Source of the DNA: Pseudotabrizicola formosa
Lineage (GTDB): Bacteria; Pseudomonadota; Alphaproteobacteria; Rhodobacterales; Rhodobacteraceae
DNA: 64,000 nucleotides
NCBI RefSeq assembly: GCF_002900965.1
Contig: NZ_PJOM01000002.1
Location: 1,302,001-1,366,000, forward strand
Direction of reading: 5' to 3'
Every line of letters starts with the position of its first letter. The first letter of the stretch is position 1. Under the pieces are notes generated by a model. It had not been told where the DNA came from. It saw only the letters and a program-made list of their open reading frames with translations, and searched no databases. Positions 1 to 64,000 of this stretch are shown piece after piece. The position numbers and the translations under genes were made by a program.

Positions 1-972
1 CTGCAAAATCAGCTGCCCTTTGGCGTCAAAGGCCTCGACCGAGATGGCAGGACCACGTTTGGTCGGTTTGGACACCAGCCAGACCTCGGCAATGTGGTCG
101 GCGCGCAGATGCAGGTTGAACCGGGGGTCGAGCACATTCTGCCATGGCCCCATTGGCGCGATGCGCTGCACCGGGCCGGAATGGATCTGGATACAGCCGT
201 CGTTGCCGACAAAGATCATGATCTTCAGGGCCTCTTGCGCGGACCGCTCCAGGGCCCAGGACACAGCCTCGACCGGCAGTTGCCTGGCAAAATCGGCCCC
301 GACAGCGCGGTTCGCCCCCAGCCGGTTCATCTTCAGCTTGCGCACCATCGCCAGAAACTGATGCGTGTCGGTCATTTGCGCCCATTCGCTGCGCAGCGCG
401 TCGATCTTGTCTTCGGCAATGCGCGCCGCGTCCGGGGCCGCGCGGGCGGTGATCTCGAACGGGGCATCCACCGGCAAGGCCAGATCGGCCACCGCCGCAT
501 CAAAGGCGGCACTGTCAGACTCTGCTCCCAGATGCACCTTGTGCACGGCATCACCCGCGGCATCGAACACCTGAAGGCTGCGCTTCACGCCCTGATCGGT
601 TTCGCGCCGGATGGCAAAGGCATGCACCCAATGGCGCGGAAAGATCCGCAGATCAATCTCGTCGCCCAGCACCATCGACGCATGCGCGCCGGAGTGGAAA
701 TTCTTGTACACGCCGCGGCGTTCATGCACCGCGCTGTCATTGCGGGTCAGAGCCATGACATCGCCCATCTGGCAGACATGTGGCAGCAAAAGCGCCGGAT
801 CGGCGTTGATCCGGGTCGCCGCGCCGCCGGCCTCGGCCGCAACCAGCTGCGCCTCTGACAAGCCAATGGCAGCCGCAAGATCGCGCTCGCGCAGTTTGGG
901 AAATTCGGTGCGGGCATGGGTGATCCGTTCGATCACATCGGGGGAAAGCAGCATGGGGTCATCCTTGGACAT
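1..972 (-). CDS. hemS: HemS-type haem-handling/haem-degrading protein (C-terminus off the left edge)
   Basis: Cytoplasmic protein that receives haem delivered by the haem ABC importer and sequesters or degrades it. The reverse strand is open for 324 codons from ATG at 970-972 to base 1 with no stop, so the last few tens of residues are missing (family length about 345). The duplicated HemS/ChuS fold is recognisable: an N-terminal half with RNFHSG-like text (GVYKNFHSGAHA) and IFPRHWVHAFA, and a C-terminal half with HQFLAMVRKLKMNR, GCIQIHSGPVQRI and DPRFNLHLRADHIAEVWLVSKP. A second in-frame ATG lies at 952-954; I chose the upstream one although neither has a strong ribosome binding site. It diverges from the receptor gene across a 189-bp gap. 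The hmuTUV importer genes expected beside it would lie beyond the left edge. Confidence 0.88.
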   Translation of the reverse strand, partial: MSKDDPMLLSPDVIERITHARTEFPKLRERDLAAAIGLSEAQLVAAEAGGAATRINADPALLLPHVCQMGDVMALTRNDSAVHERRGVYKNFHSGAHASMVLGDEIDLRIFPRHWVHAFAIRRETDQGVKRSLQVFDAAGDAVHKVHLGAESDSAAFDAAVADLALPVDAPFEITARAAPDAARIAEDKIDALRSEWAQMTDTHQFLAMVRKLKMNRLGANRAVGADFARQLPVEAVSWALERSAQEALKIMIFVGNDGCIQIHSGPVQRIAPMGPWQNVLDPRFNLHLRADHIAEVWLVSKPTKRGPAISVEAFDAKGQLILQ

Positions 973-1046
973 GGGCTGTGACGCGGGAAGGCTGTCGCAT
1001 GTCTGGCGGGGGGGTGACCCCACGGCTGGATGGCGCGGCGCAATAC

Positions 1047-1075
1047 TTGACGAATTTACTCGGACAATCTAGAAG
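1047..1075 (+). promoter_or_regulatory. Candidate promoter of the haem receptor operon, overlapped by a putative iron-responsive motif
   Basis: TTGACG at 1047-1052 and TAGAAG at 1070-1075 are separated by 17 bases, a good sigma-70 layout, about 85 bases before the receptor start. The -35 box lies inside a 19-base motif (1047-1065) whose core TTTACTCGG recurs in inverted orientation upstream of hemP at 6057-6075, pointing to a shared repressor site. Confidence 0.5.
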
Positions 1076-1161
1076 CCGAGTCGAACGGGGTCAAGAGCGA
1101 TCCCGCAGGGTGCCAGCGTTCCGCCAGCCGACCACAACCGTCGCGACCAAGGGGACACTGA

Positions 1162-3273
1162 ATGCAACCGCACATGCCGGGGCACGCCATCATTCCGGGG
1201 CTTGCCCGCCTGCTGACCACCGCCGCCATCATCGCCATCGCCGCACCGGCCACCGCACAAGACTCAGAGGGCGGCACCTTTCTGGGCCGCCTGATCCTGG
1301 GGGCCGGCCAGCAGAAAGTGGCGATCGACACACCGCAAGCCGTGACCTCGGTGGAACAGGAAGACATCGACCGCGAACAGCCCGCCACCGTTGGCCAGAT
1401 CTTCCGCAATGTGCCGGGGGTACAGACCGCAGGATCAGACCGTCCGCTGGGCACCGCCTTCAACATCCGCGGCATCGGCACCACCGAACAGACCGCCAGC
1501 GAGGCGCGCATCATTGTCAATGTCGATGGGGTGCCGAAGTTCTACGAGCAATACCGCATGGGATCTTTCTTCACCGACCCAGAACTCTATCGCCGGGTCG
1601 AGGTGCTGCGCGGGCCGGGATCAGCCGTGCTCTACGGTTCGGGGGCCATCGGCGGCACGGTGAATTTCGAAACCAAGGATGCCTCCGATTTCATCCCCGA
1701 AGGCAAGACTGGCGCGGCCAGGCTGAAATTCGGCTATGACAGCAATGGCGACGGGTTGATGGCCCAGGGCATCCTGGCGCTGCGCACGGCACCGGGCGCC
1801 GAGTTTCTGGCGGCCTTGGGCTACCGCACATCGAACGATTACAAGGACGGGGCTGGCAACACCTTGCGCGGCACCGAAGGGTCTTCACCCTCGGCGCTTG
1901 TCAAAGGGGCGTTCCAGCTGGGCGAGACCCAGACGCTGCGCCTGTCGATGCAGCGTTTCGAGTCCGACAACGACAATGCCACCCTGTCGCAGACCGGCGG
2001 CGGCAATGCCATTGCCAATGCCTTCGGCATCGTGGACCGGGACACGACCGATACCACCGTCAGCGCGGAATGGCAGGCAACAACCGATCTGGACTGGTTG
2101 AACCCCAAGGTCCAGCTGGCGTGGTCCGACACGCGTGTGGTGCAACGCAATGCCCGTGATCTGACCGGCGCGCCGCAGGTCTGTTTGCCGGTGCTGTCGC
2201 AGGCGAACGTCTTTTGTGACGTTGATTACGCCTATCGCACAACGATGCTGAAGGTGGAGAACACAGCCAGCATGCAAGGGGCCGGATGGGAAAATTTCCT
2301 GACCTTCGGCCTGCAGGCCACAGACCAGAAGCGCATCGCCGACAGCGCGGGCCCCTTGGGCTTTCACCCCGAAGGCAGCGACCGCAAGGTCGGGGTCTAT
2401 GCCCAGTCCGAACTGCTGTTGGGTGACCGCCTGACCCTGATCGCCGGGGCGCGGGTGGACTTTGGCAACCGCAAGCCGGGGGAAGCGATTCCGGGTGGTG
2501 CTCAGGTCAAGGACAATGCGACCGCCCTGACATTCGCGGCGCTTTACAAGATCACCGATGACCTGTCGGTGTTCGGCTCGGTTGCGCGGACCGAACGGCT
2601 GCCGACACTGGACGAGCTTTATTCCTACTCCGCCACCAAGGCTGCGGCGCTGGACCTGAACAAGGAACAGGCCACCAACGTCGAACTGGGCCTGTCATGG
2701 ACCCGTCAGGGCCTGTTCGCGGCCGATGACAGCCTGCAGATCAAGGCGACGCTGTTCCACAACCGCATCGATGATCTGATCACCACCACGGCCAATAGCG
2801 ATACCGTCTTCCACCGCAACGTGGCCCGGGCAAAGTTTCAGGGCGCAGAGATCGAGGCCGGGTATGAGGCCGAGCGCCTCTTTGGCCGCATCGCCTATTC
2901 GCATGTGTCGGGCAAGGACCGCGATTTCGGCTATACCCTGAACACCACCCCGGCAGATCAGCTGGCGTTGACCCTTGGGGGCCGCGTTCCGGATCGGGGC
3001 ATCGAATACGGCTGGCGCGGAACCTTTGTCGACGGCATCACCACATCCAGCCGCAACAACGGCACCGGGGCGATTACCACCACCGATTATGCCGGATATG
3101 CCACGCATGATCTGTTCGTCTCGTTCAAACCGCAGTCGGGGGCGCTGGACGGCTTTGACGTGCAGCTTGCGGTCGAAAATGTGCTGGACCGCGATTTCCG
3201 CAACAACCTGTCGGCAGACCGTGGGCGCGGGCGGACCTTCAAGGTCAGCTTTGCCAAGGCGCTGACATGGTAA
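1162..3273 (+). CDS. TonB-dependent outer-membrane haem receptor
   Basis: Gated outer-membrane channel that brings haem (or haemoprotein-bound haem) into the periplasm using TonB energy. The 703-residue protein starts with a hydrophobic signal peptide ending near PATAQD, followed by a plug domain (about residues 55-170, with VGQIFRNVPGVQT, FNIRGIG, and RRVEVLRGPGSAVLYGSGAIGGTVNF) and a long beta-barrel that ends in an aromatic residue (ALTW), as outer-membrane proteins do. The ATG at 1162 has GGGGA six bases upstream. Haem specificity is inferred from the context: hemS is divergent, and exbB, two exbD genes, tonB and hemP follow. The stop overlaps the start of the next gene, so this is the first gene of the operon. 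Confidence 0.9.
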   Translation: MQPHMPGHAIIPGLARLLTTAAIIAIAAPATAQDSEGGTFLGRLILGAGQQKVAIDTPQAVTSVEQEDIDREQPATVGQIFRNVPGVQTAGSDRPLGTAFNIRGIGTTEQTASEARIIVNVDGVPKFYEQYRMGSFFTDPELYRRVEVLRGPGSAVLYGSGAIGGTVNFETKDASDFIPEGKTGAARLKFGYDSNGDGLMAQGILALRTAPGAEFLAALGYRTSNDYKDGAGNTLRGTEGSSPSALVKGAFQLGETQTLRLSMQRFESDNDNATLSQTGGGNAIANAFGIVDRDTTDTTVSAEWQATTDLDWLNPKVQLAWSDTRVVQRNARDLTGAPQVCLPVLSQANVFCDVDYAYRTTMLKVENTASMQGAGWENFLTFGLQATDQKRIADSAGPLGFHPEGSDRKVGVYAQSELLLGDRLTLIAGARVDFGNRKPGEAIPGGAQVKDNATALTFAALYKITDDLSVFGSVARTERLPTLDELYSYSATKAAALDLNKEQATNVELGLSWTRQGLFAADDSLQIKATLFHNRIDDLITTTANSDTVFHRNVARAKFQGAEIEAGYEAERLFGRIAYSHVSGKDRDFGYTLNTTPADQLALTLGGRVPDRGIEYGWRGTFVDGITTSSRNNGTGAITTTDYAGYATHDLFVSFKPQSGALDGFDVQLAVENVLDRDFRNNLSADRGRGRTFKVSFAKALTW

Positions 3274-3686
3274 CCCGGCTTTCCGGGGCGGCGGTGGCAT
3301 TTGCCATCGCCGCAGGCCCTGTCCAGGCACAAAACGTGCCGCAGGATCTGCAGATCAGCCTGAACACCGTGGAGGCGCAGCCAGAGGCCTGCCGGCTGAC
3401 CTTCGTGGCCGACAACGAAACCACGACCGACATCACCCGTCTGGTGATCGAGGCGGTCCTGTTCACAAAGGCGGGTCAGGTGGCGCAATTCACGCTGTTC
3501 GATTTCGCCGCCCTGCCACAGGGGCGGCAGAGGGTACGGCAGTTTGATGTGGCAGGGCTGGCCTGCGATGATCTGGGACAGGTGCTGCTGAACGGGGTGT
3601 CGGCCTGCGACGGCGCGGACCCGCAAGCTTGCGCCGCCGCTCTGACGCCGGGCAGCAGGGTTGACGGGGTAGAGGTGGCAGGATGA
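3267..3686 (+). CDS. Small exported protein of the haem-uptake operon, function unknown
   Basis: A 139-residue protein with a clear signal peptide ending around GPVQAQ, so probably periplasmic. The mature part is predicted beta-rich (LQISLNTVEAQPEACRLTFVADNE, then RLVIEAVLFTKAGQVAQFTLFDFA) and contains four cysteines (near residues 42, 97, 113 and 121), possibly forming disulfides. Its ATG overlaps the receptor stop (ATGGTAA) and its end overlaps exbB, so it is translationally coupled on both sides. I do not recognise a named domain. Position between receptor and energising complex suggests a haem-uptake accessory role, which is inference only. Confidence 0.75.
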   Translation: MVTRLSGAAVAFAIAAGPVQAQNVPQDLQISLNTVEAQPEACRLTFVADNETTTDITRLVIEAVLFTKAGQVAQFTLFDFAALPQGRQRVRQFDVAGLACDDLGQVLLNGVSACDGADPQACAAALTPGSRVDGVEVAG

Positions 3687-4354
3687 TTCATTTGACCGAT
3701 GCACGCGATGCCCTGCGCGGGTTGATCGCCCTAGGCGGGCCGGTGGTGGCGCTGATCCTTGCGCTGTCCGTCTTGGCCGGTGCGGTGGTGCTGTGGAAAC
3801 TGTGGCAGTTCCGCGCGGCAGGTGTCGGGCGGCAGGCCGGGCTGCACGCGGCCATCACCGCCCATGATGCGGGCCAGCACAGCCGCGCCCGCGCCTTGGC
3901 CGAAGCCTCGCCCAGCCATCTGGCCCCGCTGCTCGTCGAAGCCTTGCAGGCGCGCGACCCGGACACGCGCGACCGGCTGTACACGCTGGCCGAAGAGCGG
4001 CTGGCGCGCCTGGAGTCCGGCTTTCGCCTGTTGGATACCGTGGCGCAGACCGCGCCGCTGCTGGGACTGTTCGGCACGGTACTGGGCATGATTGACGCCT
4101 TTCGCGCGATGCAGGGTGCAGGGGCGGCGGTGGACCCTTCGGTGTTGGCCGGCGGCATCTGGGTGGCGCTGATGACCACGGCAGCCGGGCTTGCGGTGGC
4201 GATGCCCGTGTCGGCCCTGCTGGCTTTGCTTGAATCGCGCATGGCTGCGGAACGCCGGATGGCAGGCACGGTGATCGAGGCCGCCCTGTGCCCCGGATTG
4301 CGCGCCATCGCCGGCCAACAGGTGCAGACGGACAGGGCATATGTCCCGGCTTAG
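3683..4354 (+). CDS. exbB: ExbB-type proton channel of the TonB motor
   Basis: Inner-membrane MotA/TolQ/ExbB family protein, 223 residues. ExbB forms the pentameric proton channel that works with ExbD to energise TonB. A first membrane helix spans about residues 16-36 (GGPVVALILALSVLAGAVVL). A cytoplasmic region follows, then the family block TVAQTAPLLGLFGTVLGMIDAF and a last long hydrophobic stretch (LAGGIWVALMTTAAGLAVAM). Length matches the family. Start overlaps the upstream small gene by four bases (ATGA) and its end overlaps exbD, so stoichiometric coupled synthesis is likely. Confidence 0.9.
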   Translation: MIHLTDARDALRGLIALGGPVVALILALSVLAGAVVLWKLWQFRAAGVGRQAGLHAAITAHDAGQHSRARALAEASPSHLAPLLVEALQARDPDTRDRLYTLAEERLARLESGFRLLDTVAQTAPLLGLFGTVLGMIDAFRAMQGAGAAVDPSVLAGGIWVALMTTAAGLAVAMPVSALLALLESRMAAERRMAGTVIEAALCPGLRAIAGQQVQTDRAYVPA

Positions 4355-4715
4355 GAAACCCGCGCGACGGCGGGCCTTGTCGATGACCTCGCTCATCGAC
4401 GTGATCTTCCTTTTGCTGCTGTTTTTCATGCTGTCCTCGACCTTCACCCGCTTTGGTGACCTGCCCCTGACCACCGCTTCGGGCGGGGCGGTGGCGCAGG
4501 CCGAAGCCCCCGCGTTTCTGCGGCTGCTGCCCGACAGCCTGACGCTGGACACCGATGCGGCTGACCTCGCCGCCCTGCCCGCCGCCCTTCTGGCGCGCGC
4601 ACCGGTGCTGGTGATCGTGGCCCCCGGCGAAGGGGTGACAGCCCAGCGTCTGGTCGATGCGCTCAACGTGTTGCGCGATCTGCCGGGCGTGACCCTGCGT
4701 GTGATCGGAGGATGA
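4341..4715 (+). CDS. exbD: ExbD-type TonB motor subunit carrying the conserved membrane Asp
   Basis: 124-residue inner-membrane protein with a short basic cytoplasmic start (SRLRKPARRRA), one membrane helix and a periplasmic domain, the ExbD/TolR layout. The helix contains SLIDVIFLLLLFF with Asp20, corresponding to the residue essential for proton-driven TonB energisation in E. coli ExbD (Asp25). The gene overlaps exbB by 14 bases and is followed at once by a second exbD paralogue, so the complex may contain two different ExbD chains. Confidence 0.88.
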   Translation: MSRLRKPARRRALSMTSLIDVIFLLLLFFMLSSTFTRFGDLPLTTASGGAVAQAEAPAFLRLLPDSLTLDTDAADLAALPAALLARAPVLVIVAPGEGVTAQRLVDALNVLRDLPGVTLRVIGG

Positions 4716-4717
4716 CA

Positions 4718-5104
4718 ATGCGCCTTGCCGCCAAGCCCCGCCAGCCTTCGGAACCCACGATCACCCTGATCAATGTGGTGTTTCTGATGCTGATCTTCTT
4801 TCTTGTGGCCGGACAAGTCGCCGCCCCGGTTGACCGCGATATTCAACTGATCGACGCCGCCGCCCTCGCGACCCGCGCCCCGGATGATGCCTTGGCCGTG
4901 CGCCGCAATGGCACGACGCTGTGGCGGGATGAGCCGATTTCCCCCGAAGCCTTTGCCGCCGCCCGGATCGCAGAGGGTGCCGATGTGCTGCGGCTTGTCC
5001 CGGCCCGCGATCTGCCCGCACGCGATCTGGTGCGTATCGCCACCGCCCTGCGTCTGGCAGGCGCGTCAGAGGTGCGGCTGGTCACCGAAAGGTCCGCGCC
5101 ATGA
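4718..5104 (+). CDS. Second ExbD-type subunit with Asn in place of the membrane Asp
   Basis: 128-residue ExbD/TolR family protein with the same layout as its neighbour. Start at 4718 is preferred over the ATG at 4712, because GGAGG at 4707-4711 is then six bases away rather than adjacent. The membrane helix reads ITLINVVFLMLIFFLV: residue 19 is Asn (codon AAT, 4772-4774) where ExbD proteins normally carry Asp. The rest of the helix and the periplasmic domain look intact. It cannot supply the conserved acidic proton-relay group, so it may act as the inactive partner of a mixed ExbD dimer. Its stop overlaps the tonB start (ATGA). Confidence 0.85.
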   Translation: MRLAAKPRQPSEPTITLINVVFLMLIFFLVAGQVAAPVDRDIQLIDAAALATRAPDDALAVRRNGTTLWRDEPISPEAFAAARIAEGADVLRLVPARDLPARDLVRIATALRLAGASEVRLVTERSAP

Positions 5105-6021
5105 CCCAGGCCCGCCTGCCCTTTGCAATTGCGCTCGCCCTGTCGGGCGCACTTCACGCCGCCGCTGCGATTGCCATCGCACCGCAGCCGGATACGCTTG
5201 CGGTCGAAGGCGGTGGTGCCGCCACCGTCGCCCTGCTGGGCGAGTCCTTTGAAGATCTGGCGCAAGGGGCCACGCCTGTCGCCCCGACCGAAGCCCCGCC
5301 CGCGCCGCCTCTGGCCGCCGTGCCGGTGGCAACACGGGTGGCCGCCCTCCCACCACCGATGGCCGCACCCCCGGCCCCGCCGCTGGCGCTGCCTTCGTCC
5401 GACACCGCGGATCTGGCCGCTGTACCAACCGTTGACCCTGCACCAGCCGCGCATTCCGAAGCCTCGCCGCAAGGGTCTGCTGCCGTGTCGGCCGCTGCTG
5501 TTGCGGCCCCGGCAGAGCATGCCACCGCGATAGACCCCGCATCTTCGGCGCCCGAAGCCTCTCCCCGGCCCCTTGCGCGCGCCGCGGCCCCAGCGCCCGC
5601 CAGGCCCGTCGAAAAGCGGGCCGAGGCGCAGTCCACCCCGGTCGCCGCTGGCAATGCCGACCGCAATGCCCGCAAGGGCGCACAGTCAGGGCAGGACGCA
5701 GCCCCCGCCTCTGCCACCGCCGCAGGATCAGGGGCCCAGGCCGCACAAGCGGGCAATGCCGCGCGTGCCACCTATCCCGCTGTTGTGCTGCGCAAGATCG
5801 AGCGGACCCGCAAGCCCGCAAGCCGGGCACGCGGCAGCGTGGTTGTGGCGTTCCGCGTCGCGCCCTCTGGCGGTCTGGCCTCGGCGCAGGTGGTGCGGTC
5901 GTCGGGCGACCCCGCGCTGGAGCGGACCGCGCTTGACCACATCCGCCGCGCGGCCCCCTTCCCGCCGCCACCTGCGGGGGCAGAGACCGATTTCAGATTT
6001 GAATTCGTCGGACGCCGCTGA
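5101..6021 (+). CDS. tonB: TonB energy-transducing protein
   Basis: 306-residue inner-membrane-anchored periplasmic protein. An N-terminal anchor helix (LPFAIALALSGALHAAAAIA, retaining the His found in TonB anchors) is followed by a long Pro/Ala-rich spacer (about 50-225). The C-terminal TonB domain follows, with YPAVVLRKIERTRK, GSVVVAFRVAPSGGL and SSGDPALERTALDHIRRAAPFP. It touches the receptor's TonB box. Last gene of the exb operon; a GC-rich hairpin follows the stop immediately. Confidence 0.9.
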   Translation: MTQARLPFAIALALSGALHAAAAIAIAPQPDTLAVEGGGAATVALLGESFEDLAQGATPVAPTEAPPAPPLAAVPVATRVAALPPPMAAPPAPPLALPSSDTADLAAVPTVDPAPAAHSEASPQGSAAVSAAAVAAPAEHATAIDPASSAPEASPRPLARAAAPAPARPVEKRAEAQSTPVAAGNADRNARKGAQSGQDAAPASATAAGSGAQAAQAGNAARATYPAVVLRKIERTRKPASRARGSVVVAFRVAPSGGLASAQVVRSSGDPALERTALDHIRRAAPFPPPPAGAETDFRFEFVGRR

Positions 6022-6026
6022 CCGGC

Positions 6027-6049
6027 GCGGCACGGGGCGATCGTGCCGC
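6027..6049 (+). terminator. Hairpin after tonB, possible terminator
   Basis: GCGGCACG at 6027-6034 pairs perfectly with CGTGCCGC at 6042-6049 around a 7-base loop, starting six bases after the tonB stop. No T-run follows, so it may be an mRNA-stabilising or weak termination structure. Confidence 0.45.
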
Positions 6050-6056
6050 CGCAGAC

Positions 6057-6075
6057 GACCGAGTAAAATACTCAG
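6057..6075 (-). promoter_or_regulatory. Candidate iron-responsive site before hemP
   Basis: On the minus strand this reads CTGAGTATTTTACTCGGTC, which matches the haem-receptor promoter motif (1047-1065) at 14 of 19 positions, including an unbroken TTTACTCGG. The centre is a palindrome, GAGTA-AAA-TACTC (6061-6073), and contains a TAAAAT that could serve as a -10 box for hemP. It resembles the motif described upstream of iron genes in Rhodobacterales, but I cannot verify the match to the published matrix. Confidence 0.45.
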
Positions 6076-6227
6076 GATTGACTTTCCCGATAAAAACGCT
6101 CAACCATCGAAAGACGGGCCGCGGGCCTGAAGACATCACATCCAACCTGATCCATCATGCAACACACGCCGCCCCCCCCTGTTCAGAACTCAGCGCAAGA
6201 CCGTGCCGCAGCCCCGCCCATGAAGCG

Positions 6228-6329
6228 ATGGCGCTGACCAAGGGCGGCCCGGTCGCGCATATTATTCTGGAGGGGCAAGTGTATACCTTGCGCATCACCC
6301 GCGCCGGAAAGCTGATCCTGACCAAATGA
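6228..6329 (+). CDS. hemP: HemP-family small protein of haem uptake loci
   Basis: Very short protein (33 residues from the ATG at 6228) consisting of the HemP signature: HIILEGQVYTLRITRAGKLILTK. HemP proteins accompany haem receptors; in some bacteria they act as regulators or activators of haem uptake genes. The reading frame is open upstream to a TTG at 6078, but the extra residues have no family resemblance and no good ribosome site, so the start is uncertain and an alternative upstream start is possible. It is separated from tonB by a hairpin and its own candidate regulatory site. Confidence 0.75.
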   Translation: MALTKGGPVAHIILEGQVYTLRITRAGKLILTK

Positions 6330-6366
6330 CCCCAGCCAAAGGGCCCAGCAGCCCTGCAAGGACGCC

Positions 6367-6606
6367 ATGACCAAACTGCCCTCTCCCTGCATCAGTGTCT
6401 GCAAATTCAGACGCGAAGGCCATTGCATCGGGTGTTCGATGACCAAGGCCCAGAAAGACCTGTTCAAGAAACTCAAGAAAGAAAAACACCAGCACGCCTT
6501 TATCGACATGCTGGTGCATCAGCAGAATGACCTGGGGCGCTACCGCCACTGGGCGCCCGCTTACGCAAAACGCTGCGAAAAGCGGGATGTCAAAAGCCCG
6601 CTTTAG
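6367..6606 (+). CDS. DUF1289 small cysteine-motif protein
   Basis: 79-residue cytoplasmic protein with the DUF1289 signature SPCISVCKFRREGHCIGCSMT; Cys8, Cys12, Cys20 and Cys23 could bind a metal or an Fe-S cluster. The remainder is basic and helical (KKLKKEKHQH). Function of the family is not established. It lies 37 bases after hemP on the same strand and may be cotranscribed with it. It converges with dps. Confidence 0.8.
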   Translation: MTKLPSPCISVCKFRREGHCIGCSMTKAQKDLFKKLKKEKHQHAFIDMLVHQQNDLGRYRHWAPAYAKRCEKRDVKSPL

Positions 6607-6622
6607 GCCGCGCGGCAGACTG

Positions 6623-7093
6623 TCAGCGCAGATGGGCGCGCAGCATCCAGGCGAATTTCTCATGCGTGCGCGCGCGACCGATGGCCAGATCCTGCGTCAA
6701 CAGATCGCCGTTTTCCTCGGCCACCGCAGAAATGCCCGCCATCGTGGCGGCCAGCGTTTCCTGTGCCGCCAACAGGGTCGAAACCATGGTTTCGGCCTTG
6801 GCATGTCCGTCATGCTCGGCAATCTTTGACCGCGCCAACATCGCCGACAACTGTCCTTCGGCATGGCCGTCCAGCGCCTTGATCCGTTCGGCCAGGTCGT
6901 CTTGCGCGACGAAGTGATCTTCATACATGGTCTGGAACAGCGCATGCAGCGGGCCAAAGCCCATGCCGGTCACGTTCCAGTGGAAATTTTGCGCCAACAT
7001 CGTCGCAACGACGGTTTCGGCGACGCCTTGATTGAGTGCTTCGCACACGGCTTCGCGCGCTGATGGGCTGATTTGGGCTGAAGCTTGCGCCAT
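6623..7093 (-). CDS. dps: Dps-type ferritin-like iron storage and DNA protection protein
   Basis: 156 residues, the normal Dps length. Dps forms a 12-subunit shell that oxidises Fe(II) with peroxide and stores it, protecting DNA. The inter-subunit ferroxidase ligands are present with family spacing: His38 (NFHWN), His50 (GPLHALF), Asp65 and Glu69 (QDDLAERI). A candidate Irr box lies about 110 bases upstream of the start, indicating control by iron status. The neighbouring haem-uptake locus fits a local iron theme. Confidence 0.92.
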   Translation of the reverse strand: MAQASAQISPSAREAVCEALNQGVAETVVATMLAQNFHWNVTGMGFGPLHALFQTMYEDHFVAQDDLAERIKALDGHAEGQLSAMLARSKIAEHDGHAKAETMVSTLLAAQETLAATMAGISAVAEENGDLLTQDLAIGRARTHEKFAWMLRAHLR

Positions 7094-7203
7094 GCCTGAC
7101 CTCCTGAAATGACGTTTGGAATTCTGGGGCGGGACTGGCTTGCACCTCGGCTGGCTGCCCGCCCGTACAACCTAGGGGCAAGCTCGGGCCAGGACAAGCC
7201 CTA

Positions 7204-7220
7204 TTTAGAATAATTCTAAA
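7204..7220 (-). promoter_or_regulatory. Iron control element (Irr-type box) upstream of dps
   Basis: TTTAGAA-TAA-TTCTAAA is a perfect 7+7 inverted repeat with a 3-base spacer, the form of the ICE motif bound by the haem-responsive regulator Irr in Alphaproteobacteria. On the minus strand it overlaps plausible promoter text (TTTGTC before it and TAAATA at its far edge), fitting repression of dps when iron is low. Confidence 0.75.
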
Positions 7221-7250
7221 TCCGACAAAATCAGTCAGTCACATCCAGCG

Positions 7251-7658
7251 TCAGATCTGGTCTTGCCGCTGTGCCAGCTGCGCGGCCAGCCAGCCGATCT
7301 GGCGCCAGGCATGGCGCGGCAAGCGCGACGCCAGCAGGAACTGCACGCTGCCCGCATCGCCACGCCGGGCAGCGGCCAGCAGGCTGGCGATCCAGGCTTC
7401 GTCAAAGGACAGCTCCGCCGCGCCCGGCTGATGCAGCACCGGCGCGCGGCCAAGAACACCGGCCAAGCCCCGCAACAGCGCCTCGGCATAGGCCCGGGCC
7501 GCAACATCGGCATGCGCAGACAGCATCGCACAGGCCCGGAACAAATCCAGCCGCGCGCCGGCCTGGCAGCGCGGGGCAAGTCGCCGCAAAGCCGCTACGG
7601 CCGCCGGAATCTCGACGCTTGGGCTGAAAACGGACGGTGTTCTTGCGACGGCCTGCAT
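7251..7658 (-). CDS. Hypothetical protein upstream of dps
   Basis: 135 residues, rich in Ala, Leu and Arg, predicted all-helical and soluble, with no signal peptide or recognisable motif. Several overlapping frames are open here; I prefer this one because its composition is protein-like (balanced hydrophobic and charged residues, for example FDEAWIASLLAAARRGDAGSVQFLL) whereas the others are Arg/Pro/Ser shadows. It is transcribed toward dps but separated from it by 157 bases containing the Irr-type box, so it is probably not in the same transcript. Function unknown. Confidence 0.6.
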   Translation of the reverse strand: MQAVARTPSVFSPSVEIPAAVAALRRLAPRCQAGARLDLFRACAMLSAHADVAARAYAEALLRGLAGVLGRAPVLHQPGAAELSFDEAWIASLLAAARRGDAGSVQFLLASRLPRHAWRQIGWLAAQLAQRQDQI

Positions 7659-7801
7659 CGGTCTGCTCCATTAACCTGAGTGTTATAGTCAGAAAAATAC
7701 CTGCCGTCCAGTTCAGATCCGCCGGCCCGCAAAATCCGGGACTGGACCAGACCTGTGCCGCGCGTCACAGTACCGACTGCACGAACGCTTAGGGGGGCCT
7801 C

Positions 7802-8698
7802 ATGAGGACACCGCGCGACAGGCTTCTGGCGGCCTTCGGCGTCACGCTGCCGGTCCCGCCTCTGTCCGTCCGTCGGGTCACCACCGTGCTGCAGACAGCC
7901 GAATGCAGGGCGGAGGAATTGCGTCTGCGCGCAGAGGGCGGCGATGACATCCGGGCGTTCTGGTGCCGCCCGCGCGATCTGGCTGGTCCCGTTCCAGCCG
8001 TGCTGATCCTGCACGCGCATGGCAATCGCTATGATATCGGCGCCGCCGAGATGGTTCACGGACGGCCCGCGCTGCACACACCGACCGGGCCTGCCCTGGC
8101 CAGGCGTGGCATCGCCTCGCTCTGTCTTGACATGCCCTGTTTTGGCAGCCGCGCCGGGCAAAGCGAAAGCGCGACGGCGAAGGCCCTGCTGTGGGAGGGC
8201 CGGTCGCTGGCCGGGCAGATGCTGTGCGACAACCTTGCCGCCCTCGACTGGCTGTCGGCGCAGCCCGGCATCGACCCCGCGCGGCTGGGTGTGTTCGGCC
8301 TGTCGATGGGGGCCACGCTGGCCTATTGGCTGGCAGCGCTTGACCCGCGCCTGCGCGCGGTGGCGCAGGAGTGCTGCTTTGCTGATTTTCGCAGATTGAT
8401 CGCCCTTGGCCAGCATGATCTGCACGGGATTTACCTGACTGTGCCGGGACTTCTGGCCCATGCCTCGAACGGGCAGATTGCCGGGATGGTCGCGCCCCGG
8501 GCACAGTTCATCGGTCTGGGCGATCTGGACCCGCTCACGCCCCCCGCCGCCGTTGACCCGGCCCTGGCCGAGGTTCGGGCGGCCTATGCCCGCAACGGAG
8601 GTCGGTTGCTGATCCACCGCGAACCGGCGTCAGGCCATGTCGAGACGCCCGCAATGCACGCGGCCATGCTCGATTTCATGACCGATGCACTGGCCTAG
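7802..8698 (+). CDS. Alpha/beta hydrolase (dienelactone hydrolase/esterase-like)
   Basis: 298-residue serine hydrolase. The core begins with PAVLILHAHGNRYDIG (oxyanion-hole region). The nucleophile elbow is GLSMGATLAYW, and the candidate acid and base are Asp in FIGLGDLDPLTPP and His in REPASGHVETPA. No signal peptide is visible, so it is probably cytoplasmic. Family members deacylate or hydrolyse small esters and lactones; substrate cannot be read from sequence. It is convergent with the oligouronide transporter operon and overlaps the ATPase gene end by four bases, so an esterase role on imported sugars is possible but unproven. Confidence 0.8.
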   Translation: MRTPRDRLLAAFGVTLPVPPLSVRRVTTVLQTAECRAEELRLRAEGGDDIRAFWCRPRDLAGPVPAVLILHAHGNRYDIGAAEMVHGRPALHTPTGPALARRGIASLCLDMPCFGSRAGQSESATAKALLWEGRSLAGQMLCDNLAALDWLSAQPGIDPARLGVFGLSMGATLAYWLAALDPRLRAVAQECCFADFRRLIALGQHDLHGIYLTVPGLLAHASNGQIAGMVAPRAQFIGLGDLDPLTPPAAVDPALAEVRAAYARNGGRLLIHREPASGHVETPAMHAAMLDFMTDALA

Positions 8699-9750
8699 CC
8701 CAGCCGCTGCCCGTCTGCGCCGAAGACATGCACCGATTGCGGATCATAGCCCAGATCCAGCACCGCGCCGCGTGCCAGATCCGGCTGGCCGGGCAGCACG
8801 GCAAGCAGGCCATGCTCCGCTCCCAGATCGGCATGCACCACGCTTTCCGGCCCAAGCGCCTCGATCAACCGCACCTTGGCCCGCAGCGGCCCCCCGGTCT
8901 GGGGTCGCAGGTGTTGCGGGCGGATGCCGAGGGTCACAGCCCCATCGGGCACATGCAGCCCCACTGGCAAGGGCAAGAGCGCGCCATTGTCCAGGTGCAC
9001 CGATCCGTCCCTGGCCTGGCCCGCCCACAGGTTCATCCCCGGCGCACCGATGAAACCGGCCACGAACAGATTGGCGGGCCGGTTGAACAGGTTCAACGGA
9101 GTGTCCACCTGTTCGACCTTGCCGGCCCGCAACACCACGATCCGGTCGGCCATCGTCATCGCCTCGACCTGATCATGCGTCACATGGATCATCGTGGCGC
9201 CCAGCCGGTCATGCAGCGCCGACAATTCGGCCCGCATGGAGACCCGCAGTTCGGCATCCAGATTGGACAGCGGTTCATCGAGCAGAAAGGCCGTCGGGCG
9301 GCGCACGATGGCCCGGCCGATCGCCACGCGCTGACGCTGCCCGCCCGACAACTGGCCCGGGCGCCTGTCCAGCAGCGGCTCGATCTCCAGCATCCTTGCC
9401 GCCTCGGCGATGCGGCTGTCGATCTCGGCCTTCGGCATCCGGGTATTCTGCAATCCAAAGGCCATGTTGGCCCGCACGGTCATGTGTGGATACAGGGCGT
9501 AGGACTGGAACACCATCGCCAGCCCCCGATCCGCTGCCGAACGCGCGGTCACATCCGCGCCGTCAATCTCCACCCGCCCGGCCGTCGGCTTGTCCAGCCC
9601 GGCAATCATGCGCAGCAGCGTGGATTTGCCACAGCCCGAGGGTCCGACAAAGACCACCAGCTCGCCCTCATCTATGGTCAGATCAATGCCCTTGAGCACA
9701 TCAACGGCGCCAAAGCTCTTGCGGATGTCGTGCAACTGTATGCGACCCAT
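8695..9750 (-). CDS. Sugar ABC transporter ATPase (UgpC/MsmK type)
   Basis: 351-residue cytoplasmic ATPase that powers carbohydrate import. Walker A GPSGCGKST, signature LSGGQRQRVAIGRA, Walker B FLLDEPLSNLDAEL and switch HVTHDQVEAMTMADR are all intact. A C-terminal TOBE/OB region of about 110 residues (HVPDGAVTLGIRPQHLRP) is typical of MalK/UgpC-like proteins. It is the last gene of the minus-strand oligouronide operon, nine bases after the second permease. Confidence 0.93.
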   Translation of the reverse strand: MGRIQLHDIRKSFGAVDVLKGIDLTIDEGELVVFVGPSGCGKSTLLRMIAGLDKPTAGRVEIDGADVTARSAADRGLAMVFQSYALYPHMTVRANMAFGLQNTRMPKAEIDSRIAEAARMLEIEPLLDRRPGQLSGGQRQRVAIGRAIVRRPTAFLLDEPLSNLDAELRVSMRAELSALHDRLGATMIHVTHDQVEAMTMADRIVVLRAGKVEQVDTPLNLFNRPANLFVAGFIGAPGMNLWAGQARDGSVHLDNGALLPLPVGLHVPDGAVTLGIRPQHLRPQTGGPLRAKVRLIEALGPESVVHADLGAEHGLLAVLPGQPDLARGAVLDLGYDPQSVHVFGADGQRLG

Positions 9751-9759
9751 GGGGATATC

Positions 9760-10809
9760 CTATTTCAACCCGGTTCCGGCGATGCCCGCCGTGATGAACC
9801 GTTGCAGGAAGATGAAGACCAGAACGACCGGGATCATGGTGATGACGGTCATCGCCAGCAGATAGTGCCATTGCACGTTCAGCTCGCCCGCATAGGCGTT
9901 CAGGCCGACTTGCAGCGTATAGACCTCTTGGCGGCTCAGCACGATCAGCGGCCACAGGAAATCATTCCAGCGCCAGACCACGGAAAAGATCGCCAGCACC
10001 GCCAGCGCGGGTGCGGTCAGCGGCAGCACGATCCGCCAGTAGATCTGCCATTCGCTGGCATGATCCATCCGGGCAGCCTCCAGCAGCTCATCCGGGATCG
10101 TAAGCATGTACTGCCGCAGCAGGAATACCCCTGTCGGCGTGGCCACGGTCGGCAGGATCACGCCCCAAAGCGAGTTGATCAGCCCCACCCCCGACACGAT
10201 CGAGTAAAGCGGCACAAGGATCACCGACAACGGAATCATCAGCGTGGCGATGATCAGCACCACCACAAACCCACGGCCGCGGAACTCGTACTTCGACAGG
10301 GCAAAGGCAGCCATCGAATTGGTCAACAAGGTGATCAGCGTGGCCACCACCGTCACGAAGATCGAGTTTTTCGTATAGGTCAGGAAATCAAAGCGCAGAA
10401 ACGGGTCCAGGTAATTGTCCCAGGAAAACCCCACCTTGCGCACCGGGGTGCGGTTGGCGATGTTGATGCGCTGCACCTCGCCGGGGTTCTCGGGGTCCAC
10501 CATCTGCGCCACCGTGCCCACGCGCCGCACCTCGGCCAGGGTGCGGGTGCCTGCGTCATCGGTAACGGAAAACAGCGGCAAGGGTCGGTCATAGCCCTCC
10601 ACCACCACCGCCTGCGCCTCATAGGGCAGCAAGGTTGGCGGAAATTCCGACAGTTGCGCCGGTGATTTGAACGAGGACATCACCAGCCAGAACGCCGGCC
10701 CGAACATGATGATCACGGCAGCGCCCAGCCAGACGAAGGTGAACACATCGGTCCAATCCCAGCCGGTGCCGCCCTTGCGGCGGGTCAGAAACCCGATGGC
10801 GCGGCTCAT
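9760..10809 (-). CDS. Sugar ABC transporter permease, MalG type with a long periplasmic insertion
   Basis: 349-residue inner-membrane permease. After the first membrane helix (about 26-47, VWLGAAVIIMFGPAFWLVM) there is an unusually long loop of about 100 residues before the core helices. It contains repeated charged segments and NRTPVRKVGFSWDNYLDPF. The core carries the EAA loop EAARMDHASEWQIYWRIVLPL that docks on the ATPase. Closely related carbohydrate permeases usually have a shorter first loop. The start overlaps the end of the MalF-type partner (ATGA). Confidence 0.9.
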   Translation of the reverse strand: MSRAIGFLTRRKGGTGWDWTDVFTFVWLGAAVIIMFGPAFWLVMSSFKSPAQLSEFPPTLLPYEAQAVVVEGYDRPLPLFSVTDDAGTRTLAEVRRVGTVAQMVDPENPGEVQRINIANRTPVRKVGFSWDNYLDPFLRFDFLTYTKNSIFVTVVATLITLLTNSMAAFALSKYEFRGRGFVVVLIIATLMIPLSVILVPLYSIVSGVGLINSLWGVILPTVATPTGVFLLRQYMLTIPDELLEAARMDHASEWQIYWRIVLPLTAPALAVLAIFSVVWRWNDFLWPLIVLSRQEVYTLQVGLNAYAGELNVQWHYLLAMTVITMIPVVLVFIFLQRFITAGIAGTGLK

Positions 10810-11819
10810 TTCAGCTTTCCTCTCCGCTCGTTGCGCTTGCCCAAGGCAAGTTGCAGCAATGTCAGCACGATCAGCACCCCGCCCATCAGGATCGATGCCG
10901 CAGCGGCAAGTCCGGGGTTTTTCAGCAGCGAGGCAAAGCCCACTTCGTAGATATACTGCGTGAGGAAAAGCGTGGCCGTGCCCGGCCCACCGCCGGTCAG
11001 AACATAGGCCTCGTCAAACACCTGCACCGCGCGGATCAGCGCCAGCACGATCACCACCAGCATATTGGGCATCAACAGCGGCAGCGTGATGCGCCAGAAC
11101 ACGCGGGCGGGTTTGGTGCCATCCATCTCGGCGGCTTCATAAAGATCACGCGGAATGGCCTGCAGCCCGGCCAGCAGGATCAGCGCGAAAAACCCCAGAT
11201 GCGCCCAGATCGTGACGCCGATCGCAGCGGAAAAAGCATAGTTGCGCTCCAGCAGCCAGTTCACCGGGTCCATCCCCATGCCCACCAGCGCCGCATTCAG
11301 CACACCGTTGCGGTCCAGGATCCAGCGCCAGATCAGGCCAACCACAACGGGCGACAACAGGACGGGAAAAAAGAACACCGCCCGCCAGAAGCTGAGCGCG
11401 CGCAGTGCCCTGTTCAGGATCAGCGCGGTGATCGTCGCGGCGACGATCAGCAACGACACTTGCAGCACCACAAAGGTGCCGGTGTTGCGCAGGGCGATCC
11501 AGAACTGGTCTTCCTGGCAGGTCATCAGATCGGTGTAGTCAGTGCAGCGCAGCAGCCGTTCAAACTGCGCCGCACCCACAAAGGTCCGCTCAGGCAAAAA
11601 GAGGGCCGCGCCGGTGGTCATCGAATAGGCGATGTTGATCACCAGTGGCACCAGGACAAACACGGTGAAAATCGCCATGTTCGGCAGCAGGAAAAACGCC
11701 ACCATGCCAGTCTGCCCGGCCAGCCGCTGCCAAAGACGCAAAGGCGCCTCCAGCAGACGGGCGAGCCAGCCCAGGGGGGCCGCCACAACGGCCCCCAACA
11801 CTCCCTTTACCCCAGTCAT
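10806..11819 (-). CDS. Sugar ABC transporter permease, MalF type
   Basis: 337-residue inner-membrane permease with six predicted helices and the EAA loop EAAEMDGTKPARVFWRITLPL. It has a short periplasmic region with two cysteines (LLRCTDYTDLMTCQEDQ) that may form a disulfide. It pairs with the MalG-type permease, whose gene overlaps it, and follows the binding-protein gene by three bases. Substrate is inferred from the operon to be a unsaturated oligouronide. Confidence 0.91.
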   Translation of the reverse strand: MTGVKGVLGAVVAAPLGWLARLLEAPLRLWQRLAGQTGMVAFFLLPNMAIFTVFVLVPLVINIAYSMTTGAALFLPERTFVGAAQFERLLRCTDYTDLMTCQEDQFWIALRNTGTFVVLQVSLLIVAATITALILNRALRALSFWRAVFFFPVLLSPVVVGLIWRWILDRNGVLNAALVGMGMDPVNWLLERNYAFSAAIGVTIWAHLGFFALILLAGLQAIPRDLYEAAEMDGTKPARVFWRITLPLLMPNMLVVIVLALIRAVQVFDEAYVLTGGGPGTATLFLTQYIYEVGFASLLKNPGLAAAASILMGGVLIVLTLLQLALGKRNERRGKLK

Positions 11820-11822
11820 GGC

Positions 11823-13085
11823 TTATTGCGCCGCCGCGACCGCTTCGGTGATGTCCTGGTCGATGCGGGCATAGGCGTCGTCCAGCGTCAACTCGCCCGC
11901 CATCACCTGGCTGATCCGGTTGACCAGCGCGCCATAATAGGGCGTTGCCCATTTCCACGCGGGCAGCGCATCGGCACCGGGCAGGATATCGCCCGCCGCC
12001 GCGATATAGGCATCAAGGGCGGCACCCACATTCTTGTCCTCGGTCTGCCAGTTCATGCCGCCAGCCGCCACCACACCGGCATGGGCGGGCAGGAACAGGG
12101 TCCGCTCCGAAAACTCTTTCACGATGTCCTCGCGGGCAAAATACTCCATGACTTTCGCCACTTCCTCGGCGTTCTGGGTGTATTTCACCGCCACAAGCGC
12201 CGCCCCGCCAGCAAGGCCAGAGCATCCGGCCGTGCCGCAAGGCGACCCGGTGGCGACCCAGTCAAACCCGTCGCCGATCTTGGTCGACAGGTTGGCAATC
12301 TGCCAGCTGCCGGAATAGTAGAACGGGATGGCCGCATTGATGAAATCATCTGCCGCCGCACGGTAGGTGGAGCCTGACGCCGCAACCCAGGTGTCGCGCA
12401 GCATCTGCCCGCCTTCGACCCAGGCCACCAGCTTTTCGGCAAAAGCCTTGGTGCCGTCATCCACCGGCGCAGGCATGCCGTCTGCCGCAATGTAATTCGC
12501 GCCATAAGACACGGCCGGCCCGGAAATCCGGTGGCCGGAACGGTCGATGGCAAAGGCGGCGGCAGTGCCCTGCGACTTGGCGACCTGATCGGCGGCATTC
12601 ACCCAGTCATCCCAGGTTGCCCCCTCACCCGGCAGGGCCACACCGGCCTGCTCGAACAGGGTCGCATTGGCGAAACCGCCGGTCAGCGTCAGCTGGGTCA
12701 TGAAACCGGTGATCGCCTCGCTGCCATCTTCGCGCATCCAGTCGGCATGGGCCCCAAAATTGGTGCGCCAATATTCAGGGTCGGTCAGATGCGGCGTCAG
12801 GTCCAGCCAATGCGGGGCCAGCGTCTTGATGTTGGTGACGCGGGCGATGTCGGGGCCCGACCCGGCCTCCAGCTGGATCTGCAGCTGTTCCTGCACCACC
12901 TTATAGGCCACCTCGTCCAGAATGACGTTGATGCCGGGGTTTTCGGCATTGAACCGGGCGACGAGGTCTTTCATCACCTCGCCCTCTACCCCATCGGAAT
13001 ACCACATCAGGCGCACATCACCGGCAAGGGCTGTGGTGCCCATCAGGCTGGCCCCAAGCGCCAGGGCGATCATCGTGTTTTTCAT
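11823..13085 (-). CDS. Extracellular sugar-binding protein of the oligouronide ABC transporter
   Basis: 420-residue family 1 solute-binding protein. I place the start at ATG 13083-13085, because GGAGGAG lies six bases before it and a classical signal peptide follows (cleavage near GTTALAGD). The upstream in-frame ATG at 13100 has no ribosome site. The mature part has the expected text VRLMWYSDGVEGEVMKDLVA, RFNAENPGINV and SGPDIARVTN. It captures the oligosaccharide in the periplasm for the two permeases downstream in the operon. Confidence 0.92.
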   Translation of the reverse strand: MKNTMIALALGASLMGTTALAGDVRLMWYSDGVEGEVMKDLVARFNAENPGINVILDEVAYKVVQEQLQIQLEAGSGPDIARVTNIKTLAPHWLDLTPHLTDPEYWRTNFGAHADWMREDGSEAITGFMTQLTLTGGFANATLFEQAGVALPGEGATWDDWVNAADQVAKSQGTAAAFAIDRSGHRISGPAVSYGANYIAADGMPAPVDDGTKAFAEKLVAWVEGGQMLRDTWVAASGSTYRAAADDFINAAIPFYYSGSWQIANLSTKIGDGFDWVATGSPCGTAGCSGLAGGAALVAVKYTQNAEEVAKVMEYFAREDIVKEFSERTLFLPAHAGVVAAGGMNWQTEDKNVGAALDAYIAAAGDILPGADALPAWKWATPYYGALVNRISQVMAGELTLDDAYARIDQDITEAVAAAQ

Positions 13086-13131
13086 TGCAGTCTCCTCCAT
13101 GTGTTGTCCCGGCCTCCCGCCGGGGTCGTCT

Positions 13132-15603
13132 TTACCGGTGCAGGGTTCTGTGCCCCGCGACCGTCCAGTCCTTCGGATTCATGATCCGACCCTCCGCCCC
13201 GATCCGGCCATCGGCATGAAACTGCACCGGGCCGTATTCGGGGTCCACCACCGTGACTGTAGCATGTGGATCTGCCGAGTCAGGCGCAAGTTGCGCGCAT
13301 TGCGCAACAAAGGCATCCAGCCCCTGCCGCGCGGCTCCCATCCGCACGATCCACCAGCCCTGCCGCCCCGCCAGCCGCAATTCGCAGCCTGCTGTCGGGC
13401 CATCGGTCACCATCTCCAAAGGACCAGAGGCACGGATCAGCATGGCACCCTCTCCCACGCTTGCCGCCGCCAGATTGCCGTGCTGGTGGATTGTGTCAAA
13501 AGCCACCGCCGGAAACCAGCAATGGGTAAAATCGGGTTGTTCCGGCTGGCCCTCAAACCAGACCAGCGCCAGCCCGCGATATTGCTGAACCCGTGGCACC
13601 GAGGCCGAGCCACCCCAATAGGACGGGCGGCCATAGCCGGAGTGGATCACCTCGCCCGGATGGTTGATCCAGATCTGCGCATCGGGATTGGTCCCCAGCC
13701 GGGCGTGCAGCAGCGTTTCCTGATAGCCCCAGTCGAACCAGCGATAGGCGGCGGTGGTGCCCATGGCCCAGTCAGGCGTCTTCGCATGATACAGGGCAGC
13801 AAACCGCCCCTGCCCTTGTGCAAACATCCATTCCTGTTCTCCCGCTTGCAAACTGGCACGCGCCGCCAGCCCGGCATCCAGGTGCAAGTCATGATCGCGC
13901 AGCGCCAGCGCCAGCCCCGGAAGACAATGGAAGCGCGCGCCCAAATGGCCCATGCCCCACAGCATCCGGGTGATGGCCGACAATTCCAGCGTGCGCCCCG
14001 CGCGCAAGGTGTGTTCATAGCTGCGCCCTTGGGCGGCGGTGATCACCCCGTGATGCGCCGAATTGGCCACCACCTCCACCAGCCGCACCACGGCGCGGCC
14101 GGCCCGGTCGCGGATATCGGCATCGGGGGCCAGCGCGTAAAGGGCAGTCAACCCTTTCAGGTCAATCGGGAAATAGGGGGCAGAGTTGAACTCGGCCATT
14201 TCCCATTCCTCGAAATGATCCAGCCAGGCCCGCACCCGCTCACGCCCGGTAGCCGATTGTTCCGCCCCGCTACGCCCCGACCTGCGGAAGGTGGCCTCCG
14301 GCAGCAGGTGCCCTGCCAGATAGGCCGAAGTGTGGAACAAAAGCGCGTGGTTTTCGCTGAAATACCACTGCACATCATTGCCCGGCTCGTCCATCCAGTA
14401 GCGATAGCCAAGGATCGCTGCGTCGATCCGGTCGCGCACCCGGTCGGACAACAGATGTCCGAACCGGGTGCGCCCCCAGAGCAGCGGCACCAGCGCGAAA
14501 TCGGCGCAATCCCAGCAATCCTCGATCGCGGGGAGGGTCGCGTCGATCATTGCCTCGGTCTGGGGGCCGGAAAGCCCCTGCGCCAGCCGTGCCAGTGCCG
14601 CCACTGTGTCAGGTTCGGCGCGGGTGGCGACCCAGGTCAGCGCCTCGTCGATCCGCGCTTCCAAGCTCGCTGGGGCCTCGCCCTGCGCCGCCAGATCGCA
14701 GACCTCCACGCCGAAGGTGCGGGTGGCGGCAAAGCCATCCGCGGTCAGCGTCGGAATGAAATGCCGGAAATCGCCAGGCAGGTTTTCGGCGCGGTCAATG
14801 ACCAGCCGTCTGGCCCCGGCCGGCAGATGGCGCTGCAACGCGGCCGGGTGGTGCGACATGAAATCGCCCTCCACCCGGATCGCCACATCCGTATCCACCG
14901 GCATGGGATGCGGCAGCACCAAAGCCACCTCTCCCCCGGTATAGGCGGGCTGGTCGAAATGCATGGTGGCCAGTGCAGTTTCCATCGCGCGGGCGATGTC
15001 TGTGCTGCACCCTGTGGGAATGCCCGCCTCGGCCTGTGGCCCGTCCAGCCAGTCGGCCTGAATGTAATAGCGGGCGTCCCGCTCGGCCAGATCGTCGAAG
15101 AACACCTCGATCCGGTTGTCGCCCGCAGTCAGCGCCACCTCGAACTCTGCCGCTGTTTCGGCATTGCGCTTGTAGGGGGCCATCCAACCCGCTTCGGCCC
15201 CATTCACGAACAACACCGCCCCGCCGCAGGTGCGCAGGCGCAGCCGCGCGGCCCCTGCCGCCTGCGTGCGGATCACCGTTTGCGCCCAGGTCGCGATATG
15301 GGTCGGCCGGAACCAGAACCCCGACAGATCCAGCCGGGGCGCGCCGAAGGGCAGCCAGTTGCGCGCCGGTTCAAACCCGCCCGCAGCCTGTGGCCGCCGG
15401 TCGCGGCGGTCCGCCGCGAACTGGGTGCGGCAGGGATATTCGTGCGGGATGAAGTTCTTGTCCTTGGTCAGGAAAAAGAACGGGTCCATTTCCCCCTTCA
15501 TCGGTAGGTCGGGCAGATCAAAGCGCGCTTCGACCGTCTGGCCAAGACGCCAATAGCCAAGAGCCGTGCCGGAGGTCAGGGGATGGGACAGAAAGCCTTG
15601 CAT
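13132..15603 (-). CDS. Unrecognised 823-residue protein in the oligouronide operon, possibly a glycan-active enzyme
   Basis: Cytoplasmic by sequence (no signal peptide). Three regions can be seen. About residues 85-190 look like a beta-sandwich (LRLRTCGGAVLFVNGAEAGW, then FEVALTAGDNRIEVFFDDL), as in carbohydrate-active enzymes. About 310-600 are alpha-helical with conserved-looking clusters: WYFSENHALLFH (Asn418, His419, His424), FNSAPYFPIDLKG, NSAHHG (His517, His518) and GRSYEHTLRAG (Tyr529). About 610-810 are again beta-rich (QIWINHPGEVIHSGYG, RPSYWGG). This resembles the helical-toroid plus beta-sandwich layout of several polysaccharide lyases, with Asn/His and Tyr as candidate catalytic groups. 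I cannot assign a family. It lies nine bases after kduI and 46 before the binding-protein start, so it acts in the same pathway. Confidence 0.85.
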   Translation of the reverse strand: MQGFLSHPLTSGTALGYWRLGQTVEARFDLPDLPMKGEMDPFFFLTKDKNFIPHEYPCRTQFAADRRDRRPQAAGGFEPARNWLPFGAPRLDLSGFWFRPTHIATWAQTVIRTQAAGAARLRLRTCGGAVLFVNGAEAGWMAPYKRNAETAAEFEVALTAGDNRIEVFFDDLAERDARYYIQADWLDGPQAEAGIPTGCSTDIARAMETALATMHFDQPAYTGGEVALVLPHPMPVDTDVAIRVEGDFMSHHPAALQRHLPAGARRLVIDRAENLPGDFRHFIPTLTADGFAATRTFGVEVCDLAAQGEAPASLEARIDEALTWVATRAEPDTVAALARLAQGLSGPQTEAMIDATLPAIEDCWDCADFALVPLLWGRTRFGHLLSDRVRDRIDAAILGYRYWMDEPGNDVQWYFSENHALLFHTSAYLAGHLLPEATFRRSGRSGAEQSATGRERVRAWLDHFEEWEMAEFNSAPYFPIDLKGLTALYALAPDADIRDRAGRAVVRLVEVVANSAHHGVITAAQGRSYEHTLRAGRTLELSAITRMLWGMGHLGARFHCLPGLALALRDHDLHLDAGLAARASLQAGEQEWMFAQGQGRFAALYHAKTPDWAMGTTAAYRWFDWGYQETLLHARLGTNPDAQIWINHPGEVIHSGYGRPSYWGGSASVPRVQQYRGLALVWFEGQPEQPDFTHCWFPAVAFDTIHQHGNLAAASVGEGAMLIRASGPLEMVTDGPTAGCELRLAGRQGWWIVRMGAARQGLDAFVAQCAQLAPDSADPHATVTVVDPEYGPVQFHADGRIGAEGRIMNPKDWTVAGHRTLHR

Positions 15604-15612
15604 GTCAGGGGA

Positions 15613-16446
15613 TTACCTAAGAGAGGACACGGAAACGGGGGTAAAGTCGGTATAGGCCTGGTTTTCGCCGGTCATGCCCCAGACAAAGGCATAAGGCCCG
15701 GTCCCGGCCCCCATGTGAATGGACCAGGCGGGCGACAGCACCATATCGCCATTGGCCACCACCAAATGCCGGGTCTGGTCGGGGCGGCCCATGAAATGCA
15801 TCACCCGGTCCTCGGCACCCATGTCAAAATAACAATAGGCCTCCATCCGCCGTTCGTGCAGATGCGGCGGCATGGTGTTCCACATGCTGCCGGGGGCCGG
15901 ATCGGTGATGCCCATCAACAGCAGGCAAGAGGGCGAGACTTCGGGGTGAATGTACATTGCAAGCGACCGCGCATTCGCCTTTGCCGCATCCCCCAGCTGG
16001 ATGCGCTTGGCCTGATCACGCCGGATCAGCCGCGTCGGATGATCGGTGCCCGCAGGCACGGAGTTCACATAAAACCACGCCGGATTGGCCGCATCAGTGC
16101 TGCGCATGTCCACCTGCCGTACCCCGCGTCCGATATACAGGATATCGCGGTTGCCCATGGCGTAATCGGTGCCATCCACCGTCACCACCCCCGGCCCGCC
16201 CAGATTGGCCAGCCCCGCCTCACGGGCAGAAAAGAAGAACTCGGTTCCCAGTTCGGCCCCGTCGCCAAAGCTCAGCGGGCCATCCACCGGCACCGCGCCG
16301 CCAAGGATCATCCGGTCCACATGGGTATAGGTCAGCCGCAAGGCCCCCGGCGCAAAGGCCCCTTCCACCATGTAATCGCTGCGCAGCCGGTCGCTTGTCG
16401 CGGTCATCACATCGGCGGGGTTGCCGCCGTATCGCACATCCATCAT
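15613..16446 (-). CDS. kduI: 5-keto-4-deoxyuronate isomerase
   Basis: Converts 5-keto-4-deoxyuronate (4-deoxy-L-threo-5-hexosulose uronate), released from unsaturated uronic acids, to 3-deoxy-D-glycero-2,5-hexodiulosonate. The 277-residue length equals E. coli KduI (278). The zinc ligands are present at the same positions minus one: His195, His197 and Glu202 (PPHLHERRMEAY) and His244 (WSIHMGAGTGPYAFVW). Start at 16446 is set by AGGAGG seven bases upstream and an ATGATG overlap with the GH105 stop; the frame upstream is a GC-rich extension. KduD, the next enzyme, is not in this window. Confidence 0.95.
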   Translation of the reverse strand: MMDVRYGGNPADVMTATSDRLRSDYMVEGAFAPGALRLTYTHVDRMILGGAVPVDGPLSFGDGAELGTEFFFSAREAGLANLGGPGVVTVDGTDYAMGNRDILYIGRGVRQVDMRSTDAANPAWFYVNSVPAGTDHPTRLIRRDQAKRIQLGDAAKANARSLAMYIHPEVSPSCLLLMGITDPAPGSMWNTMPPHLHERRMEAYCYFDMGAEDRVMHFMGRPDQTRHLVVANGDMVLSPAWSIHMGAGTGPYAFVWGMTGENQAYTDFTPVSVSSLR

Positions 16447-17543
16447 GCCGCCACCTCCTGCGCCGAAACCTGGCCCTCGGCCTCGACCAGACACAGGATC
16501 GCCAAGGCCTGCCCATAGCCGGTGGGTTGCAGCGGAATATCGCGGTAGAACTGCAGATCATGCCCCATGCGGGTGCCGTAAGAGACGTTCTGCACCGTGC
16601 CCCCCTCATCGATATTCGCCATCACCGCCGCCACGCCGCGCCACCCGGCCTCGGCCCAGTCGGGCCCGCCGATCCCTTGCCGCGCGGCCTTCAGCAGCCC
16701 GTACGCAAAGCCCGCCGTGGCGCTGATCTCCTCATAGCTCGACGGATCATCCAGCAGCGTCCGCCACGCGCCGCTTTGCGTCTGCAACGGCAGCAGCGCC
16801 TGCACCTGCGCCTTGAGCACTTCGGTCAGATACAACCTGACCGACCCCGGCAGATCCGGCACCTCGAACAGGTCCAGAATGCAGGCCGTGATCCAGGCAT
16901 TGCCGCGTGCCCAGCGGGCGCGGGCAAAATTATGCCGCCCGTCAAAGGTCCAGCCATGAAACCAAAGCCCGGTGTCCGGATCCGACAAATAGCGCGCATG
17001 CACCAGAAACTGGCGGATCGCCTCATCCACCAGCTCGGTCCGGCCCGAAGCATGGCCATACCGGGCCAGAAACAACCCCGCCATGAACAGCGTGTCATCC
17101 CACAATTCGCCGGGATTCACCTTGTCGGACACATCATGCTGCAGCCCCGCCTCCTGGGTGCGCGGCGCATCCGTCATCAGACGGTTGGCCCAGTCGTCCA
17201 GCACCGGCCGCCAACGCGGATCGCCTGTCTCGGCCCAGAGCATCGACAGCGCCAGCATCGGTGCCGTGGTGTTGATGTTCAAATCGGGCAGGCCCGCCGC
17301 CAGATGCCGCGCATACCAGCCCTCAAGCATCTCGCGCAACGCCGGATCCCCCTGGCGCCGCCACAACTGGGCCAGACCATAAAGGCCCACACCCTGCGGC
17401 CATTCCCAGCTGTCAAAGCTGATGTAGTCGCCCGCCGTCCCGTCAAGATTCGGTTCGTCAAACTGGCCATCATGGCGCAGATCGGTCAGGCCCCGCACCA
17501 ATTGACCCAGTTTCAGCCTGATCTGATCCACCTGTGGTCGCAT
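16443..17543 (-). CDS. Unsaturated glucuronyl/rhamnogalacturonyl hydrolase, GH105
   Basis: Cytoplasmic (alpha/alpha)6-barrel enzyme that removes the 4,5-unsaturated uronic acid from oligosaccharides made by polysaccharide lyases, by hydrating the double bond. 366 residues, close to YteR (373). Family blocks include WEWPQGVGLYGLAQLW, the catalytic-Asp segment ELWDDTLFMAGLFLARYG (Asp150 likely catalytic), GLWFHGW, ARARWARGNAWI and SATAGFAYGLLKA. Start at 17543 follows GGGAGGGG. First gene of the operon; its promoter region holds two tandem LacI-type operators. Whether the natural substrate is rhamnogalacturonan, ulvan-like or another uronide cannot be decided from sequence. Confidence 0.92.
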   Translation of the reverse strand: MRPQVDQIRLKLGQLVRGLTDLRHDGQFDEPNLDGTAGDYISFDSWEWPQGVGLYGLAQLWRRQGDPALREMLEGWYARHLAAGLPDLNINTTAPMLALSMLWAETGDPRWRPVLDDWANRLMTDAPRTQEAGLQHDVSDKVNPGELWDDTLFMAGLFLARYGHASGRTELVDEAIRQFLVHARYLSDPDTGLWFHGWTFDGRHNFARARWARGNAWITACILDLFEVPDLPGSVRLYLTEVLKAQVQALLPLQTQSGAWRTLLDDPSSYEEISATAGFAYGLLKAARQGIGGPDWAEAGWRGVAAVMANIDEGGTVQNVSYGTRMGHDLQFYRDIPLQPTGYGQALAILCLVEAEGQVSAQEVAA

Positions 17544-17590
17544 GTCCCCTCCCCGGGCATCGGCATTTGGTCGATCGTTGAAGCATGGCA

Positions 17591-17607
17591 GTGCAAAATT
17601 TTTGCAC
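17591..17607. promoter_or_regulatory. Perfect 17-bp palindromic operator
   Basis: GTGCAAAA-T-TTTTGCAC is an exact inverted repeat around base 17599 in the divergent region between the GH105 operon and the LacI-family gene, 48 bases before each start codon. Its odd length and central position are those of a LacI-family operator. Confidence 0.75.
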
Positions 17608-17611
17608 AACC

Positions 17612-17626
17612 TGAAAATTTTTTGCA
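17612..17626. promoter_or_regulatory. Second, imperfect operator copy
   Basis: TGAAAATTTTTTGCA matches the core TGCAAAATTTTTGCA of the first operator at 13 of 15 positions. Its centre (17619) is 20 bases from that of the first, about two helical turns, so two dimers would sit on the same DNA face. Confidence 0.6.
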
Positions 17627-17655
17627 TAGTCAGACAGCAAAATGGAAAAACCCCA

Positions 17656-18702
17656 ATGGCACCGATTCCCCCCGGGAAAAGCGGCAAACCCAGCCGCCGC
17701 ATCAGGCTGGACGATCTTGCGAAGGCTTGCGATGTGTCGATCGCCACGGTGTCGCGCGCCCTGTCCGGCACGCCGGGCGTCCGGCCCGACCTGGTCGAAA
17801 AGATCCAGCGCAAGGCGCAGGAGTTTCGCTACGCCCTGCCCTCGACCCTTGCCGGTCAGCGCTTGCTGATTCTTGCCAGCCGCGCCGCCATGGAAGACTA
17901 TGCGCGCAGCCAGTTTACCCTGAATGTCATGCAAGGCATCGAGGAACGCGCCCGCCTGCTACGGGCCGAGGTGATCACCGAAGCCATCACCTCGACGGAA
18001 CAGGAACGACAGGCCCTCGCACTGGCCGCGACCGACCCGCGCGTGACGGGTCTGCTGTTCCTGACACTGGACGACGAAGACATGCTGACCGCCGCCCGCA
18101 GGTTTCGCAAGCCGGTGGTTCTGGTCAACGGGGATGATCCGCTGATGCAGCTGTCGTCGGTTGCGCCGTCAAACCGGGCTGCCGCCAGCATGGCCACCGA
18201 TTACCTGATGCGGCTGGGGCACCGCCGCATCCTGTTTCTCAGCCGCAGGGGCCGCCGCACGATTGAACGGCGGGCCGAAGGCTGGCGAGACCGAATGACC
18301 CTGGGCGGCGCGGCATTCGATCCGGGACTGCAGGTGGATGTGGCAGACTGGCTGCCTGATCACGCCGCAAAAGCGCTCCGCGACAGGGTCAGCGCCAAGG
18401 GCCTCGACTTCACCGCCGTGCTGTGTGCCGGCGACAGTCTGGCGCTTGGGGCAATGCAGGGCCTGGCCTCACTGGGGATCAGCGTCCCCGATCAAGTGTC
18501 GGTGCTGGGTATGGACGGTCTGGCCCAGGGCGCATTCTTCTCGCCTGCCCTGACGGTTCTGGAAATTCCGATGCGCCACATCGGATCGGCGGCAGTTGAT
18601 CTGCTGCGCGACCTGAGCCTTGGGGCGCATCTGCCCGCCCGCCGCATCGAACTGGCCTGCCGGCTGGTGGAACGCAAATCCTGCGCCGCCGTCGCCGGTT
18701 AG
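17656..18702 (+). CDS. LacI-family transcriptional regulator of the oligouronide operon
   Basis: 348 residues. An N-terminal LacI helix-turn-helix with hinge (about 17-65: IRLDDLAKACDVSIATVSRALS) is followed by a periplasmic-binding-protein-like effector domain (GQRLLILASRA, VLVNGDDP, NRAAASMATDYLMRLGHRRI, LCAGDSLALGAMQGL). I start at ATG 17656, since the frame upstream reads through the operators. It is divergent from GH105, and the two palindromes between them are its likely binding sites. Repression relieved by an oligouronide or its breakdown product is the expected mode, by family analogy. Confidence 0.92.
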   Translation: MAPIPPGKSGKPSRRIRLDDLAKACDVSIATVSRALSGTPGVRPDLVEKIQRKAQEFRYALPSTLAGQRLLILASRAAMEDYARSQFTLNVMQGIEERARLLRAEVITEAITSTEQERQALALAATDPRVTGLLFLTLDDEDMLTAARRFRKPVVLVNGDDPLMQLSSVAPSNRAAASMATDYLMRLGHRRILFLSRRGRRTIERRAEGWRDRMTLGGAAFDPGLQVDVADWLPDHAAKALRDRVSAKGLDFTAVLCAGDSLALGAMQGLASLGISVPDQVSVLGMDGLAQGAFFSPALTVLEIPMRHIGSAAVDLLRDLSLGAHLPARRIELACRLVERKSCAAVAG

Positions 18703-18740
18703 GGTGCCCGGAGGGCATGTCAAACGACTAAAGAAAGAAA

Positions 18741-18817
18741 TGGTCGGGGCGGAGGGATTCGAACTCTCGACCTACGGTACCCAAAACCGTCGCGCTACCA
18801 GGCTGCGCTACGCCCCG
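18741..18817 (-). tRNA. tRNA-Pro (anticodon TGG)
   Basis: Read on the minus strand: acceptor CGGGGCG / CGCCCCG, D-stem GCGC / GCGC, anticodon stem ACGGT / ACCGT with loop TTTGGGT giving anticodon TGG, T-stem GAGAG / CCCTC with loop TTCGAAT, discriminator A and encoded CCA. All four stems pair. It decodes CCN proline codons. Confidence 0.97.
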
Positions 18818-18859
18818 ACTGAATGGGGTCTTAGCGAATGCCGCGGGGGATGAAAAGGG

Positions 18860-19342
18860 CTATTCCGCACAAGACCATGCCGGATCTGCAATTGACGGGT
18901 GGCGCAGTTCGGCACCGGCAGAAATTCCCATGCGTGCGGCCAGCCCGCCGTTGATTTCGAGCACCAGCTTGACCCCCTCGCCGCCATCGATCGTGGTCAG
19001 ATCCTGTGGCTTGGCATTGGCATGCACCTTTGTCACCCGGCCCGCGGCATCGGCAAAGATCATATCCAGCGGGATCAGCGTGTTCTTCATCCAGAAGGTT
19101 GCCCGTCGGGGGCTGTCATAAATGAACAGCATGCCCGCCGATTGCGGCATGTCTTCGACAAACATCAAGCCGCGGCTGCGTTTGGCATCCGTATCGGCAA
19201 CCTCAACCGCAAAGCGCGCCTGACCACCCGGCCAGCGCAGCTCCACCTGATCGTCACGGCAGGCTGCGCTGACGGTCCCCACCATCAGCACGAGTGCCGC
19301 GACAGATCCGATCAGCGCTCTGCGCGCGATGCTGCTTCCCAT
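18860..19342 (-). CDS. DUF192 family exported protein
   Basis: 160 residues with a signal peptide or membrane anchor ([21 protein letters not shown]) and a DUF192 domain: [45 protein letters not shown], and [18 protein letters not shown]. The role of this family is not established. Start at 19342 is set by AGGTGG six bases upstream; the gene then overlaps the end of the cold-shock gene by 31 bases, so the two are translated in coupling. Confidence 0.85.
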
Positions 19343-19845
19343 GATGCCACCTGTACCGCCATGCGCCCGCGCCTGCCCTCGATGATCCGCAGGCAAACCG
19401 CTTCCCCTGCTTGTAGATCGGCAAAGCCCGACATGCGCAACACTTCGACGTGAATGAACACATCATCATTGTGGCCGAACACATTGGCAAAGCCAAAGCC
19501 CTTGGCTTTATCGAACCATTTCACCCGCGATGGTTCCAGCGCAAGCGCGGCGATCTGTTCGGCCGACATCAGAGTGCCTTCATCGGCCAGTGGCAAGGCC
19601 ACCCCTGCCGGTGCCTGCACCGAGACAACCTCGACCGCCTGTGCCCCGCGCGGACTTTGCTGAACGCGAACGCTGATCATCGCGCCATCAGACACGGAGT
19701 TCTGACCATAGTTCCGCAGCACATTGGCATGCAGCAGAATATCGCTTTCAGTCTCGTTCGAAACGATGAACCCAAACCCCTTCGCAGGGTCAAACCATTT
19801 TACATGGCCATGCACAATATGCGTGGCCGTCTCTTCATCAGTCAT
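19312..19845 (-). CDS. Double cold-shock-domain protein
   Basis: 177-residue cytoplasmic protein with two CspA-like OB-fold domains. The first (about 10-80) has GHVKWFDPAKGFGFIVSNE with a less typical second RNA-binding motif (DILLHANVL). The second (about 105-170) has SRVKWFDKAKGFGFANVF and DDVFIHVEVL. A 25-residue linker separates them. Such tandem proteins are common in Alphaproteobacteria and bind RNA or single-stranded DNA. It precedes DUF192 in a two-gene unit. Confidence 0.93.
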   Translation of the reverse strand: MTDEETATHIVHGHVKWFDPAKGFGFIVSNETESDILLHANVLRNYGQNSVSDGAMISVRVQQSPRGAQAVEVVSVQAPAGVALPLADEGTLMSAEQIAALALEPSRVKWFDKAKGFGFANVFGHNDDVFIHVEVLRMSGFADLQAGEAVCLRIIEGRRGRMAVQVASWEAASRAER

Positions 19846-19958
19846 AGCAGAGCCGTTCCCCAGATTGACCCCAAACGCCGTTAAGACGCTATCCCCGGAC
19901 GGGATTCAAGCACATTTCCGCAAGACCGGCCCGATCCCTGCGCCGAAAAAGTCGACAC

Positions 19959-20561
19959 TCAAGGATTCAAGCGCACGATCGCCCAAGTATCCTGCGTGGT
20001 CTGCCGTGTCCAGCGGAAGCGATCGTGCAGCCTGAAGGCCCCGTCCGCCCAGAACTCTATCTCAACCGGCCGCAGGCGGAAACCTCCCCAAAAGGATGGG
20101 CGCGGCGGATGGGTGCCTTTGGTTACCGTCAGTTTTGCCACCTCAGCCATCAGATGCTCCCGGCTGGACAACGGCTGCGACTGCTGGCTGGCCCAGGCCC
20201 CCAGCCGCGATTTCAGGCTGCGGCTGGCATAATAGGCATCGGCCTTCGGGCCCTCCTCGCGTTCGGTGACGCCACGCACCCGGATCTGGCGGCGCAGCGA
20301 CTTCCAGTGCAGCACAAAGGCCGCCTTGCCCGCGGCCTCGATCTCCTGCGCCTTGCGGGACTGGTAATTGGTGTAGAACACAAAGGCGTCCTCCTCGATG
20401 TCCTTCAACAACACCATGCGCACATTCGGCATCCCGTCCTGGTCCACCGTGGACAGGGCAATGGCATTGGGATCGTTCGGCTCTGTCGCCTCGGCTTCCG
20501 CCATCCAGGCCCTCGCAATGGCAAACGGGTCATCGCCCGCGAAAATTCCGCCTCTGTCCAT
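19959..20561 (-). CDS. pdxH: Pyridoxamine/pyridoxine 5'-phosphate oxidase
   Basis: FMN enzyme that makes pyridoxal 5'-phosphate from PNP or PMP. 200 residues, usual length. Family blocks: [59 protein letters not shown] and the C-terminal [21 protein letters not shown] with the final RLNP. Divergent from fabI. Confidence 0.95.
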
Positions 20562-20606
20562 GATATCGGTCCTTACCTTGCGCGAAAGCTGCCCGCAGCC
20601 TCTGGC

Positions 20607-20635
20607 TTGAACGCGCTTTGCCTTTCGCCTACACG
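20607..20635 (+). promoter_or_regulatory. Candidate fabI promoter
   Basis: TTGAAC at 20607-20612 and TACACG at 20630-20635 with a 17-base spacer, 37 bases before the fabI start codon. Reasonable sigma-70 match; no operator seen. Confidence 0.35.
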
Positions 20636-20671
20636 TCTATCTCAATGCGAGAAATGTGCGAGGGGCAACAG

Positions 20672-21493
20672 ATGTCAACAGGACTTATGGCGGGCAAGCG
20701 CGGGCTGATCATGGGGCTTGCCAATGACAAGTCCATCGCCTGGGGCATCGCCAAGACCCTTGCCGACCACGGCGCCGAACTGGCGTTCTCCTATCAGGGT
20801 GAGGCGCTGAAAAAGCGCGTGGGCCCGCTGGCAGCCTCACTGGGCGAGCCGCGCCTGTACGAATGCGACGTCGCCAACGAAGAAAGTATGGATGCGCTCT
20901 TTGCCTGGCTCGAGGCACAGTGGGGCACGATCGACTTCGTGGTCCATGCCATCGGCTTTTCCGACAAGAACGAATTGCGCGGCCGCTATGTGGAAACCTC
21001 GCGCGCCAACTTCCTGATGTCGATGGATATTTCGGTCTATTCCTTCACCGCCGTCTGCCAGCGCGCCGCAAAGCTGATGCCAAATGGCGGCAGCCTTCTG
21101 ACCCTGACCTATTATGGGGCAGAAAAGGTCATGCCGCATTACAACGTGATGGGCCTGTGCAAGGCTGCGCTTGAGGCGAGCGTGAAATACATCGCCGAAG
21201 ACCTTGGCAAGGACGGCATCCGCGTCAATGCCATCAGCGCCGGCCCGATCAAGACGCTGGCCGCCTCCGGCATCGGCGATTTCCGCTACATCATGAAGTG
21301 GAATGAGCTGAACAGCCCGCTGCGCCGCAATGTCACACAGGAAGAGGTCGGCAAGGCGGCCCTTTACCTGATCTCCGATCTGGGGTCCGGCACCACGGGC
21401 GAAAACCTGCATGTCGATGCAGGCTATCATGTGGTGGGCATGAAGGCCGTCGATGCGCCCGATATCGATGTGGTGACAGGCCGTGGCGACTAA
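20672..21493 (+). CDS. fabI: Enoyl-[acyl-carrier-protein] reductase (NADH)
   Basis: Final reductive step of each fatty-acid elongation cycle. 273 residues from ATG 20672, chosen because GAGGGG lies seven bases upstream; in-frame ATGs further up lack a ribosome site. FabI-type SDR features: the cofactor loop MGLANDKSIAWGIAK, VHAIGFSDKNELRG, and the catalytic Tyr/Lys segment YYGAEKVMPHYNVMGLCKAALE, then ISAGPIKTLAASGI. Likely triclosan-type inhibitor target by family. Confidence 0.95.
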   Translation: MSTGLMAGKRGLIMGLANDKSIAWGIAKTLADHGAELAFSYQGEALKKRVGPLAASLGEPRLYECDVANEESMDALFAWLEAQWGTIDFVVHAIGFSDKNELRGRYVETSRANFLMSMDISVYSFTAVCQRAAKLMPNGGSLLTLTYYGAEKVMPHYNVMGLCKAALEASVKYIAEDLGKDGIRVNAISAGPIKTLAASGIGDFRYIMKWNELNSPLRRNVTQEEVGKAALYLISDLGSGTTGENLHVDAGYHVVGMKAVDAPDIDVVTGRGD

Positions 21494-21511
21494 GGGCACA
21501 GGGCGGGCGCG

Positions 21512-22123
21512 ATGACGCTGGCGGCGTTCCTGGCGGTGGCGGCTTTGCTGACCATGGGCGCGGTCAGCCCCGGCCCGGCCGTGCTGATGTCGGCGCGCAC
21601 CGGGGTGACTGAAGGGCTGCGCACGGGGTTTTTCCTGGCCATGGGCATCGGTCTCGGCGCGGTGATCTGGGCGGCCTTGGCGCTGTCGGGTCTGGCGGCG
21701 CTGTTCAAGATTGCCCCCGCCCTCTTGTGGGCCTTCAAGATCGTGGGCGGGCTCTATCTGATCTGGATGGCGCTGCAGATGTGGCGCCACGCGTCCGACC
21801 CGCTGCCCGACACCACCGGCCTGCCGCCACGATCTGCGCTGTCCGCCTTCCGGCTGGGGCTGGTCACGCAGCTGTCGAACCCCAAACCCGCCGTGGTGCT
21901 CTCGGCCATCTTCATCGGCACCGTGCCGCCTGACACCCCGCTCTGGGTGCTCGCCTGCCTGCTGAGCTTTCTGTTCACGGTGGAAACGCTGTGGAACACC
22001 TTCGTCGCCCGCATCTTTTCCCTGCCCGCCACGCGGCGGGCCTATGTCGGTGCAAAATCCACCATGGACCGCTGCTTTGGCGGTCTTCTCGCCCTGCTCG
22101 GCGCCAAGATCGCCGCCACCTGA
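21512..22123 (+). CDS. LysE/RhtB family exporter
   Basis: 203-residue inner-membrane protein with five to six predicted helices. The family start is clear: [23 protein letters not shown] with the SPGP motif, followed by [16 protein letters not shown] and a central [20 protein letters not shown]. Members export amino acids or related metabolites; the substrate cannot be told. Follows fabI by 18 bases and precedes gpt by 11, so may be cotranscribed. Confidence 0.88.
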
Positions 22124-22134
22124 AGGAGCCTGCC

Positions 22135-22638
22135 ATGAACGACCGCCTGCCGCATGAAAAAGGCTTTCACGTCAGCTGGGACCAGATTCACCGCGACGCC
22201 CGTGCGCTGGCCTGGCGGCTGGATGGCAAGGGTCCGGACAATGGGGCCTGGAAGGCCGTGGTCGGCATCACCCGCGGCGGCCTGGTGCCCGCCATGATCG
22301 TCAGCCGCGAGCTGGATATCCGCGTGGTCGATACCATCAGCGTGAAATCCTACAGCCATCAGGCCCAGACCGAGGCGCGGGTGATCAAATCGCCGCAGGG
22401 CGATCTGATGGGCGATGGCACCGGCATCCTGATCGTCGATGATCTGGTCGACAGCGGCAAGACGCTGGAACTGGTGCGCAAGCTGTATCCACGCGCGCAT
22501 TTCGCCACCGTCTACGCCAAACCCTCGGGCCGCCCGCAGGTCGATACCTATATCACCGAAGTCAGCCAGGACACCTGGATCTTCTTCCCCTGGGACATGG
22601 CGCTGCAATATGTCCAGCCCTATCGCGGCACGGACTGA
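22135..22638 (+). CDS. gpt: Xanthine(-guanine) phosphoribosyltransferase
   Basis: 167-residue purine salvage enzyme converting xanthine/guanine and PRPP to XMP/GMP. Start fixed by AAGGAG nine bases upstream. Family blocks: [19 protein letters not shown], the PRPP loop [17 protein letters not shown], and the C-terminal DTWIFFPWD that contacts the purine. Compared with E. coli Gpt (152 residues) it has a short N-terminal extension (about 15 residues). Confidence 0.93.
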
Positions 22639-22688
22639 TCTTGCGCCTGCCCCCTGCCATTATCTGTTTCCAAATATCCCACGGGGGT

Positions 22689-22709
22689 CCGGGGGTGTGA
22701 AACCCCCGG
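22689..22709 (+). terminator. GC-rich hairpin after gpt
   Basis: CCGGGGGT at 22689-22696 pairs with ACCCCCGG at 22702-22709 around a five-base loop, between gpt and the aminotransferase gene. No T-run. Probably a terminator or processing hairpin. Confidence 0.45.
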
Positions 22710-22736
22710 TTCCGCCACAAGCCAAAAGGCGCAGAC

Positions 22737-23930
22737 ATGACCCAGCCGCTCAACCCCGCCATGGCCGCCACCGAAGCCCCCCCGGTGATGGAGGCACGGC
22801 GCTGGTTGCAGGGGGTCACCTTTCCGGCTGATCGCCCGCTGATCAACGTGTCGCAGGCCGCCCCGGTCGAGCCGCCGCCGCTGGCTTTGCGCCAGGCGAT
22901 TGCAGAGGCCGCGCTGACCAATGATGCCGCACATCTTTACGGCCCTGTCCTGGGCCTGCCCGAGCTGCGCGCCGAAATCGCGGGGCAATGGTCTGCCCTT
23001 TATGGCGGCACCATTGACGCGGCCGAGGTGGCGATCACCCAAGGCTGCAATCAGGCCTTCACCGCCGTCATGTCCACCCTCGCCGGTGCGGGGGATGAAG
23101 TCATCCTGCCAACCCCATGGTATTTCAATCATAAAATGTGGTTCGACATGCAGGGCGTGCACACGGTGGCGCTCAACACCGGGCCGACGCTGATCCCCGA
23201 TGCCGCGGCGGCACAGGCGCTGATCACATCAAAGACCCGCGCCATCGTATTGGTTTCGCCCAACAATCCCGGTGGGGTGGAATATCCGGCGCAGACGCTG
23301 GCCGCGTTCCGCGATCTGTGCCGTGCTCATGGCCTTGCGCTGATCGTCGATGAAACCTACCGCGATTTTGACAGCCGTCACTCGGTAGACCTGGGGGGCC
23401 GGCCGCATGATCTGTTTGCCGATCCCGACTGGTCTGACACCCTGATCCAGCTTTACAGCTTTTCCAAGGCCTACCGGCTGACCGGCCACCGCGTCGGCGC
23501 GGTTGTGGCCAGCACCGCGCGGCTGGCCGAGGTGGAGAAATTCCTCGACACCGTCGCCATCTGCCCCGGCCAGCTGGGCCAGTTTGCGGCTCTTTGGGGC
23601 ATGCGAAACCTTGGCCAATGGGTCGCGGGCGAACGCGATGAGATCCTCAGCCGCCGCCGCGCGATGATCGACGGTTTCGCGCAGATGGACGGCTGGCGGC
23701 TTCTGGGCTGCGGCGCCTATTTCGCCTATGTCGAACATCCCTTTGACCTGCCGTCGGATCAGCTGTGCAAGCGGCTGGTGTCCGAAGCCTCGCTGCTGAT
23801 GCTGCCCGGCACCATGTTCCAGCCGCCGGGCTCGGATGCCGGCAAGCGGCAGATCCGCATCGCCTTTGCCAATGTCGATGCGCAAGGGATCACGCAGCTG
23901 TTTGCACGGCTCAAAGCCTTTCGGGCCTGA
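22737..23930 (+). CDS. Class I/II PLP-dependent aminotransferase
   Basis: 397-residue fold-type I enzyme. PLP-site text: ITQGCNQAFTAVMSTLAGAGDEVI (cofactor phosphate loop), SPNNPGG, LIVDETYRDF (Asp contacting the pyridine nitrogen), the Schiff-base lysine in LYSFSKAYRLTGHRVGA, and a substrate-carboxylate Arg in RQIRIAFA. Substrate is not clear; related proteins are annotated as aspartate/aromatic or unspecified aminotransferases. No neighbour narrows it down. Confidence 0.87.
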   Translation: MTQPLNPAMAATEAPPVMEARRWLQGVTFPADRPLINVSQAAPVEPPPLALRQAIAEAALTNDAAHLYGPVLGLPELRAEIAGQWSALYGGTIDAAEVAITQGCNQAFTAVMSTLAGAGDEVILPTPWYFNHKMWFDMQGVHTVALNTGPTLIPDAAAAQALITSKTRAIVLVSPNNPGGVEYPAQTLAAFRDLCRAHGLALIVDETYRDFDSRHSVDLGGRPHDLFADPDWSDTLIQLYSFSKAYRLTGHRVGAVVASTARLAEVEKFLDTVAICPGQLGQFAALWGMRNLGQWVAGERDEILSRRRAMIDGFAQMDGWRLLGCGAYFAYVEHPFDLPSDQLCKRLVSEASLLMLPGTMFQPPGSDAGKRQIRIAFANVDAQGITQLFARLKAFRA

Positions 23931-23993
23931 CATCCTCTTGTTCCGCTTTGCCTTACCGCATAGACAGTCGCAAAGCAGGTTCCAAAGGGGCAG

Positions 23994-25865
23994 ATGATGG
24001 CCAAAGACAGCGACGATAGCCCGCGCAAAAAGGGCAAGGGCAGCCAGATTGTGGTCTGGGCGCTGATGGCCATGTTGGTTGTCGGCCTTGGTGGCTTTGG
24101 CGTCAGCAATTTTGGCGGCGGCCTGACCAGCATCGGCCGGGTCGGAGACCGCGAGATCGACACCAACACCTATGCCCGCGCCCTGCAGCAGGAACTGGCA
24201 GCGCTGACGGCACAATTCGGCCAGAACGTCACCCTTGCACAGGCCCAAAGCCTTGGGGTGGACCGGCAGGTGCTGCAATCCATCGTTGCCCAGACCGCGC
24301 TCGACAACGAGGCAGACCGCGTTCGCCTGTCGGTCGGCGATGCGGTGATCGCGCAGCGCATCACCGAGACCCCGGCGTTTCAGGGCACCTCCGGCCAGTT
24401 TGACCGCGAAAGCTATCGCTTTGTGCTCGACCGCAACAACCTGACGGAAAGCGCTTTTGAAGCCGGACTTCGGGCCGATGTCGCCCGCCAGTTGCTGACC
24501 GGGGCGATTGCGGGCGGCTTTGTGGCCCCGGCCCCGCTGACCGACACCCTGTACAACTGGATCAGCGAACGGCGCGGCTTTTCGCTGCTGCAACTGACGG
24601 CTGAGGATCTTGCCAGCCCGGTTGCCGAAGCAGATGACGCAACCTTGCAGACCTTCTATGAGGCAAATATTGACGCCTTCACTGCGCCCGAGGCCAAGCG
24701 CATCCGCTATGCCGCTCTGCTGCCCGATGAAATCGCCGCTGACCAGCCAGTGGATGACGACACCCTGCGCCGGATGTATGAGGCCCGCATCGCCGAATTC
24801 GTACAGCCCGAACGGCGCCTTGTCGAACGGCTGATCTACCCCTCGGCCGAAGCCGCAGACGCGGCCAAGGCCCGCCTCGATGCGGGTGAGGCGTTCGAGA
24901 CTCTGGTGGCGGAACGCGGGCTGGAACTGGACGACATCGATCTTGGCGATGTGTCGCGCGAAACCCTGGGTGCCGCCGGTGACGCCGTGTTTGCCTTGGA
25001 AAGCCCTGGCGTGGTGGGTCCGTTCGACAGCGATCTGGGCCCGGCCCTGTTTCGCATGAACGCGATCCTCTCCGCTCAGGAAATCACCTTCGAAGACGCC
25101 CGCGCCGACCTTGCCATCGAAATGCAGACAGACGCGGCCCGCCGCGCCATTGCCGACCGCGTCGAAGCGATCGATGACATGCTGGCCGGAGGATCAACGC
25201 TGGAAGAAGTGGCGCAGGATCAGGGGATGACCCTTGAGACGGTGGATTATGTCGCCTCCGAGACCGCACCCGAAGGCATTGCCGGCTATCCCGCCTTCCG
25301 CACGGCAGCGGAGGCTTTGGCCGAAGGCGATTTCCCCGAGGCGGTGTTGCTCGCCGACGGCGGCGTTGTGGCGATGGAATTTGTCGAACTGGTTCCGGCG
25401 GCCCCGATCCCGTTTGAAATTGCCCGGGACGACGTGCGCGCGGCCTATGCCGCCGATGCCACCGCCAAGGCGCTGGCGGATCGTGCCATAGAGGTGAAGG
25501 CCGAAGTCGAGGCGGGCCAATCGCTTGGGGCCTTTGGCATCGTGCGGCGCACCGCCAATATCTCGCGCGAAGGCTTTGTCGAAGGGGCCCCGCCCGAAGT
25601 CTTGACGGCGGTCTTTGCGATGGCAGCGGGCGAGGTCCGGGTCATCGAAGCGCCGGGCTTTGTCGGCCTGGTGCGGCTGGACGAGGTGCTGCCTGCCGCC
25701 CAAGAGGGCGAAGAGGTGGCCGCGCTGAAATCCGCCATCGCAGCGCAGGTCGAACAGGCCCTGGCGCAAGACGCGCTGCAACTGTTTTCCAGCGCATTGA
25801 CCGATGAGGCCGGGATCTTTCTTGACCAGAACGCCATCAATGCTGTGAACGCGCAGTTCAACTGA
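23994..25865 (+). CDS. PpiD/SurA-like membrane-anchored peptidyl-prolyl isomerase
   Basis: 623-residue periplasmic folding factor. A basic cytoplasmic start (MMAKDSDDSPRKKGKG) leads to a single membrane anchor (QIVVWALMAMLVVGLGGFGV). A SurA-like chaperone region follows (about 50-190, with GDREIDTNTYARAL, LDNEADRVRLSV and FDRESYRFVLDRNNLTESAF), then a weakly conserved parvulin domain (about 260-370) and a second chaperone region. The layout matches PpiD. Translation could start at either ATG of ATGATG (23994 or 23997), after AAAGGGG. It lies 43 bases before trpE. Confidence 0.88.
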   Translation: MMAKDSDDSPRKKGKGSQIVVWALMAMLVVGLGGFGVSNFGGGLTSIGRVGDREIDTNTYARALQQELAALTAQFGQNVTLAQAQSLGVDRQVLQSIVAQTALDNEADRVRLSVGDAVIAQRITETPAFQGTSGQFDRESYRFVLDRNNLTESAFEAGLRADVARQLLTGAIAGGFVAPAPLTDTLYNWISERRGFSLLQLTAEDLASPVAEADDATLQTFYEANIDAFTAPEAKRIRYAALLPDEIAADQPVDDDTLRRMYEARIAEFVQPERRLVERLIYPSAEAADAAKARLDAGEAFETLVAERGLELDDIDLGDVSRETLGAAGDAVFALESPGVVGPFDSDLGPALFRMNAILSAQEITFEDARADLAIEMQTDAARRAIADRVEAIDDMLAGGSTLEEVAQDQGMTLETVDYVASETAPEGIAGYPAFRTAAEALAEGDFPEAVLLADGGVVAMEFVELVPAAPIPFEIARDDVRAAYAADATAKALADRAIEVKAEVEAGQSLGAFGIVRRTANISREGFVEGAPPEVLTAVFAMAAGEVRVIEAPGFVGLVRLDEVLPAAQEGEEVAALKSAIAAQVEQALAQDALQLFSSALTDEAGIFLDQNAINAVNAQFN

Positions 25866-25908
25866 CTGCGCCCATTTGCCCGAACACTCAGGCCGAAAGC
25901 TCCGACCG

Positions 25909-27417
25909 ATGATCCTCTCCCCCAGTTTTGAAGAGTTTGAACGCAACTGGAGCGCGGGAAAGAACCAACTGATCTGGGCCCGTCTGGCCGCCGATCTGGA
26001 CACGCCGGTCAGCCTGATGCTGAAGCTGGGCGAGGCCCGGCCCGACACGTTCATGCTGGAATCGGTGACCGGCGGCGAGGTGCGGGGCCGGTATTCGATT
26101 GTCGGGATGAAGCCCGATCTGATCTGGCGCTGCAACGGCGAAGCCTCGGAAATCAACCGAGAGGCGCGGTTTGATGCGGCGGCGTTCCACCCGCTCGACG
26201 GCCATCCGCTGAAAACCCTGCGCGACCTGATCGCCGAATGCGCAATCGATATGCCCGATGGCCTGCCCGCCGTTTCGGCCGGGCTGTTCGGCTATCTGGG
26301 TTATGACATGATCCGGCTGGTGGAACATCTGCCGGATGTGAACCCCGATCCCATCGGCCTGCCCGATGCGGTCTTGATGCGCCCCACCGTGATTGCGGTG
26401 CTGGACGGTGTGAAGGGCGAGGTCACCCTCGTCTCTCCGGCATGGGTCGCAGGCGGCCTGTCGGCCCGTGCGGCCTATGCGCAGGCAGCGGAACGGGTGA
26501 TGGACGCCCTGCGCGATCTGGACCGCGCGCCCCCGGCGCAGCGCGATCTGGGCGAGGCCGCCCCGGTGGGTGAGCCAGTGTCGAACTTCACCCATGACGG
26601 CTACAAGCAAGCGGTGCAAAAAGCCAAGGATTACATACGCGCCGGTGACATCTTTCAGGTGGTGCCAAGCCAACGCTGGGCGCAGCGGTTCGAACTGCCG
26701 CCCTTTGCGCTTTATCGCAGCTTGCGCCGCACCAACCCGTCGCCCTTCCTGTTCTTCTTCAACTTCGGGGGCTTTCAGGTCATCGGGGCCAGCCCTGAAA
26801 TCCTTGTGCGCCTGCGTGACGGCGAGGTGACGATCCGCCCCATCGCCGGCACGCGCAAACGCGGCGAGACGCCCGAAGAGGACCGCGCGCTGGAGCTTGA
26901 CCTGCTGGCCGACCAGAAGGAACTGGCCGAACATCTGATGTTGCTGGACCTTGGCCGCAACGACGTGGGCCGTGTCAGCCGCATCGGCACGGTGCACCCG
27001 ACCGAACGATTCACCATCGAACGCTATTCCCATGTCATGCATATCGTCAGCAACGTGGTGGGGCAGATCAAGGAAGGCGAAGACGCCCTGTCGGCCCTGC
27101 TGGCCGGTCTGCCGGCGGGCACCGTCTCTGGCGCGCCCAAGGTGCGGGCGATGGAAATCATTGACGAACTGGAGCCGGAAAAGCGCGGCATCTATGGCGG
27201 CGGCGTCGGCTATTTCGCCGCCAACGGTGAAATGGATTTCTGCATCGCCTTGCGCACCGCCGTTTTGAAAGATGAAACGCTTTATGTGCAGGCCGGAGGC
27301 GGCGTGGTCTATGACAGCGACCCCGAAGCGGAGTTTCAGGAAACCGTCAACAAATCCCGTGCCTTGCGCCGCGCGGCCGAAGATGCGGGTCTGTTCGCGC
27401 GGCAGGGCAACCGCTGA
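25909..27417 (+). CDS. trpE: Anthranilate synthase component I
   Basis: Converts chorismate to anthranilate using ammonia supplied by TrpG. 502 residues from ATG 25909. The feedback-inhibition motif appears as MLESVTGG. Catalytic and substrate blocks are GASPEILVRL, RPIAGTRKRGETPEED, LDLGRNDVGRVS, SGAPKVRAMEIIDELEPEKRG and GGGVGYFAANGEMDFCIALRT. No trpG follows; trpG, trpD and trpC are 24 kb away at 51632-54080. No leader peptide or attenuator is visible in front. Confidence 0.96.
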   Translation: MILSPSFEEFERNWSAGKNQLIWARLAADLDTPVSLMLKLGEARPDTFMLESVTGGEVRGRYSIVGMKPDLIWRCNGEASEINREARFDAAAFHPLDGHPLKTLRDLIAECAIDMPDGLPAVSAGLFGYLGYDMIRLVEHLPDVNPDPIGLPDAVLMRPTVIAVLDGVKGEVTLVSPAWVAGGLSARAAYAQAAERVMDALRDLDRAPPAQRDLGEAAPVGEPVSNFTHDGYKQAVQKAKDYIRAGDIFQVVPSQRWAQRFELPPFALYRSLRRTNPSPFLFFFNFGGFQVIGASPEILVRLRDGEVTIRPIAGTRKRGETPEEDRALELDLLADQKELAEHLMLLDLGRNDVGRVSRIGTVHPTERFTIERYSHVMHIVSNVVGQIKEGEDALSALLAGLPAGTVSGAPKVRAMEIIDELEPEKRGIYGGGVGYFAANGEMDFCIALRTAVLKDETLYVQAGGGVVYDSDPEAEFQETVNKSRALRRAAEDAGLFARQGNR

Positions 27418-27576
27418 GCCGGGGCCACACGCGGCCATCACAAGGCTTTGAGGGAACGTAACAGGGTTTGCATTGCAATTGGCCGTGCTTACCTGATGAT
27501 GTGTTACAGTCTGCTGGCGACCCGGCGCGCATATCCGCGCCTTGGGCCTGCCGTCCAAACAATAAGGAGTTCGGGA

Positions 27577-29055
27577 GTGCAGTCCAAAGCCATACTCTAT
27601 TCCAGACACCCGGCGGTTCTTGCCCGGGGCCGCGCCACGCTGATGGCCATCGGCCTTGGCCTTGCGCTGGCGCTGGGTCAGGCGCAGGGGGCCTTTGCCC
27701 GCGCGCCCGACAGTTTCGCTGACCTTGCGCAGCAGATCAGCCCCTCGGTGGTCAACATCACCACCTCTGCCGTGGTCTCGGGCCCGGCATCGGGTGGGCC
27801 CATGGTGCCCGAGGGCAGCCCTTTTGAAGATTTCTTCCGCGATTTCATGGATCGCAACGGTCAGGGCGGTGGCGAAAACACGCCACGCCGGTCTGAAGCG
27901 CTGGGGTCCGGCTTCGTGATTTCGGAAGACGGCTATATCGTCACCAACAACCATGTCATCGAAAACGCCGATGAGATCGAGATCGAGTTTTTCTCGGGCA
28001 CGCGGCTCAAGGCGGAACTGGTGGGCACCGACCCCAAGACCGACATCGCGCTGCTGAAAGTGGAAAGCGACACCCCCCTGCCCTTCGTCACCTTCGGCAA
28101 CTCCGACCTCAGCCGCGTGGGCGATTGGGTGGTGGCCATGGGCAACCCGCTGGGTCAGGGCTTCTCGGTCAGCGCCGGGATCGTCTCGGCCCGCAACCGC
28201 GCCCTGTCGGGCACTTATGACGACTACATCCAGACCGATGCCGCCATCAACCGTGGCAACTCGGGCGGGCCGCTGTTCAACATGGATGGTCAGGTGATCG
28301 GCGTGAACACCGCCATCCTGTCGCCCAATGGCGGGTCGATCGGCATCGGCTTTTCGATGGCATCGAATGTTGTCACCAAGGTGGTGGATCAGCTGAAGGA
28401 ATTCGGCGAAACCCGTCGTGGCTGGCTGGGCGTGCGCATTCAGGATGTCACCCCCGATGTGGCCGAAGCCATGGGTCTGACCGAGGCCTCGGGTGCGCTG
28501 GTCACCGATGTGCCGGATGGCCCGGCCAAGGACTCGGGGATCATCGCAGGCGATGTGATCACCCTGTTCGATGGCCAGCCGGTGCGTGACACCCGCGACC
28601 TGACCCGCCGTGTCGCCGACAGCCCGGTGGGCGAGGCGGTGCCGGTGATCGTTCAGCGTGATGGCCGGTCCGAAACCTTGCAGGTCACGCTTGGCCGCCG
28701 GGAAGAGGCCGAAGCCGCTGAAACCCGCCCCGCCGCCGCAACCCCGGAAGATCCGGTCGAAGCCGAAATTCTCGGGATGACCCTTGCGCCGGTGACCGAT
28801 GAGATGAAAGAACAGCTCAGCCTGCCCAATGATGCCGAAGGGCTGGTCGTGGGCGCGGTTGATCAGACCTCCGAGGCCTATGCCAAGGGTCTGCGCGAAG
28901 GCGACATCATCACCGAGGCCGGTCAGCAGCAAGTGCTGCGGGTCAAGGATCTGGAAGACCGCATCACCGAGGCGCGTGATGCCGGGCGCAAATCCATCCT
29001 GCTTCTGGTCCGCCGTGCCGGTGACCCCCGCTTTGTGGCGCTTGCCATCGAGTGA
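27577..29055 (+). CDS. degP: DegP/HtrA-type periplasmic serine protease
   Basis: Periplasmic quality-control protease/chaperone. I start at GTG 27577, which has AAGGAG at good distance, giving 492 residues; ATG 27643 would still keep the signal peptide (ending near GAFARA). The catalytic triad is His126 (TNNHVIEN), Asp156 (PKTDIALLKV) and Ser229 (NRGNSGGPLF). Two PDZ domains follow (about 285-375 and 390-485). A small hairpin (GGCGCG/CGCGCC, 27534-27551) lies just before the ribosome site. The gene ends in a strong terminator. Confidence 0.94.
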   Translation: MQSKAILYSRHPAVLARGRATLMAIGLGLALALGQAQGAFARAPDSFADLAQQISPSVVNITTSAVVSGPASGGPMVPEGSPFEDFFRDFMDRNGQGGGENTPRRSEALGSGFVISEDGYIVTNNHVIENADEIEIEFFSGTRLKAELVGTDPKTDIALLKVESDTPLPFVTFGNSDLSRVGDWVVAMGNPLGQGFSVSAGIVSARNRALSGTYDDYIQTDAAINRGNSGGPLFNMDGQVIGVNTAILSPNGGSIGIGFSMASNVVTKVVDQLKEFGETRRGWLGVRIQDVTPDVAEAMGLTEASGALVTDVPDGPAKDSGIIAGDVITLFDGQPVRDTRDLTRRVADSPVGEAVPVIVQRDGRSETLQVTLGRREEAEAAETRPAAATPEDPVEAEILGMTLAPVTDEMKEQLSLPNDAEGLVVGAVDQTSEAYAKGLREGDIITEAGQQQVLRVKDLEDRITEARDAGRKSILLLVRRAGDPRFVALAIE

Positions 29056-29079
29056 TCCCACGCAGGCAACACCATCCAA

Positions 29080-29114
29080 CGCGCGGCAGTCCTCCGATTG
29101 CCGCGCGTTTTTTT
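29080..29114 (+). terminator. Rho-independent terminator of degP
   Basis: CGCGCGGCA (29080-29088) pairs with TGCCGCGCG (29099-29107) around a ten-base loop and is followed by seven Ts. This is the clearest intrinsic terminator in the window. Confidence 0.88.
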
Positions 29115-29155
29115 GGTCCCGCCGGGAGGAAAGGGCGGACCATGCGCCGGTCGGC

Positions 29156-29809
29156 CTAGAAGAACGACCCGCCACCGCCGATTTCACGCAACAGCCGCGC
29201 CCGAAAGCTGAACATCCATTCGGTGCGCTCTTCTGCCATCGCGCGGCCCGTGGGCGTCTGCATGGTCTGGGTCAGACCGAACAGCTTGACCTCCAGATGG
29301 TCCAGCGCATAGGCGCGGTCGTTTAGCGGGCGGTGCTGCGCCAAGGGGTCATCCGGGTGAAACAGCGCGCCCCCCATCGACCCGGCCACCGCGAACATGC
29401 GCGCAAGACCGATGGCACCAAGGGCCTCCAGCCGGTCGGCATCCTGCAACACCCGCGCCTCGGGGGTTTGCGGCGTGATACCGGCGGAAAAGCTGTGCGC
29501 CTCGATGGCATGGGTCACCAGCGCAATCCGCTCTGTCCCCCAGCCCTGCGCCCTCAGCCAGCCCGCCGCCGCCTGAGCCGAGCGCGCGGAGGCTTGTGCG
29601 CGATCGAGCGCATCCTTGGGCAGGTTGACCGCATCATGAAAGATCACCGCCATCTGTAACGCCTGAACGTCCAGCCCCGGTGCATCCCCCATGATCGCCT
29701 TGGCATTGGCCCAGACCCGGTCGATATGGCCAAGGTCATGCGCAGCGTCCCGCGCCTCGCCCCAAAGCCGGATCAGCTCTGCCCGGGCCGCTGTTGCAAG
29801 ATCGGTCAT
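29156..29809 (-). CDS. HD-domain metal-dependent phosphohydrolase
   Basis: 217-residue cytoplasmic protein of the YedJ/HD type. Metal ligands are visible: His in AAHDLGHIDRVW, HD in MAVIFHDAVNLPKD, and Asp in VLQDADRLEALG. Substrate unknown for this family. Its start overlaps the stop of the upstream lipoprotein gene by four bases (ATGA), so the two form an operon. Confidence 0.88.
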   Translation of the reverse strand: MTDLATAARAELIRLWGEARDAAHDLGHIDRVWANAKAIMGDAPGLDVQALQMAVIFHDAVNLPKDALDRAQASARSAQAAAGWLRAQGWGTERIALVTHAIEAHSFSAGITPQTPEARVLQDADRLEALGAIGLARMFAVAGSMGGALFHPDDPLAQHRPLNDRAYALDHLEVKLFGLTQTMQTPTGRAMAEERTEWMFSFRARLLREIGGGGSFF

Positions 29810-30348
29810 CCTGCCTCCAGATCGATGGTTACCAGCCCCAGCTCACGCGCGGCCCCAAGCGACAAGCGGTCACTTTCCAGCCCGCGGTCGGCCTGAAACC
29901 GGCGCAAGGCGGCGCGGGTTGGAGCATCCATCTGGCCGGTCAGCGGCAGCAGATACAATCCCCGCGCCTTCAGCGCCCGTTGCAGGCTGGCGATGAACTC
30001 GACCGTCATGTCCTGCGGGCAAGGGCTGCGGAACCACACCTGTTCCCGGTTCTGCACGATATTCTGCCGGGTTTCCGAGCGGAACACGGCGGGTGCCAGA
30101 ACGCGCCCGTCCTTGTCGCGCCGTGCATCAGACACCATCGCCTGTTGCGTCACGGTCTCTATCACCATGGGCGTCACGTCCGATGCCCAGCATGCGCCCT
30201 CCGGTCCGGTCGGCGGGCCAGACCCCGTCAGCCGCACCAGCTCTGCTGCCAGATCGGCGCGATCGGGGGCCTTGGGGGTGCCGACCGGCTGGCAGGCAGC
30301 AAGCAGCAGGGCAGCCCCCAACAGGGCCAAAGGCGCGCGGCGCATCAT
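29806..30348 (-). CDS. Lipoprotein with a C-terminal peptidoglycan-binding-like domain
   Basis: 180 residues with a lipoprotein signal (LLGAALLLAAC, lipid-modified Cys19 predicted). A central part contains two further cysteines (GACWASDV and RSPCPQDM). The C-terminal part resembles the PG_binding_1 fold: FIASLQRALKARGLYLLPLTG, then DAPTRAALRRFQADRGL. Predicted to be anchored in the envelope and to contact peptidoglycan. Role unknown; coupled to the HD hydrolase gene. Confidence 0.82.
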   Translation of the reverse strand: MMRRAPLALLGAALLLAACQPVGTPKAPDRADLAAELVRLTGSGPPTGPEGACWASDVTPMVIETVTQQAMVSDARRDKDGRVLAPAVFRSETRQNIVQNREQVWFRSPCPQDMTVEFIASLQRALKARGLYLLPLTGQMDAPTRAALRRFQADRGLESDRLSLGAARELGLVTIDLEAG

Positions 30349-30404
30349 CGGGGTATCACATCCTGCCTGCGCCGGTTGCTCCGGCTCTCTGGACCATAGC
30401 CTAG

Positions 30405-30901
<497 letters not shown>

Positions 30902-30902
<1 letters not shown>

Positions 30903-31585
30903 TGCGTCTATCGCTTGCGCTTGTGATGGGGCTGTCCGGCCCCGCCATGGCGCAGGATATTCTAGAGGCCCGGTTGGTCGCGCCCACCGACCGCTACGCC
31001 CATGCGGTGCTGGGCGACGCGCTGGAATGGGGCGGGCTGGAGCTTGTGCTGTCTGATGCCCGCCGCCTGCGCTTCACCCTGCCGGAAAGTCATGTGTTTG
31101 AAGACATCACCGCGCGGCTGGGTGATTTTGACGGCGATGGCCGCGATGAAGTGATGGTGGTGGAAACCTCTCTCACGCAAGGGGCCGCGCTTGCCATCTA
31201 CGACATCAATGGCAGACGGGCCGCCACAGCCTATATCGGTCAGCCAAACCGCTGGCTGGCCCCGGCCGGATGGGGCGATTTTGATGGCGACGGCCGTATC
31301 GACATTGCCTATGTCGACCGCCCGCATCTGGCGCGCAATCTGGTGTTTGTGCGGCTGGAGGGCGACCGGCTTGTGGAACGCGCCCGCGCGCAGGGGTTCA
31401 CCAATCATCGCATCGGGGACAGCAGCATCGCCGGTGGCACCCTTCGCTGTCAGGGGCGCGACATGCTGGTGATTGCCTCGGCAGACTGGTCACGCAAACT
31501 GACGGTGACGCTCGGCCCCGACGGGGTGCAGGCGCGCGACAGCGGCCCCTGGCCGACACAGGGCCCAGATCTGACCTGCCGCTAA
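30902..31585 (+). CDS. Exported FG-GAP/VCBS-repeat protein
   Basis: 227 residues with a signal peptide (MRLSLALVMGLSGPAMAQ). Two calcium-loop repeats typical of FG-GAP/VCBS propeller blades are seen: RLGDFDGDGRDEVMVV and GWGDFDGDGRIDIAYV, followed by a third weaker blade. Predicted periplasmic, partial beta-propeller. Function unknown. Its start overlaps the ferredoxin stop, implying coupled translation, although the products are in different compartments. Converges with DUF2065 with a four-base overlap. Confidence 0.85.
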
Positions 31586-31776
31586 AACCCGATCCAACGC
31601 GCCAATGCGATGAGCGTGGCACCGCAGGCAACCGACACCAATCCCATCAGACGCCGGGTTTCCATCGACAGGCGCACCATCAGGGCCAGCACCTGTTCCA
31701 GACGCGAAGGGGCCAGTGCAAGCACCAGCCCCTCGGCAATGGCAACCAGCCCGACGGCCAGCACAACCCAGATCAT
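31582..31776 (-). CDS. DUF2065 small membrane protein
   Basis: 64 residues with two predicted membrane helices (MIWVVLAVGLVAIAEGLVLALAP and MGLVSVACGATLIALARWI), the DUF2065 layout. It is the third gene of hflK-hflC-DUF2065 and overlaps hflC by four bases. Function not established; the constant location suggests a link to the HflKC complex. Confidence 0.88.
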   Translation of the reverse strand: MIWVVLAVGLVAIAEGLVLALAPSRLEQVLALMVRLSMETRRLMGLVSVACGATLIALARWIGF

Positions 31777-32696
31777 GGGGCCGATGCTGCGGTGGTCCCG
31801 ACGGGTTGATCTGTCACCCCCGGGCGATCACCCGGGGCGATATCGCTGCGCAGATAGGTAAAGAACTCGCTGTCCGGCTGCATCACGATCGACGAATTCC
31901 CAGCTTGCAACGAGCGCTCATAGGAGGTCAGCGAGCGGGTGAAGGCAAAGAATTCAGGGTCGCGGCCAAAGGCCTCGGCATAGATGCCATTGCGTTCGGC
32001 ATCGGCCTCACCTCGGGTCACCTCGGCCATGCGGCGCGCATCCGAGGTCAGTTCCACCACAGTCCGGTCTGCGGCAGCCCGCACCCGTTGTGCAGCTTCA
32101 CCACCACGCGCGATTTCATCCGCGGCTTCACGTTCCCGTTCTGCCCGCATCCGGGCAAAGGTGGCGGCAAGGTTCTGTTCGGGCAAGTCCGTGCGCGTCA
32201 GACGCACGTCGATCACCTCAATGCCCAAGGCCCGCGATTCTACCCGTGCCCGGTCCCGGATCTGGTTCATCAGCACGGTCCGGTCTTCTGACAGCACCCG
32301 GCCCGAAGGAACCGAACCCAACACTTCCCGGATGGCCGCGTTCAAAATCCGGTCCAGACGGGTCTGGGCCGAATCGACCCCACCCGCGCCCACGGCTTCG
32401 CGGAATTCGATCAGATCATTGATCCGCCACCGGGCAAAGGCATCCACGATCAACCGGCGGTCATCCAGCGGGGTGACTTCCAGCGGTTGCGTCGGCAGGC
32501 CCAGAATCCGGTCATCATAGGTGACGACTTCCTGGATCAACGGGATCTTGAACCCCAGTCCGGGAGTTTCCTTGACCTGCTTGACCTGACCGAATTGCAG
32601 CACCAGCGCCTTTTCACGCTCGTCCACGATAAAGATCGACGAAAAAGCGGCCACGGCAATCACTGCCACGACCGGCAGAATAAGTTGCGCTTTCAT
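31773..32696 (-). CDS. hflC: HflC, SPFH-domain modulator of the FtsH protease
   Basis: 307-residue membrane-anchored stomatin/SPFH protein with an N-terminal helix (LILPVVAVIAVAAFSSIFIV) and band-7 domain (VDEREKALVLQFGQV, GLGFKIPLIQEVVTYDDRIL). A coiled-coil region follows (RMRAEREREAADEIARGGEAA), and the end is SFEYFT-like (DSEFFTYLRS). With HflK it forms a large cage around FtsH in the inner membrane. Start overlaps the hflK stop. Confidence 0.94.
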   Translation of the reverse strand: MKAQLILPVVAVIAVAAFSSIFIVDEREKALVLQFGQVKQVKETPGLGFKIPLIQEVVTYDDRILGLPTQPLEVTPLDDRRLIVDAFARWRINDLIEFREAVGAGGVDSAQTRLDRILNAAIREVLGSVPSGRVLSEDRTVLMNQIRDRARVESRALGIEVIDVRLTRTDLPEQNLAATFARMRAEREREAADEIARGGEAAQRVRAAADRTVVELTSDARRMAEVTRGEADAERNGIYAEAFGRDPEFFAFTRSLTSYERSLQAGNSSIVMQPDSEFFTYLRSDIAPGDRPGVTDQPVGTTAASAP

Positions 32697-33880
32697 CAGT
32701 TGTTTCCTCCGGTCGATGCTGCAGCCGGGGCGGCAACAGGTGTCTGGCGACCCAGTTCGTTCAACGGCAGGAAGGGCACGACGCCCTGACCGTTCTCGCC
32801 GCCCTGAACGCCGTCCAGAATGACTTTGTTCATGCTGCCCAGCACCCGTTCCATGGTTTCCAGATACATCCGCTTGCGGGTGACATCCGGCGCCTTCACA
32901 TATTCCTCATAGACCGACAGGAAACGGCTTGCCTCACCCGAGGCGTCGTTGACGACCTGCGCGCGATAGGCTTCGGCCTCCTCGACCAGACGCGCCGCTT
33001 CACCGCGGGCTCCGGCGGTGACACGGTTGGCATAGGCATCAGCCTCATTCTGCAGCCGTTCGCGTTCCTGCTGGGCGGCCTGGACCGAGCGGAAGGCATC
33101 AATCACCTCACGCGGGGGATCGGCTTTTTCAAAGTTGACCCGGACCACATTCAAGCCCGCATCATAACTGTCCAACGTGCCCTGCACCGCCGCCAGAAGG
33201 TCGCTTGCAATCAGGCCGCGGTCCCGGTTCAGCACAGGGGCCAGTTCCGACCGCGCGATGATGTCGCGCATCGCCGATTCAGACACCGCGCGGATTGTGT
33301 CCGCCGGGTCGGCCAGGTTGAACAGGTATTTCGCGGGGTCCTGGATGTTCCAGACCACCTGAAAACCGATGTCGACGATGTTCTGGTCACGGGTCAGCAT
33401 CAGGCTGGCGTCTTCACCGGTCCGGCCGACACCGACATCGGTCGTCCGTTCGTTGGTGACCTGCACGATCTCGGCCGTTACGATAGGCCAAGGCGCAAAG
33501 TTAAGACCGGGGCCACCCACGGTGGAAAATTCACCCAAAAACAGCTCGACCGAGCGTTCTTCCGGCCGCACCGTGTAAAATGACATGTAGGACCAAAGCG
33601 CGACAAGAGCCAGCCCACCCAGCACGATCCCCTGCTTGGTCACCCGTGGCGAAGACGGGCCACGACCGCCGCCACCGCCATTCGCGCCACCCTTGCCGCG
33701 TCCGCCCATCAGAACACGCAGCTGTTCCTGGCCCTTTTTGACGATCTGGTCGATTTCGGGAATTTGTGGTCCCGCGTTTTCCGGCCTGCGGCCCGGCGTC
33801 TTGCGCTCATCATCCCGTCCATTGCCACGATCATCGCCGCCCGATCCGCCACCGCCCCCCCAGGGACCTCCACTTGCCAT
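32696..33880 (-). CDS. hflK: HflK, SPFH-domain modulator of the FtsH protease
   Basis: 394 residues. A Gly/Arg-rich cytoplasmic start (GGGGGSGGDDRGNGRDDE) and a QLRVLMGG-type segment precede one membrane helix (GIVLGGLALVALWSYMSFY). The SPFH domain follows (VRPEERSVELFLGEF, GPGLNFAPWPI), then a coiled coil (QQERERLQNEADAYANRV). Partner of HflC; first gene of the three-gene unit. degP lies nearby on the opposite strand, consistent with an envelope proteolysis cluster. Confidence 0.94.
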   Translation of the reverse strand: MASGGPWGGGGGSGGDDRGNGRDDERKTPGRRPENAGPQIPEIDQIVKKGQEQLRVLMGGRGKGGANGGGGGRGPSSPRVTKQGIVLGGLALVALWSYMSFYTVRPEERSVELFLGEFSTVGGPGLNFAPWPIVTAEIVQVTNERTTDVGVGRTGEDASLMLTRDQNIVDIGFQVVWNIQDPAKYLFNLADPADTIRAVSESAMRDIIARSELAPVLNRDRGLIASDLLAAVQGTLDSYDAGLNVVRVNFEKADPPREVIDAFRSVQAAQQERERLQNEADAYANRVTAGARGEAARLVEEAEAYRAQVVNDASGEASRFLSVYEEYVKAPDVTRKRMYLETMERVLGSMNKVILDGVQGGENGQGVVPFLPLNELGRQTPVAAPAAASTGGNN

Positions 33881-33951
33881 TCGCTGAAACCCTTCTTGTT
33901 CGCTTGTGTCTTTTAACTGGTCATTCCGGCCCGAAAATCAAGCAAATCCGG

Positions 33952-35388
33952 TCATGCCTTGCGCGTTGCTGTCCGCATCGTGACCAGTTCTTCGGCCATT
34001 GTCGGGTGAACCGCCACTGTTCGGTCAAAATCTTCCTTCGTGGCCCCCATTTTGACGGCAATTGCCGCCAACTGGATCATTTCGCCGGCGTCGGGTGCGA
34101 CGATGTGACATCCCAGAACCTTGCGCGTCGCCTGACTGACAATCAACTTCATCAGCACCCTTGCATCGCTGCCAGCAAAGGCGCTGCGCATCGGGCGAAA
34201 GCTGGTGCAATAGACCTCGATCGGTTCCTGCTCGCGCGCGGCCTCTTCGGTCAGGCCCACGGTGCCCAGTTCCGGCTGGGTGAACACCGCACTGGGGATC
34301 AGATCATGATCCACCGCCGTCGGCTCCCCCTCAAACACGGTGCGCACAAAGGCCATGCCTTCGCGGATCGCGACCGGGGTCAGGTTGACACGGTTGGTCA
34401 CATCGCCAATGGCATAGATCGAAGGCACCGCGGTCTGGCTGTAGTCATCCACCACGATTTCCCCGCGCCGCCCAAGGGTTACGCCAAGATCTTCAAGCCC
34501 CATATCAGCTGTGGTCGGGCGGCGCCCGGTGGCAAACAGCACCGAGTCGAAGGTCTGTTCCATGCCATTCGTGGCCTTGACCCAGACCGGACAGCCGCGC
34601 TTGCCCGACTGTGGCAACAGATCCGCAGCCGACTCCACGCCTGCCCCCATCTTGCTGGCCTCATCGGTCATCGCCGAAGCTTCGGCCATTTCCACCACAT
34701 TGGTACCCAGATGCAGCTCGATCCCCTGCGCCTTCATCGATTCAGCAATCAGCCCGCGCGCTTCATCGTCAAAGCCGCGCAGGATCTGCGCCCCGCGATA
34801 GAATTGCGTCACCTTGACGCCCAGACCGGCCAGAATGCAGGCCATCTCGCAGGCGATGAAACCCCCGCCGACGATCAGCATGGACTTGGGCAAGGTCTCC
34901 AGTTCGAAAATGTCATCCGACACCAGCCCAAGCTGCGCATTGGGCAGGTCCGGCCGCTCGGGCCAGCCACCCGTGGCGACCAGAATATGCCTGGCGGTGA
35001 CCGTTTCACCGCTGGACAGCACAACGCTATGCGCGTCGGTCAGCCGGGCCCGGGCATCATGCACCCGCACGCCCGACCCTTCCAGCAACCGGCGATACAC
35101 GCCTTCCAGCCGGTCAAGCTCCGTGTGCAGGGTTGTGCGGAACATGGACCAGTCAAAGGTGCCATCGGCAATATCCCAGCCATAGGCCCGCGCTTCAGCC
35201 GGCATCTCCCGGAAGCCGGAGGCAAAAACCATCAGCTTTTTGGGCACACAGCCCCGGATCACGCAAGTGCCGCCAAGGCGGCTGTCCTCGGCCAGCGCGA
35301 CCGATGCCCCGGTGGCCGCTGCCATCCGCGCCGCGCGCACGCCGCCAGAGCCCCCGCCAATGACAAACAGGTCTACATCAAAAGCCAT
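33952..35388 (-). CDS. gor: Glutathione-disulfide reductase
   Basis: 478-residue FAD/NADPH pyridine-nucleotide disulfide reductase that keeps glutathione reduced. FAD site DLFVIGGGSGGVRAAR; redox pair Cys42/Cys47 in GGTCVIRGCVPKK; NADPH-site ILIVGGGFIACEMA-like text (MLIVGGGFIACEMACI); second FAD block IYAIGDVTN; and the C-terminal active-site His in TVAVHPTMAEELV. Start overlaps the rpiA stop (ATGA). Confidence 0.94.
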   Translation of the reverse strand: MAFDVDLFVIGGGSGGVRAARMAAATGASVALAEDSRLGGTCVIRGCVPKKLMVFASGFREMPAEARAYGWDIADGTFDWSMFRTTLHTELDRLEGVYRRLLEGSGVRVHDARARLTDAHSVVLSSGETVTARHILVATGGWPERPDLPNAQLGLVSDDIFELETLPKSMLIVGGGFIACEMACILAGLGVKVTQFYRGAQILRGFDDEARGLIAESMKAQGIELHLGTNVVEMAEASAMTDEASKMGAGVESAADLLPQSGKRGCPVWVKATNGMEQTFDSVLFATGRRPTTADMGLEDLGVTLGRRGEIVVDDYSQTAVPSIYAIGDVTNRVNLTPVAIREGMAFVRTVFEGEPTAVDHDLIPSAVFTQPELGTVGLTEEAAREQEPIEVYCTSFRPMRSAFAGSDARVLMKLIVSQATRKVLGCHIVAPDAGEMIQLAAIAVKMGATKEDFDRTVAVHPTMAEELVTMRTATRKA

Positions 35389-36173
35389 CAGTCGAGATCC
35401 GCGAATATGTTTGAGGTTGGCACGAATTCCACGCGATCTTCCTCGATCTCTCCCGAGTTGACGTCGCGCACCGTCACCCGGCCATCGGCATGGCCGATCA
35501 CCACGATGTCGCAGATGTCGATGAACAACCCATTTTCCACGACACCCGGGATCTGATTCAACACCAGCGCCAACTGGCGCGGATTGCCGATCCGTTTCAG
35601 ATGCAGGTCAAGAATGTAATTCGACTCATCCGTCACCAGCGGTGCCGCCCCGTTCATCCGCAAGGTCACGTCGCGGTTCAGCACATCGAGCGAGACCAGG
35701 GTTTCTTCGACCAAGGCCTTGGTGGTCTGCCAGCCGAACGGGATCACCTCGACCGGCAGGGGAAAGGCGCCCAGCTGGGTGACATCCTTGGCGGCATCCG
35801 CAATGACGATCATCTGATCCGACGCGGTGGCGACGATCTTTTCCTGCAACAGCGCCGCCCCGCCACCCTTGATCAGGTTCAGATTGCCGTCAAATTCATC
35901 CGCGCCGTCAATGGTCAGATCCAGCCACTTCGCCTCATCCAGCGTGGTGATCGGCACGCCCAGCTGCGTGGCAAGCTGCGCCGTCCGGCTGGATGTCGGC
36001 ACACCCACCACGCGCAAGCCTTCTTCGCGGATGCGTTCGGCCAGGCAGCGCACCATCCAGGCCGCGGTCGACCCGGTGCCAAGCCCCAGTTTCATCCCGT
36101 CCTCGACAAAATCGGTGGCGCGCTTGGCGGCCAGAAATTTGGCCTTGTCAATGGGCGAGAGGTCGGCAGCCAT
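35388..36173 (-). CDS. rpiA: Ribose-5-phosphate isomerase A
   Basis: Pentose phosphate enzyme interconverting ribose-5-P and ribulose-5-P. 261 residues from ATG 36173 (AGGGAA upstream; the longer frame adds ten unrelated residues). Blocks: LGLGTGSTAAWMV, VGVPTSSRTAQLA, LDLTIDGADEFDGNLNLIKGGGAALLQEKIVA with catalytic Asp/Glu, and the C-terminal GVVENGLFIDICDIVVIG. First gene of an rpiA-gor pair. Confidence 0.95.
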   Translation of the reverse strand: MAADLSPIDKAKFLAAKRATDFVEDGMKLGLGTGSTAAWMVRCLAERIREEGLRVVGVPTSSRTAQLATQLGVPITTLDEAKWLDLTIDGADEFDGNLNLIKGGGAALLQEKIVATASDQMIVIADAAKDVTQLGAFPLPVEVIPFGWQTTKALVEETLVSLDVLNRDVTLRMNGAAPLVTDESNYILDLHLKRIGNPRQLALVLNQIPGVVENGLFIDICDIVVIGHADGRVTVRDVNSGEIEEDRVEFVPTSNIFADLD

Positions 36174-36417
36174 GGGCGATTCCCTGTGAATGAAGCGGGG
36201 CAACTGCCCGCGTTATAGGGAAAGCGGCCCGCAGGTGCGAGGGTGAATTGCCCGCCAGCCTGCCACAATCCCGGCGCAGGCGGCGCAGATCCCGCGCGCA
36301 TCACCCTGCCGCCACCACCGCTGGCCCATGCCGCAGACGCGCGCGCAATGTCGCTTTCGTCTGGTGAAACGCGGGCATTCCGGCGCACAATGCCGCATCA
36401 GTGCAAAGGGATGGCGC

Positions 36418-37797
36418 ATGTTCTTGTCGGTCTTTGATATGTTCAAGGTGGGGATCGGCCCGTCCAGCAGCCATACCATGGGCCCGATGGTGGCGGCGGC
36501 GCGGTTTCTGGACCGTTTGCGCGCCTCGCCGTTTCAGGCACATGGGCTGCGCGCCTCGCTGCATGGCAGTCTGGCCTTTACCGGCGTGGGCCATGCGACA
36601 GATCGCGCCACCATCCTGGGCCTCGCGGGGTTTGTGCCCGAAACCTATGATGCAGAACGGGCTGACGCCACGCTGGACGCGATCAGGCAAAGCCACCAGA
36701 TCACCCCGCCCGGCCTGACGGCGCTGCACTTCGACCCTGGCGCGGATCTGGCCTTCGACTACGGCCCTGCCCTGCCCGGCCATGCCAATGGCCTGATCCT
36801 GCGCGCCACCGATGCGCAAGGCGATGTGATCCTGCAGGAAACCTATTATTCCATCGGCGGCGGCTTTGTCCTGACGGCAGAGGAACTTGCCGCCAATGCC
36901 TCTGACAAGAAAAAGCCCCGTGCCGACGTGCCCTACCCGTTCGAGACCGCCGCCGAAATGCTGGCCATGGCCAAGGACAGCGGTCTGTCCATCGCCGGGA
37001 TGAAACGCGCCAATGAGCTGCGTTTCCGCTCCGCCGCAGAGCTTGACCGTGGCATCGTCCGACTGTGGGAGGTGATGAGTGCCTGTATCGACCGCGGCAT
37101 GGCAGGCAGCGGCATTCTGCCCGGCGGGCTCAAGGTGCGCCGCCGCGCCAAGGGCATCCATGACCAGCTTCTGGCCGAACGCGGGCTGAACATGCAGGCC
37201 CCGCACACGATCAACGACTGGATGAGCCTGTACGCCATGGCGGTGAATGAGGAAAACGCCGCCGGGGGCCAGGTGGTCACCGCCCCCACCAATGGCGCGG
37301 CAGGCGTGGTGCCTGCGGTGATCCGCTACTGGCTGGACCATGTGCCGGGGGCATCCCCGTCGCGCATCGCCGATTTCCTGCTGACCGCCGCCGCCATCGG
37401 TGGCCTCTGCAAGCACAACGCCAGCATCTCGGGCGCGGAATGCGGCTGTCAGGCCGAGGTGGGCAGCGCCGCCGCCATGGGCGCGGCCGGCCTGTGCGCC
37501 GTGCTGGGCGGCACCCCGGAACAGGTGGAAAACGCGGCCGAAATCGCGCTGGAACATCACCTTGGCATGACCTGTGACCCGGTCAAGGGGCTGGTGCAGG
37601 TGCCCTGCATCGAACGCAATGGGCTGGGTGCCATCAAGGCGGTCTCTGCCGCCTCGCTGTCGATGCGCGGCGACGGGCAGCATCTGGTCAGCCTTGATGC
37701 CTGTATCGAGACCATGCGCCAGACCGGCCGCGACATGCATGAGAAGTACAAGGAAACCTCGCTGGGCGGGCTGGCGGTGAACGTGCCCAACTGCTAG
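36418..37797 (+). CDS. sdaA: L-serine ammonia-lyase (single-chain, [4Fe-4S])
   Basis: Deaminates L-serine to pyruvate. 459 residues with the N-terminal beta domain (VFDMFKVGIGPSSSHTMGPM) fused to the catalytic alpha domain. Cluster cysteines appear in GLCKHNASISGAECGCQAEVG and MTCDPVKGLVQVPCIERN. Start ATG 36418 was chosen for family match. Upstream 36174-36417 is non-coding with no clear signal. A hairpin follows the stop. Confidence 0.95.
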   Translation: MFLSVFDMFKVGIGPSSSHTMGPMVAAARFLDRLRASPFQAHGLRASLHGSLAFTGVGHATDRATILGLAGFVPETYDAERADATLDAIRQSHQITPPGLTALHFDPGADLAFDYGPALPGHANGLILRATDAQGDVILQETYYSIGGGFVLTAEELAANASDKKKPRADVPYPFETAAEMLAMAKDSGLSIAGMKRANELRFRSAAELDRGIVRLWEVMSACIDRGMAGSGILPGGLKVRRRAKGIHDQLLAERGLNMQAPHTINDWMSLYAMAVNEENAAGGQVVTAPTNGAAGVVPAVIRYWLDHVPGASPSRIADFLLTAAAIGGLCKHNASISGAECGCQAEVGSAAAMGAAGLCAVLGGTPEQVENAAEIALEHHLGMTCDPVKGLVQVPCIERNGLGAIKAVSAASLSMRGDGQHLVSLDACIETMRQTGRDMHEKYKETSLGGLAVNVPNC

Positions 37798-37806
37798 GCG
37801 GGGCGC

Positions 37807-37823
37807 GGGGGGCCTCGCCCCCC
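37807..37823. terminator. Hairpin between convergent sdaA and FAD-oxidase genes
   Basis: GGGGGG (37807-37812) and CCCCCC (37818-37823) pair around a five-base loop, ten bases after the sdaA stop and eight before the end of the opposing gene. Possible bidirectional terminator without a T-run. Confidence 0.4.
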
Positions 37824-37830
37824 TCTGCCC

Positions 37831-39240
37831 TCAGCCGCGCAGCACTGCGCCGGGGTTCATGATGCCCAGAGGGTCCAGCGCAGCCTTGATCGCCCGCATT
37901 GCCGCCAGCTTGGCCGGATCGCCATAGCGTTCCAGATCAGCGACCTTCAGCCGCCCGATGCCATGTTCGGCGCTGACCGATCCGCCAAGGTCATGCACGA
38001 TGTCATGCACGCAGGCCTTGATCGCGTCACGCTGATGATCATGGTCGCGCCGCGTACGGCCCGGCATCGGGAAGACGTTGAAATGCAGGTTGCCATCGCC
38101 CAGATGGCCAAAGCAGTTGATCCGCCAGTCGCCCAGCTTTGCCAGGGCCGCGTGTGCGCGTGGGATGAAGCCGGGAACCTCCGACAGCGGCAGGCTGATG
38201 TCATGGCTCGACACGGCCCCAATGCGGCGGTTGGCTTCGGGAATGCTTTCGCGGATGCGCCATAGGCTGGCGGCCTGCGCCGCCGATGTGGCGATCACCC
38301 CGTCCAGCACCAGCCCCGCCTCTGCCGCCTGCGCGTAAAGGCCCGCCATCGCCTCTTCCGGGGCCACGCCCTGCGGCAGGCCCAGCTCGATCAGCACTGA
38401 CCAGTCCGGAATGGGTGAGAGCGGCACCGTCACCTCGGGCAGTGTCTGCGCCAGAAAATCATAGCCCATCCGGTGGATCAGCTCGAAGGCCGAGATCAGC
38501 CCCGCCAGCTCGCCTTCGGCCAAGGCCAGCAACTCCAGCGCCGCCTGCGGCGAGGGCACCGCCAGCAGCGCCACCACGCAGGCGGCGGGTTTGGGAAACA
38601 GGCGCAAGCTGGCGGCGGTGATCACACCCAAAGTCCCCTCGGACCCGATCAGCAGATGGCGCAGGTCATAGCCGGTGTTGTCCTTGCGCAGCCGCTTCAA
38701 GCCGTTGAAAACACTGCCATCGGGCAGCACCGCCTCCAGCCCCAGACACAGGTCGCGCGCATTGCCGTAGCGCAAGACGTTCAGCCCGCCCGCATTTGCC
38801 GCCAGATTGCCGCCAATCCGGGCCGAGCCTTCCGATGCCAGCGACAAAGGAAAGATCCGGCCCAGCCGGTCGGCCTGTGCCTGAACCTCCGCAAGGATCA
38901 TCCCGGCCTCGACCACCAGCACATTTTCGGCGCCATAAGCCCCCCGCACCCGGTTCATCCGCTCCAGCGACAGGATTAGCGGGGCGGGGCCCTGCGCCAT
39001 CACCTGCCCGCCCACCAGCCCGGTGCCGCCGCCCATGGGAACAATGCCGATGCGGGCCTGCGCGCAAGCGGCCACAATGGCAGCCACTTCGCTGGTGCTG
39101 CGGGGGCAGGCCACCGCCCCCGCCTGCCCACGCCAGCGCCCGCGCGGTTCTTCCACATCCTGCGGGGCCACGGCGCGCAGCAGGCCGGGATGCGCCATGT
39201 CCAGCGCAGACAACAGATCGGGGGTGCAGGGGTTCAGCAT
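37831..39240 (-). CDS. FAD-linked 2-hydroxyacid dehydrogenase (D-2-hydroxyglutarate/D-lactate/GlcD-like)
   Basis: 469-residue PCMH-type flavoprotein. The FAD domain has IVPMGGGTGLVGGQV and SEGSARIGGNLAANAGG, LIGSEGTLGVITAA. The C-terminal oxidase domain has the metal/active-site motifs CFGHLGDGNLHFNV and SAEHGIGRLK, then ALDPLGIMNPG. This arrangement is shared by D-2-hydroxyglutarate dehydrogenase, D-lactate dehydrogenase and glycolate oxidase GlcD. The lack of glcE/glcF beside it favours one of the single-chain enzymes. Confidence 0.88.
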   Translation of the reverse strand: MLNPCTPDLLSALDMAHPGLLRAVAPQDVEEPRGRWRGQAGAVACPRSTSEVAAIVAACAQARIGIVPMGGGTGLVGGQVMAQGPAPLILSLERMNRVRGAYGAENVLVVEAGMILAEVQAQADRLGRIFPLSLASEGSARIGGNLAANAGGLNVLRYGNARDLCLGLEAVLPDGSVFNGLKRLRKDNTGYDLRHLLIGSEGTLGVITAASLRLFPKPAACVVALLAVPSPQAALELLALAEGELAGLISAFELIHRMGYDFLAQTLPEVTVPLSPIPDWSVLIELGLPQGVAPEEAMAGLYAQAAEAGLVLDGVIATSAAQAASLWRIRESIPEANRRIGAVSSHDISLPLSEVPGFIPRAHAALAKLGDWRINCFGHLGDGNLHFNVFPMPGRTRRDHDHQRDAIKACVHDIVHDLGGSVSAEHGIGRLKVADLERYGDPAKLAAMRAIKAALDPLGIMNPGAVLRG

Positions 39241-39343
39241 GGACGGCTCCTTTGCCCCCGGTCTACGACAGCGCGCGGCGCAAGAAAACCCGCTCTTGCC
39301 GCCAGCGCGCCACCCTCATGACCGCCGCCCGCACCGCGGCGCG

Positions 39344-40153
39344 TCAGTTGATCCCCTCGGGCAACAGAACCATGATCGTGGGCCGCCCCGGCAGATTGCG
39401 CAGCGACACGTCCAGCGAGGACATCCCGGTTTCCACAACCTCGAATTCGGTTTTCATCGTGTCCAGAAACCCCGCCAGCGAGGCCCCCGAAAACCAGTGC
39501 ATCGGAATCACGATGGACGAGCGCAAGCGCCGCACCACTTCGCTCATCTCCGACACGGCCATGGTATAGCCACCATCCACTGGCACCATCACCACATCCA
39601 ACCGCCCGATGCTGGCGTATTGCGCCTCGTCAGGGGCATGGTGCAGATGGCCCAGATGGCCGATGCACAGCCCCCCGGCCTCGAACACAAAGATCGAATT
39701 GCCATTCGCCCGCGCGCCGTCGCCCCAGCGCGACCGCACATCGGTGGGCACATTGCGCACCAGCATGGCCCCCAGATCCAGCTCGTGCTGCGCCGGTCCC
39801 GCTGCATCGGCCCAGCCCTGCAACACGTTGGGAATGCGCGGATCGGGGTTGGCGGTCCAATGGCTGGAATGGGCATTGTTCATCGTCACCACATCAGGCA
39901 CCCAATCGGCCATGCCGGTGTAGCCGGTGAAATCGGTCACCGCCGTCTTGCCGCCCGAGGCAATCGCGAAACTGGAATGGGCGATGTAATGAATGCGCAC
40001 CTGATCCTGCGCCAGATCGGGGGCAAAGCTGGCGGGCATCACCTGGGCAATCCCTTGCGCCACGGCAAAGCAATGCGACGGGATGCGCTCTTGTGCCAGC
40101 GCGGGCACAGCGGTCGTCACCAACAGCAAGGCGGGCAGGATCGGCAAACGCAT
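39344..40153 (-). CDS. Exported MBL-fold (UlaG-like) protein with an altered metal motif
   Basis: 269 residues with a signal peptide (ending near AVPALAQE). The fold follows the UlaG-like metallo-beta-lactamase pattern: VRIHYIAHSSFAI with TAVTDF, the metal-motif segment VVTMNNAHSSHW, FEAGGLCIGHLGHLHH, DVVMVPVDGGYTM and IVIPMHWFSG. In the usual HxHxDH motif the first His is Asn and the Asp is Ser (N-A-H-S-S-H), so metal content may be reduced or different. Periplasmic location is predicted. Substrate unknown. Confidence 0.82.
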   Translation of the reverse strand: MRLPILPALLLVTTAVPALAQERIPSHCFAVAQGIAQVMPASFAPDLAQDQVRIHYIAHSSFAIASGGKTAVTDFTGYTGMADWVPDVVTMNNAHSSHWTANPDPRIPNVLQGWADAAGPAQHELDLGAMLVRNVPTDVRSRWGDGARANGNSIFVFEAGGLCIGHLGHLHHAPDEAQYASIGRLDVVMVPVDGGYTMAVSEMSEVVRRLRSSIVIPMHWFSGASLAGFLDTMKTEFEVVETGMSSLDVSLRNLPGRPTIMVLLPEGIN

Positions 40154-40238
40154 CGGGCACCTCCGGGGTTGAACCCTAATGGTAGCACGGCTTGCCGCTG
40201 CGTCAGCCTTGGCGCATGTTCACGCTTTCGTCAGGCGG

Positions 40239-40823
40239 TCAGCCCACATCGGTCCGGCCGCGCCGGTCAGCGCGCAGGGCCGAATACAGCACATGATTGC
40301 GCCAGCGCCCGTTGATCTGCAGATAGCTTTGCGCGACGCCCTCATATTTGAAGCCGGTCTTTTCCAGCACCCCGCGCGAGGCCGCATTTTCCGGCAGGCA
40401 GGCGGCTTCCACCCGGCTCAGGTCCAGCGTGGCAAAGGCATGGTGCACCACCGCCAGAATCGCTTCGCGCATATAGCCGCGGCGGCTGAACGGCTCGCCC
40501 ACCCAATAGCCGATGGTGGCGCATTGCGCCGGGCCGCGCCGGATATTGTCCAGCGTGATTGCGCCCAGCAATTGCTGGTCCTGGCGCCGGATCAGCAGGA
40601 AGGGCACCGCCGTGCCCTGCGCCTCGGCCCGCTGCGCCCAGTAGACCCGGTTGGTGAACGACCGCCGCGACAGATGGTCGGCGGACCAGACCGGCTCCCA
40701 CGGGGTCAGGAACCCCGCACTGCTTTCGCGCAGGTCCGCCCAGGCCCGCCAATCGCCATGCGCGGGCAGGCGCAGGGTCATGCGCTCTGTCTCCAGCTTG
40801 GGGCGCCGGCGGAACGGCAACAT
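40239..40823 (-). CDS. GNAT acetyltransferase, RimJ/RimL type
   Basis: 194-residue N-acetyltransferase. Acetyl-CoA fold blocks: TERMTLRLPAHGDWRAWADLR, QLLGAITLDNIRRGPAQCATIGYWVGEPFSRRGYMREA (with the R-G-Y variant of the CoA loop) and RVEAACLPENAASRGVLEKTGFKYEG. RimJ-like enzymes acetylate ribosomal or other protein N-termini; target not known here. Start overlaps the M16 peptidase stop (ATGA), so it belongs to the thrC-M16 unit. Confidence 0.9.
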   Translation of the reverse strand: MLPFRRRPKLETERMTLRLPAHGDWRAWADLRESSAGFLTPWEPVWSADHLSRRSFTNRVYWAQRAEAQGTAVPFLLIRRQDQQLLGAITLDNIRRGPAQCATIGYWVGEPFSRRGYMREAILAVVHHAFATLDLSRVEAACLPENAASRGVLEKTGFKYEGVAQSYLQINGRWRNHVLYSALRADRRGRTDVG

Positions 40824-42082
40824 CAGGCGGCAAGCCGGTCGCGCAGGGCCTCCAGACCGGGGGCCTTTGCCACCGGACCATACATGGCCAGCGCCGTCTT
40901 CGCGCCCGCCAACTCGGCGGCAAAGCGGCGCACATCGGCCATGTTGACCGCGTCGATCCTGGCCACCGCCTCTTCGGGCGTCGGCACCCGGCCCCAGACC
41001 GCCAGCAGCCGCGCATTGCGCTCGGCCCGGTTCGACGGGCTCTCCAGCCCCATCAGCAACCCGGCTTTCAGCTGCGCGCGGGCGCGGGCCACCTCGGCCT
41101 CGGTCATGTCTTCGGCGGCGCGCTTCATCTCATCCACGGTCAGCTGGGTCAGCGCCGCGATCTCCTCCTTTGAGGTCCCGGCATAGATCGTGATCGACCC
41201 GGTATCTTCATAGGCCCCCGATTGCGCAAAGATCGAATAGCACAACCCCCGCTCTTCGCGGATCTTCTGGAACAGGCGGCTGGACATGCCCCCCCCCATC
41301 GTCATCGCATAGACCTGCGCGGTATAAACGTCAGGGTGGCGATAGCCAGGCGCTTCCAGCGACAGGGCGAAATGCACCTGTTCCAGTTTTTTCACCTCGC
41401 GCCGCTCGCCGCCGATAAAGGCGGCGGGTTCCACCACGCTGATGCCGCGGGCCGCCAGATGGCCGAAAATCTCACGCGCCTGATGCACGATCGACTCGTG
41501 ATCCACCCCGCCCGAAGCCGACAAGATCATCTGATCGGGCGCGTAATGCTGGCCGACAAAGCCGCGCAGATCTTCGGCAGTAAAGCTGCTCACCCGCTCG
41601 GACGGCCCCAGAATCGTGCGGCCGAACGGCTGATCAGGGTAGCTCACCTCCTGCAACCAGTCGAAGATGATGTCATCGGGCGTGTCCAGCGCCTGCCCGA
41701 TTTCCTGCAAGATCACATGGCGTTCGGTCTCGATTTCCTTGGGGTCAAACACCGGATTCAGCACGATGTCGGAAATCACATCCAGCGCCAGCGGCACATC
41801 GGCCACCAGACAGCGGGCGTAATAGGCGGTCATTTCCTTGGACGTATAGGCATTGATATAGCCGCCCACATCCTCGATTTCCTCGGCAATCTGCAGGGAC
41901 GTGCGCTTTGCCGTGCCCTTGAATGCCATGTGTTCCAGAAAATGCGCGATACCGTTCTGGGCGGCGGTCTCATGCCGCCCGCCTGCCATGACCCAGATCC
42001 CGACCGAGGCAGATTGCAGCCCCGGCATATGTTCGGTGACGATCTTCAGGCCATTGGGCAGGGTCGAGATTTGCAGACTCAA
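40823..42082 (-). CDS. M16 family zinc peptidase (processing-peptidase-like)
   Basis: 419-residue insulinase/MPP family protein. The inverted zinc motif is HFLEHMAFKGT (HxxEH) with the downstream Glu in the EIEDVGGYINAYTSKE region. The C-terminal half is the non-catalytic M16 domain with GGGMSSRLFQKIREERGLCYSI. Soluble, cytoplasmic by sequence. Related alphaproteobacterial enzymes resemble the beta subunit of mitochondrial processing peptidase. Coupled to thrC by ATGA overlap. Confidence 0.93.
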   Translation of the reverse strand: MSLQISTLPNGLKIVTEHMPGLQSASVGIWVMAGGRHETAAQNGIAHFLEHMAFKGTAKRTSLQIAEEIEDVGGYINAYTSKEMTAYYARCLVADVPLALDVISDIVLNPVFDPKEIETERHVILQEIGQALDTPDDIIFDWLQEVSYPDQPFGRTILGPSERVSSFTAEDLRGFVGQHYAPDQMILSASGGVDHESIVHQAREIFGHLAARGISVVEPAAFIGGERREVKKLEQVHFALSLEAPGYRHPDVYTAQVYAMTMGGGMSSRLFQKIREERGLCYSIFAQSGAYEDTGSITIYAGTSKEEIAALTQLTVDEMKRAAEDMTEAEVARARAQLKAGLLMGLESPSNRAERNARLLAVWGRVPTPEEAVARIDAVNMADVRRFAAELAGAKTALAMYGPVAKAPGLEALRDRLAA

Positions 42083-43464
42083 GATGCGATCCTTTCGCGG
42101 ATCAGGGATTGAAGACGTGCCAGATCATTGGGCACACGGGTCAACCGCTCGCGCCGGTCGAACAGGTCGGCCATGCGGGCGGGCAAGGCGGGGCGTTGGC
42201 CAATGGCATCTAGCACCGCATCGGGGAACTTGGCCGGATGCGCCGTGGCCAGCGTGATCATCGGCGTGCTGCCCAGATAGTCATTCGCCACCTTCACGCC
42301 AACGGCCGAATGCGGGCAAAGCACCTCGCCGGTGCGCACATATTCGCGGGTGATGGTGGCGGTGGTTTCTTCCTCGGAACAGCGGCCCGAGGCAAAGGTG
42401 GAACGCAAGCTTTCCAACGCCCCTTGGCTAATATGGAAGCCGCCCGCTTTCAATTCGTCCATCAGCTGCGCCACGGCATTGCCATCGCGACCGTAAGCAT
42501 CAAACAGCGCGCGTTCGAAGTTGGAGCTGACCTGAATGTCCATCGACGGGCTGATCGAGGGTTTCACCCCGTCTTTGGTGTAGTCACCCGAGGTCAGTGC
42601 GCGGTGCAGGATGTCATTGTGGTTGGTGGCGACCACCAGCCGCTCGATCGGCAGGCCCATCTGGCGCGCGATGTATCCGGCGAAAATATCGCCGAAATTG
42701 CCGGTGGGCACGGTAAAGCTGACAGCGCGGTGCGGCGCGCCCAAGGACACGGCAGAGGAGAAGTAATAGACCACCTGCGCCAGAACCCGCGCCCAGTTGA
42801 TGCTGTTCACCCCCGCCAGCCGCACGCCATCACGGAAGGCGAAATCGTTGAACATATCCTTCACACGGGCCTGGCAATCATCGAAATCGCCGTCCATGGC
42901 CAGTGCATGCACATTGTCTTCCACCGCCGTGGTCATCTGGCGGCGCTGCACCTCTGACACCCGGCCATGCGGGTAAAGGATGAACAGATCCACATTGGCC
43001 AGCCCGCGAAACGCCTCCATCGCCGCCGATCCGGTATCACCTGATGTGGCCCCCACAATGGTGATCCGCGCGCCAGTTTTCGCCAATGCCGCCTGCATCA
43101 TCTGGCCGATCAGCTGCATGGCGAAATCCTTGAACGCCAGCGTCGGGCCGTGAAACAGCTCCAGCAGGAAATGGTTCGGCCCCATCTGCACCAGCGGCGC
43201 GCGGGCCAGGTGGCCGAACGGCTTGTAGGCCGCCGCCAGCAGGCCACGGAATTCATCATCCCCAAAGGTATCGCCCAGATAGGGGCGCATCACCCGGAAG
43301 GCGATCTCCTCATAGGACAGACCCGCAAGCGCCGCGATCTCGTCATGGCTCATGGTCGGAATGGTCTGCGGCACATAAAGGCCCCCATCGCGGGCAAGGC
43401 CGGTCATCATCGCTTCGCCAAAGCCAAGAACCGGGGCGGAGCCGCGCGTAGAGATGTATTGCAT
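42079..43464 (-). CDS. thrC: Threonine synthase
   Basis: PLP enzyme converting O-phosphohomoserine to threonine. 461 residues from ATG 43464 (MQYISTRGSAPVLGFGEAMM). The lysine that binds PLP is in FHGPTLAFKDFAMQLIGQ, and the phosphate loop in GATSGDTGSAA; VPTGNFGDIFAGYIAR is also typical. It follows SURF1 by 14 bases and precedes the M16 peptidase, the same order as known from Paracoccus cox loci as I recall them. Confidence 0.95.
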   Translation of the reverse strand: MQYISTRGSAPVLGFGEAMMTGLARDGGLYVPQTIPTMSHDEIAALAGLSYEEIAFRVMRPYLGDTFGDDEFRGLLAAAYKPFGHLARAPLVQMGPNHFLLELFHGPTLAFKDFAMQLIGQMMQAALAKTGARITIVGATSGDTGSAAMEAFRGLANVDLFILYPHGRVSEVQRRQMTTAVEDNVHALAMDGDFDDCQARVKDMFNDFAFRDGVRLAGVNSINWARVLAQVVYYFSSAVSLGAPHRAVSFTVPTGNFGDIFAGYIARQMGLPIERLVVATNHNDILHRALTSGDYTKDGVKPSISPSMDIQVSSNFERALFDAYGRDGNAVAQLMDELKAGGFHISQGALESLRSTFASGRCSEEETTATITREYVRTGEVLCPHSAVGVKVANDYLGSTPMITLATAHPAKFPDAVLDAIGQRPALPARMADLFDRRERLTRVPNDLARLQSLIRERIAS

Positions 43465-43478
43465 CACAAAGCCTGTCT

Positions 43479-44162
43479 TCACACTGTCCTGCGCCTGATA
43501 CGCCACAGAAGATACGCTGTCATCCCCAACCACACCAAAGCGAGGCCGAACCATTGCACGGCATAGCCCAGATGGTTGTTCGGAATGCCGGAAATATCGA
43601 CCGGCATCGGTTCTATGCCGGGGGCTGTTGTGGCGCGGGCCACAATCAGCAGCGGCTCTGAACCCAAGGCAGCGGCCATCGCGGGCACGTCGCGGGCGAA
43701 CCACAGGCCAGTGCTGGCATCGGGCGTTGGGGTGAAGCTGTCCACCTCATCGGGCCAATGCAGGTTGCCGGTCACCATGGCCGCATCCGCCCCGCGCGGG
43801 GCGGCGCGGTCGGCCTCTCGGACGAAGCCGCGGTCCACCAGCACCCGACGGCCTGCGGTCTCGAACACCGCGATCACCCGCACGCCCGCCCCGATCTCGC
43901 GGCGGCTGACCAGCACATCCAGCGACTCCCCGGTGTAGCGGCCCGTTGCGGTGACCGGCAGATAACGGTCCGCTTCGGGGCGGGGCGCGGCGGGCAGCGG
44001 CACCGGCTCGGCCACGATCCGGGCCGAAATATCCGCCAGCGCCGCCTCTTTCCACGCCAGCCGGTCCAGTTGCCACAGGCCAAGGCCCGCCAGAACCGCC
44101 GCCCCGATCAGGCCGAACAGCAGGGGAAGGATCATGCGGCGCGCAAGCGTGGTCATCGACAA
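43479..44162 (-). CDS. SURF1-family cytochrome oxidase assembly protein
   Basis: 227-residue inner-membrane protein with one helix at each end (ILPLLFGLIGAAVLAGLGLW and VQWFGLALVWLGMTAYLLW), the SURF1 layout. Family blocks: LGLWQLDRLAWKEA, RYLPVTATGRY, RVLVDRGFV, and IPNNHLGYAVQWFGLA. SURF1 proteins help insert haem a into subunit I of aa3 oxidase. Lies directly after ctaE. Confidence 0.92.
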   Translation of the reverse strand: MSMTTLARRMILPLLFGLIGAAVLAGLGLWQLDRLAWKEAALADISARIVAEPVPLPAAPRPEADRYLPVTATGRYTGESLDVLVSRREIGAGVRVIAVFETAGRRVLVDRGFVREADRAAPRGADAAMVTGNLHWPDEVDSFTPTPDASTGLWFARDVPAMAAALGSEPLLIVARATTAPGIEPMPVDISGIPNNHLGYAVQWFGLALVWLGMTAYLLWRIRRRTV

Positions 44163-44218
44163 GAGCTCTCCAAACGAAAGGCGCGGACCCAGTGGCCCGC
44201 GCCCGGTGATGCCGTGAA

Positions 44219-44234
44219 GGGGCCAGAAGGCCCC
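44219..44234 (-). terminator. Hairpin after ctaE
   Basis: GGGGCC (44219-44224) pairs with GGCCCC (44229-44234) around AGAA, just downstream of the ctaE stop on the minus strand. No T-run; may modulate expression of SURF1-thrC relative to the cox genes. Confidence 0.35.
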
Positions 44235-44240
44235 GGGGGC

Positions 44241-45041
44241 TTACTGACCCCAGACGTAGATCGACGCGAACAGGAACAGCCAGACCACGTCCACAAAATG
44301 CCAGTACCAGGCCGCCGCCTCAAAGCCCACGTGACGCTCGGGCGTGAAATGGCCTTTCAGCGCGCGGATCAGGCAGACGCCGAGGAAAATGGTGCCAACC
44401 ACCACGTGAAAGCCGTGAAAGCCGGTCGCCATGAAGAAATTCGCGCCATAGATGTTGCCGGCAAAGCCAAAGGCGGCGTGGGTGTATTCGTAAACCTGCA
44501 GGATGGTGAAGAACACGCCCAGCACGATGGCAAGGATCAACCCGTTCACCAGATCCTTGCGGTTGTTTTCATGCACCAGGGCATGGTGCGCCCAGGTGGC
44601 AGCAGCCCCCGAGCACAGCAGGATCAGCGTGTTGATCAGCGGCAGGTGCCACGGGTCAAAGGTTTCAATCCCCGCCGGCGGCCAGACGCCATCCTGAATG
44701 GGCGACAGCGGCCCCATCGGATACATGGCGTGTTTGAAGAAGGACCAGAACCATGCCGCGAAGAACATCACTTCCGACATGATGAACATGATGAAGCCAT
44801 AGCGCAGGCCGATCACCACCACGGGGGTGTGATCGCCGTCCTGGCTTTCCTTCACCACATCCGCCCACCAGCCGAACATGACATACAAAACGGCGACAAA
44901 GCCGATCAGACCCAACCAGGGGCCCGATCCGTGCATCCACAGCACAGCGCCGTAAAGCATGACAAAGGCGGCAAGCGCGGCCAGAAACGGCCAGATCGAC
45001 GGCGGCAGGATGTGGTAATCGTGGTTCTTGGCGTGGGCCAT
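44241..45041 (-). CDS. ctaE: Cytochrome c oxidase subunit III
   Basis: 266 residues, seven predicted membrane helices. Typical blocks: [87 protein letters not shown] and [17 protein letters not shown]. The conserved helix-3 Glu (SEVMFF) is present. Part of the aa3-type terminal oxidase of the aerobic respiratory chain. Confidence 0.96.
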
Positions 45042-45066
45042 GGTCGGTTCCCTCGGTTCTTTTTTG

Positions 45067-45636
45067 TCAGTTTACAGTGTCAGCCGGGGCGACAGCAAGG
45101 GCTGCCTGCTCTGACGTCAGCTCTGTTTCGTAAAAGGTGTAGGACAGGGTGATCTCTTTGACGAACTTGCCTTCGCGGTCGGTCACGATGGCAGGGTCGA
45201 CGAAAAAGCTCACCGGCATCTGCACGGTTTCCCCTGGCTGCAGCACCTGTTCGGTAAAGCAGAAACAGGCGATCTTGGCGAAAAACCCGCCCGCGGCATC
45301 CGGTGTCACATTATAGCTTGCGGTGCCCGCGATCACCTGGTCAGTCGGATTATGCGCCTCATAGAACGCAAGGGCATTCTCGCCGATCCGCACCGTCATG
45401 GTGCGCTGCATCGGCTTGAACTCCCAGGCCATCCCGCCCGAGGTCGACCCGTCGAACCGGATCTGGATGGTCTGGTCCAGAATCGTGTCAGGGGCTGCCG
45501 AGGCGACAGCGGTGGTGCCGCCAAAGCCGGTGACCCGGCAGAACCAGTCGTAGAACGGCACGGCGGCAAAGGACAGCGACGCCATGGTCACCGCCACCCC
45601 CACCAGCTTGGCTGCAGTCTTTACGCTGCTGTTCAT
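45067..45636 (-). CDS. ctaG: CtaG/Cox11 copper chaperone for the CuB site
   Basis: 189-residue protein with one N-terminal membrane helix ([26 protein letters not shown]) and a periplasmic Ig-like domain. The copper-binding pair is in [15 protein letters not shown]. It delivers copper to subunit I, which is not encoded in this window. Start overlaps the stop of the small upstream gene (ATGA). Confidence 0.95.
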
Positions 45637-45848
45637 GGCTGCGTTCCCCCGGTTTGTTCAACTGCGGTCTGTGCAGGCAGAAGTTCAGGCCGCACGGTAT
45701 GGTCAAAGCCCTGCATCGGGTCGCCGCGCGTGACCTTCACCACGGTCAGCGCAAACACCAGCGCCACAAAGGCCACCAGCGTCACGCCAAGGCCCACGTT
45801 GCGCGAAAAGCGACGGCGGTGCAGCTCATGGTCCGGGCGAAAGCTCAT
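45633..45848 (-). CDS. Small single-helix membrane protein of the cox operon
   Basis: 71 residues with a basic N-terminus ([11 protein letters not shown]), one membrane helix ([20 protein letters not shown]) and a short polar periplasmic tail. Overlaps ctaB upstream and ctaG downstream by four bases each, so it is firmly part of the operon. Small open reading frames are known at this position in Paracoccus-type cox operons; its role is not established. The tail ending resembles that of small oxidase assembly factors only in layout. Confidence 0.82.
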
Positions 45849-46780
45849 GCCCAGCCCCCCAGCCCGTAAACCTTCAGCAACGCTTCCACCAGAAACGCGG
45901 CAAAGTGCAGGAACAGATAGGCGAGCGAGAATTTGAACACCCGCTTTTCAACCGCATATTTGTCACCCTCTGCCTGCGCCTCGGGGCGTTTCCAGATGTC
46001 ATAGGCACCTTTCAGGAAGATCGCGTTCAGCACCAGGGCGGTCGCCAGCGTGACCGGCCCGCCGATGGATGTCAGCGCCGACCAGATCGACACCGGAGCC
46101 AGCAGCACCGTGTAGATCAAGATCTGCCGCCGGGTTTCCTTGCGGCCATGCGTGACCGTCAGCATCGGCACCCCGGCCTTGTGGTAATCTTCCTTCATGA
46201 ACAGAGCCAACGCCCAGAAATGCGGCGGGGTCCACATGAAGATCAGCCCGAACATCAGCGCCGATTCCAGCGATACGCCACCCGTGGCCACCGCCCAGCC
46301 GATCATCGGCGGAAAGGCCCCCGCCGCCCCGCCGATCACGATGTTCTGCGGCGTCAGGCGCTTGAGCCACATCGAATAGACCACGGCATAGAAAAAGATC
46401 GTGAACGCCAGCAGCCCGGCCGCCACCAGATTGGCCGAAAGCGCGAGCATCACCACGGCAATGCCGGACAGGGCCAGCCCCAGACCCAGAGCCTCCCCCG
46501 CCTGCACCTTGCCGGCAGGCACCGGGCGGCTTTGGGTGCGCTTCATCACCGCGTCGATATCGGCGTCCCACCACATGTTCAAGGCACCCGAGGCCCCCGC
46601 CCCAAGCGCGATGAACAGGATCGCGGCAAAGCCCACCACCGGATGCACGCCCACCGGTGCCACCAGCAGCCCCACCAGCGCCGTGAACACAACCAGCGAC
46701 ATCACACGCGGCTTCAGCAGCGCGACGTAATCGCCAAACTGCGCCTCTCCGCTGTCGGGGTAGGCCTGAACATCGCTCAT
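45845..46780 (-). CDS. ctaB: Protohaem IX farnesyltransferase (haem O synthase)
   Basis: 311-residue UbiA-family membrane prenyltransferase, about nine helices. The prenyl-diphosphate motif is [21 protein letters not shown], and the second Asp-rich block is [24 protein letters not shown]. Start at 46780 has AAGGAA at good distance. It makes haem O, precursor of haem A in the aa3 oxidase. Two hairpins separate it from ctaC upstream. Confidence 0.95.
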
Positions 46781-46802
46781 TGTATTTCCTTGGCTTAGGG
46801 AA

Positions 46803-46825
46803 ATGGCCCCGGGACACGGGGCCAT
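46803..46825 (-). other. Intercistronic hairpin between ctaC and ctaB
   Basis: ATGGCCCCG pairs with CGGGGCCAT (nine base pairs, five-base loop). It lies in the 72-base gap after ctaC and 23 bases before the ctaB start, where it could lower ctaB and downstream expression relative to the abundant subunit II. Confidence 0.6.
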
Positions 46826-46836
46826 CCACATCGCTT

Positions 46837-46852
46837 TCCCGTCGGAACGGGA
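46837..46852 (-). other. Second hairpin abutting the ctaC stop
   Basis: TCCCG (46837-46841) pairs with CGGGA (46848-46852) around six bases, directly after the ctaC stop codon. Together with the larger hairpin it forms a tandem structure suited to mRNA processing or partial termination. Confidence 0.45.
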
Positions 46853-47800
46853 TCAGTTGTTCGCGGCCAGACGGGTTGCCGAATAGGCCTCGATATCGGC
46901 GTCAGACAACACCACGTCCCCGGCCTGCGCGGCGGCCAGCCATTGGGCATACACCTCTTCCGACACGACCTTGACCGTGATGGGCATATAAGCATGGGCA
47001 ATGCCACAAAGTTCCGAACACTGGCCGAAATAGATGCCTTCCCGCTCGGCGTTGAACCACAGCTGCGCCAGACGGCCTGGCACGGCGTCCTGCTTCACCC
47101 CGAAGGCCGGGATCGTCCAGGAGTGGATCACATCGGCAGCGGTGACCTGCATCACCACCGTGCGGCCAACCGGCACGACCACCGCAGTGTCGGTCGCCAG
47201 CAGGAAATCCTGATCCGTGTACCCGGCGGCCGCCAGTTGCGCCGACACTTCCGGCGTCAGGCGGTTGTCACCGCCCGTGGCCGGGGCACCGATCATGAAG
47301 CTGTCAAACGCCACCGGGGTTGCCCCTTCGGCATTCGGCTCGTTGATGCCGTCGTCCACATATTCATAGCCCCAGTACCACTGGTATCCGGTCACCTTGA
47401 TGGTGATGTCGCCCACCGGAATTTCCTGTTGCTTGAACAACACCGGCAGCGAGAACGCGCCGATGAACACCAGGATCAGGATCGGCACCACGGTCCAGCC
47501 CACTTCCAGCGGCGAATTATGGGTAAAGGTCGCCGGTTTGGCGTTTCGCTTTTCGTTGTAGCGGATGATCACCCAGATCAGCAGGCCGGTCACAAAGATG
47601 GTGATCACGGTGATGATCACCAGAAGCATCCAGTCAAGTCCCTGCAGATCGCGGGCCAATTCGGTCGCCGCGGGCTGGAAACCGGTCCCCCCGTCAACAG
47701 GTCTTCCGACAATTTCAAGACCTTGCGCAAGCGCAGCACTGCCTGACATCAAGCCCGCAACACTGGCGGCAAACCCGCCGATTTGGTTCCAAAGACGCAT
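46853..47800 (-). CDS. ctaC: Cytochrome c oxidase subunit II
   Basis: 315 residues with a signal peptide (cleavage near GSAALAQG), two membrane helices ([21 protein letters not shown] and [19 protein letters not shown]) and a periplasmic cupredoxin domain. CuA ligands are present: His in [15 protein letters not shown] and the [12 protein letters not shown] block. It receives electrons from cytochrome c. First gene of the operon; a TAATAT that could be its -10 lies at 47909-47914. Confidence 0.96.
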
Positions 47801-47958
47801 GTTCTGTTCCCGTTATCCTTACGGCTTGGGTGCCGCTTGTCAGAGTCCCGCCCGTATCGCATGGTGCGCACGCGGCAGAATCCCGTTGTTTCCGGCTGTC
47901 TTGAAACCATATTAGGGCCTCTGCCACAAGAGAAACCGTTGCGACAAAGCAGCGCCAT

Positions 47959-47972
47959 TTGACTCAGATCAA
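47959..47972. promoter_or_regulatory. FNR-like box between ctaC and tldD
   Basis: TTGAC-TCAG-ATCAA matches the FNR/FnrL consensus TTGAT-N4-ATCAA in nine of ten positions. It ends 11 bases before the tldD start, and is centred roughly 60 bases upstream of the start point implied by the ctaC TAATAT box. Confidence 0.5.
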
Positions 47973-47983
47973 GGACATCTTCC

Positions 47984-49405
47984 ATGACCGATCAGCCCTT
48001 CCGCCCGTTTGAAACCCATCTGGACGAGGCGGCGGCACTGGCGGTCCTGCGCGCGGCAACCCTGGGGGCAGATGATGGCGAGCTGTATCTGGAACGCCGC
48101 CGCTCCGAGGCGATCGTGCTGGATGACGGGCGCATCAAGACCGCCTCTTACGATGCCTCCGAAGGTTTCGGCCTGCGCGCGGTGCGCGGGGAGGTGGCAG
48201 GCTATGCCCATGCGACCGAGATCAGCGAACAGGCCCTGATCCGCGCGTCGGAAACCGCTCGGCTGGCGGTGGGCAGCGGCGGCGGCGTGATGGCGGCCCC
48301 GCCGCAGGGCACCAATGCAAGGCTCTATGGCGACGCCGATCCGATGGCCGATGCCACGTTTGCCATCAAGATCGACATGCTGCGCGAGATTGATGCCTTT
48401 GCCCGCGACCTTGACCCTCGGGTGATCCAGGTCTCGGCCACCGTATCGGCGTCCTATCAGGAGGTAGAGATCCTGCGCCCCGAAGGGCTGCGCCTGCGCG
48501 ACATCCGCCCGATGGCGCGGCTGAACGTCTCGGTGATCGTGGAACAGAACGGGCGGCGCGAACAGGGCGGCATGGGCGGCGGCGGGCGGCACGGTCTGGC
48601 CGCGCTGATGCAACCCGGCCGCTGGCAACCCATGGTGCGCGAGGCGCTGCGGATTGCGCTGGTCAACCTTGATGCCGTCGCGGCCCCGGCGGGCGTGATG
48701 GATGTGGTCCTCGGCCCCGGCTGGCCGGGCATCTTGCTGCACGAGGCGATTGGCCACGGGCTGGAGGGCGATTTCAACCGCAAAAAAACCTCTGCCTTCG
48801 CCGGGTTGATGGGCCAGCAGATCGCGGCGCGCGGGGTCACGGTGCTGGATGACGGCACGATTCCAGACCGTCGCGGCAGCATTTCCATTGATGACGAAGG
48901 CACAGCCTCGGCCCGCAACGTGCTGATCGAGGACGGAATTCTGGTGGGCTACATGCAAGACCGCCAGAATGCGCGGCTGATGGGCGTGGCCCCCACCGGC
49001 AATGGTCGGCGCGAAAGCCATGCCCATATCCCGATGCCGCGCATGACCAATACCTATATGCTGGCGGGCCCGGATGACCCGAAGGATATTCTGGCGGGTC
49101 TCAAGGATGGTATCTATGCCGTGGGCTTCGGAGGCGGGCAGGTCGATATCACCAACGGCAAATTCGTGTTCTCCTGCACCGAGGCCTACCGGGTGCAGAA
49201 CGGCGTGGTCGGCGCGCCTGTCAAAGGAGCCACGCTGATCGGCGACGGGGCCACCGCGCTGAAACAGATCCGCGCCATCGGCAATGATCTGGCGCTCGAT
49301 CCCGGCATCGGCAATTGCGGCAAGGCCGGGCAGTGGGTGCCGGTCGGCGTCGGCCAGCCCACGCTGATGATCGGCGGGCTGACGGTGGGCGGTTCGGCGG
49401 CATGA
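47984..49405 (+). CDS. tldD: TldD metalloprotease subunit
   Basis: 473 residues. TldD and TldE form a zinc protease that trims unfolded or leader-bearing peptides. The metal-binding motif is LLHEAIGHGLEGDFNRK (HExxxH). Other blocks: LYLERRRSEAIVLDDG, GFGLRAVRGEVAGYA, and DGIYAVGFGGGQVDITNGKFVFSC. tldE (pmbA) is not in the window. A small membrane protein gene overlaps its stop. Confidence 0.95.
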   Translation: MTDQPFRPFETHLDEAAALAVLRAATLGADDGELYLERRRSEAIVLDDGRIKTASYDASEGFGLRAVRGEVAGYAHATEISEQALIRASETARLAVGSGGGVMAAPPQGTNARLYGDADPMADATFAIKIDMLREIDAFARDLDPRVIQVSATVSASYQEVEILRPEGLRLRDIRPMARLNVSVIVEQNGRREQGGMGGGGRHGLAALMQPGRWQPMVREALRIALVNLDAVAAPAGVMDVVLGPGWPGILLHEAIGHGLEGDFNRKKTSAFAGLMGQQIAARGVTVLDDGTIPDRRGSISIDDEGTASARNVLIEDGILVGYMQDRQNARLMGVAPTGNGRRESHAHIPMPRMTNTYMLAGPDDPKDILAGLKDGIYAVGFGGGQVDITNGKFVFSCTEAYRVQNGVVGAPVKGATLIGDGATALKQIRAIGNDLALDPGIGNCGKAGQWVPVGVGQPTLMIGGLTVGGSAA

Positions 49406-49827
49406 GCCTGATCCGCTCGCCCGAGCAGATGCAGACGCCTTGGCGCGATCTGCTTGCGGCGGCGGTGGTGGCAGTGATCCTGCCTTCGGCCTTGGGCCTG
49501 CTGTGTCTTGGGCTGGTCAGGCTTGCGCAACCCTATCTGCCCGCTGGCGCCGGGGTTTCGCTCTGGGTGATCGGCACCGCATTCCTGCTGTCGCCGCTCC
49601 TCAGCCTTGCAGGGATGATCCTGACCCTGCCGGTGGCATCTTTGCTGATCCGGCTGGGCTGGTTCGGCTGGCTGCCCGCTGCCGCCACCGGCGCGGTGCT
49701 GGGCGCGGTCATCGGCGCGATGATGGATTTTGCGCCCGGTGCCCTGGCCGGGGCCGCAATCGTGCTGATCCTGCGCGCCACCCTTGGCCTGCTGCGCCCG
49801 ATGGGCGCGCCGCAGGCAGGGCCGTAG
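49402..49827 (+). CDS. Small polytopic membrane protein downstream of tldD
   Basis: 141 residues with four predicted membrane helices (for example LLAAAVVAVILPSALGLLCL and SLWVIGTAFLLSPLLSLAGM). It has no motif I recognise. The ATG at 49402 overlaps the tldD stop (ATGA). Converges with the yibQ-like gene three bases later. Function unknown. Confidence 0.72.
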   Translation: MSLIRSPEQMQTPWRDLLAAAVVAVILPSALGLLCLGLVRLAQPYLPAGAGVSLWVIGTAFLLSPLLSLAGMILTLPVASLLIRLGWFGWLPAAATGAVLGAVIGAMMDFAPGALAGAAIVLILRATLGLLRPMGAPQAGP

Positions 49828-49830
49828 CCC

Positions 49831-51519
49831 TCAGTTCACCTGCAGCATCGCGGAAATCGGTGCCAGCGTCACGGTGGACGCCCGCCCCTCAATCGCCCAT
49901 TCCATCACGCCTGCCACCGTTTCGGGTCGCAGCGTGCCGATCACAATCACCCGGCCTTCCTGCGCCGCCTTGAACGCCGCCCGGTCCAGATAGCGGCGGA
50001 TCACCGGGCTGTCCTCGCCCTCCCCATCAATGCGACGAAAGATCATGGCCGCCGGCAGCCCCTCGCGCCGGGCGACCTGATCGGCGGCATTCAGCCCTTG
50101 GTCGAATGTCACCAGCCCCCGGCCCTGTTCGGCCAGGATCGGCACCACCTGTGCCGCCCGAGGGCGGTCATTCTGAAACGCCGTGCCATCGGCATCGATC
50201 ACCGCCACCGCTTCGGGCAGGCGGCTGGCCAGCACCTGAAAGCTCTGTTCCAGATCACCGGGTCCGGCCCCTTCCGGAATGCCGGTGCCCGCCATCACCA
50301 CCTCCTGACCGCCCGCCCGCCAGATCGCGGCGCGCGCCGCCGCCCCCTCGGACAGCGGATCGATCACGATGGACAGCGGCATGTCGAGGGCGGCCAGTTC
50401 GGCACGATTCACAGCCGTGTCGCCATCATCCTGCAACAGAATCGCGAACAGCGGCTTTTGCGCCGCATTGTCAAAGGGCCGCGCATAAAGACGCAGCGGT
50501 GTGGCGTCCTCCACGCCCGCCGCATCCGTCTGCGCTTCAGGGTCACTGGCAGCGCCCGGCGCAGGCTCGGCCCCGATGCGGGGCAATCGCCCGGTCACCA
50601 CGCCCGTGGCCTGATCTTCAAGCGCTTGCGACGGGGTCAGGCTGCCCTGTGGCGGCGTTGCCGGTGTGGGGTTCGCCTCTGGCATCGGCATCGGCATCGG
50701 CTCGGGTGTCGGGTCGCTCAAGGCGGCCCCTTCCCCGCTCTCTGCCGCCTCCGGCAGCGGCAGCAACAAGGCCTCTTCCTGCGGCGTCAGCGGTGGGGGC
50801 GGCGGCAGATCGGCAGGCAGCGGAGCCCCCTCGGCCAGCGGCAGGCCGGGTGCCACGGGTGGAACAGTCGTCATCGGCCCATCACCCGGTGCAGGGGCCT
50901 CCGGCAAGGGATTGACCTGCCCCAAACCGGCCATCCGTTCGGTCGGGGCCTCTGTCGGCGGAGGGGCGGGTGGCGCTGATGGGGCGGGCGCCGTTACAGA
51001 CTCCGCTTGCGGCAGGGCGGGCGTCTCGGCCGGAGGGGCTGCCCCGGGCTGGGCCGCAACGTCACCTGGGTCGGACAGCTCCGCCAGGGGCGCATCCGCC
51101 GCGCCCGGCATCACCACGGGGGCCGAGGGGGCTTGGGCCGTACCGGCACTGGCCGGGGTATCGGGCGTGGGCGCTTCCTCCAAACCCGCCGCCGCATCAG
51201 GCTCCGGCTCAGGCGGCAAAGTCACGGGGTCAGAGATCATCGGGGTTTCCGCCAGTTCAGGGTCCGACGGCTCGGGCTCCACCGGCCCAGTCTCAACCGG
51301 CCCAGTCTCAACCGCCACCGGGGCCGCGCCCTCTGCCGCAGGCTCCGCGGGCACCGCCACGGGCTGCATGTTGCCTGGCCCCAGATCGGCGCGCTCTGGC
51401 CCCACTGGTCCTGCAACCTGCGACACCACGACCAGACCGCCTGCGGCCGCCAGACTTCCCCACAAAACGCCCCGAAAGAACCCGCGCACTGCCTTGCCCC
51501 TTTTTTCGTTGCCGGACAT
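49831..51519 (-). CDS. yibQ: YibQ-like divergent polysaccharide deacetylase with a long Pro/Ala/Glu-rich linker
   Basis: 562 residues from ATG 51519. A membrane anchor near the N-terminus (GVLWGSLAAAGGLVVVSQVA) is followed by about 300 residues of low-complexity Pro/Ala/Glu sequence. The C-terminal 190 residues form the divergent NodB-like domain (MPLSIVIDPLSEGAAARAAI, QEVVMAGTGIP, AVAVIDADGTAFQ, GRVIVIGTLRPETVAGVMEW). Family members are envelope proteins, with catalysis unproven. The linker holds a tandem 15-base repeat (51281-51310, encoding VETGP twice). It is divergent from trpG, as in some Rhodobacter trp loci. Confidence 0.82.
   Translation of the reverse strand: MSGNEKRGKAVRGFFRGVLWGSLAAAGGLVVVSQVAGPVGPERADLGPGNMQPVAVPAEPAAEGAAPVAVETGPVETGPVEPEPSDPELAETPMISDPVTLPPEPEPDAAAGLEEAPTPDTPASAGTAQAPSAPVVMPGAADAPLAELSDPGDVAAQPGAAPPAETPALPQAESVTAPAPSAPPAPPPTEAPTERMAGLGQVNPLPEAPAPGDGPMTTVPPVAPGLPLAEGAPLPADLPPPPPLTPQEEALLLPLPEAAESGEGAALSDPTPEPMPMPMPEANPTPATPPQGSLTPSQALEDQATGVVTGRLPRIGAEPAPGAASDPEAQTDAAGVEDATPLRLYARPFDNAAQKPLFAILLQDDGDTAVNRAELAALDMPLSIVIDPLSEGAAARAAIWRAGGQEVVMAGTGIPEGAGPGDLEQSFQVLASRLPEAVAVIDADGTAFQNDRPRAAQVVPILAEQGRGLVTFDQGLNAADQVARREGLPAAMIFRRIDGEGEDSPVIRRYLDRAAFKAAQEGRVIVIGTLRPETVAGVMEWAIEGRASTVTLAPISAMLQVN
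51281..51310. repeat. Two-copy 15-bp tandem repeat inside the yibQ linker
   Basis: ACCGGCCCAGTCTCA occurs twice in a row and keeps the reading frame (VETGPVETGP on the coding strand). A simple expansion within a disordered region. Confidence 0.8.
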
Positions 51520-51631
51520 TGTGCCCGTCCCGGCCATGTGATCAAGCGGTCTTGACGCCCCTGCCCCGGTCTGACCATCTATAGCCCGACCCGCTCCGGG
51601 CTTCATCCCCTATCCGACAGGCCCAAGCAAG

Positions 51632-52231
51632 ATGCTGCTTCTGATCGACAACTACGACAGCTTTACTTACAATCTCGTGCATTACTTTGGCGAATTGGGG
51701 GCAGATGTCGTTGTAAAACGCAATGATGCGCTGACGGTGCAGGATGTGCTGGCCATGGCCCCGCAGGCCATCATCCTGTCGCCCGGCCCCTGCGATCCGG
51801 CAGCTGCGGGCATCTGCCTGCCACTGACTACAGCCGCCTATGAGGCGAAGATTCCGCTGCTGGGTGTCTGCCTTGGCCATCAGACCATTGGTGAGGCGTT
51901 CGGTGGCAAGGTGATCCGCTGCCATGAAATCGTGCATGGCAAGATGGGCGCCATGCATCATGCGGGCGCGGGCGTGTTCCGTGACCTGCCCTCACCTTTC
52001 CTCGCCACCCGCTATCACTCTCTGATCGTCGAGCGCGACACCCTGCCCGACTGTCTGGACGTAACCGCCTGGCTGGAGGATGGCACCATCATGGGCCTGC
52101 GCCACAAGACCCATCTGATCGAGGGTGTGCAGTTCCACCCCGAATCCATCGCCTCCGAACATGGCCACCAGCTTTTGCGCAATTTTCTCGATGAGGCCGG
52201 CGTCAGGGTGCCCGCCACGGTGCCCGCATGA
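51632..52231 (+). CDS. trpG: Anthranilate synthase component II (glutamine amidotransferase)
   Basis: 199-residue class I amidotransferase that supplies ammonia to TrpE. Catalytic Cys in [16 protein letters not shown], oxyanion block [12 protein letters not shown], and the His/Glu pair in [11 protein letters not shown]. It could in principle also serve PabB. Four-base overlap with trpD. The intergenic region before it has a possible promoter starting with TTGACG at 51552-51557 but no leader peptide. Confidence 0.95.
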
Positions 52232-53241
52232 GCGAAATCCTCCGCCCGCTGATCGGCCTTGCCGCGACGCGCCCGCTGACCCGGGCCGAGGCCGAAGCGG
52301 CCTTCGGCGCGCTGTTTGAAGGTCAGGGCACCCCGGCCCAGATGGGGGGCTTTCTTATGGCGCTGCGCACGCGTGGCGAAACGGTGGATGAATACGCCGC
52401 CGCCGCCACCGTGATGCGCGCCAAATGCCACAAGGTCAGGGCGCCAGAGGGGGCCATGGACATCGTCGGCACCGGCGGCGATGGCAAGGGCACGCTCAAC
52501 ATCTCGACCGCCACGGCCTTTGTGGTGGCGGGGGCGGGTGTGGTGGTGGCCAAGCACGGCAACCGCAACCTGTCATCCAAATCGGGGGCCGCCGATGCGC
52601 TGACCGAAATCGGCCTGAACGTGATGGTCGGCCCGGCCCTGGTGGAAAAATGCCTGGCCGAAGCGGGCATCGGCTTCATGATGGCGCCGATGCACCACCC
52701 CGCGATCCGCCATGTCATGCCGGTCCGGCAGGAACTGGGCACGCGCACCATCTTCAACATCCTTGGTCCGCTGACCAACCCGGCGGGGGTGAAACGCCAG
52801 TTGACCGGTGCGTTTTCCGCCGACCTGATCCGCCCGATGGCCGAAACCCTGCTGGCGCTTGGCTCCATCAAGGCTTGGCTGGTGCATGGCGGCGACGGCA
52901 CCGATGAAATTTCCATCGCCGCCCCCACCCAGGTGGCGGCGGTCGAACATGGCCATATCCGCGAATTCACCCTGCATCCCGAAGATGCGGGCCTGCCCTA
53001 TCACCCGTTCGAGACCATCATGGGCGGCACGCCGGCGGAAAACGCCGCGGCCCTGCGCGCGCTGCTGGAGGGTGCGCCGGGGGCTTACCGCGATGCGGTG
53101 CTGCTCAATTCGGCCGCCGCTCTGGTTGTGGCTGACAAGGCCACCAGCCTGACCGAAGGGGTCGAGATGGCCCGCCAGTCCATCGATTCCGGTGCCGCCA
53201 AGGGCAAGATCACGGCCCTGGCCCGCCTGACCAACGCCTGA
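52228..53241 (+). CDS. trpD: Anthranilate phosphoribosyltransferase
   Basis: 337 residues. Transfers a phosphoribosyl group from PRPP to anthranilate. PRPP site [21 protein letters not shown] and [17 protein letters not shown]; metal and substrate block [25 protein letters not shown] near the C-terminus. Start overlaps trpG (ATGA). Confidence 0.96.
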
Positions 53242-53267
53242 CAGCCCATGGGGCAAGGAAAACACGC

Positions 53268-54080
53268 ATGACCACGATCCTCGACCGCATCAAAACCTAC
53301 AAGCTGGAAGAGATCGCCGCCCGCAAGGCCGCCCGCCCGCTGGCCGAGGTCGAGGCTGCGGCCCGCGTCGCCCCCGCCCCGCGCGGCTTTGCCAAGGCGC
53401 TGTCGGTGGCGGCGGGCACCGGCTATGGGCTGATTGCCGAGATCAAGAAGGCCAGCCCCTCCAAAGGCCTGATCCGCGCCGATTTCGACCCGCCAGAGCT
53501 GGCCAGGGCCTATGCCGAAGGCGGCGCCACCTGCCTGTCGGTGCTGACCGATACCCCCTCGTTTCAGGGGGAAGACGCGTTTCTGACGCAGGCCGCACAG
53601 GCCACCGACCTGCCCTGCCTGCGCAAGGATTTCATGTATGATCCCTATCAGGTGGCCGAGGCCCGCGCCCTGCAGGCCGATTGCATCCTGCTGATCATGG
53701 CCAGCCTGTCGGATGAACAGGCCGCCGAGCTGGAGGCCGCAGCGACCGACTGGGGCATGGATGTGCTGATCGAAGTGCATGACCGGGCAGAGCTGGAGCG
53801 GGCGACCCTGCTCAAATCGCCCCTTCTGGGCATCAACAACCGCAGCCTGCACACCTTTGATGTCTCGCTCGACACCACCCGCGATCTGGCCCGCCGCGTG
53901 CCAGAAGACCGGCTGATCGTGTCGGAATCCGGGCTTCACACCCCCGCCGATCTGGCCGATCTGGCGCAATATGGCGCGCGCTGCTTTCTGATCGGCGAAG
54001 CGCTGATGCGGCAGGAAGATGTGGCCGCCGCCACCCGCGCCATCCTGTCCCGCCCGCTGACGGCGCAGGGTGGCGTATGA
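53268..54080 (+). CDS. trpC: Indole-3-glycerol-phosphate synthase
   Basis: 270-residue TIM-barrel enzyme (monofunctional, without TrpF). Conserved blocks: [82 protein letters not shown] and [11 protein letters not shown]. Three-gene trpGDC unit; trpC ends with an ATGA overlap into moaC, linking tryptophan to molybdenum cofactor genes. Confidence 0.96.
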
Positions 54081-54574
54081 CCGACCCCTCTGGCCTGACC
54101 CACTTTGACGCGTCCGGTGCCGCCCATATGGTCGATGTGTCGGACAAGCCGGTGACGCATCGCGTGGCCGTGGCGCGCGGATCGGTGGTGATGACGGCCC
54201 AGACACTGGCACTGATCACCTCTGGTCAGGCGACCAAGGGCGATGTGCTGGGCGTGGCGCGGCTGGCGGGGATCATGGCGGCCAAGAAGACCGCCGATCT
54301 GATCCCGCTGTGCCACCCTTTGCCGATCACCAAGGTCGCGCTGACTCTGACCCCAGACCCGGCCCTGCCCGGCGTGGTGGTCGAGGCGACGGTCAAGACC
54401 GGCGGCCAGACCGGGGTAGAGATGGAGGCGCTGACCGCCGTATCGGTGGCTTGCCTCACGATCTATGACATGGTGAAAGCCGTCGAAAAATCCATGCGGA
54501 TCGAGGGGATACATCTGGTTCTTAAAGAAGGTGGCAAATCGGGCCGCTATACAGCACCGGGTGAGCGGGCATGA
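54077..54574 (+). CDS. moaC: Cyclic pyranopterin monophosphate synthase
   Basis: 165 residues. Second half of the first step of molybdopterin synthesis, after MoaA (not in window). Blocks: [67 protein letters not shown] with the catalytic Lys in that region. Four-base overlaps with trpC and moeA. Confidence 0.96.
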
Positions 54575-55755
54575 TTTCGGTCGAACAGGCCCTGGCCGAA
54601 TGCCTTGCCCTCGTCGCCCCCTTGCCGGTGGAAAACGTGCCCTTCGCACAGGCCTGCGGGCGCTACATGCCGCAGCCCGCCCGCGCCATGCGCGACCAGC
54701 CGCCCTTTGCCGCCTCGGCCATGGATGGCTATGCGGTCCAGGGCGACCCAGCCCCCGGGGACCGCTTTACCGTGGTGGGCGAAGCGGGGGCAGGCCATGC
54801 CTGGCAGGGCACCCTCGGCCCGTTGCAGGCCGCGCGCATCTTCACCGGGGCACCGCTGCCCGCAGGGGCCACGCGCGTCCTCCTTCAGGAAGATGTCACG
54901 CGCGACGGTGACATCATCACCCTGTCCGAAGGGGCCGATACCAATACCCATATCCGCCCCGCCGGGCAGGATTTCCGCGCCGGTGACACGCTGTCGCCGC
55001 GCCTCCTGCGCCCGAACGATCTGGCGCTGCTGGCCGCAATGAACATCGCCAAAGTCCCCGTCACCCGCCGCCCGGTGGTGGCGATCATCGCCACCGGGGA
55101 CGAACTGGTGATGCCGGGAGACACCCCCGGCCCCGATCAGATCATTGCCTCGAACTCCTTTACGCTCAAGGCCTTGGCCGAAGAAGCTGGTGCAGAGGTT
55201 CGCCTGCTGCCCATCGCGCGGGACAGTGTGGACTCGCTCACCTATGTTCTGGGTCTGGCACAGGATGCCGAGATCATCGTCACCACGGGCGGCGCCTCGG
55301 TGGGCGACCATGACCTTGTGGCGCAGGTCGCAGGAAATCTGGGCCTGCAGCGCGCGTTCTGGAAAATCGCCATGCGCCCCGGCAAGCCGCTGATGGCCGG
55401 TCGTCTGGGCAGGGCTGCCCTGCTGGGCTTGCCCGGCAACCCGGTGTCTGCGGTGGTCTGTGCGCATCTGTTCCTGCTGCCGATGATCCGCGCAAGCCTG
55501 GGCCTGCCTGAAGACGCCATCGCCCCCAAACCCCGCCCGGCCATTCTGACACAAGACACCGGCCCGACCGGCCCGCGCGCCCATTACATGCGCGCGCGGC
55601 TGACCCAGACCGGCAGCCTGCCGCAGATCACCCCGTTTGACCGGCAGGACAGCTCGCTGCTGTCGATCCTGTCCTCGGCGGATGCCCTGCTGATCCGCCC
55701 CGCAGGCGATGGCCCGCGCCGTGCCGGCGACAGCGTCACCTATCTGCCGCTCTGA
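54571..55755 (+). CDS. moeA: Molybdopterin molybdenumtransferase
   Basis: 394 residues. Inserts molybdate into adenylylated molybdopterin. Blocks: [77 protein letters not shown] and [16 protein letters not shown]. The product is needed by enzymes such as the molybdenum hydroxylase at the right edge of the window. lexA follows 89 bases later with its own promoter. Confidence 0.95.
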
Positions 55756-55783
55756 GATGCCTCACCTCTGCGGCGCTTTGCCC

Positions 55784-55816
55784 TTGACACAAAAAGGGAA
55801 CACGGGCAGAACATAG
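55784..55816 (+). promoter_or_regulatory. lexA promoter with a direct-repeat SOS box
   Basis: TTGACA at 55784-55789 is followed by GAAC (55798-55801), seven bases and GAAC (55809-55812). GAAC-N7-GAAC is the direct-repeat SOS box described for Rhodobacter-group LexA. It fills the spacer and -10 region, so bound LexA would block its own transcription. Confidence 0.8.
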
Positions 55817-55844
55817 CGCTAACGAAGGCAGATCAGGGTGGGGC

Positions 55845-56534
55845 ATGCTTACGCGCAAACAGCTGGAACTTCTGACGTTCATCAAGGCCCGCATGGATGT
55901 GGACGGCGTTCCACCGTCCTTTGACGAGATGAAGGATGCGCTGGACCTGCGGTCGAAATCCGGCATTCACCGGCTGATCACCGCGCTGGAAGAACGTGGC
56001 TTCATCCGCCGTCTGGCGCATCGCGCCCGCGCGCTGGACATCATCAAGATGCCGGATGTGGCGGAAAAGCCCGCCTTCACCCCCCGCGTGATCGAAGGGG
56101 ACCGGCCCGCAGCCCCGCCGCGCGGTGCCATGCCGCTCGAGGCCGTGCATGCGATGGAACTGCCGGTCATGGGCCGCATCGCCGCCGGTGTCCCGATCGA
56201 GGCGATTTCCGAAGTGTCGCATCACGTCGCCGTCCCCGGCTCGATGCTCTCGGGTCAGGGCAACCACTACGCGCTGGAGGTCAAGGGCGACTCGATGATC
56301 GAGGCCGGGATCAACGACGGCGATATCGTGGTGATCCGCGAACAATCCACGGCCGAGAATGGCGATATCGTGGTGGCGCTGGTGGATGATGCCGAAGCCA
56401 CGCTGAAACGCTTCCGCCGCAAGGGCAATATGATCGCGCTTGAGGCGGCAAATCCGGCCTATGAAACCCGCATGCTGCCCGATCATCAGGTCAAGGTGCA
56501 GGGCCGGCTCGTGGGGTTGATCCGCAGCTACTGA
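55845..56534 (+). CDS. lexA: LexA repressor of the SOS response
   Basis: 229 residues. The N-terminal winged helix-turn-helix has [20 protein letters not shown] (alphaproteobacterial form). The self-cleavage site is Ala114-Gly115 ([11 protein letters not shown]), with catalytic Ser150 ([14 protein letters not shown]) and Lys188 (DAEATLKRF). An SOS box upstream indicates autoregulation. Converges with comEC with a seven-base overlap. Confidence 0.97.
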
Positions 56535-58645
56535 CGCGCCGCCACCGCCCCTTGCGGCGCGCGCGGCCGGATGACGGCCACCAGATCCTCGGCCCGGCGC
56601 GGTGAAGACCAGACCCGCCGGGTGGCCGAGGTGGCCACCACCCGCAGCCCCTGCCCCTCGGGATAAAGCGCAAGCCCGCCCGCACGGCTCAGCAGCGCCT
56701 CATCCAGCACCACACAGCCAGCGGGGGGCTGATCCACCGGCACCGAAATCACCACCAGATCGGCCTGCGCGCAGGCCGCGGCCAGCCGGTCAGCCGCGCC
56801 CTTGCCCTTGAGCGCCACGCCGGTCACGCCTCCCGCCTGAAACTGCCGCGCCCCCGCGTCACCTGACATGCCGGGCCGCGCCGCCGCCGCCTCTTGCGCG
56901 GCCAGATCGCCATCATTGGCCAGCCAGTTCTGCGCGGCAAACCCCGCCCCGCGCGGGGCTGACAGCGCCCGCCCCTCTGGCCCCAGCACACCCACCAGCC
57001 CGCCATCAGACGAGATCAGCACCAGCGGCCGCTCCACCCCGACCCACAGCGCCAGGGCCAGCACCGCAGGCCCCAGCGACACCGCCCGCACCCAGCCGCG
57101 CCACAGGATCACCCAGGCCCCGGCCAGCGTGATCAAAGGAATAACCCATGGCCCCGGAGCGGGGATCGCGGTCACCGATCCGTCCCACCCGGCCACCCAA
57201 TGCGCGACCCACAGGATCCAGGCGCTGCCCCGTTCCATCACCCACAGGGCCGGCGCGGCCAGCCCGAACGGGGCCAGCAGCGCCGCCATGGCCCCGGCCG
57301 GCATCACCACAGACCCCATTACCGGCACCGTCAGCAGATTGGCGATCAGCCCGTAATCGGCATAGCGGTTGAACGTCGCCGCCGCATAGGGTGCCGTGGC
57401 AAGACCCCCGATCACGCTCGACAACAGCAGCGTGAACAGCGGCATCGCCCAGCGCGGCAGCCGGCCGGCCACCACCCGCCGGTCCACCTCGCGAAAGCCC
57501 GCAATCAGGGCCACCGTCGCGGCAAAAGACATCTGGAATCCCGGCTCCATCAGGCTTTCAGGCTTCCAGGCCAGCAAGATCACCCCGGCAATCGCCACCG
57601 AGCGCAGGGTCAGGGCCTTGCGGTCCAGAAGCACCGCCCCCAGCATGACCGCCACCATGATAAAGGCGCGTTCCGTCGCCACATTGGCCCCCGACAGCGC
57701 CAGATAGAAGGCCGCCACCCCCAGCGAGGCCAGCGCCGCCACCTTCTTGCTGTTCACCCGCAGCGCCACATAGGGAATCAGCGCCAGCCCATAGCGGAAC
57801 AGCCCGAAGACAAAGGCGATCAGAAAGGCCAGATTCATCCCCGAAATCGCCAGCAGATGCGCCAGCGAACTGTCGCGCAGCGCCTTGACCGTCTCTTCGG
57901 TGATGCCCGACCGGTCACCGGTCATCGCCCCCGCCGCATAGGCCCCGGCCTGGCTGGGCATGGCGTCGCGCATCGCATTGGCCAGCGCGCTGCGCATCTG
58001 ATCCACCGGGCGCGCCCCCGGCTCTGGCGCCGACCACAACACGATGGGCGCGGTGGTATAGCCAACCGCCCCCAGCCCATCAAAGAAGGCCATGCGGCGA
58101 AAGTCGAAACTTCCCGGCTCCACCGGGCCATTGGGGGCGGCCAGATGGGCGGTGGTCATCACCACCTCACCGGGAAACGGCGCGTGGCCGGGGGTTTTGC
58201 TCCGCAGGGCAATGCGCACCTTTTCGGGCAGGCGCGCAGGGGCCACCCGGTCCAGCTGCACCCGGTCCAGCGTGATGCGCAAGGCGTCGGTCTGGCTGCG
58301 GTCGATCCAGACCACCCGGCCGGTCACCGGGCCATAATAGCGAAACTCCAGCATCGGGGCCTGCACCGCCTGCACCCGCAGCCCGCAGGCCAGCACCCCC
58401 ACCGCCACCGCGCCCAGCGCGATTGCCCAAGGGTGCAGCACCTCCGGCGCCAGCATCCGCACACCGGCGGCCAGCGCAAGCACCGCCGCCGCCCCGATGT
58501 AAACCGGCGCCCCCGGCTCCCATGGCAGCGAAAACCAGCCCCAGATGCCCAGCCCCATGAACAGTGGCACCCAGGGAAACAGCGTGCCGCGCGCCATGGC
58601 CACCGCCACAAAAGGCCGGGCCAGCCAGCCAGTCAGGACCGCCAC
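56528..58645 (-). CDS. comEC: ComEC/Rec2-family DNA-uptake channel protein
   Basis: 705-residue polytopic membrane protein. It has an N-terminal DUF4131-like region with early helices (about 20-100) and a soluble OB-like part ([24 protein letters not shown]). The competence domain follows ([70 protein letters not shown]). A C-terminal domain of about 150 residues remains, but I see no metallo-beta-lactamase HxHxDH motif in it. It would move single-stranded DNA across the inner membrane. Confidence 0.9.
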
Positions 58646-58722
58646 CTTGTTTCCCGCCCTTTCACCGCCTAGAACCGGGCCAAGCCTACCGCTCAGATGG
58701 TTTCCGAAAGGTAAACGCCACC

Positions 58723-60126
58723 ATGTCCGTCCCCGTCGTCACCCGCTTCGCTCCTTCCCCCACAGGGTATCTGCACATCGGCGGCGCCCGCACCGCGCTG
58801 TTCAACTGGCTCTTCGCGCGCGGTCGGGGCGGCAAGTTCCTGCTGCGGATCGAGGATACCGACCGCGAGCGGTCCACGCCTGAGGCCACGGCAGCCATCC
58901 TGCAGGGCCTGACCTGGCTGGGGCTGGATTGGGACGGTGAGGCGGTCAGCCAGTTTGACCAGCGCGACCGCCATGCGCAGGTGGCACATCAAATGCTGGA
59001 CCGCGGCACCGCCTACAAGTGTTTCTCCACCCAAGAGGAGATCGCCGCCTTCCGCGCCGCCCGCGAGGCCGAAGGCGCCAGCTATGCCGTTTTCCAAAGC
59101 CCCTGGCGCGATGCCGATCCGGCCAGCCATCCCGACGCACCCTATGCCATCCGCATGAAGGCCCCGCGCACAGGCGAGACCAAAATATCAGACAGCGTTC
59201 AGGGAATCGTTACCGTTCGCAACGATCAACTGGACGACATGATTGTGTTGCGCTCCGATGGCACCCCCACCTATATGCTGGCTGTCGTGGTCGATGATCA
59301 CGACATGGGGGTGACGCATGTGATCCGCGGCGATGACCACCTCAACAACGCCGCCCGGCAGCAGATGGTCTATGATGCCATGGGCTGGCCGGTGCCGGTC
59401 TGGGCGCATATCCCGCTGATCCACGGGCCGGATGGCAAGAAACTGTCCAAGCGCCACGGCGCCACGGCGGTCGGCGATTATCAGGCGCAGGGCTACCCTG
59501 CCGCAGGCATGCGCAATTACCTGACCCGGCTGGGCTGGGCGCAGGGCGATGCCGAGTTGTTCACCACCCAACAGGCGCTGGACATGTTCGGGCTGGAGGG
59601 AATCGGCCGCAGCCCCGCCCGCCTCGATTTCAAGAAGCTGGAATCAACCTGTGGCTGGCACATGGCCCAAAGTGACGATGCTGCGCTGCTGCATGAGGCG
59701 GAAGGCTACCTTGCCGCCGCAGACCGGCCTGCCCTGACGCAAGGGCAACGTGACCTGCTGGCAGCGGCCATGTATTGTGTGAAGGACCGCGCAAAGACCT
59801 TCCCGGAACTGCTTGATAAGGCTCACTTTGCCCTGACCTCGCGCCCGGTGGACATTGACGAGGCGGCCAGCAAGGCGCTGGATGCAGTATCCCGTGGTAT
59901 ACTGAAAGAATTGACGCTGCGGTTGCAAAATGCTAGCTGGACGAAGGAAGGGCTTGAGTCCATTCTGACGGAGGTTGCCACGGCCCATGGCATCGGTTTC
60001 GGAAAACTGGCCGCTCCGTTGCGGGCCGCCCTCGCCGGGCGCAGTGCCACCCCAAGTGTTTATGACATGATGCTGGTCATCGGTCAGCATGAGACGATTG
60101 CGCGGTTGCAGGACGCCGCGGCCTGA
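58723..60126 (+). CDS. gltX: Glutamate--tRNA ligase
   Basis: 467-residue class I aminoacyl-tRNA synthetase. HIGH-like motif in [20 protein letters not shown] and KMSKS-like motif in [13 protein letters not shown]. Start at ATG 58723 follows AAAGG; the frame continues upstream without similarity. The C-terminal anticodon-binding helical domain is intact. Divergent from comEC. Confidence 0.95.
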
Positions 60127-60207
60127 TCTGGCTGCACCTTGCCACCACAAACGGAATGCGCCACCAGCCGGGACGGTCCGGCGGGGCGGAAAAGAGGGAT
60201 GTGAAAG

Positions 60208-61503
60208 ATGGTTGAGACGAAAAAGACCGCGACCTTGACGCTGGACGGCAAGTCCTTTGACCTGCCGGTTCATTCCCCAACCCTTGGCCCCGATGTGCTC
60301 GACATCCGCAAGCTTTACGCCGAGGCGGATGTGTTCACCTTCGACCCCGGCTTCACCTCGACCGCCGCCTGTGAAAGCGCCATCACCTATATCGACGGCG
60401 ACAAGGGTGAGCTTTTGCACCGTGGCTATTCGATCGAGGAACTGGCCGCGCAGTCGCATTACCTCGAAGTCTGCTACCTGCTGCTCTATGGTGAGTTGCC
60501 CACCGCCGCCCAGCTGGCCGATTTCGAACAGCGTGTGACCCGCCACACCATGGTGCATGAACAGATGCACTATTTCTTCCGCGGCTTCCGCCGCGATGCG
60601 CATCCAATGGCCACCATGGTGGGTGTGGTCGGTGCCATGGCCGCCTTCTATCACGACTCCACCGATATCAATGACCCGTGGCAGCGGGAGGTCGCGGCGA
60701 TCCGCATGATCGCCAAACTGCCGACCATCGCGGCGATGGCCTTCAAATATTCCATCGGCCAGCCCTTCGTTTACCCGAAAAACAGCCTCGATTACGCGGG
60801 CAACTTCCTGCACATGTGCTTTGCCATCCCGGCCGAGGATTATGTCGTCAACCCGATCCTGTCCAAGGCGATGGACCGGATCATGATGCTGCACGCCGAT
60901 CATGAACAGAACGCATCGACCTCCACCGTGCGTCTGGCAGGCTCCTCCGGGGCCAACCCCTTCGCCTGCATTGCCGCCGGTATCGCCTGCCTCTGGGGGC
61001 CTGCACATGGCGGGGCCAATCAGGCCTGCCTTGAAATGCTCAAGGAAATCGGCACCGTTGACCGCATCCCCGAATTCGTGGCCAAGGCCAAGGACAAGGA
61101 GTCCGGCTTCCGCCTGATGGGCTTTGGCCACCGGGTCTACAAGAACTTCGATCCGCGCGCGACGGTCATGAAGGAATCCGCCGATGAGGTGCTGGGCCTC
61201 TTGGGGGTGGAAAACAACCCGCTGCTGCAGGTCGCCAAAGAACTGGAACGCATCGCGCTGTCGGATGAGTATTTCATCTCGAAAAAGCTCTATCCCAACG
61301 TCGATTTCTACTCTGGCATCATCCTCGAGGCGATGGGCTTCCCCACCGCGATGTTCACCCCGATCTTTGCCATCTCGCGCACTGTCGGCTGGATCTCGCA
61401 GTGGAAAGAGATGATCGGCGACAAGGGCCAGAAAATCGGCCGCCCGCGTCAGCTCTACATCGGCGAGGCGCATCGCGCCTATGTCGACGTGCGCAACCGC
61501 TGA
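60208..61503 (+). CDS. gltA: Citrate synthase
   Basis: 431 residues, the long (type II, NADH-sensitive Gram-negative) form. Blocks: [11 protein letters not shown], the first catalytic His in [18 protein letters not shown], the second in [16 protein letters not shown], and catalytic Asp in [16 protein letters not shown]. It makes citrate from oxaloacetate and acetyl-CoA. An 81-base gap separates it from gltX; a GC-rich hairpin follows. Confidence 0.96.
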
Positions 61504-61532
61504 CCCCTGGACGGCGACACTGCAAGAACCAG

Positions 61533-61553
61533 GCCCCTCCCCCAAGGGGGGGC
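61533..61553. terminator. Hairpin between convergent gltA and DUF2235 genes
   Basis: GCCCCTCC (61533-61540) pairs with GGGGGGGC (61546-61553, one G-T pair) around CCCAA. No T-run. Its position between two converging genes suits a shared terminator. Confidence 0.4.
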
Positions 61554-61567
61554 AGGTGCCGGCGGAT

Positions 61568-62611
61568 CTAGCGCCAGACCCGCGCGCGCTGCATCACGGA
61601 CAGCATCAGCGATCCGGCCGGCTCGCGCTCCGCCACGCTGGGGTGCAGCTTTTCGCTGCGGTCCCGCCCCACCACCCGGGTTGCGCGCAGCAAGAACAGC
61701 TTGCCCCAATTCCGCCAGGTGCCCACCATCGGGGCCTGCGGGTCGCAGGGGAATCGCGCGCGCCAGCCCTGGGGCAGCGCCAGACCGCAGGTTTCGGCCC
61801 GGTCCAGCATCCAGACCAGCGGAATATTGGCCAAAGGCCGCGCCGCTGCAAAGGCACCGACCTGCCCCCCGACATCGGCATGCGCCCCGGCAAACCAGAC
61901 CTGTTCGACATTGCCCTGCCAGCCCTCGGGACACTCCCACAGCACCGGTTCGAACACCGCCCGCGTCTCGTGCAGCGCCAGCGCATGGAATCCGTGCCGG
62001 ATCGACGCGCCCAGACGATGGCTGTGAAAGGCATGATGCCGGTCGGTCAGCATCCACAACAGCGGCAGGCGCAGGCCCAGCGCCTTGACGGTGTCCCAGA
62101 CCCCGACCATCTCGATCGGGGCAGAAGGGTGGCAGCTGTCTTGCGCAAACATCTTCGCTGTTTGGCTTTGCGGGTCAGACCGGTAGTGGCGATAGGCCAG
62201 TGTCACATTCCGCTCGGTGGCATGGGTGTGGCGCAGCAGGCCGATCTGGTCGATCACCCCGGCAAGCGACCGCACGGCAAAGGCCCCGCGCGAATAGCCC
62301 AGCAGGAAAATCCGGTCTCCGGGCCGGTACTGGCTGGCCAGCCAGCCATAGGCCCTCCGGATCTGCCGGTTCAAACCCCGCCCCTGCGCCACGCCGTTCA
62401 GACTGGCCCAGCCTTCCCATTGCAGGCCCGGTTCATAATACAGCCGCCGCCGCTGGCCGGGGGTCGGCAGGCTCAGCAGCTGAAAGGCCAGCCCGGCGTT
62501 GGTTTCATACCCCGGTGCCAGCGAGGACATCGTGCCATCCAGAATGATGATGTGATCCACCACACCGCGCCCCGGCCCTGCGGGGGGCGCAGTGCCTTCG
62601 GTTTCCACCAC
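61568..62611 (-). CDS. DUF2235 alpha/beta hydrolase-like protein
   Basis: 347 residues, starting at GTG 62611. Family blocks: VVDHIIILDGTMSSLAPGY, the nucleophile elbow FLLGYSRGAFAVRSLAG, EMVGVWDTVKALGL (candidate Asp) and QVWFAGAHADVGGQ (candidate Asp/His). DUF2235 includes type VI secretion lipases of the Tle1 group, but also many stand-alone proteins. No T6SS, VgrG or immunity gene is near, and no signal peptide is present. The end lies just beyond the gltA terminator hairpin. Confidence 0.83.
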   Translation of the reverse strand: MVETEGTAPPAGPGRGVVDHIIILDGTMSSLAPGYETNAGLAFQLLSLPTPGQRRRLYYEPGLQWEGWASLNGVAQGRGLNRQIRRAYGWLASQYRPGDRIFLLGYSRGAFAVRSLAGVIDQIGLLRHTHATERNVTLAYRHYRSDPQSQTAKMFAQDSCHPSAPIEMVGVWDTVKALGLRLPLLWMLTDRHHAFHSHRLGASIRHGFHALALHETRAVFEPVLWECPEGWQGNVEQVWFAGAHADVGGQVGAFAAARPLANIPLVWMLDRAETCGLALPQGWRARFPCDPQAPMVGTWRNWGKLFLLRATRVVGRDRSEKLHPSVAEREPAGSLMLSVMQRARVWR

Positions 62612-62642
62612 CGGATGGGGGTGGAACCATTGCCTAATGCGG

Positions 62643-64000
62643 TCAAGAAGCGACGTCTTCCGCCTCCTTCAGCCAGTGCCAGATCCGCTGCGGCGTAAAC
62701 GGCATATCCACCCGTGTCACGCCGCGCGGGGCCAGCGCATCGCGCACCGCGTTGGAAATCGCGCCCAGCGCCCCCACGGTGCCCGCCTCGCCACAGCCCT
62801 TCATGCCAAGCGGGTTCATCACCGACGGCACCGGCTCGCTGGCAAAGCCGAACATCGGCAGATCAGCCGCGCGCGGCATCGCGTAATCCATGAAGCTGGC
62901 CGCCAGCAATTGGCCCTGATCGTCATAGATCCCGGCCTCGCACACCGCCTGACCATAGCCCTGCGCCACCCCGCCATGCACCTGCCCGATGGCAAGGTCC
63001 GGGGCAATCAGCGTGCCGAAATCATCCACCACCGTATAGCGGTCCATCACCAGCGCGCCGGTGTCGGGGTCCACCTCCACCTCGGCGATATGGGCGCCAT
63101 TGGGGTAGCTGCGCCCGTCCAGCGTGGTGGTCTGGCTGATATCCAGCAGATCGGTGCGGCCGCGCATCCGCGCCAGATCGGCGGCTTCAACAAGCGTCAG
63201 CCTGCTGTTGCTGTCCGGCGCGCCAAAGGTGGTGCCGTCAAAGCCAACCTCCTCCACCCCCCACTCCTCTGCCAGAAAGGCGCTGAAGCCCGCGACCATA
63301 ACCTTGACCGCCGCGCGCATCGCCGTGCCCTGCACCGTCACCGACCGCGACCCGCCGGTGCCGCCACCCTTGGCAATGGCATCGGAATCGCCCTGCACGA
63401 TCCGCACCGCATGCTCTGGCAGCCCGGTCCAACCGGCCACCATCCGGGCATAGGTGGTTTCATGCCCCTGCCCGTTCGACTGGGTGCCCACGTACAGCGT
63501 GGCCCCGCCATCATCCTCCAGCACCAGCCGCGCGGTTTCCTCGGGGTCGCCCAGAATGCTTTCGATATAGGTGGCAAGTCCGATGCCGCGCAGCATGCCG
63601 CGCCCCGCACTTTCCGCCCGCCTTGCGGCAAAACCCGCCACATCCGCCATATCTTGCGCGCGGGTCAGCACGCGGGGAAAGTCACCCACGTCAATCAGCT
63701 CGCCAGTGGCACTGCGATAGGGGAAATCGCGGATGAAATTGCGCATCCGCAGATCAAACGGGTCCACGCCCAGCACCCGGGCCGCCTCATCCATCGCGCG
63801 TTCGATGGTCAGGATCGCCTCTGGCCGCCCCGCGCCGCGATAAGCGTCGACCGGCGTGGTGTTGGTATAAACCCCCACCGCCCGCAAATGCGCCGCCTTG
63901 ATGTCATAGACCCCTGTCAACACCTTGGAAAACAGCTCCGACTGAATGGGTTGCCCGAATTGCGAGTTATAGGCCCCAAGGTTGGACACCAGATTAACGC
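62643..64000 (-). CDS. Xanthine dehydrogenase/CO dehydrogenase-type molybdenum subunit (N-terminus off the right edge)
   Basis: 452 codons of the C-terminal part of a molybdenum-hydroxylase large subunit; the frame stays open to base 64000. Visible: VDAYRGAGRPEA, the loop whose AYRGAGR form marks the form II CoxL-like group; GTQSNGQGHETTYAR; KGGGTGGSRSV; YTVVDDFGTLIAPDLAIGQVHGGVAQGYGQ; and the catalytic-Glu segment KGCGEAGTVGALGAI. Oxidises an unknown aldehyde, heterocycle or related substrate. The two electron-transfer subunits are not in the window. It follows the upstream edge and precedes DUF2235 by 31 bases. Confidence 0.92.
   Translation of the reverse strand, partial: VNLVSNLGAYNSQFGQPIQSELFSKVLTGVYDIKAAHLRAVGVYTNTTPVDAYRGAGRPEAILTIERAMDEAARVLGVDPFDLRMRNFIRDFPYRSATGELIDVGDFPRVLTRAQDMADVAGFAARRAESAGRGMLRGIGLATYIESILGDPEETARLVLEDDGGATLYVGTQSNGQGHETTYARMVAGWTGLPEHAVRIVQGDSDAIAKGGGTGGSRSVTVQGTAMRAAVKVMVAGFSAFLAEEWGVEEVGFDGTTFGAPDSNSRLTLVEAADLARMRGRTDLLDISQTTTLDGRSYPNGAHIAEVEVDPDTGALVMDRYTVVDDFGTLIAPDLAIGQVHGGVAQGYGQAVCEAGIYDDQGQLLAASFMDYAMPRAADLPMFGFASEPVPSVMNPLGMKGCGEAGTVGALGAISNAVRDALAPRGVTRVDMPFTPQRIWHWLKEAEDVAS

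Follow-up and report, generated by a model that had tools for sequence, protein, structure and literature searches.

Operons that pair a GH105 hydrolase of unsaturated uronides with the isomerase KduI are usually read as scavengers of the products of secreted lyases. One such operon in Pseudotabrizicola formosa raises the question of where its unsaturated sugar comes from, and of what is done by the unassigned 823-residue protein, ORF823, that it encodes. The operon lies in a window of 64,000 nucleotides (contig NZ_PJOM01000002.1, positions 1,302,001 to 1,366,000), to which all coordinates refer. Transcription runs along the minus strand in the order GH105, KduI, ORF823, solute-binding protein, two permeases and ATPase. 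The first gene encodes a GH88/GH105-family unsaturated-uronide hydrolase (16443..17543 from its likely start, longest ORF 16443-17813; PF07470, E 9.6e-84), whose nearest solved chains are 3qwt, 3pmm and 4xuv, with YteR more distant; the NCBIfam name ‘beta-galactosidase BglB’ was not used as a function, as no paper was traced behind it. KduI, 5-dehydro-4-deoxy-D-glucuronate isomerase (15613..16446 from its likely start, longest ORF 15613-16494), matches the equivalog NF002091/PRK00924 over residues 18-293 of the longest ORF (E 8.4e-108, 360 bits), and 9 bases separate its end from the start of ORF823 (13132..15603). A plus-strand reading of 13132-15603 is a different frame from ORF823. The importer genes follow: an extracellular solute-binding protein (11823..13100; PF01547, E 2.5e-16), permeases A and B (10806..11819 and 9760..10809; both PF00528) and an ATPase of the UgpC/MalK type (8695..9750; PF00005 and TOBE_2). 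A sequence-only reading had placed the gene between kduI and the importer genes within one operon, and the common strand and short gaps bear this out.

The same reading had seen no signal peptide in ORF823 and had suggested that the protein may be cytoplasmic. Judged by the hydropathy of the first 40 residues, no obvious signal peptide was found in ORF823 or in 16 relatives. The maximum over 11 residues was 0.45 for ORF823 versus 2.17 for the neighbouring solute-binding protein, and 0.07-1.78 for the relatives, three of which had their N-termini set by the match instead of a start codon. As a measure this is crude: the AXE-type hydrolase of the window reaches 2.14. ORF823 is probably located in the cytoplasm.

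Sequence comparison did not assign ORF823 to a described family. Neither it nor any of 17 diverse members matched Pfam-A or NCBIfam above cut-offs, and searches of PDB sequences with one, 40 and 17 sequences (phmmer/hmmsearch) gave no meaningful match; rows below cut-off, among them DUF5444, RodZ_C, BetaGal_gal-bd and crotonase, were taken as chance. In the 17 members there was no match to PF07940 (Hepar_II_III_C; PL12/PL15/PL17/PL21) or PF02278 (Lyase_8; PL8), none to PF05426 (Alginate_lyase; PL17/PL15/PL5) at E up to 5, and no row for the PL26 rhamnogalacturonan exolyases in the whole of Pfam-A, which we take to include the PcRGLX-type models. Alignment of the family by hhalign was not significant against either 19 PL5-like genome proteins (probability 7%; from 25 PF05426 loci, of which six, L133-L137 and L140, were unused) or 14 heparinase-II/III-type genome proteins (0.1%; from 15 loci, leaving out L156, the same ORF as L138). 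Filing under PL5, PL8, PL12, PL15, PL17 or PL21 was rejected because their sequence profiles do not match. The suggestion that this might be a new family holds as far as Pfam, NCBIfam and PDB sequences go.

Close relatives occur in 9 of 292 genomes of the order and in 200 of 72,556 plasmid records, and a profile search of the phylum found the family in 9 of 398 genomes, some with a second subfamily that is about 30% identical to ORF823 and fills many rhizobial plasmid records. A collection of genome contigs yielded 118 related stretches, and the top 80 were retained. Distant members were found in the Bacillota (a Subdoligranulum plasmid), the Gammaproteobacteria (Catenovulum) and Haladaptatus. 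Annotated members are called ‘hypothetical protein’ in every record examined; no papers came up for six protein or locus identifiers of the family, and none on the family appeared among the papers listed for PL26, for new lyase families, or for GH105, KduI and lyases of rhizobia. On the plasmid of Haladaptatus sp. DYSN1 (L091, 11800-13785), the relative has no N-terminal jelly roll. No GH88/105 gene is annotated beside it, many Gfo/Idh oxidoreductases surround it, and it retains the equivalents of Asn-His, Tyr477 and Arg527/Tyr529; its role may be different. In Subdoligranulum (L115, 14669-17401), the relative is accompanied by a GH88 gene, then an MGH1/GH63-like enzyme, with a second GH88 further on, a gene content that suggests a substrate differing from that of the proteobacterial operons.

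In the predicted model of ORF823 (DSSP), strands (about residues 1-301) are followed by helices (about 304-583) and again by strands (about 589-822), the beta/helical/beta layout that had been read from the letters; a single-sequence prediction (pLDDT 35.1) was set aside. The N-terminal jelly roll (residues 10-190; 15034..15576, like all domains here on the minus strand) resembles the sugar-binding domain of GH2 beta-glucuronidases (4jkm, 6ldc), but the resemblance ends with this accessory domain, and the catalytic portion is modelled as a toroid. Next come a further beta-rich region (residues 191-301; 14701..15033), an (alpha/alpha) toroid (residues 304-583; 13855..14694) of 12 helices from 314 to 583, and a C-terminal beta-sandwich (residues 589-822; 13138..13839), which falls mostly within the lyase matches at 311-805. 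A toroid followed by an antiparallel beta-sandwich is the architecture of the toroid-type polysaccharide lyases. The sequence-only reading had named such a fold and proposed structure prediction with fold comparison as a check; PL8, PL15 and PL17 indeed appear among the Foldseek matches, as do PL12 and PL35, the toroid and C-terminal sheets matching PL35, PL17, PL8 and PL12 structures and the PL15 entry being Atu3025 (3a0o). The PL35 GAGases (8khw, 8khv) align over model residues 309-784, leaving the jelly roll outside, and neither these nor the PL17 oligo-alginate lyases (Alg17c; 4nei/4ojz) nor the PL8 hyaluronate/chondroitin lyases (1loh) match ORF823 in sequence; ORF823 further differs from PL17 in its GH2-type jelly roll and its GH105/KduI neighbours.

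Within the jelly roll, the loop LTKDKNFIPHE (residues 45-55; 15439-15471) is nearly invariant in subfamily 1, yet its pLDDT is below 50, and the second subfamily has NGFVDVG in its place. The loop may fold only on a substrate or partner.

Conservation was examined in the most diverse alignment, of 17 members, which has 43 invariant columns, and in a separate alignment of 22 members. The toroid holds 17 invariant polar or aromatic residues, 14 of them at even-numbered helices and none at odd-numbered ones, where ‘at’ a helix means the loop before it or its first four residues (P 1.2e-4, permutation over polar residues); for all invariant toroid residues, the distribution is 17 even, 4 odd and 6 body. 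The even-helix set comprises D365, C366 and D368; W403, D405, W413, E417, N418 and H419; E471, S474 and Y477; and R527 and Y529. Helix order would place these residues at a single end of the barrel, the one that carries the cleft in lyases. Every one of the 17 members has Asn418-His419 (codons 14347..14352, minus strand), proposed to neutralise the carboxylate; His424 (14332..14334, minus); and Tyr477 (14173..14175, minus), 59 residues after Asn418 and proposed as catalytic acid, possibly also base.

This arrangement recalls that of toroid lyases, in which an Asn (in many cases Asn-His) or a comparable group is followed, one hairpin further on, by a Tyr: Asn183...Tyr242 and Asn349...Tyr408 in PL8 (spacing 59), Asn240...Tyr294 in PL12 (54), Asn201-His202...Tyr258 in PL17 (57), Asn186-His187...Tyr239 in PL39 (53), Asn191/192...Tyr246 in PL35 (55/54), His311...Tyr365 in PL15 (54), Asn191...Tyr246 in PL5 (55) and Asn236...Tyr299 in PL23 (63), with the range extending down to 51-52 if the neutralisers Arg314 (PL15) and Glu205 (PL21) are counted instead (PMC12088678, PMC4765187, PMC11496695, PMC11921355). 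The hyaluronate lyase neutraliser is taken here as Asn349; one of these papers prints Asn239. In ORF823, the spacing of 59/58 from Asn418-His419 to Tyr477 lies within 51-63, and helix order would put these residues at the same toroid end. An Asn-His pair is reported for PL17 and PL39, whereas PL35 has Asn-Asn; PL8 has a His 9 residues before its Tyr, where ORF823 has Glu468.

Some of the residues singled out from the sequence fared less well. Asn418, His419, His424 and Tyr529 do not vary among the 17 members, while His517 and His518 vary (Q/L and R/A/Q/N, respectively, occur in the 22-member alignment) and were rejected as catalytic residues. Tyr529, which had been listed in the motif-like clusters, is probably not the catalytic Tyr, and Tyr477 is the Tyr at lyase spacing from Asn418-His419; Tyr529 is invariant, but it follows His419 by 110 residues and was kept only as a cleft residue, in Arg527-Ser528-Tyr529 (14017..14025, minus), a loop before helix 540-549 with low pLDDT in which Arg527 is likewise invariant. 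Identification of a base is less direct. For PL12, PL15, PL17, PL21, PL35 and PL39, a His is listed at Tyr +130 to +166 (PMC12088678, PMC4765187, PMC11496695, PMC11921355). Across the same interval after Tyr477, Gln628 is the sole invariant polar residue, and no invariant residue of ORF823 corresponds in spacing to the His413 reported for PL17. Candidates for the general base are His424, His648, at which two sequences in the 22-row alignment have Gln, or Tyr477 itself, a dual role described for PL5 (PMC12088678, PMC4765187, PMC11496695, PMC11921355).

By modelled fold and residues, ORF823 looks like a toroid lyase, and we lean towards the reading that it is a cytoplasmic beta-eliminating uronide lyase, with toroid and beta-sandwich, that feeds GH105. 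The ABC importer would bring in a short oligosaccharide containing uronic acid; in the cytoplasm, Asn418-His419 would neutralise the carboxylate of a 4-O-linked uronic acid, Tyr477 would protonate the leaving oxygen, and the C5 proton would be taken by Tyr477 or by His424/His648. The non-reducing end of the product would then be a 4,5-unsaturated uronic acid, which GH105 would remove and which KduI, KduD and KDG kinase would pass into central metabolism.

The fold and residues also bear on other assignments. ORF823 might instead represent a new toroid family of glycoside hydrolases, with either a retaining or an inverting mechanism, and take a sugar off the side or end of the imported chain; the GH105 substrate would then arrive already unsaturated. 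The invariant acidic residues D365, D368, D405, E417, E471 and D481, on or near the same face, and a GH2-type jelly roll, typical of hydrolases, would suit such an enzyme, and the alpha-L-rhamnosidase 3w5n is among the Foldseek matches with probability 1.00, but its TM score is 0.19. Among the 50 matches listed, those aligned over at least 388 residues are lyases and one epimerase, with no glycoside hydrolase, and the Asn-His...Tyr arrangement fits lyases; a hydrolase is considered unlikely. It is rated very improbable that ORF823 shares this fold as a uronosyl C5-epimerase or an isomerising enzyme that modifies the uronate ahead of a further step: the unsaturated uronates on which GH105 and KduI act have lost their C5 stereochemistry, so that the pathway has no need of such an enzyme, and the pairing with GH105 favours a lyase.

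This pairing was assessed by reading neighbours in 93 loci longer than 9 kb, of which 92 gave matches (at least one pair, L064 and L114 on contigs of equal length, is probably one locus counted twice) and the 93rd, from Haladaptatus, matched no reference. Subfamily 1 accounts for 87 of the 92, with a window-type GH105 in 87/87 and KduI in 86/87 (L031 lacks it); subfamily 2 accounts for five, all with GH88/105. The GH88/105 gene lies within 1.5 kb of the family gene in 89 of the 92 and about 6 kb away in three TRAP loci. It directly follows the ORF823 relative in Subdoligranulum and Catenovulum, and in Rhizobium johnstonii 3841 it follows the relative and precedes a GH28 gene. The importer varies (ABC; TRAP in L093, L110 and L113; MFS in L116) and the enzyme pair is constant. 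KduD was seen in 25 of the 92 loci. A match to the divergent LacI-family regulator of the window (17542..18702, plus strand, longest ORF with a true start probably later; PF13377/PF00356) was present in 85, and one to the AXE1/DLH-type alpha/beta hydrolase beyond the ATPase (7802..8698, plus strand; PF05448, E 3.2e-7, PF01738), a possible esterase partner, in 36.

As the 92 loci had been picked for carrying the family, the window GH105 was searched in reverse against the same 292 genomes, 15 of which matched at E <= 1e-40. The nine with GH105 at 63-100% identity are exactly the nine that carry ORF823, and the six at 47-50% all lack it. The observation goes beyond chance because of the 118 relatives and the co-occurrence with GH105, and the operon logic of GH105 and KduI argued earlier draws support from both the neighbours and the reverse search. 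Operons with GH105 and without ORF823 do make imported, pre-unsaturated sugars a plausible diet, as the hydrolase assignment would have it. Three loci of this second GH105 clade (L172, L173 and L174, in G131, G259 and G260) were inspected: L173 has a TRAP importer, whereas in L172 and L174 an oxidoreductase-like ORF comes after an ABC importer and an IclR-like ORF lies alongside (non-transporter names by eye).

The importers and fold matches would also accommodate a secondary lyase that acts on oligosaccharides already unsaturated by the lyases of other organisms and finishes them to monomers, as PL15/PL17 oligo-alginate lyases do. Substrates would be short, to judge from the ABC, TRAP and MFS importers, PL17 and PL15 Atu3025 are among the fold matches, and the PL15 enzyme is described as exolytic. 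An exolyase releasing unsaturated monomers would have no need of GH105, the regular partner, and this role is judged distinctly improbable.

In YteR-type systems, which share GH105 as operon partner, secreted lyases are usually taken to make the substrate. In the window's genome, profile searches of the few families tested found no match to PL1, PL11 or PF05426; the one GH88/105 match is the window gene, and one Hepar_II_III_C protein lies on another contig. Proteins of this type occur in 12 of 17 genomes that carry the family. PL1 matches turned up in three of these 17, one of them weak, and PL11 matches in none; PF02278 was found in 0/17, with control genomes equally silent, so that this has no bearing on PL8 there. 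The scarcity favours, without proving, ORF823 as the source of unsaturation, and speaks against a hydrolase fed with pre-unsaturated sugar. The later steps of the pathway are in place: KduD-like and KDG-kinase-like proteins occur in 9/9 genomes, and in the window's genome KduD belongs to a separate TRAP/KduI-like uronate locus. This locus (L175, 6384-13972; contig C7:473000-490000) holds TRAP-transporter-like ORFs, a second KduI-like ORF, a KduD-like protein, and fructuronate-reductase-like and glucuronate-isomerase-like ORFs (names by eye except KduD). Elsewhere, at G543:C27:145822-150420 and G531:C1:137542-142177, Hepar_II_III_C and GH88 both match weakly, no more than about 25 kb from the subfamily-2 gene, perhaps another distant uronide locus.

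If ORF823 is the lyase favoured here, it probably cuts fragments of plant or algal sugars in the cytoplasm after their import. An acylated pectic oligosaccharide of the rhamnogalacturonan-I type is a guess at the substrate, and one rather likelier wrong than right. The fuller proposal, a new polysaccharide-lyase family making a cytoplasmic first cut, by which saturated uronate oligosaccharides are imported whole and made GH105-ready inside, is tentative and somewhat short of even. If true, it would explain the substrate supply of bacteria that have GH105 and KduI without a recognised secreted lyase, and the fusion of a GH2-type jelly roll to a toroid lyase would be an unusual domain combination. 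If ORF823 is the lyase, a family of ‘hypothetical proteins’ would gain a testable activity, made easy to test by the coupling to one GH105 clade, and many rhizobia and roseobacters could import saturated acidic oligosaccharides of plants or algae whole and keep the cleavage to themselves.
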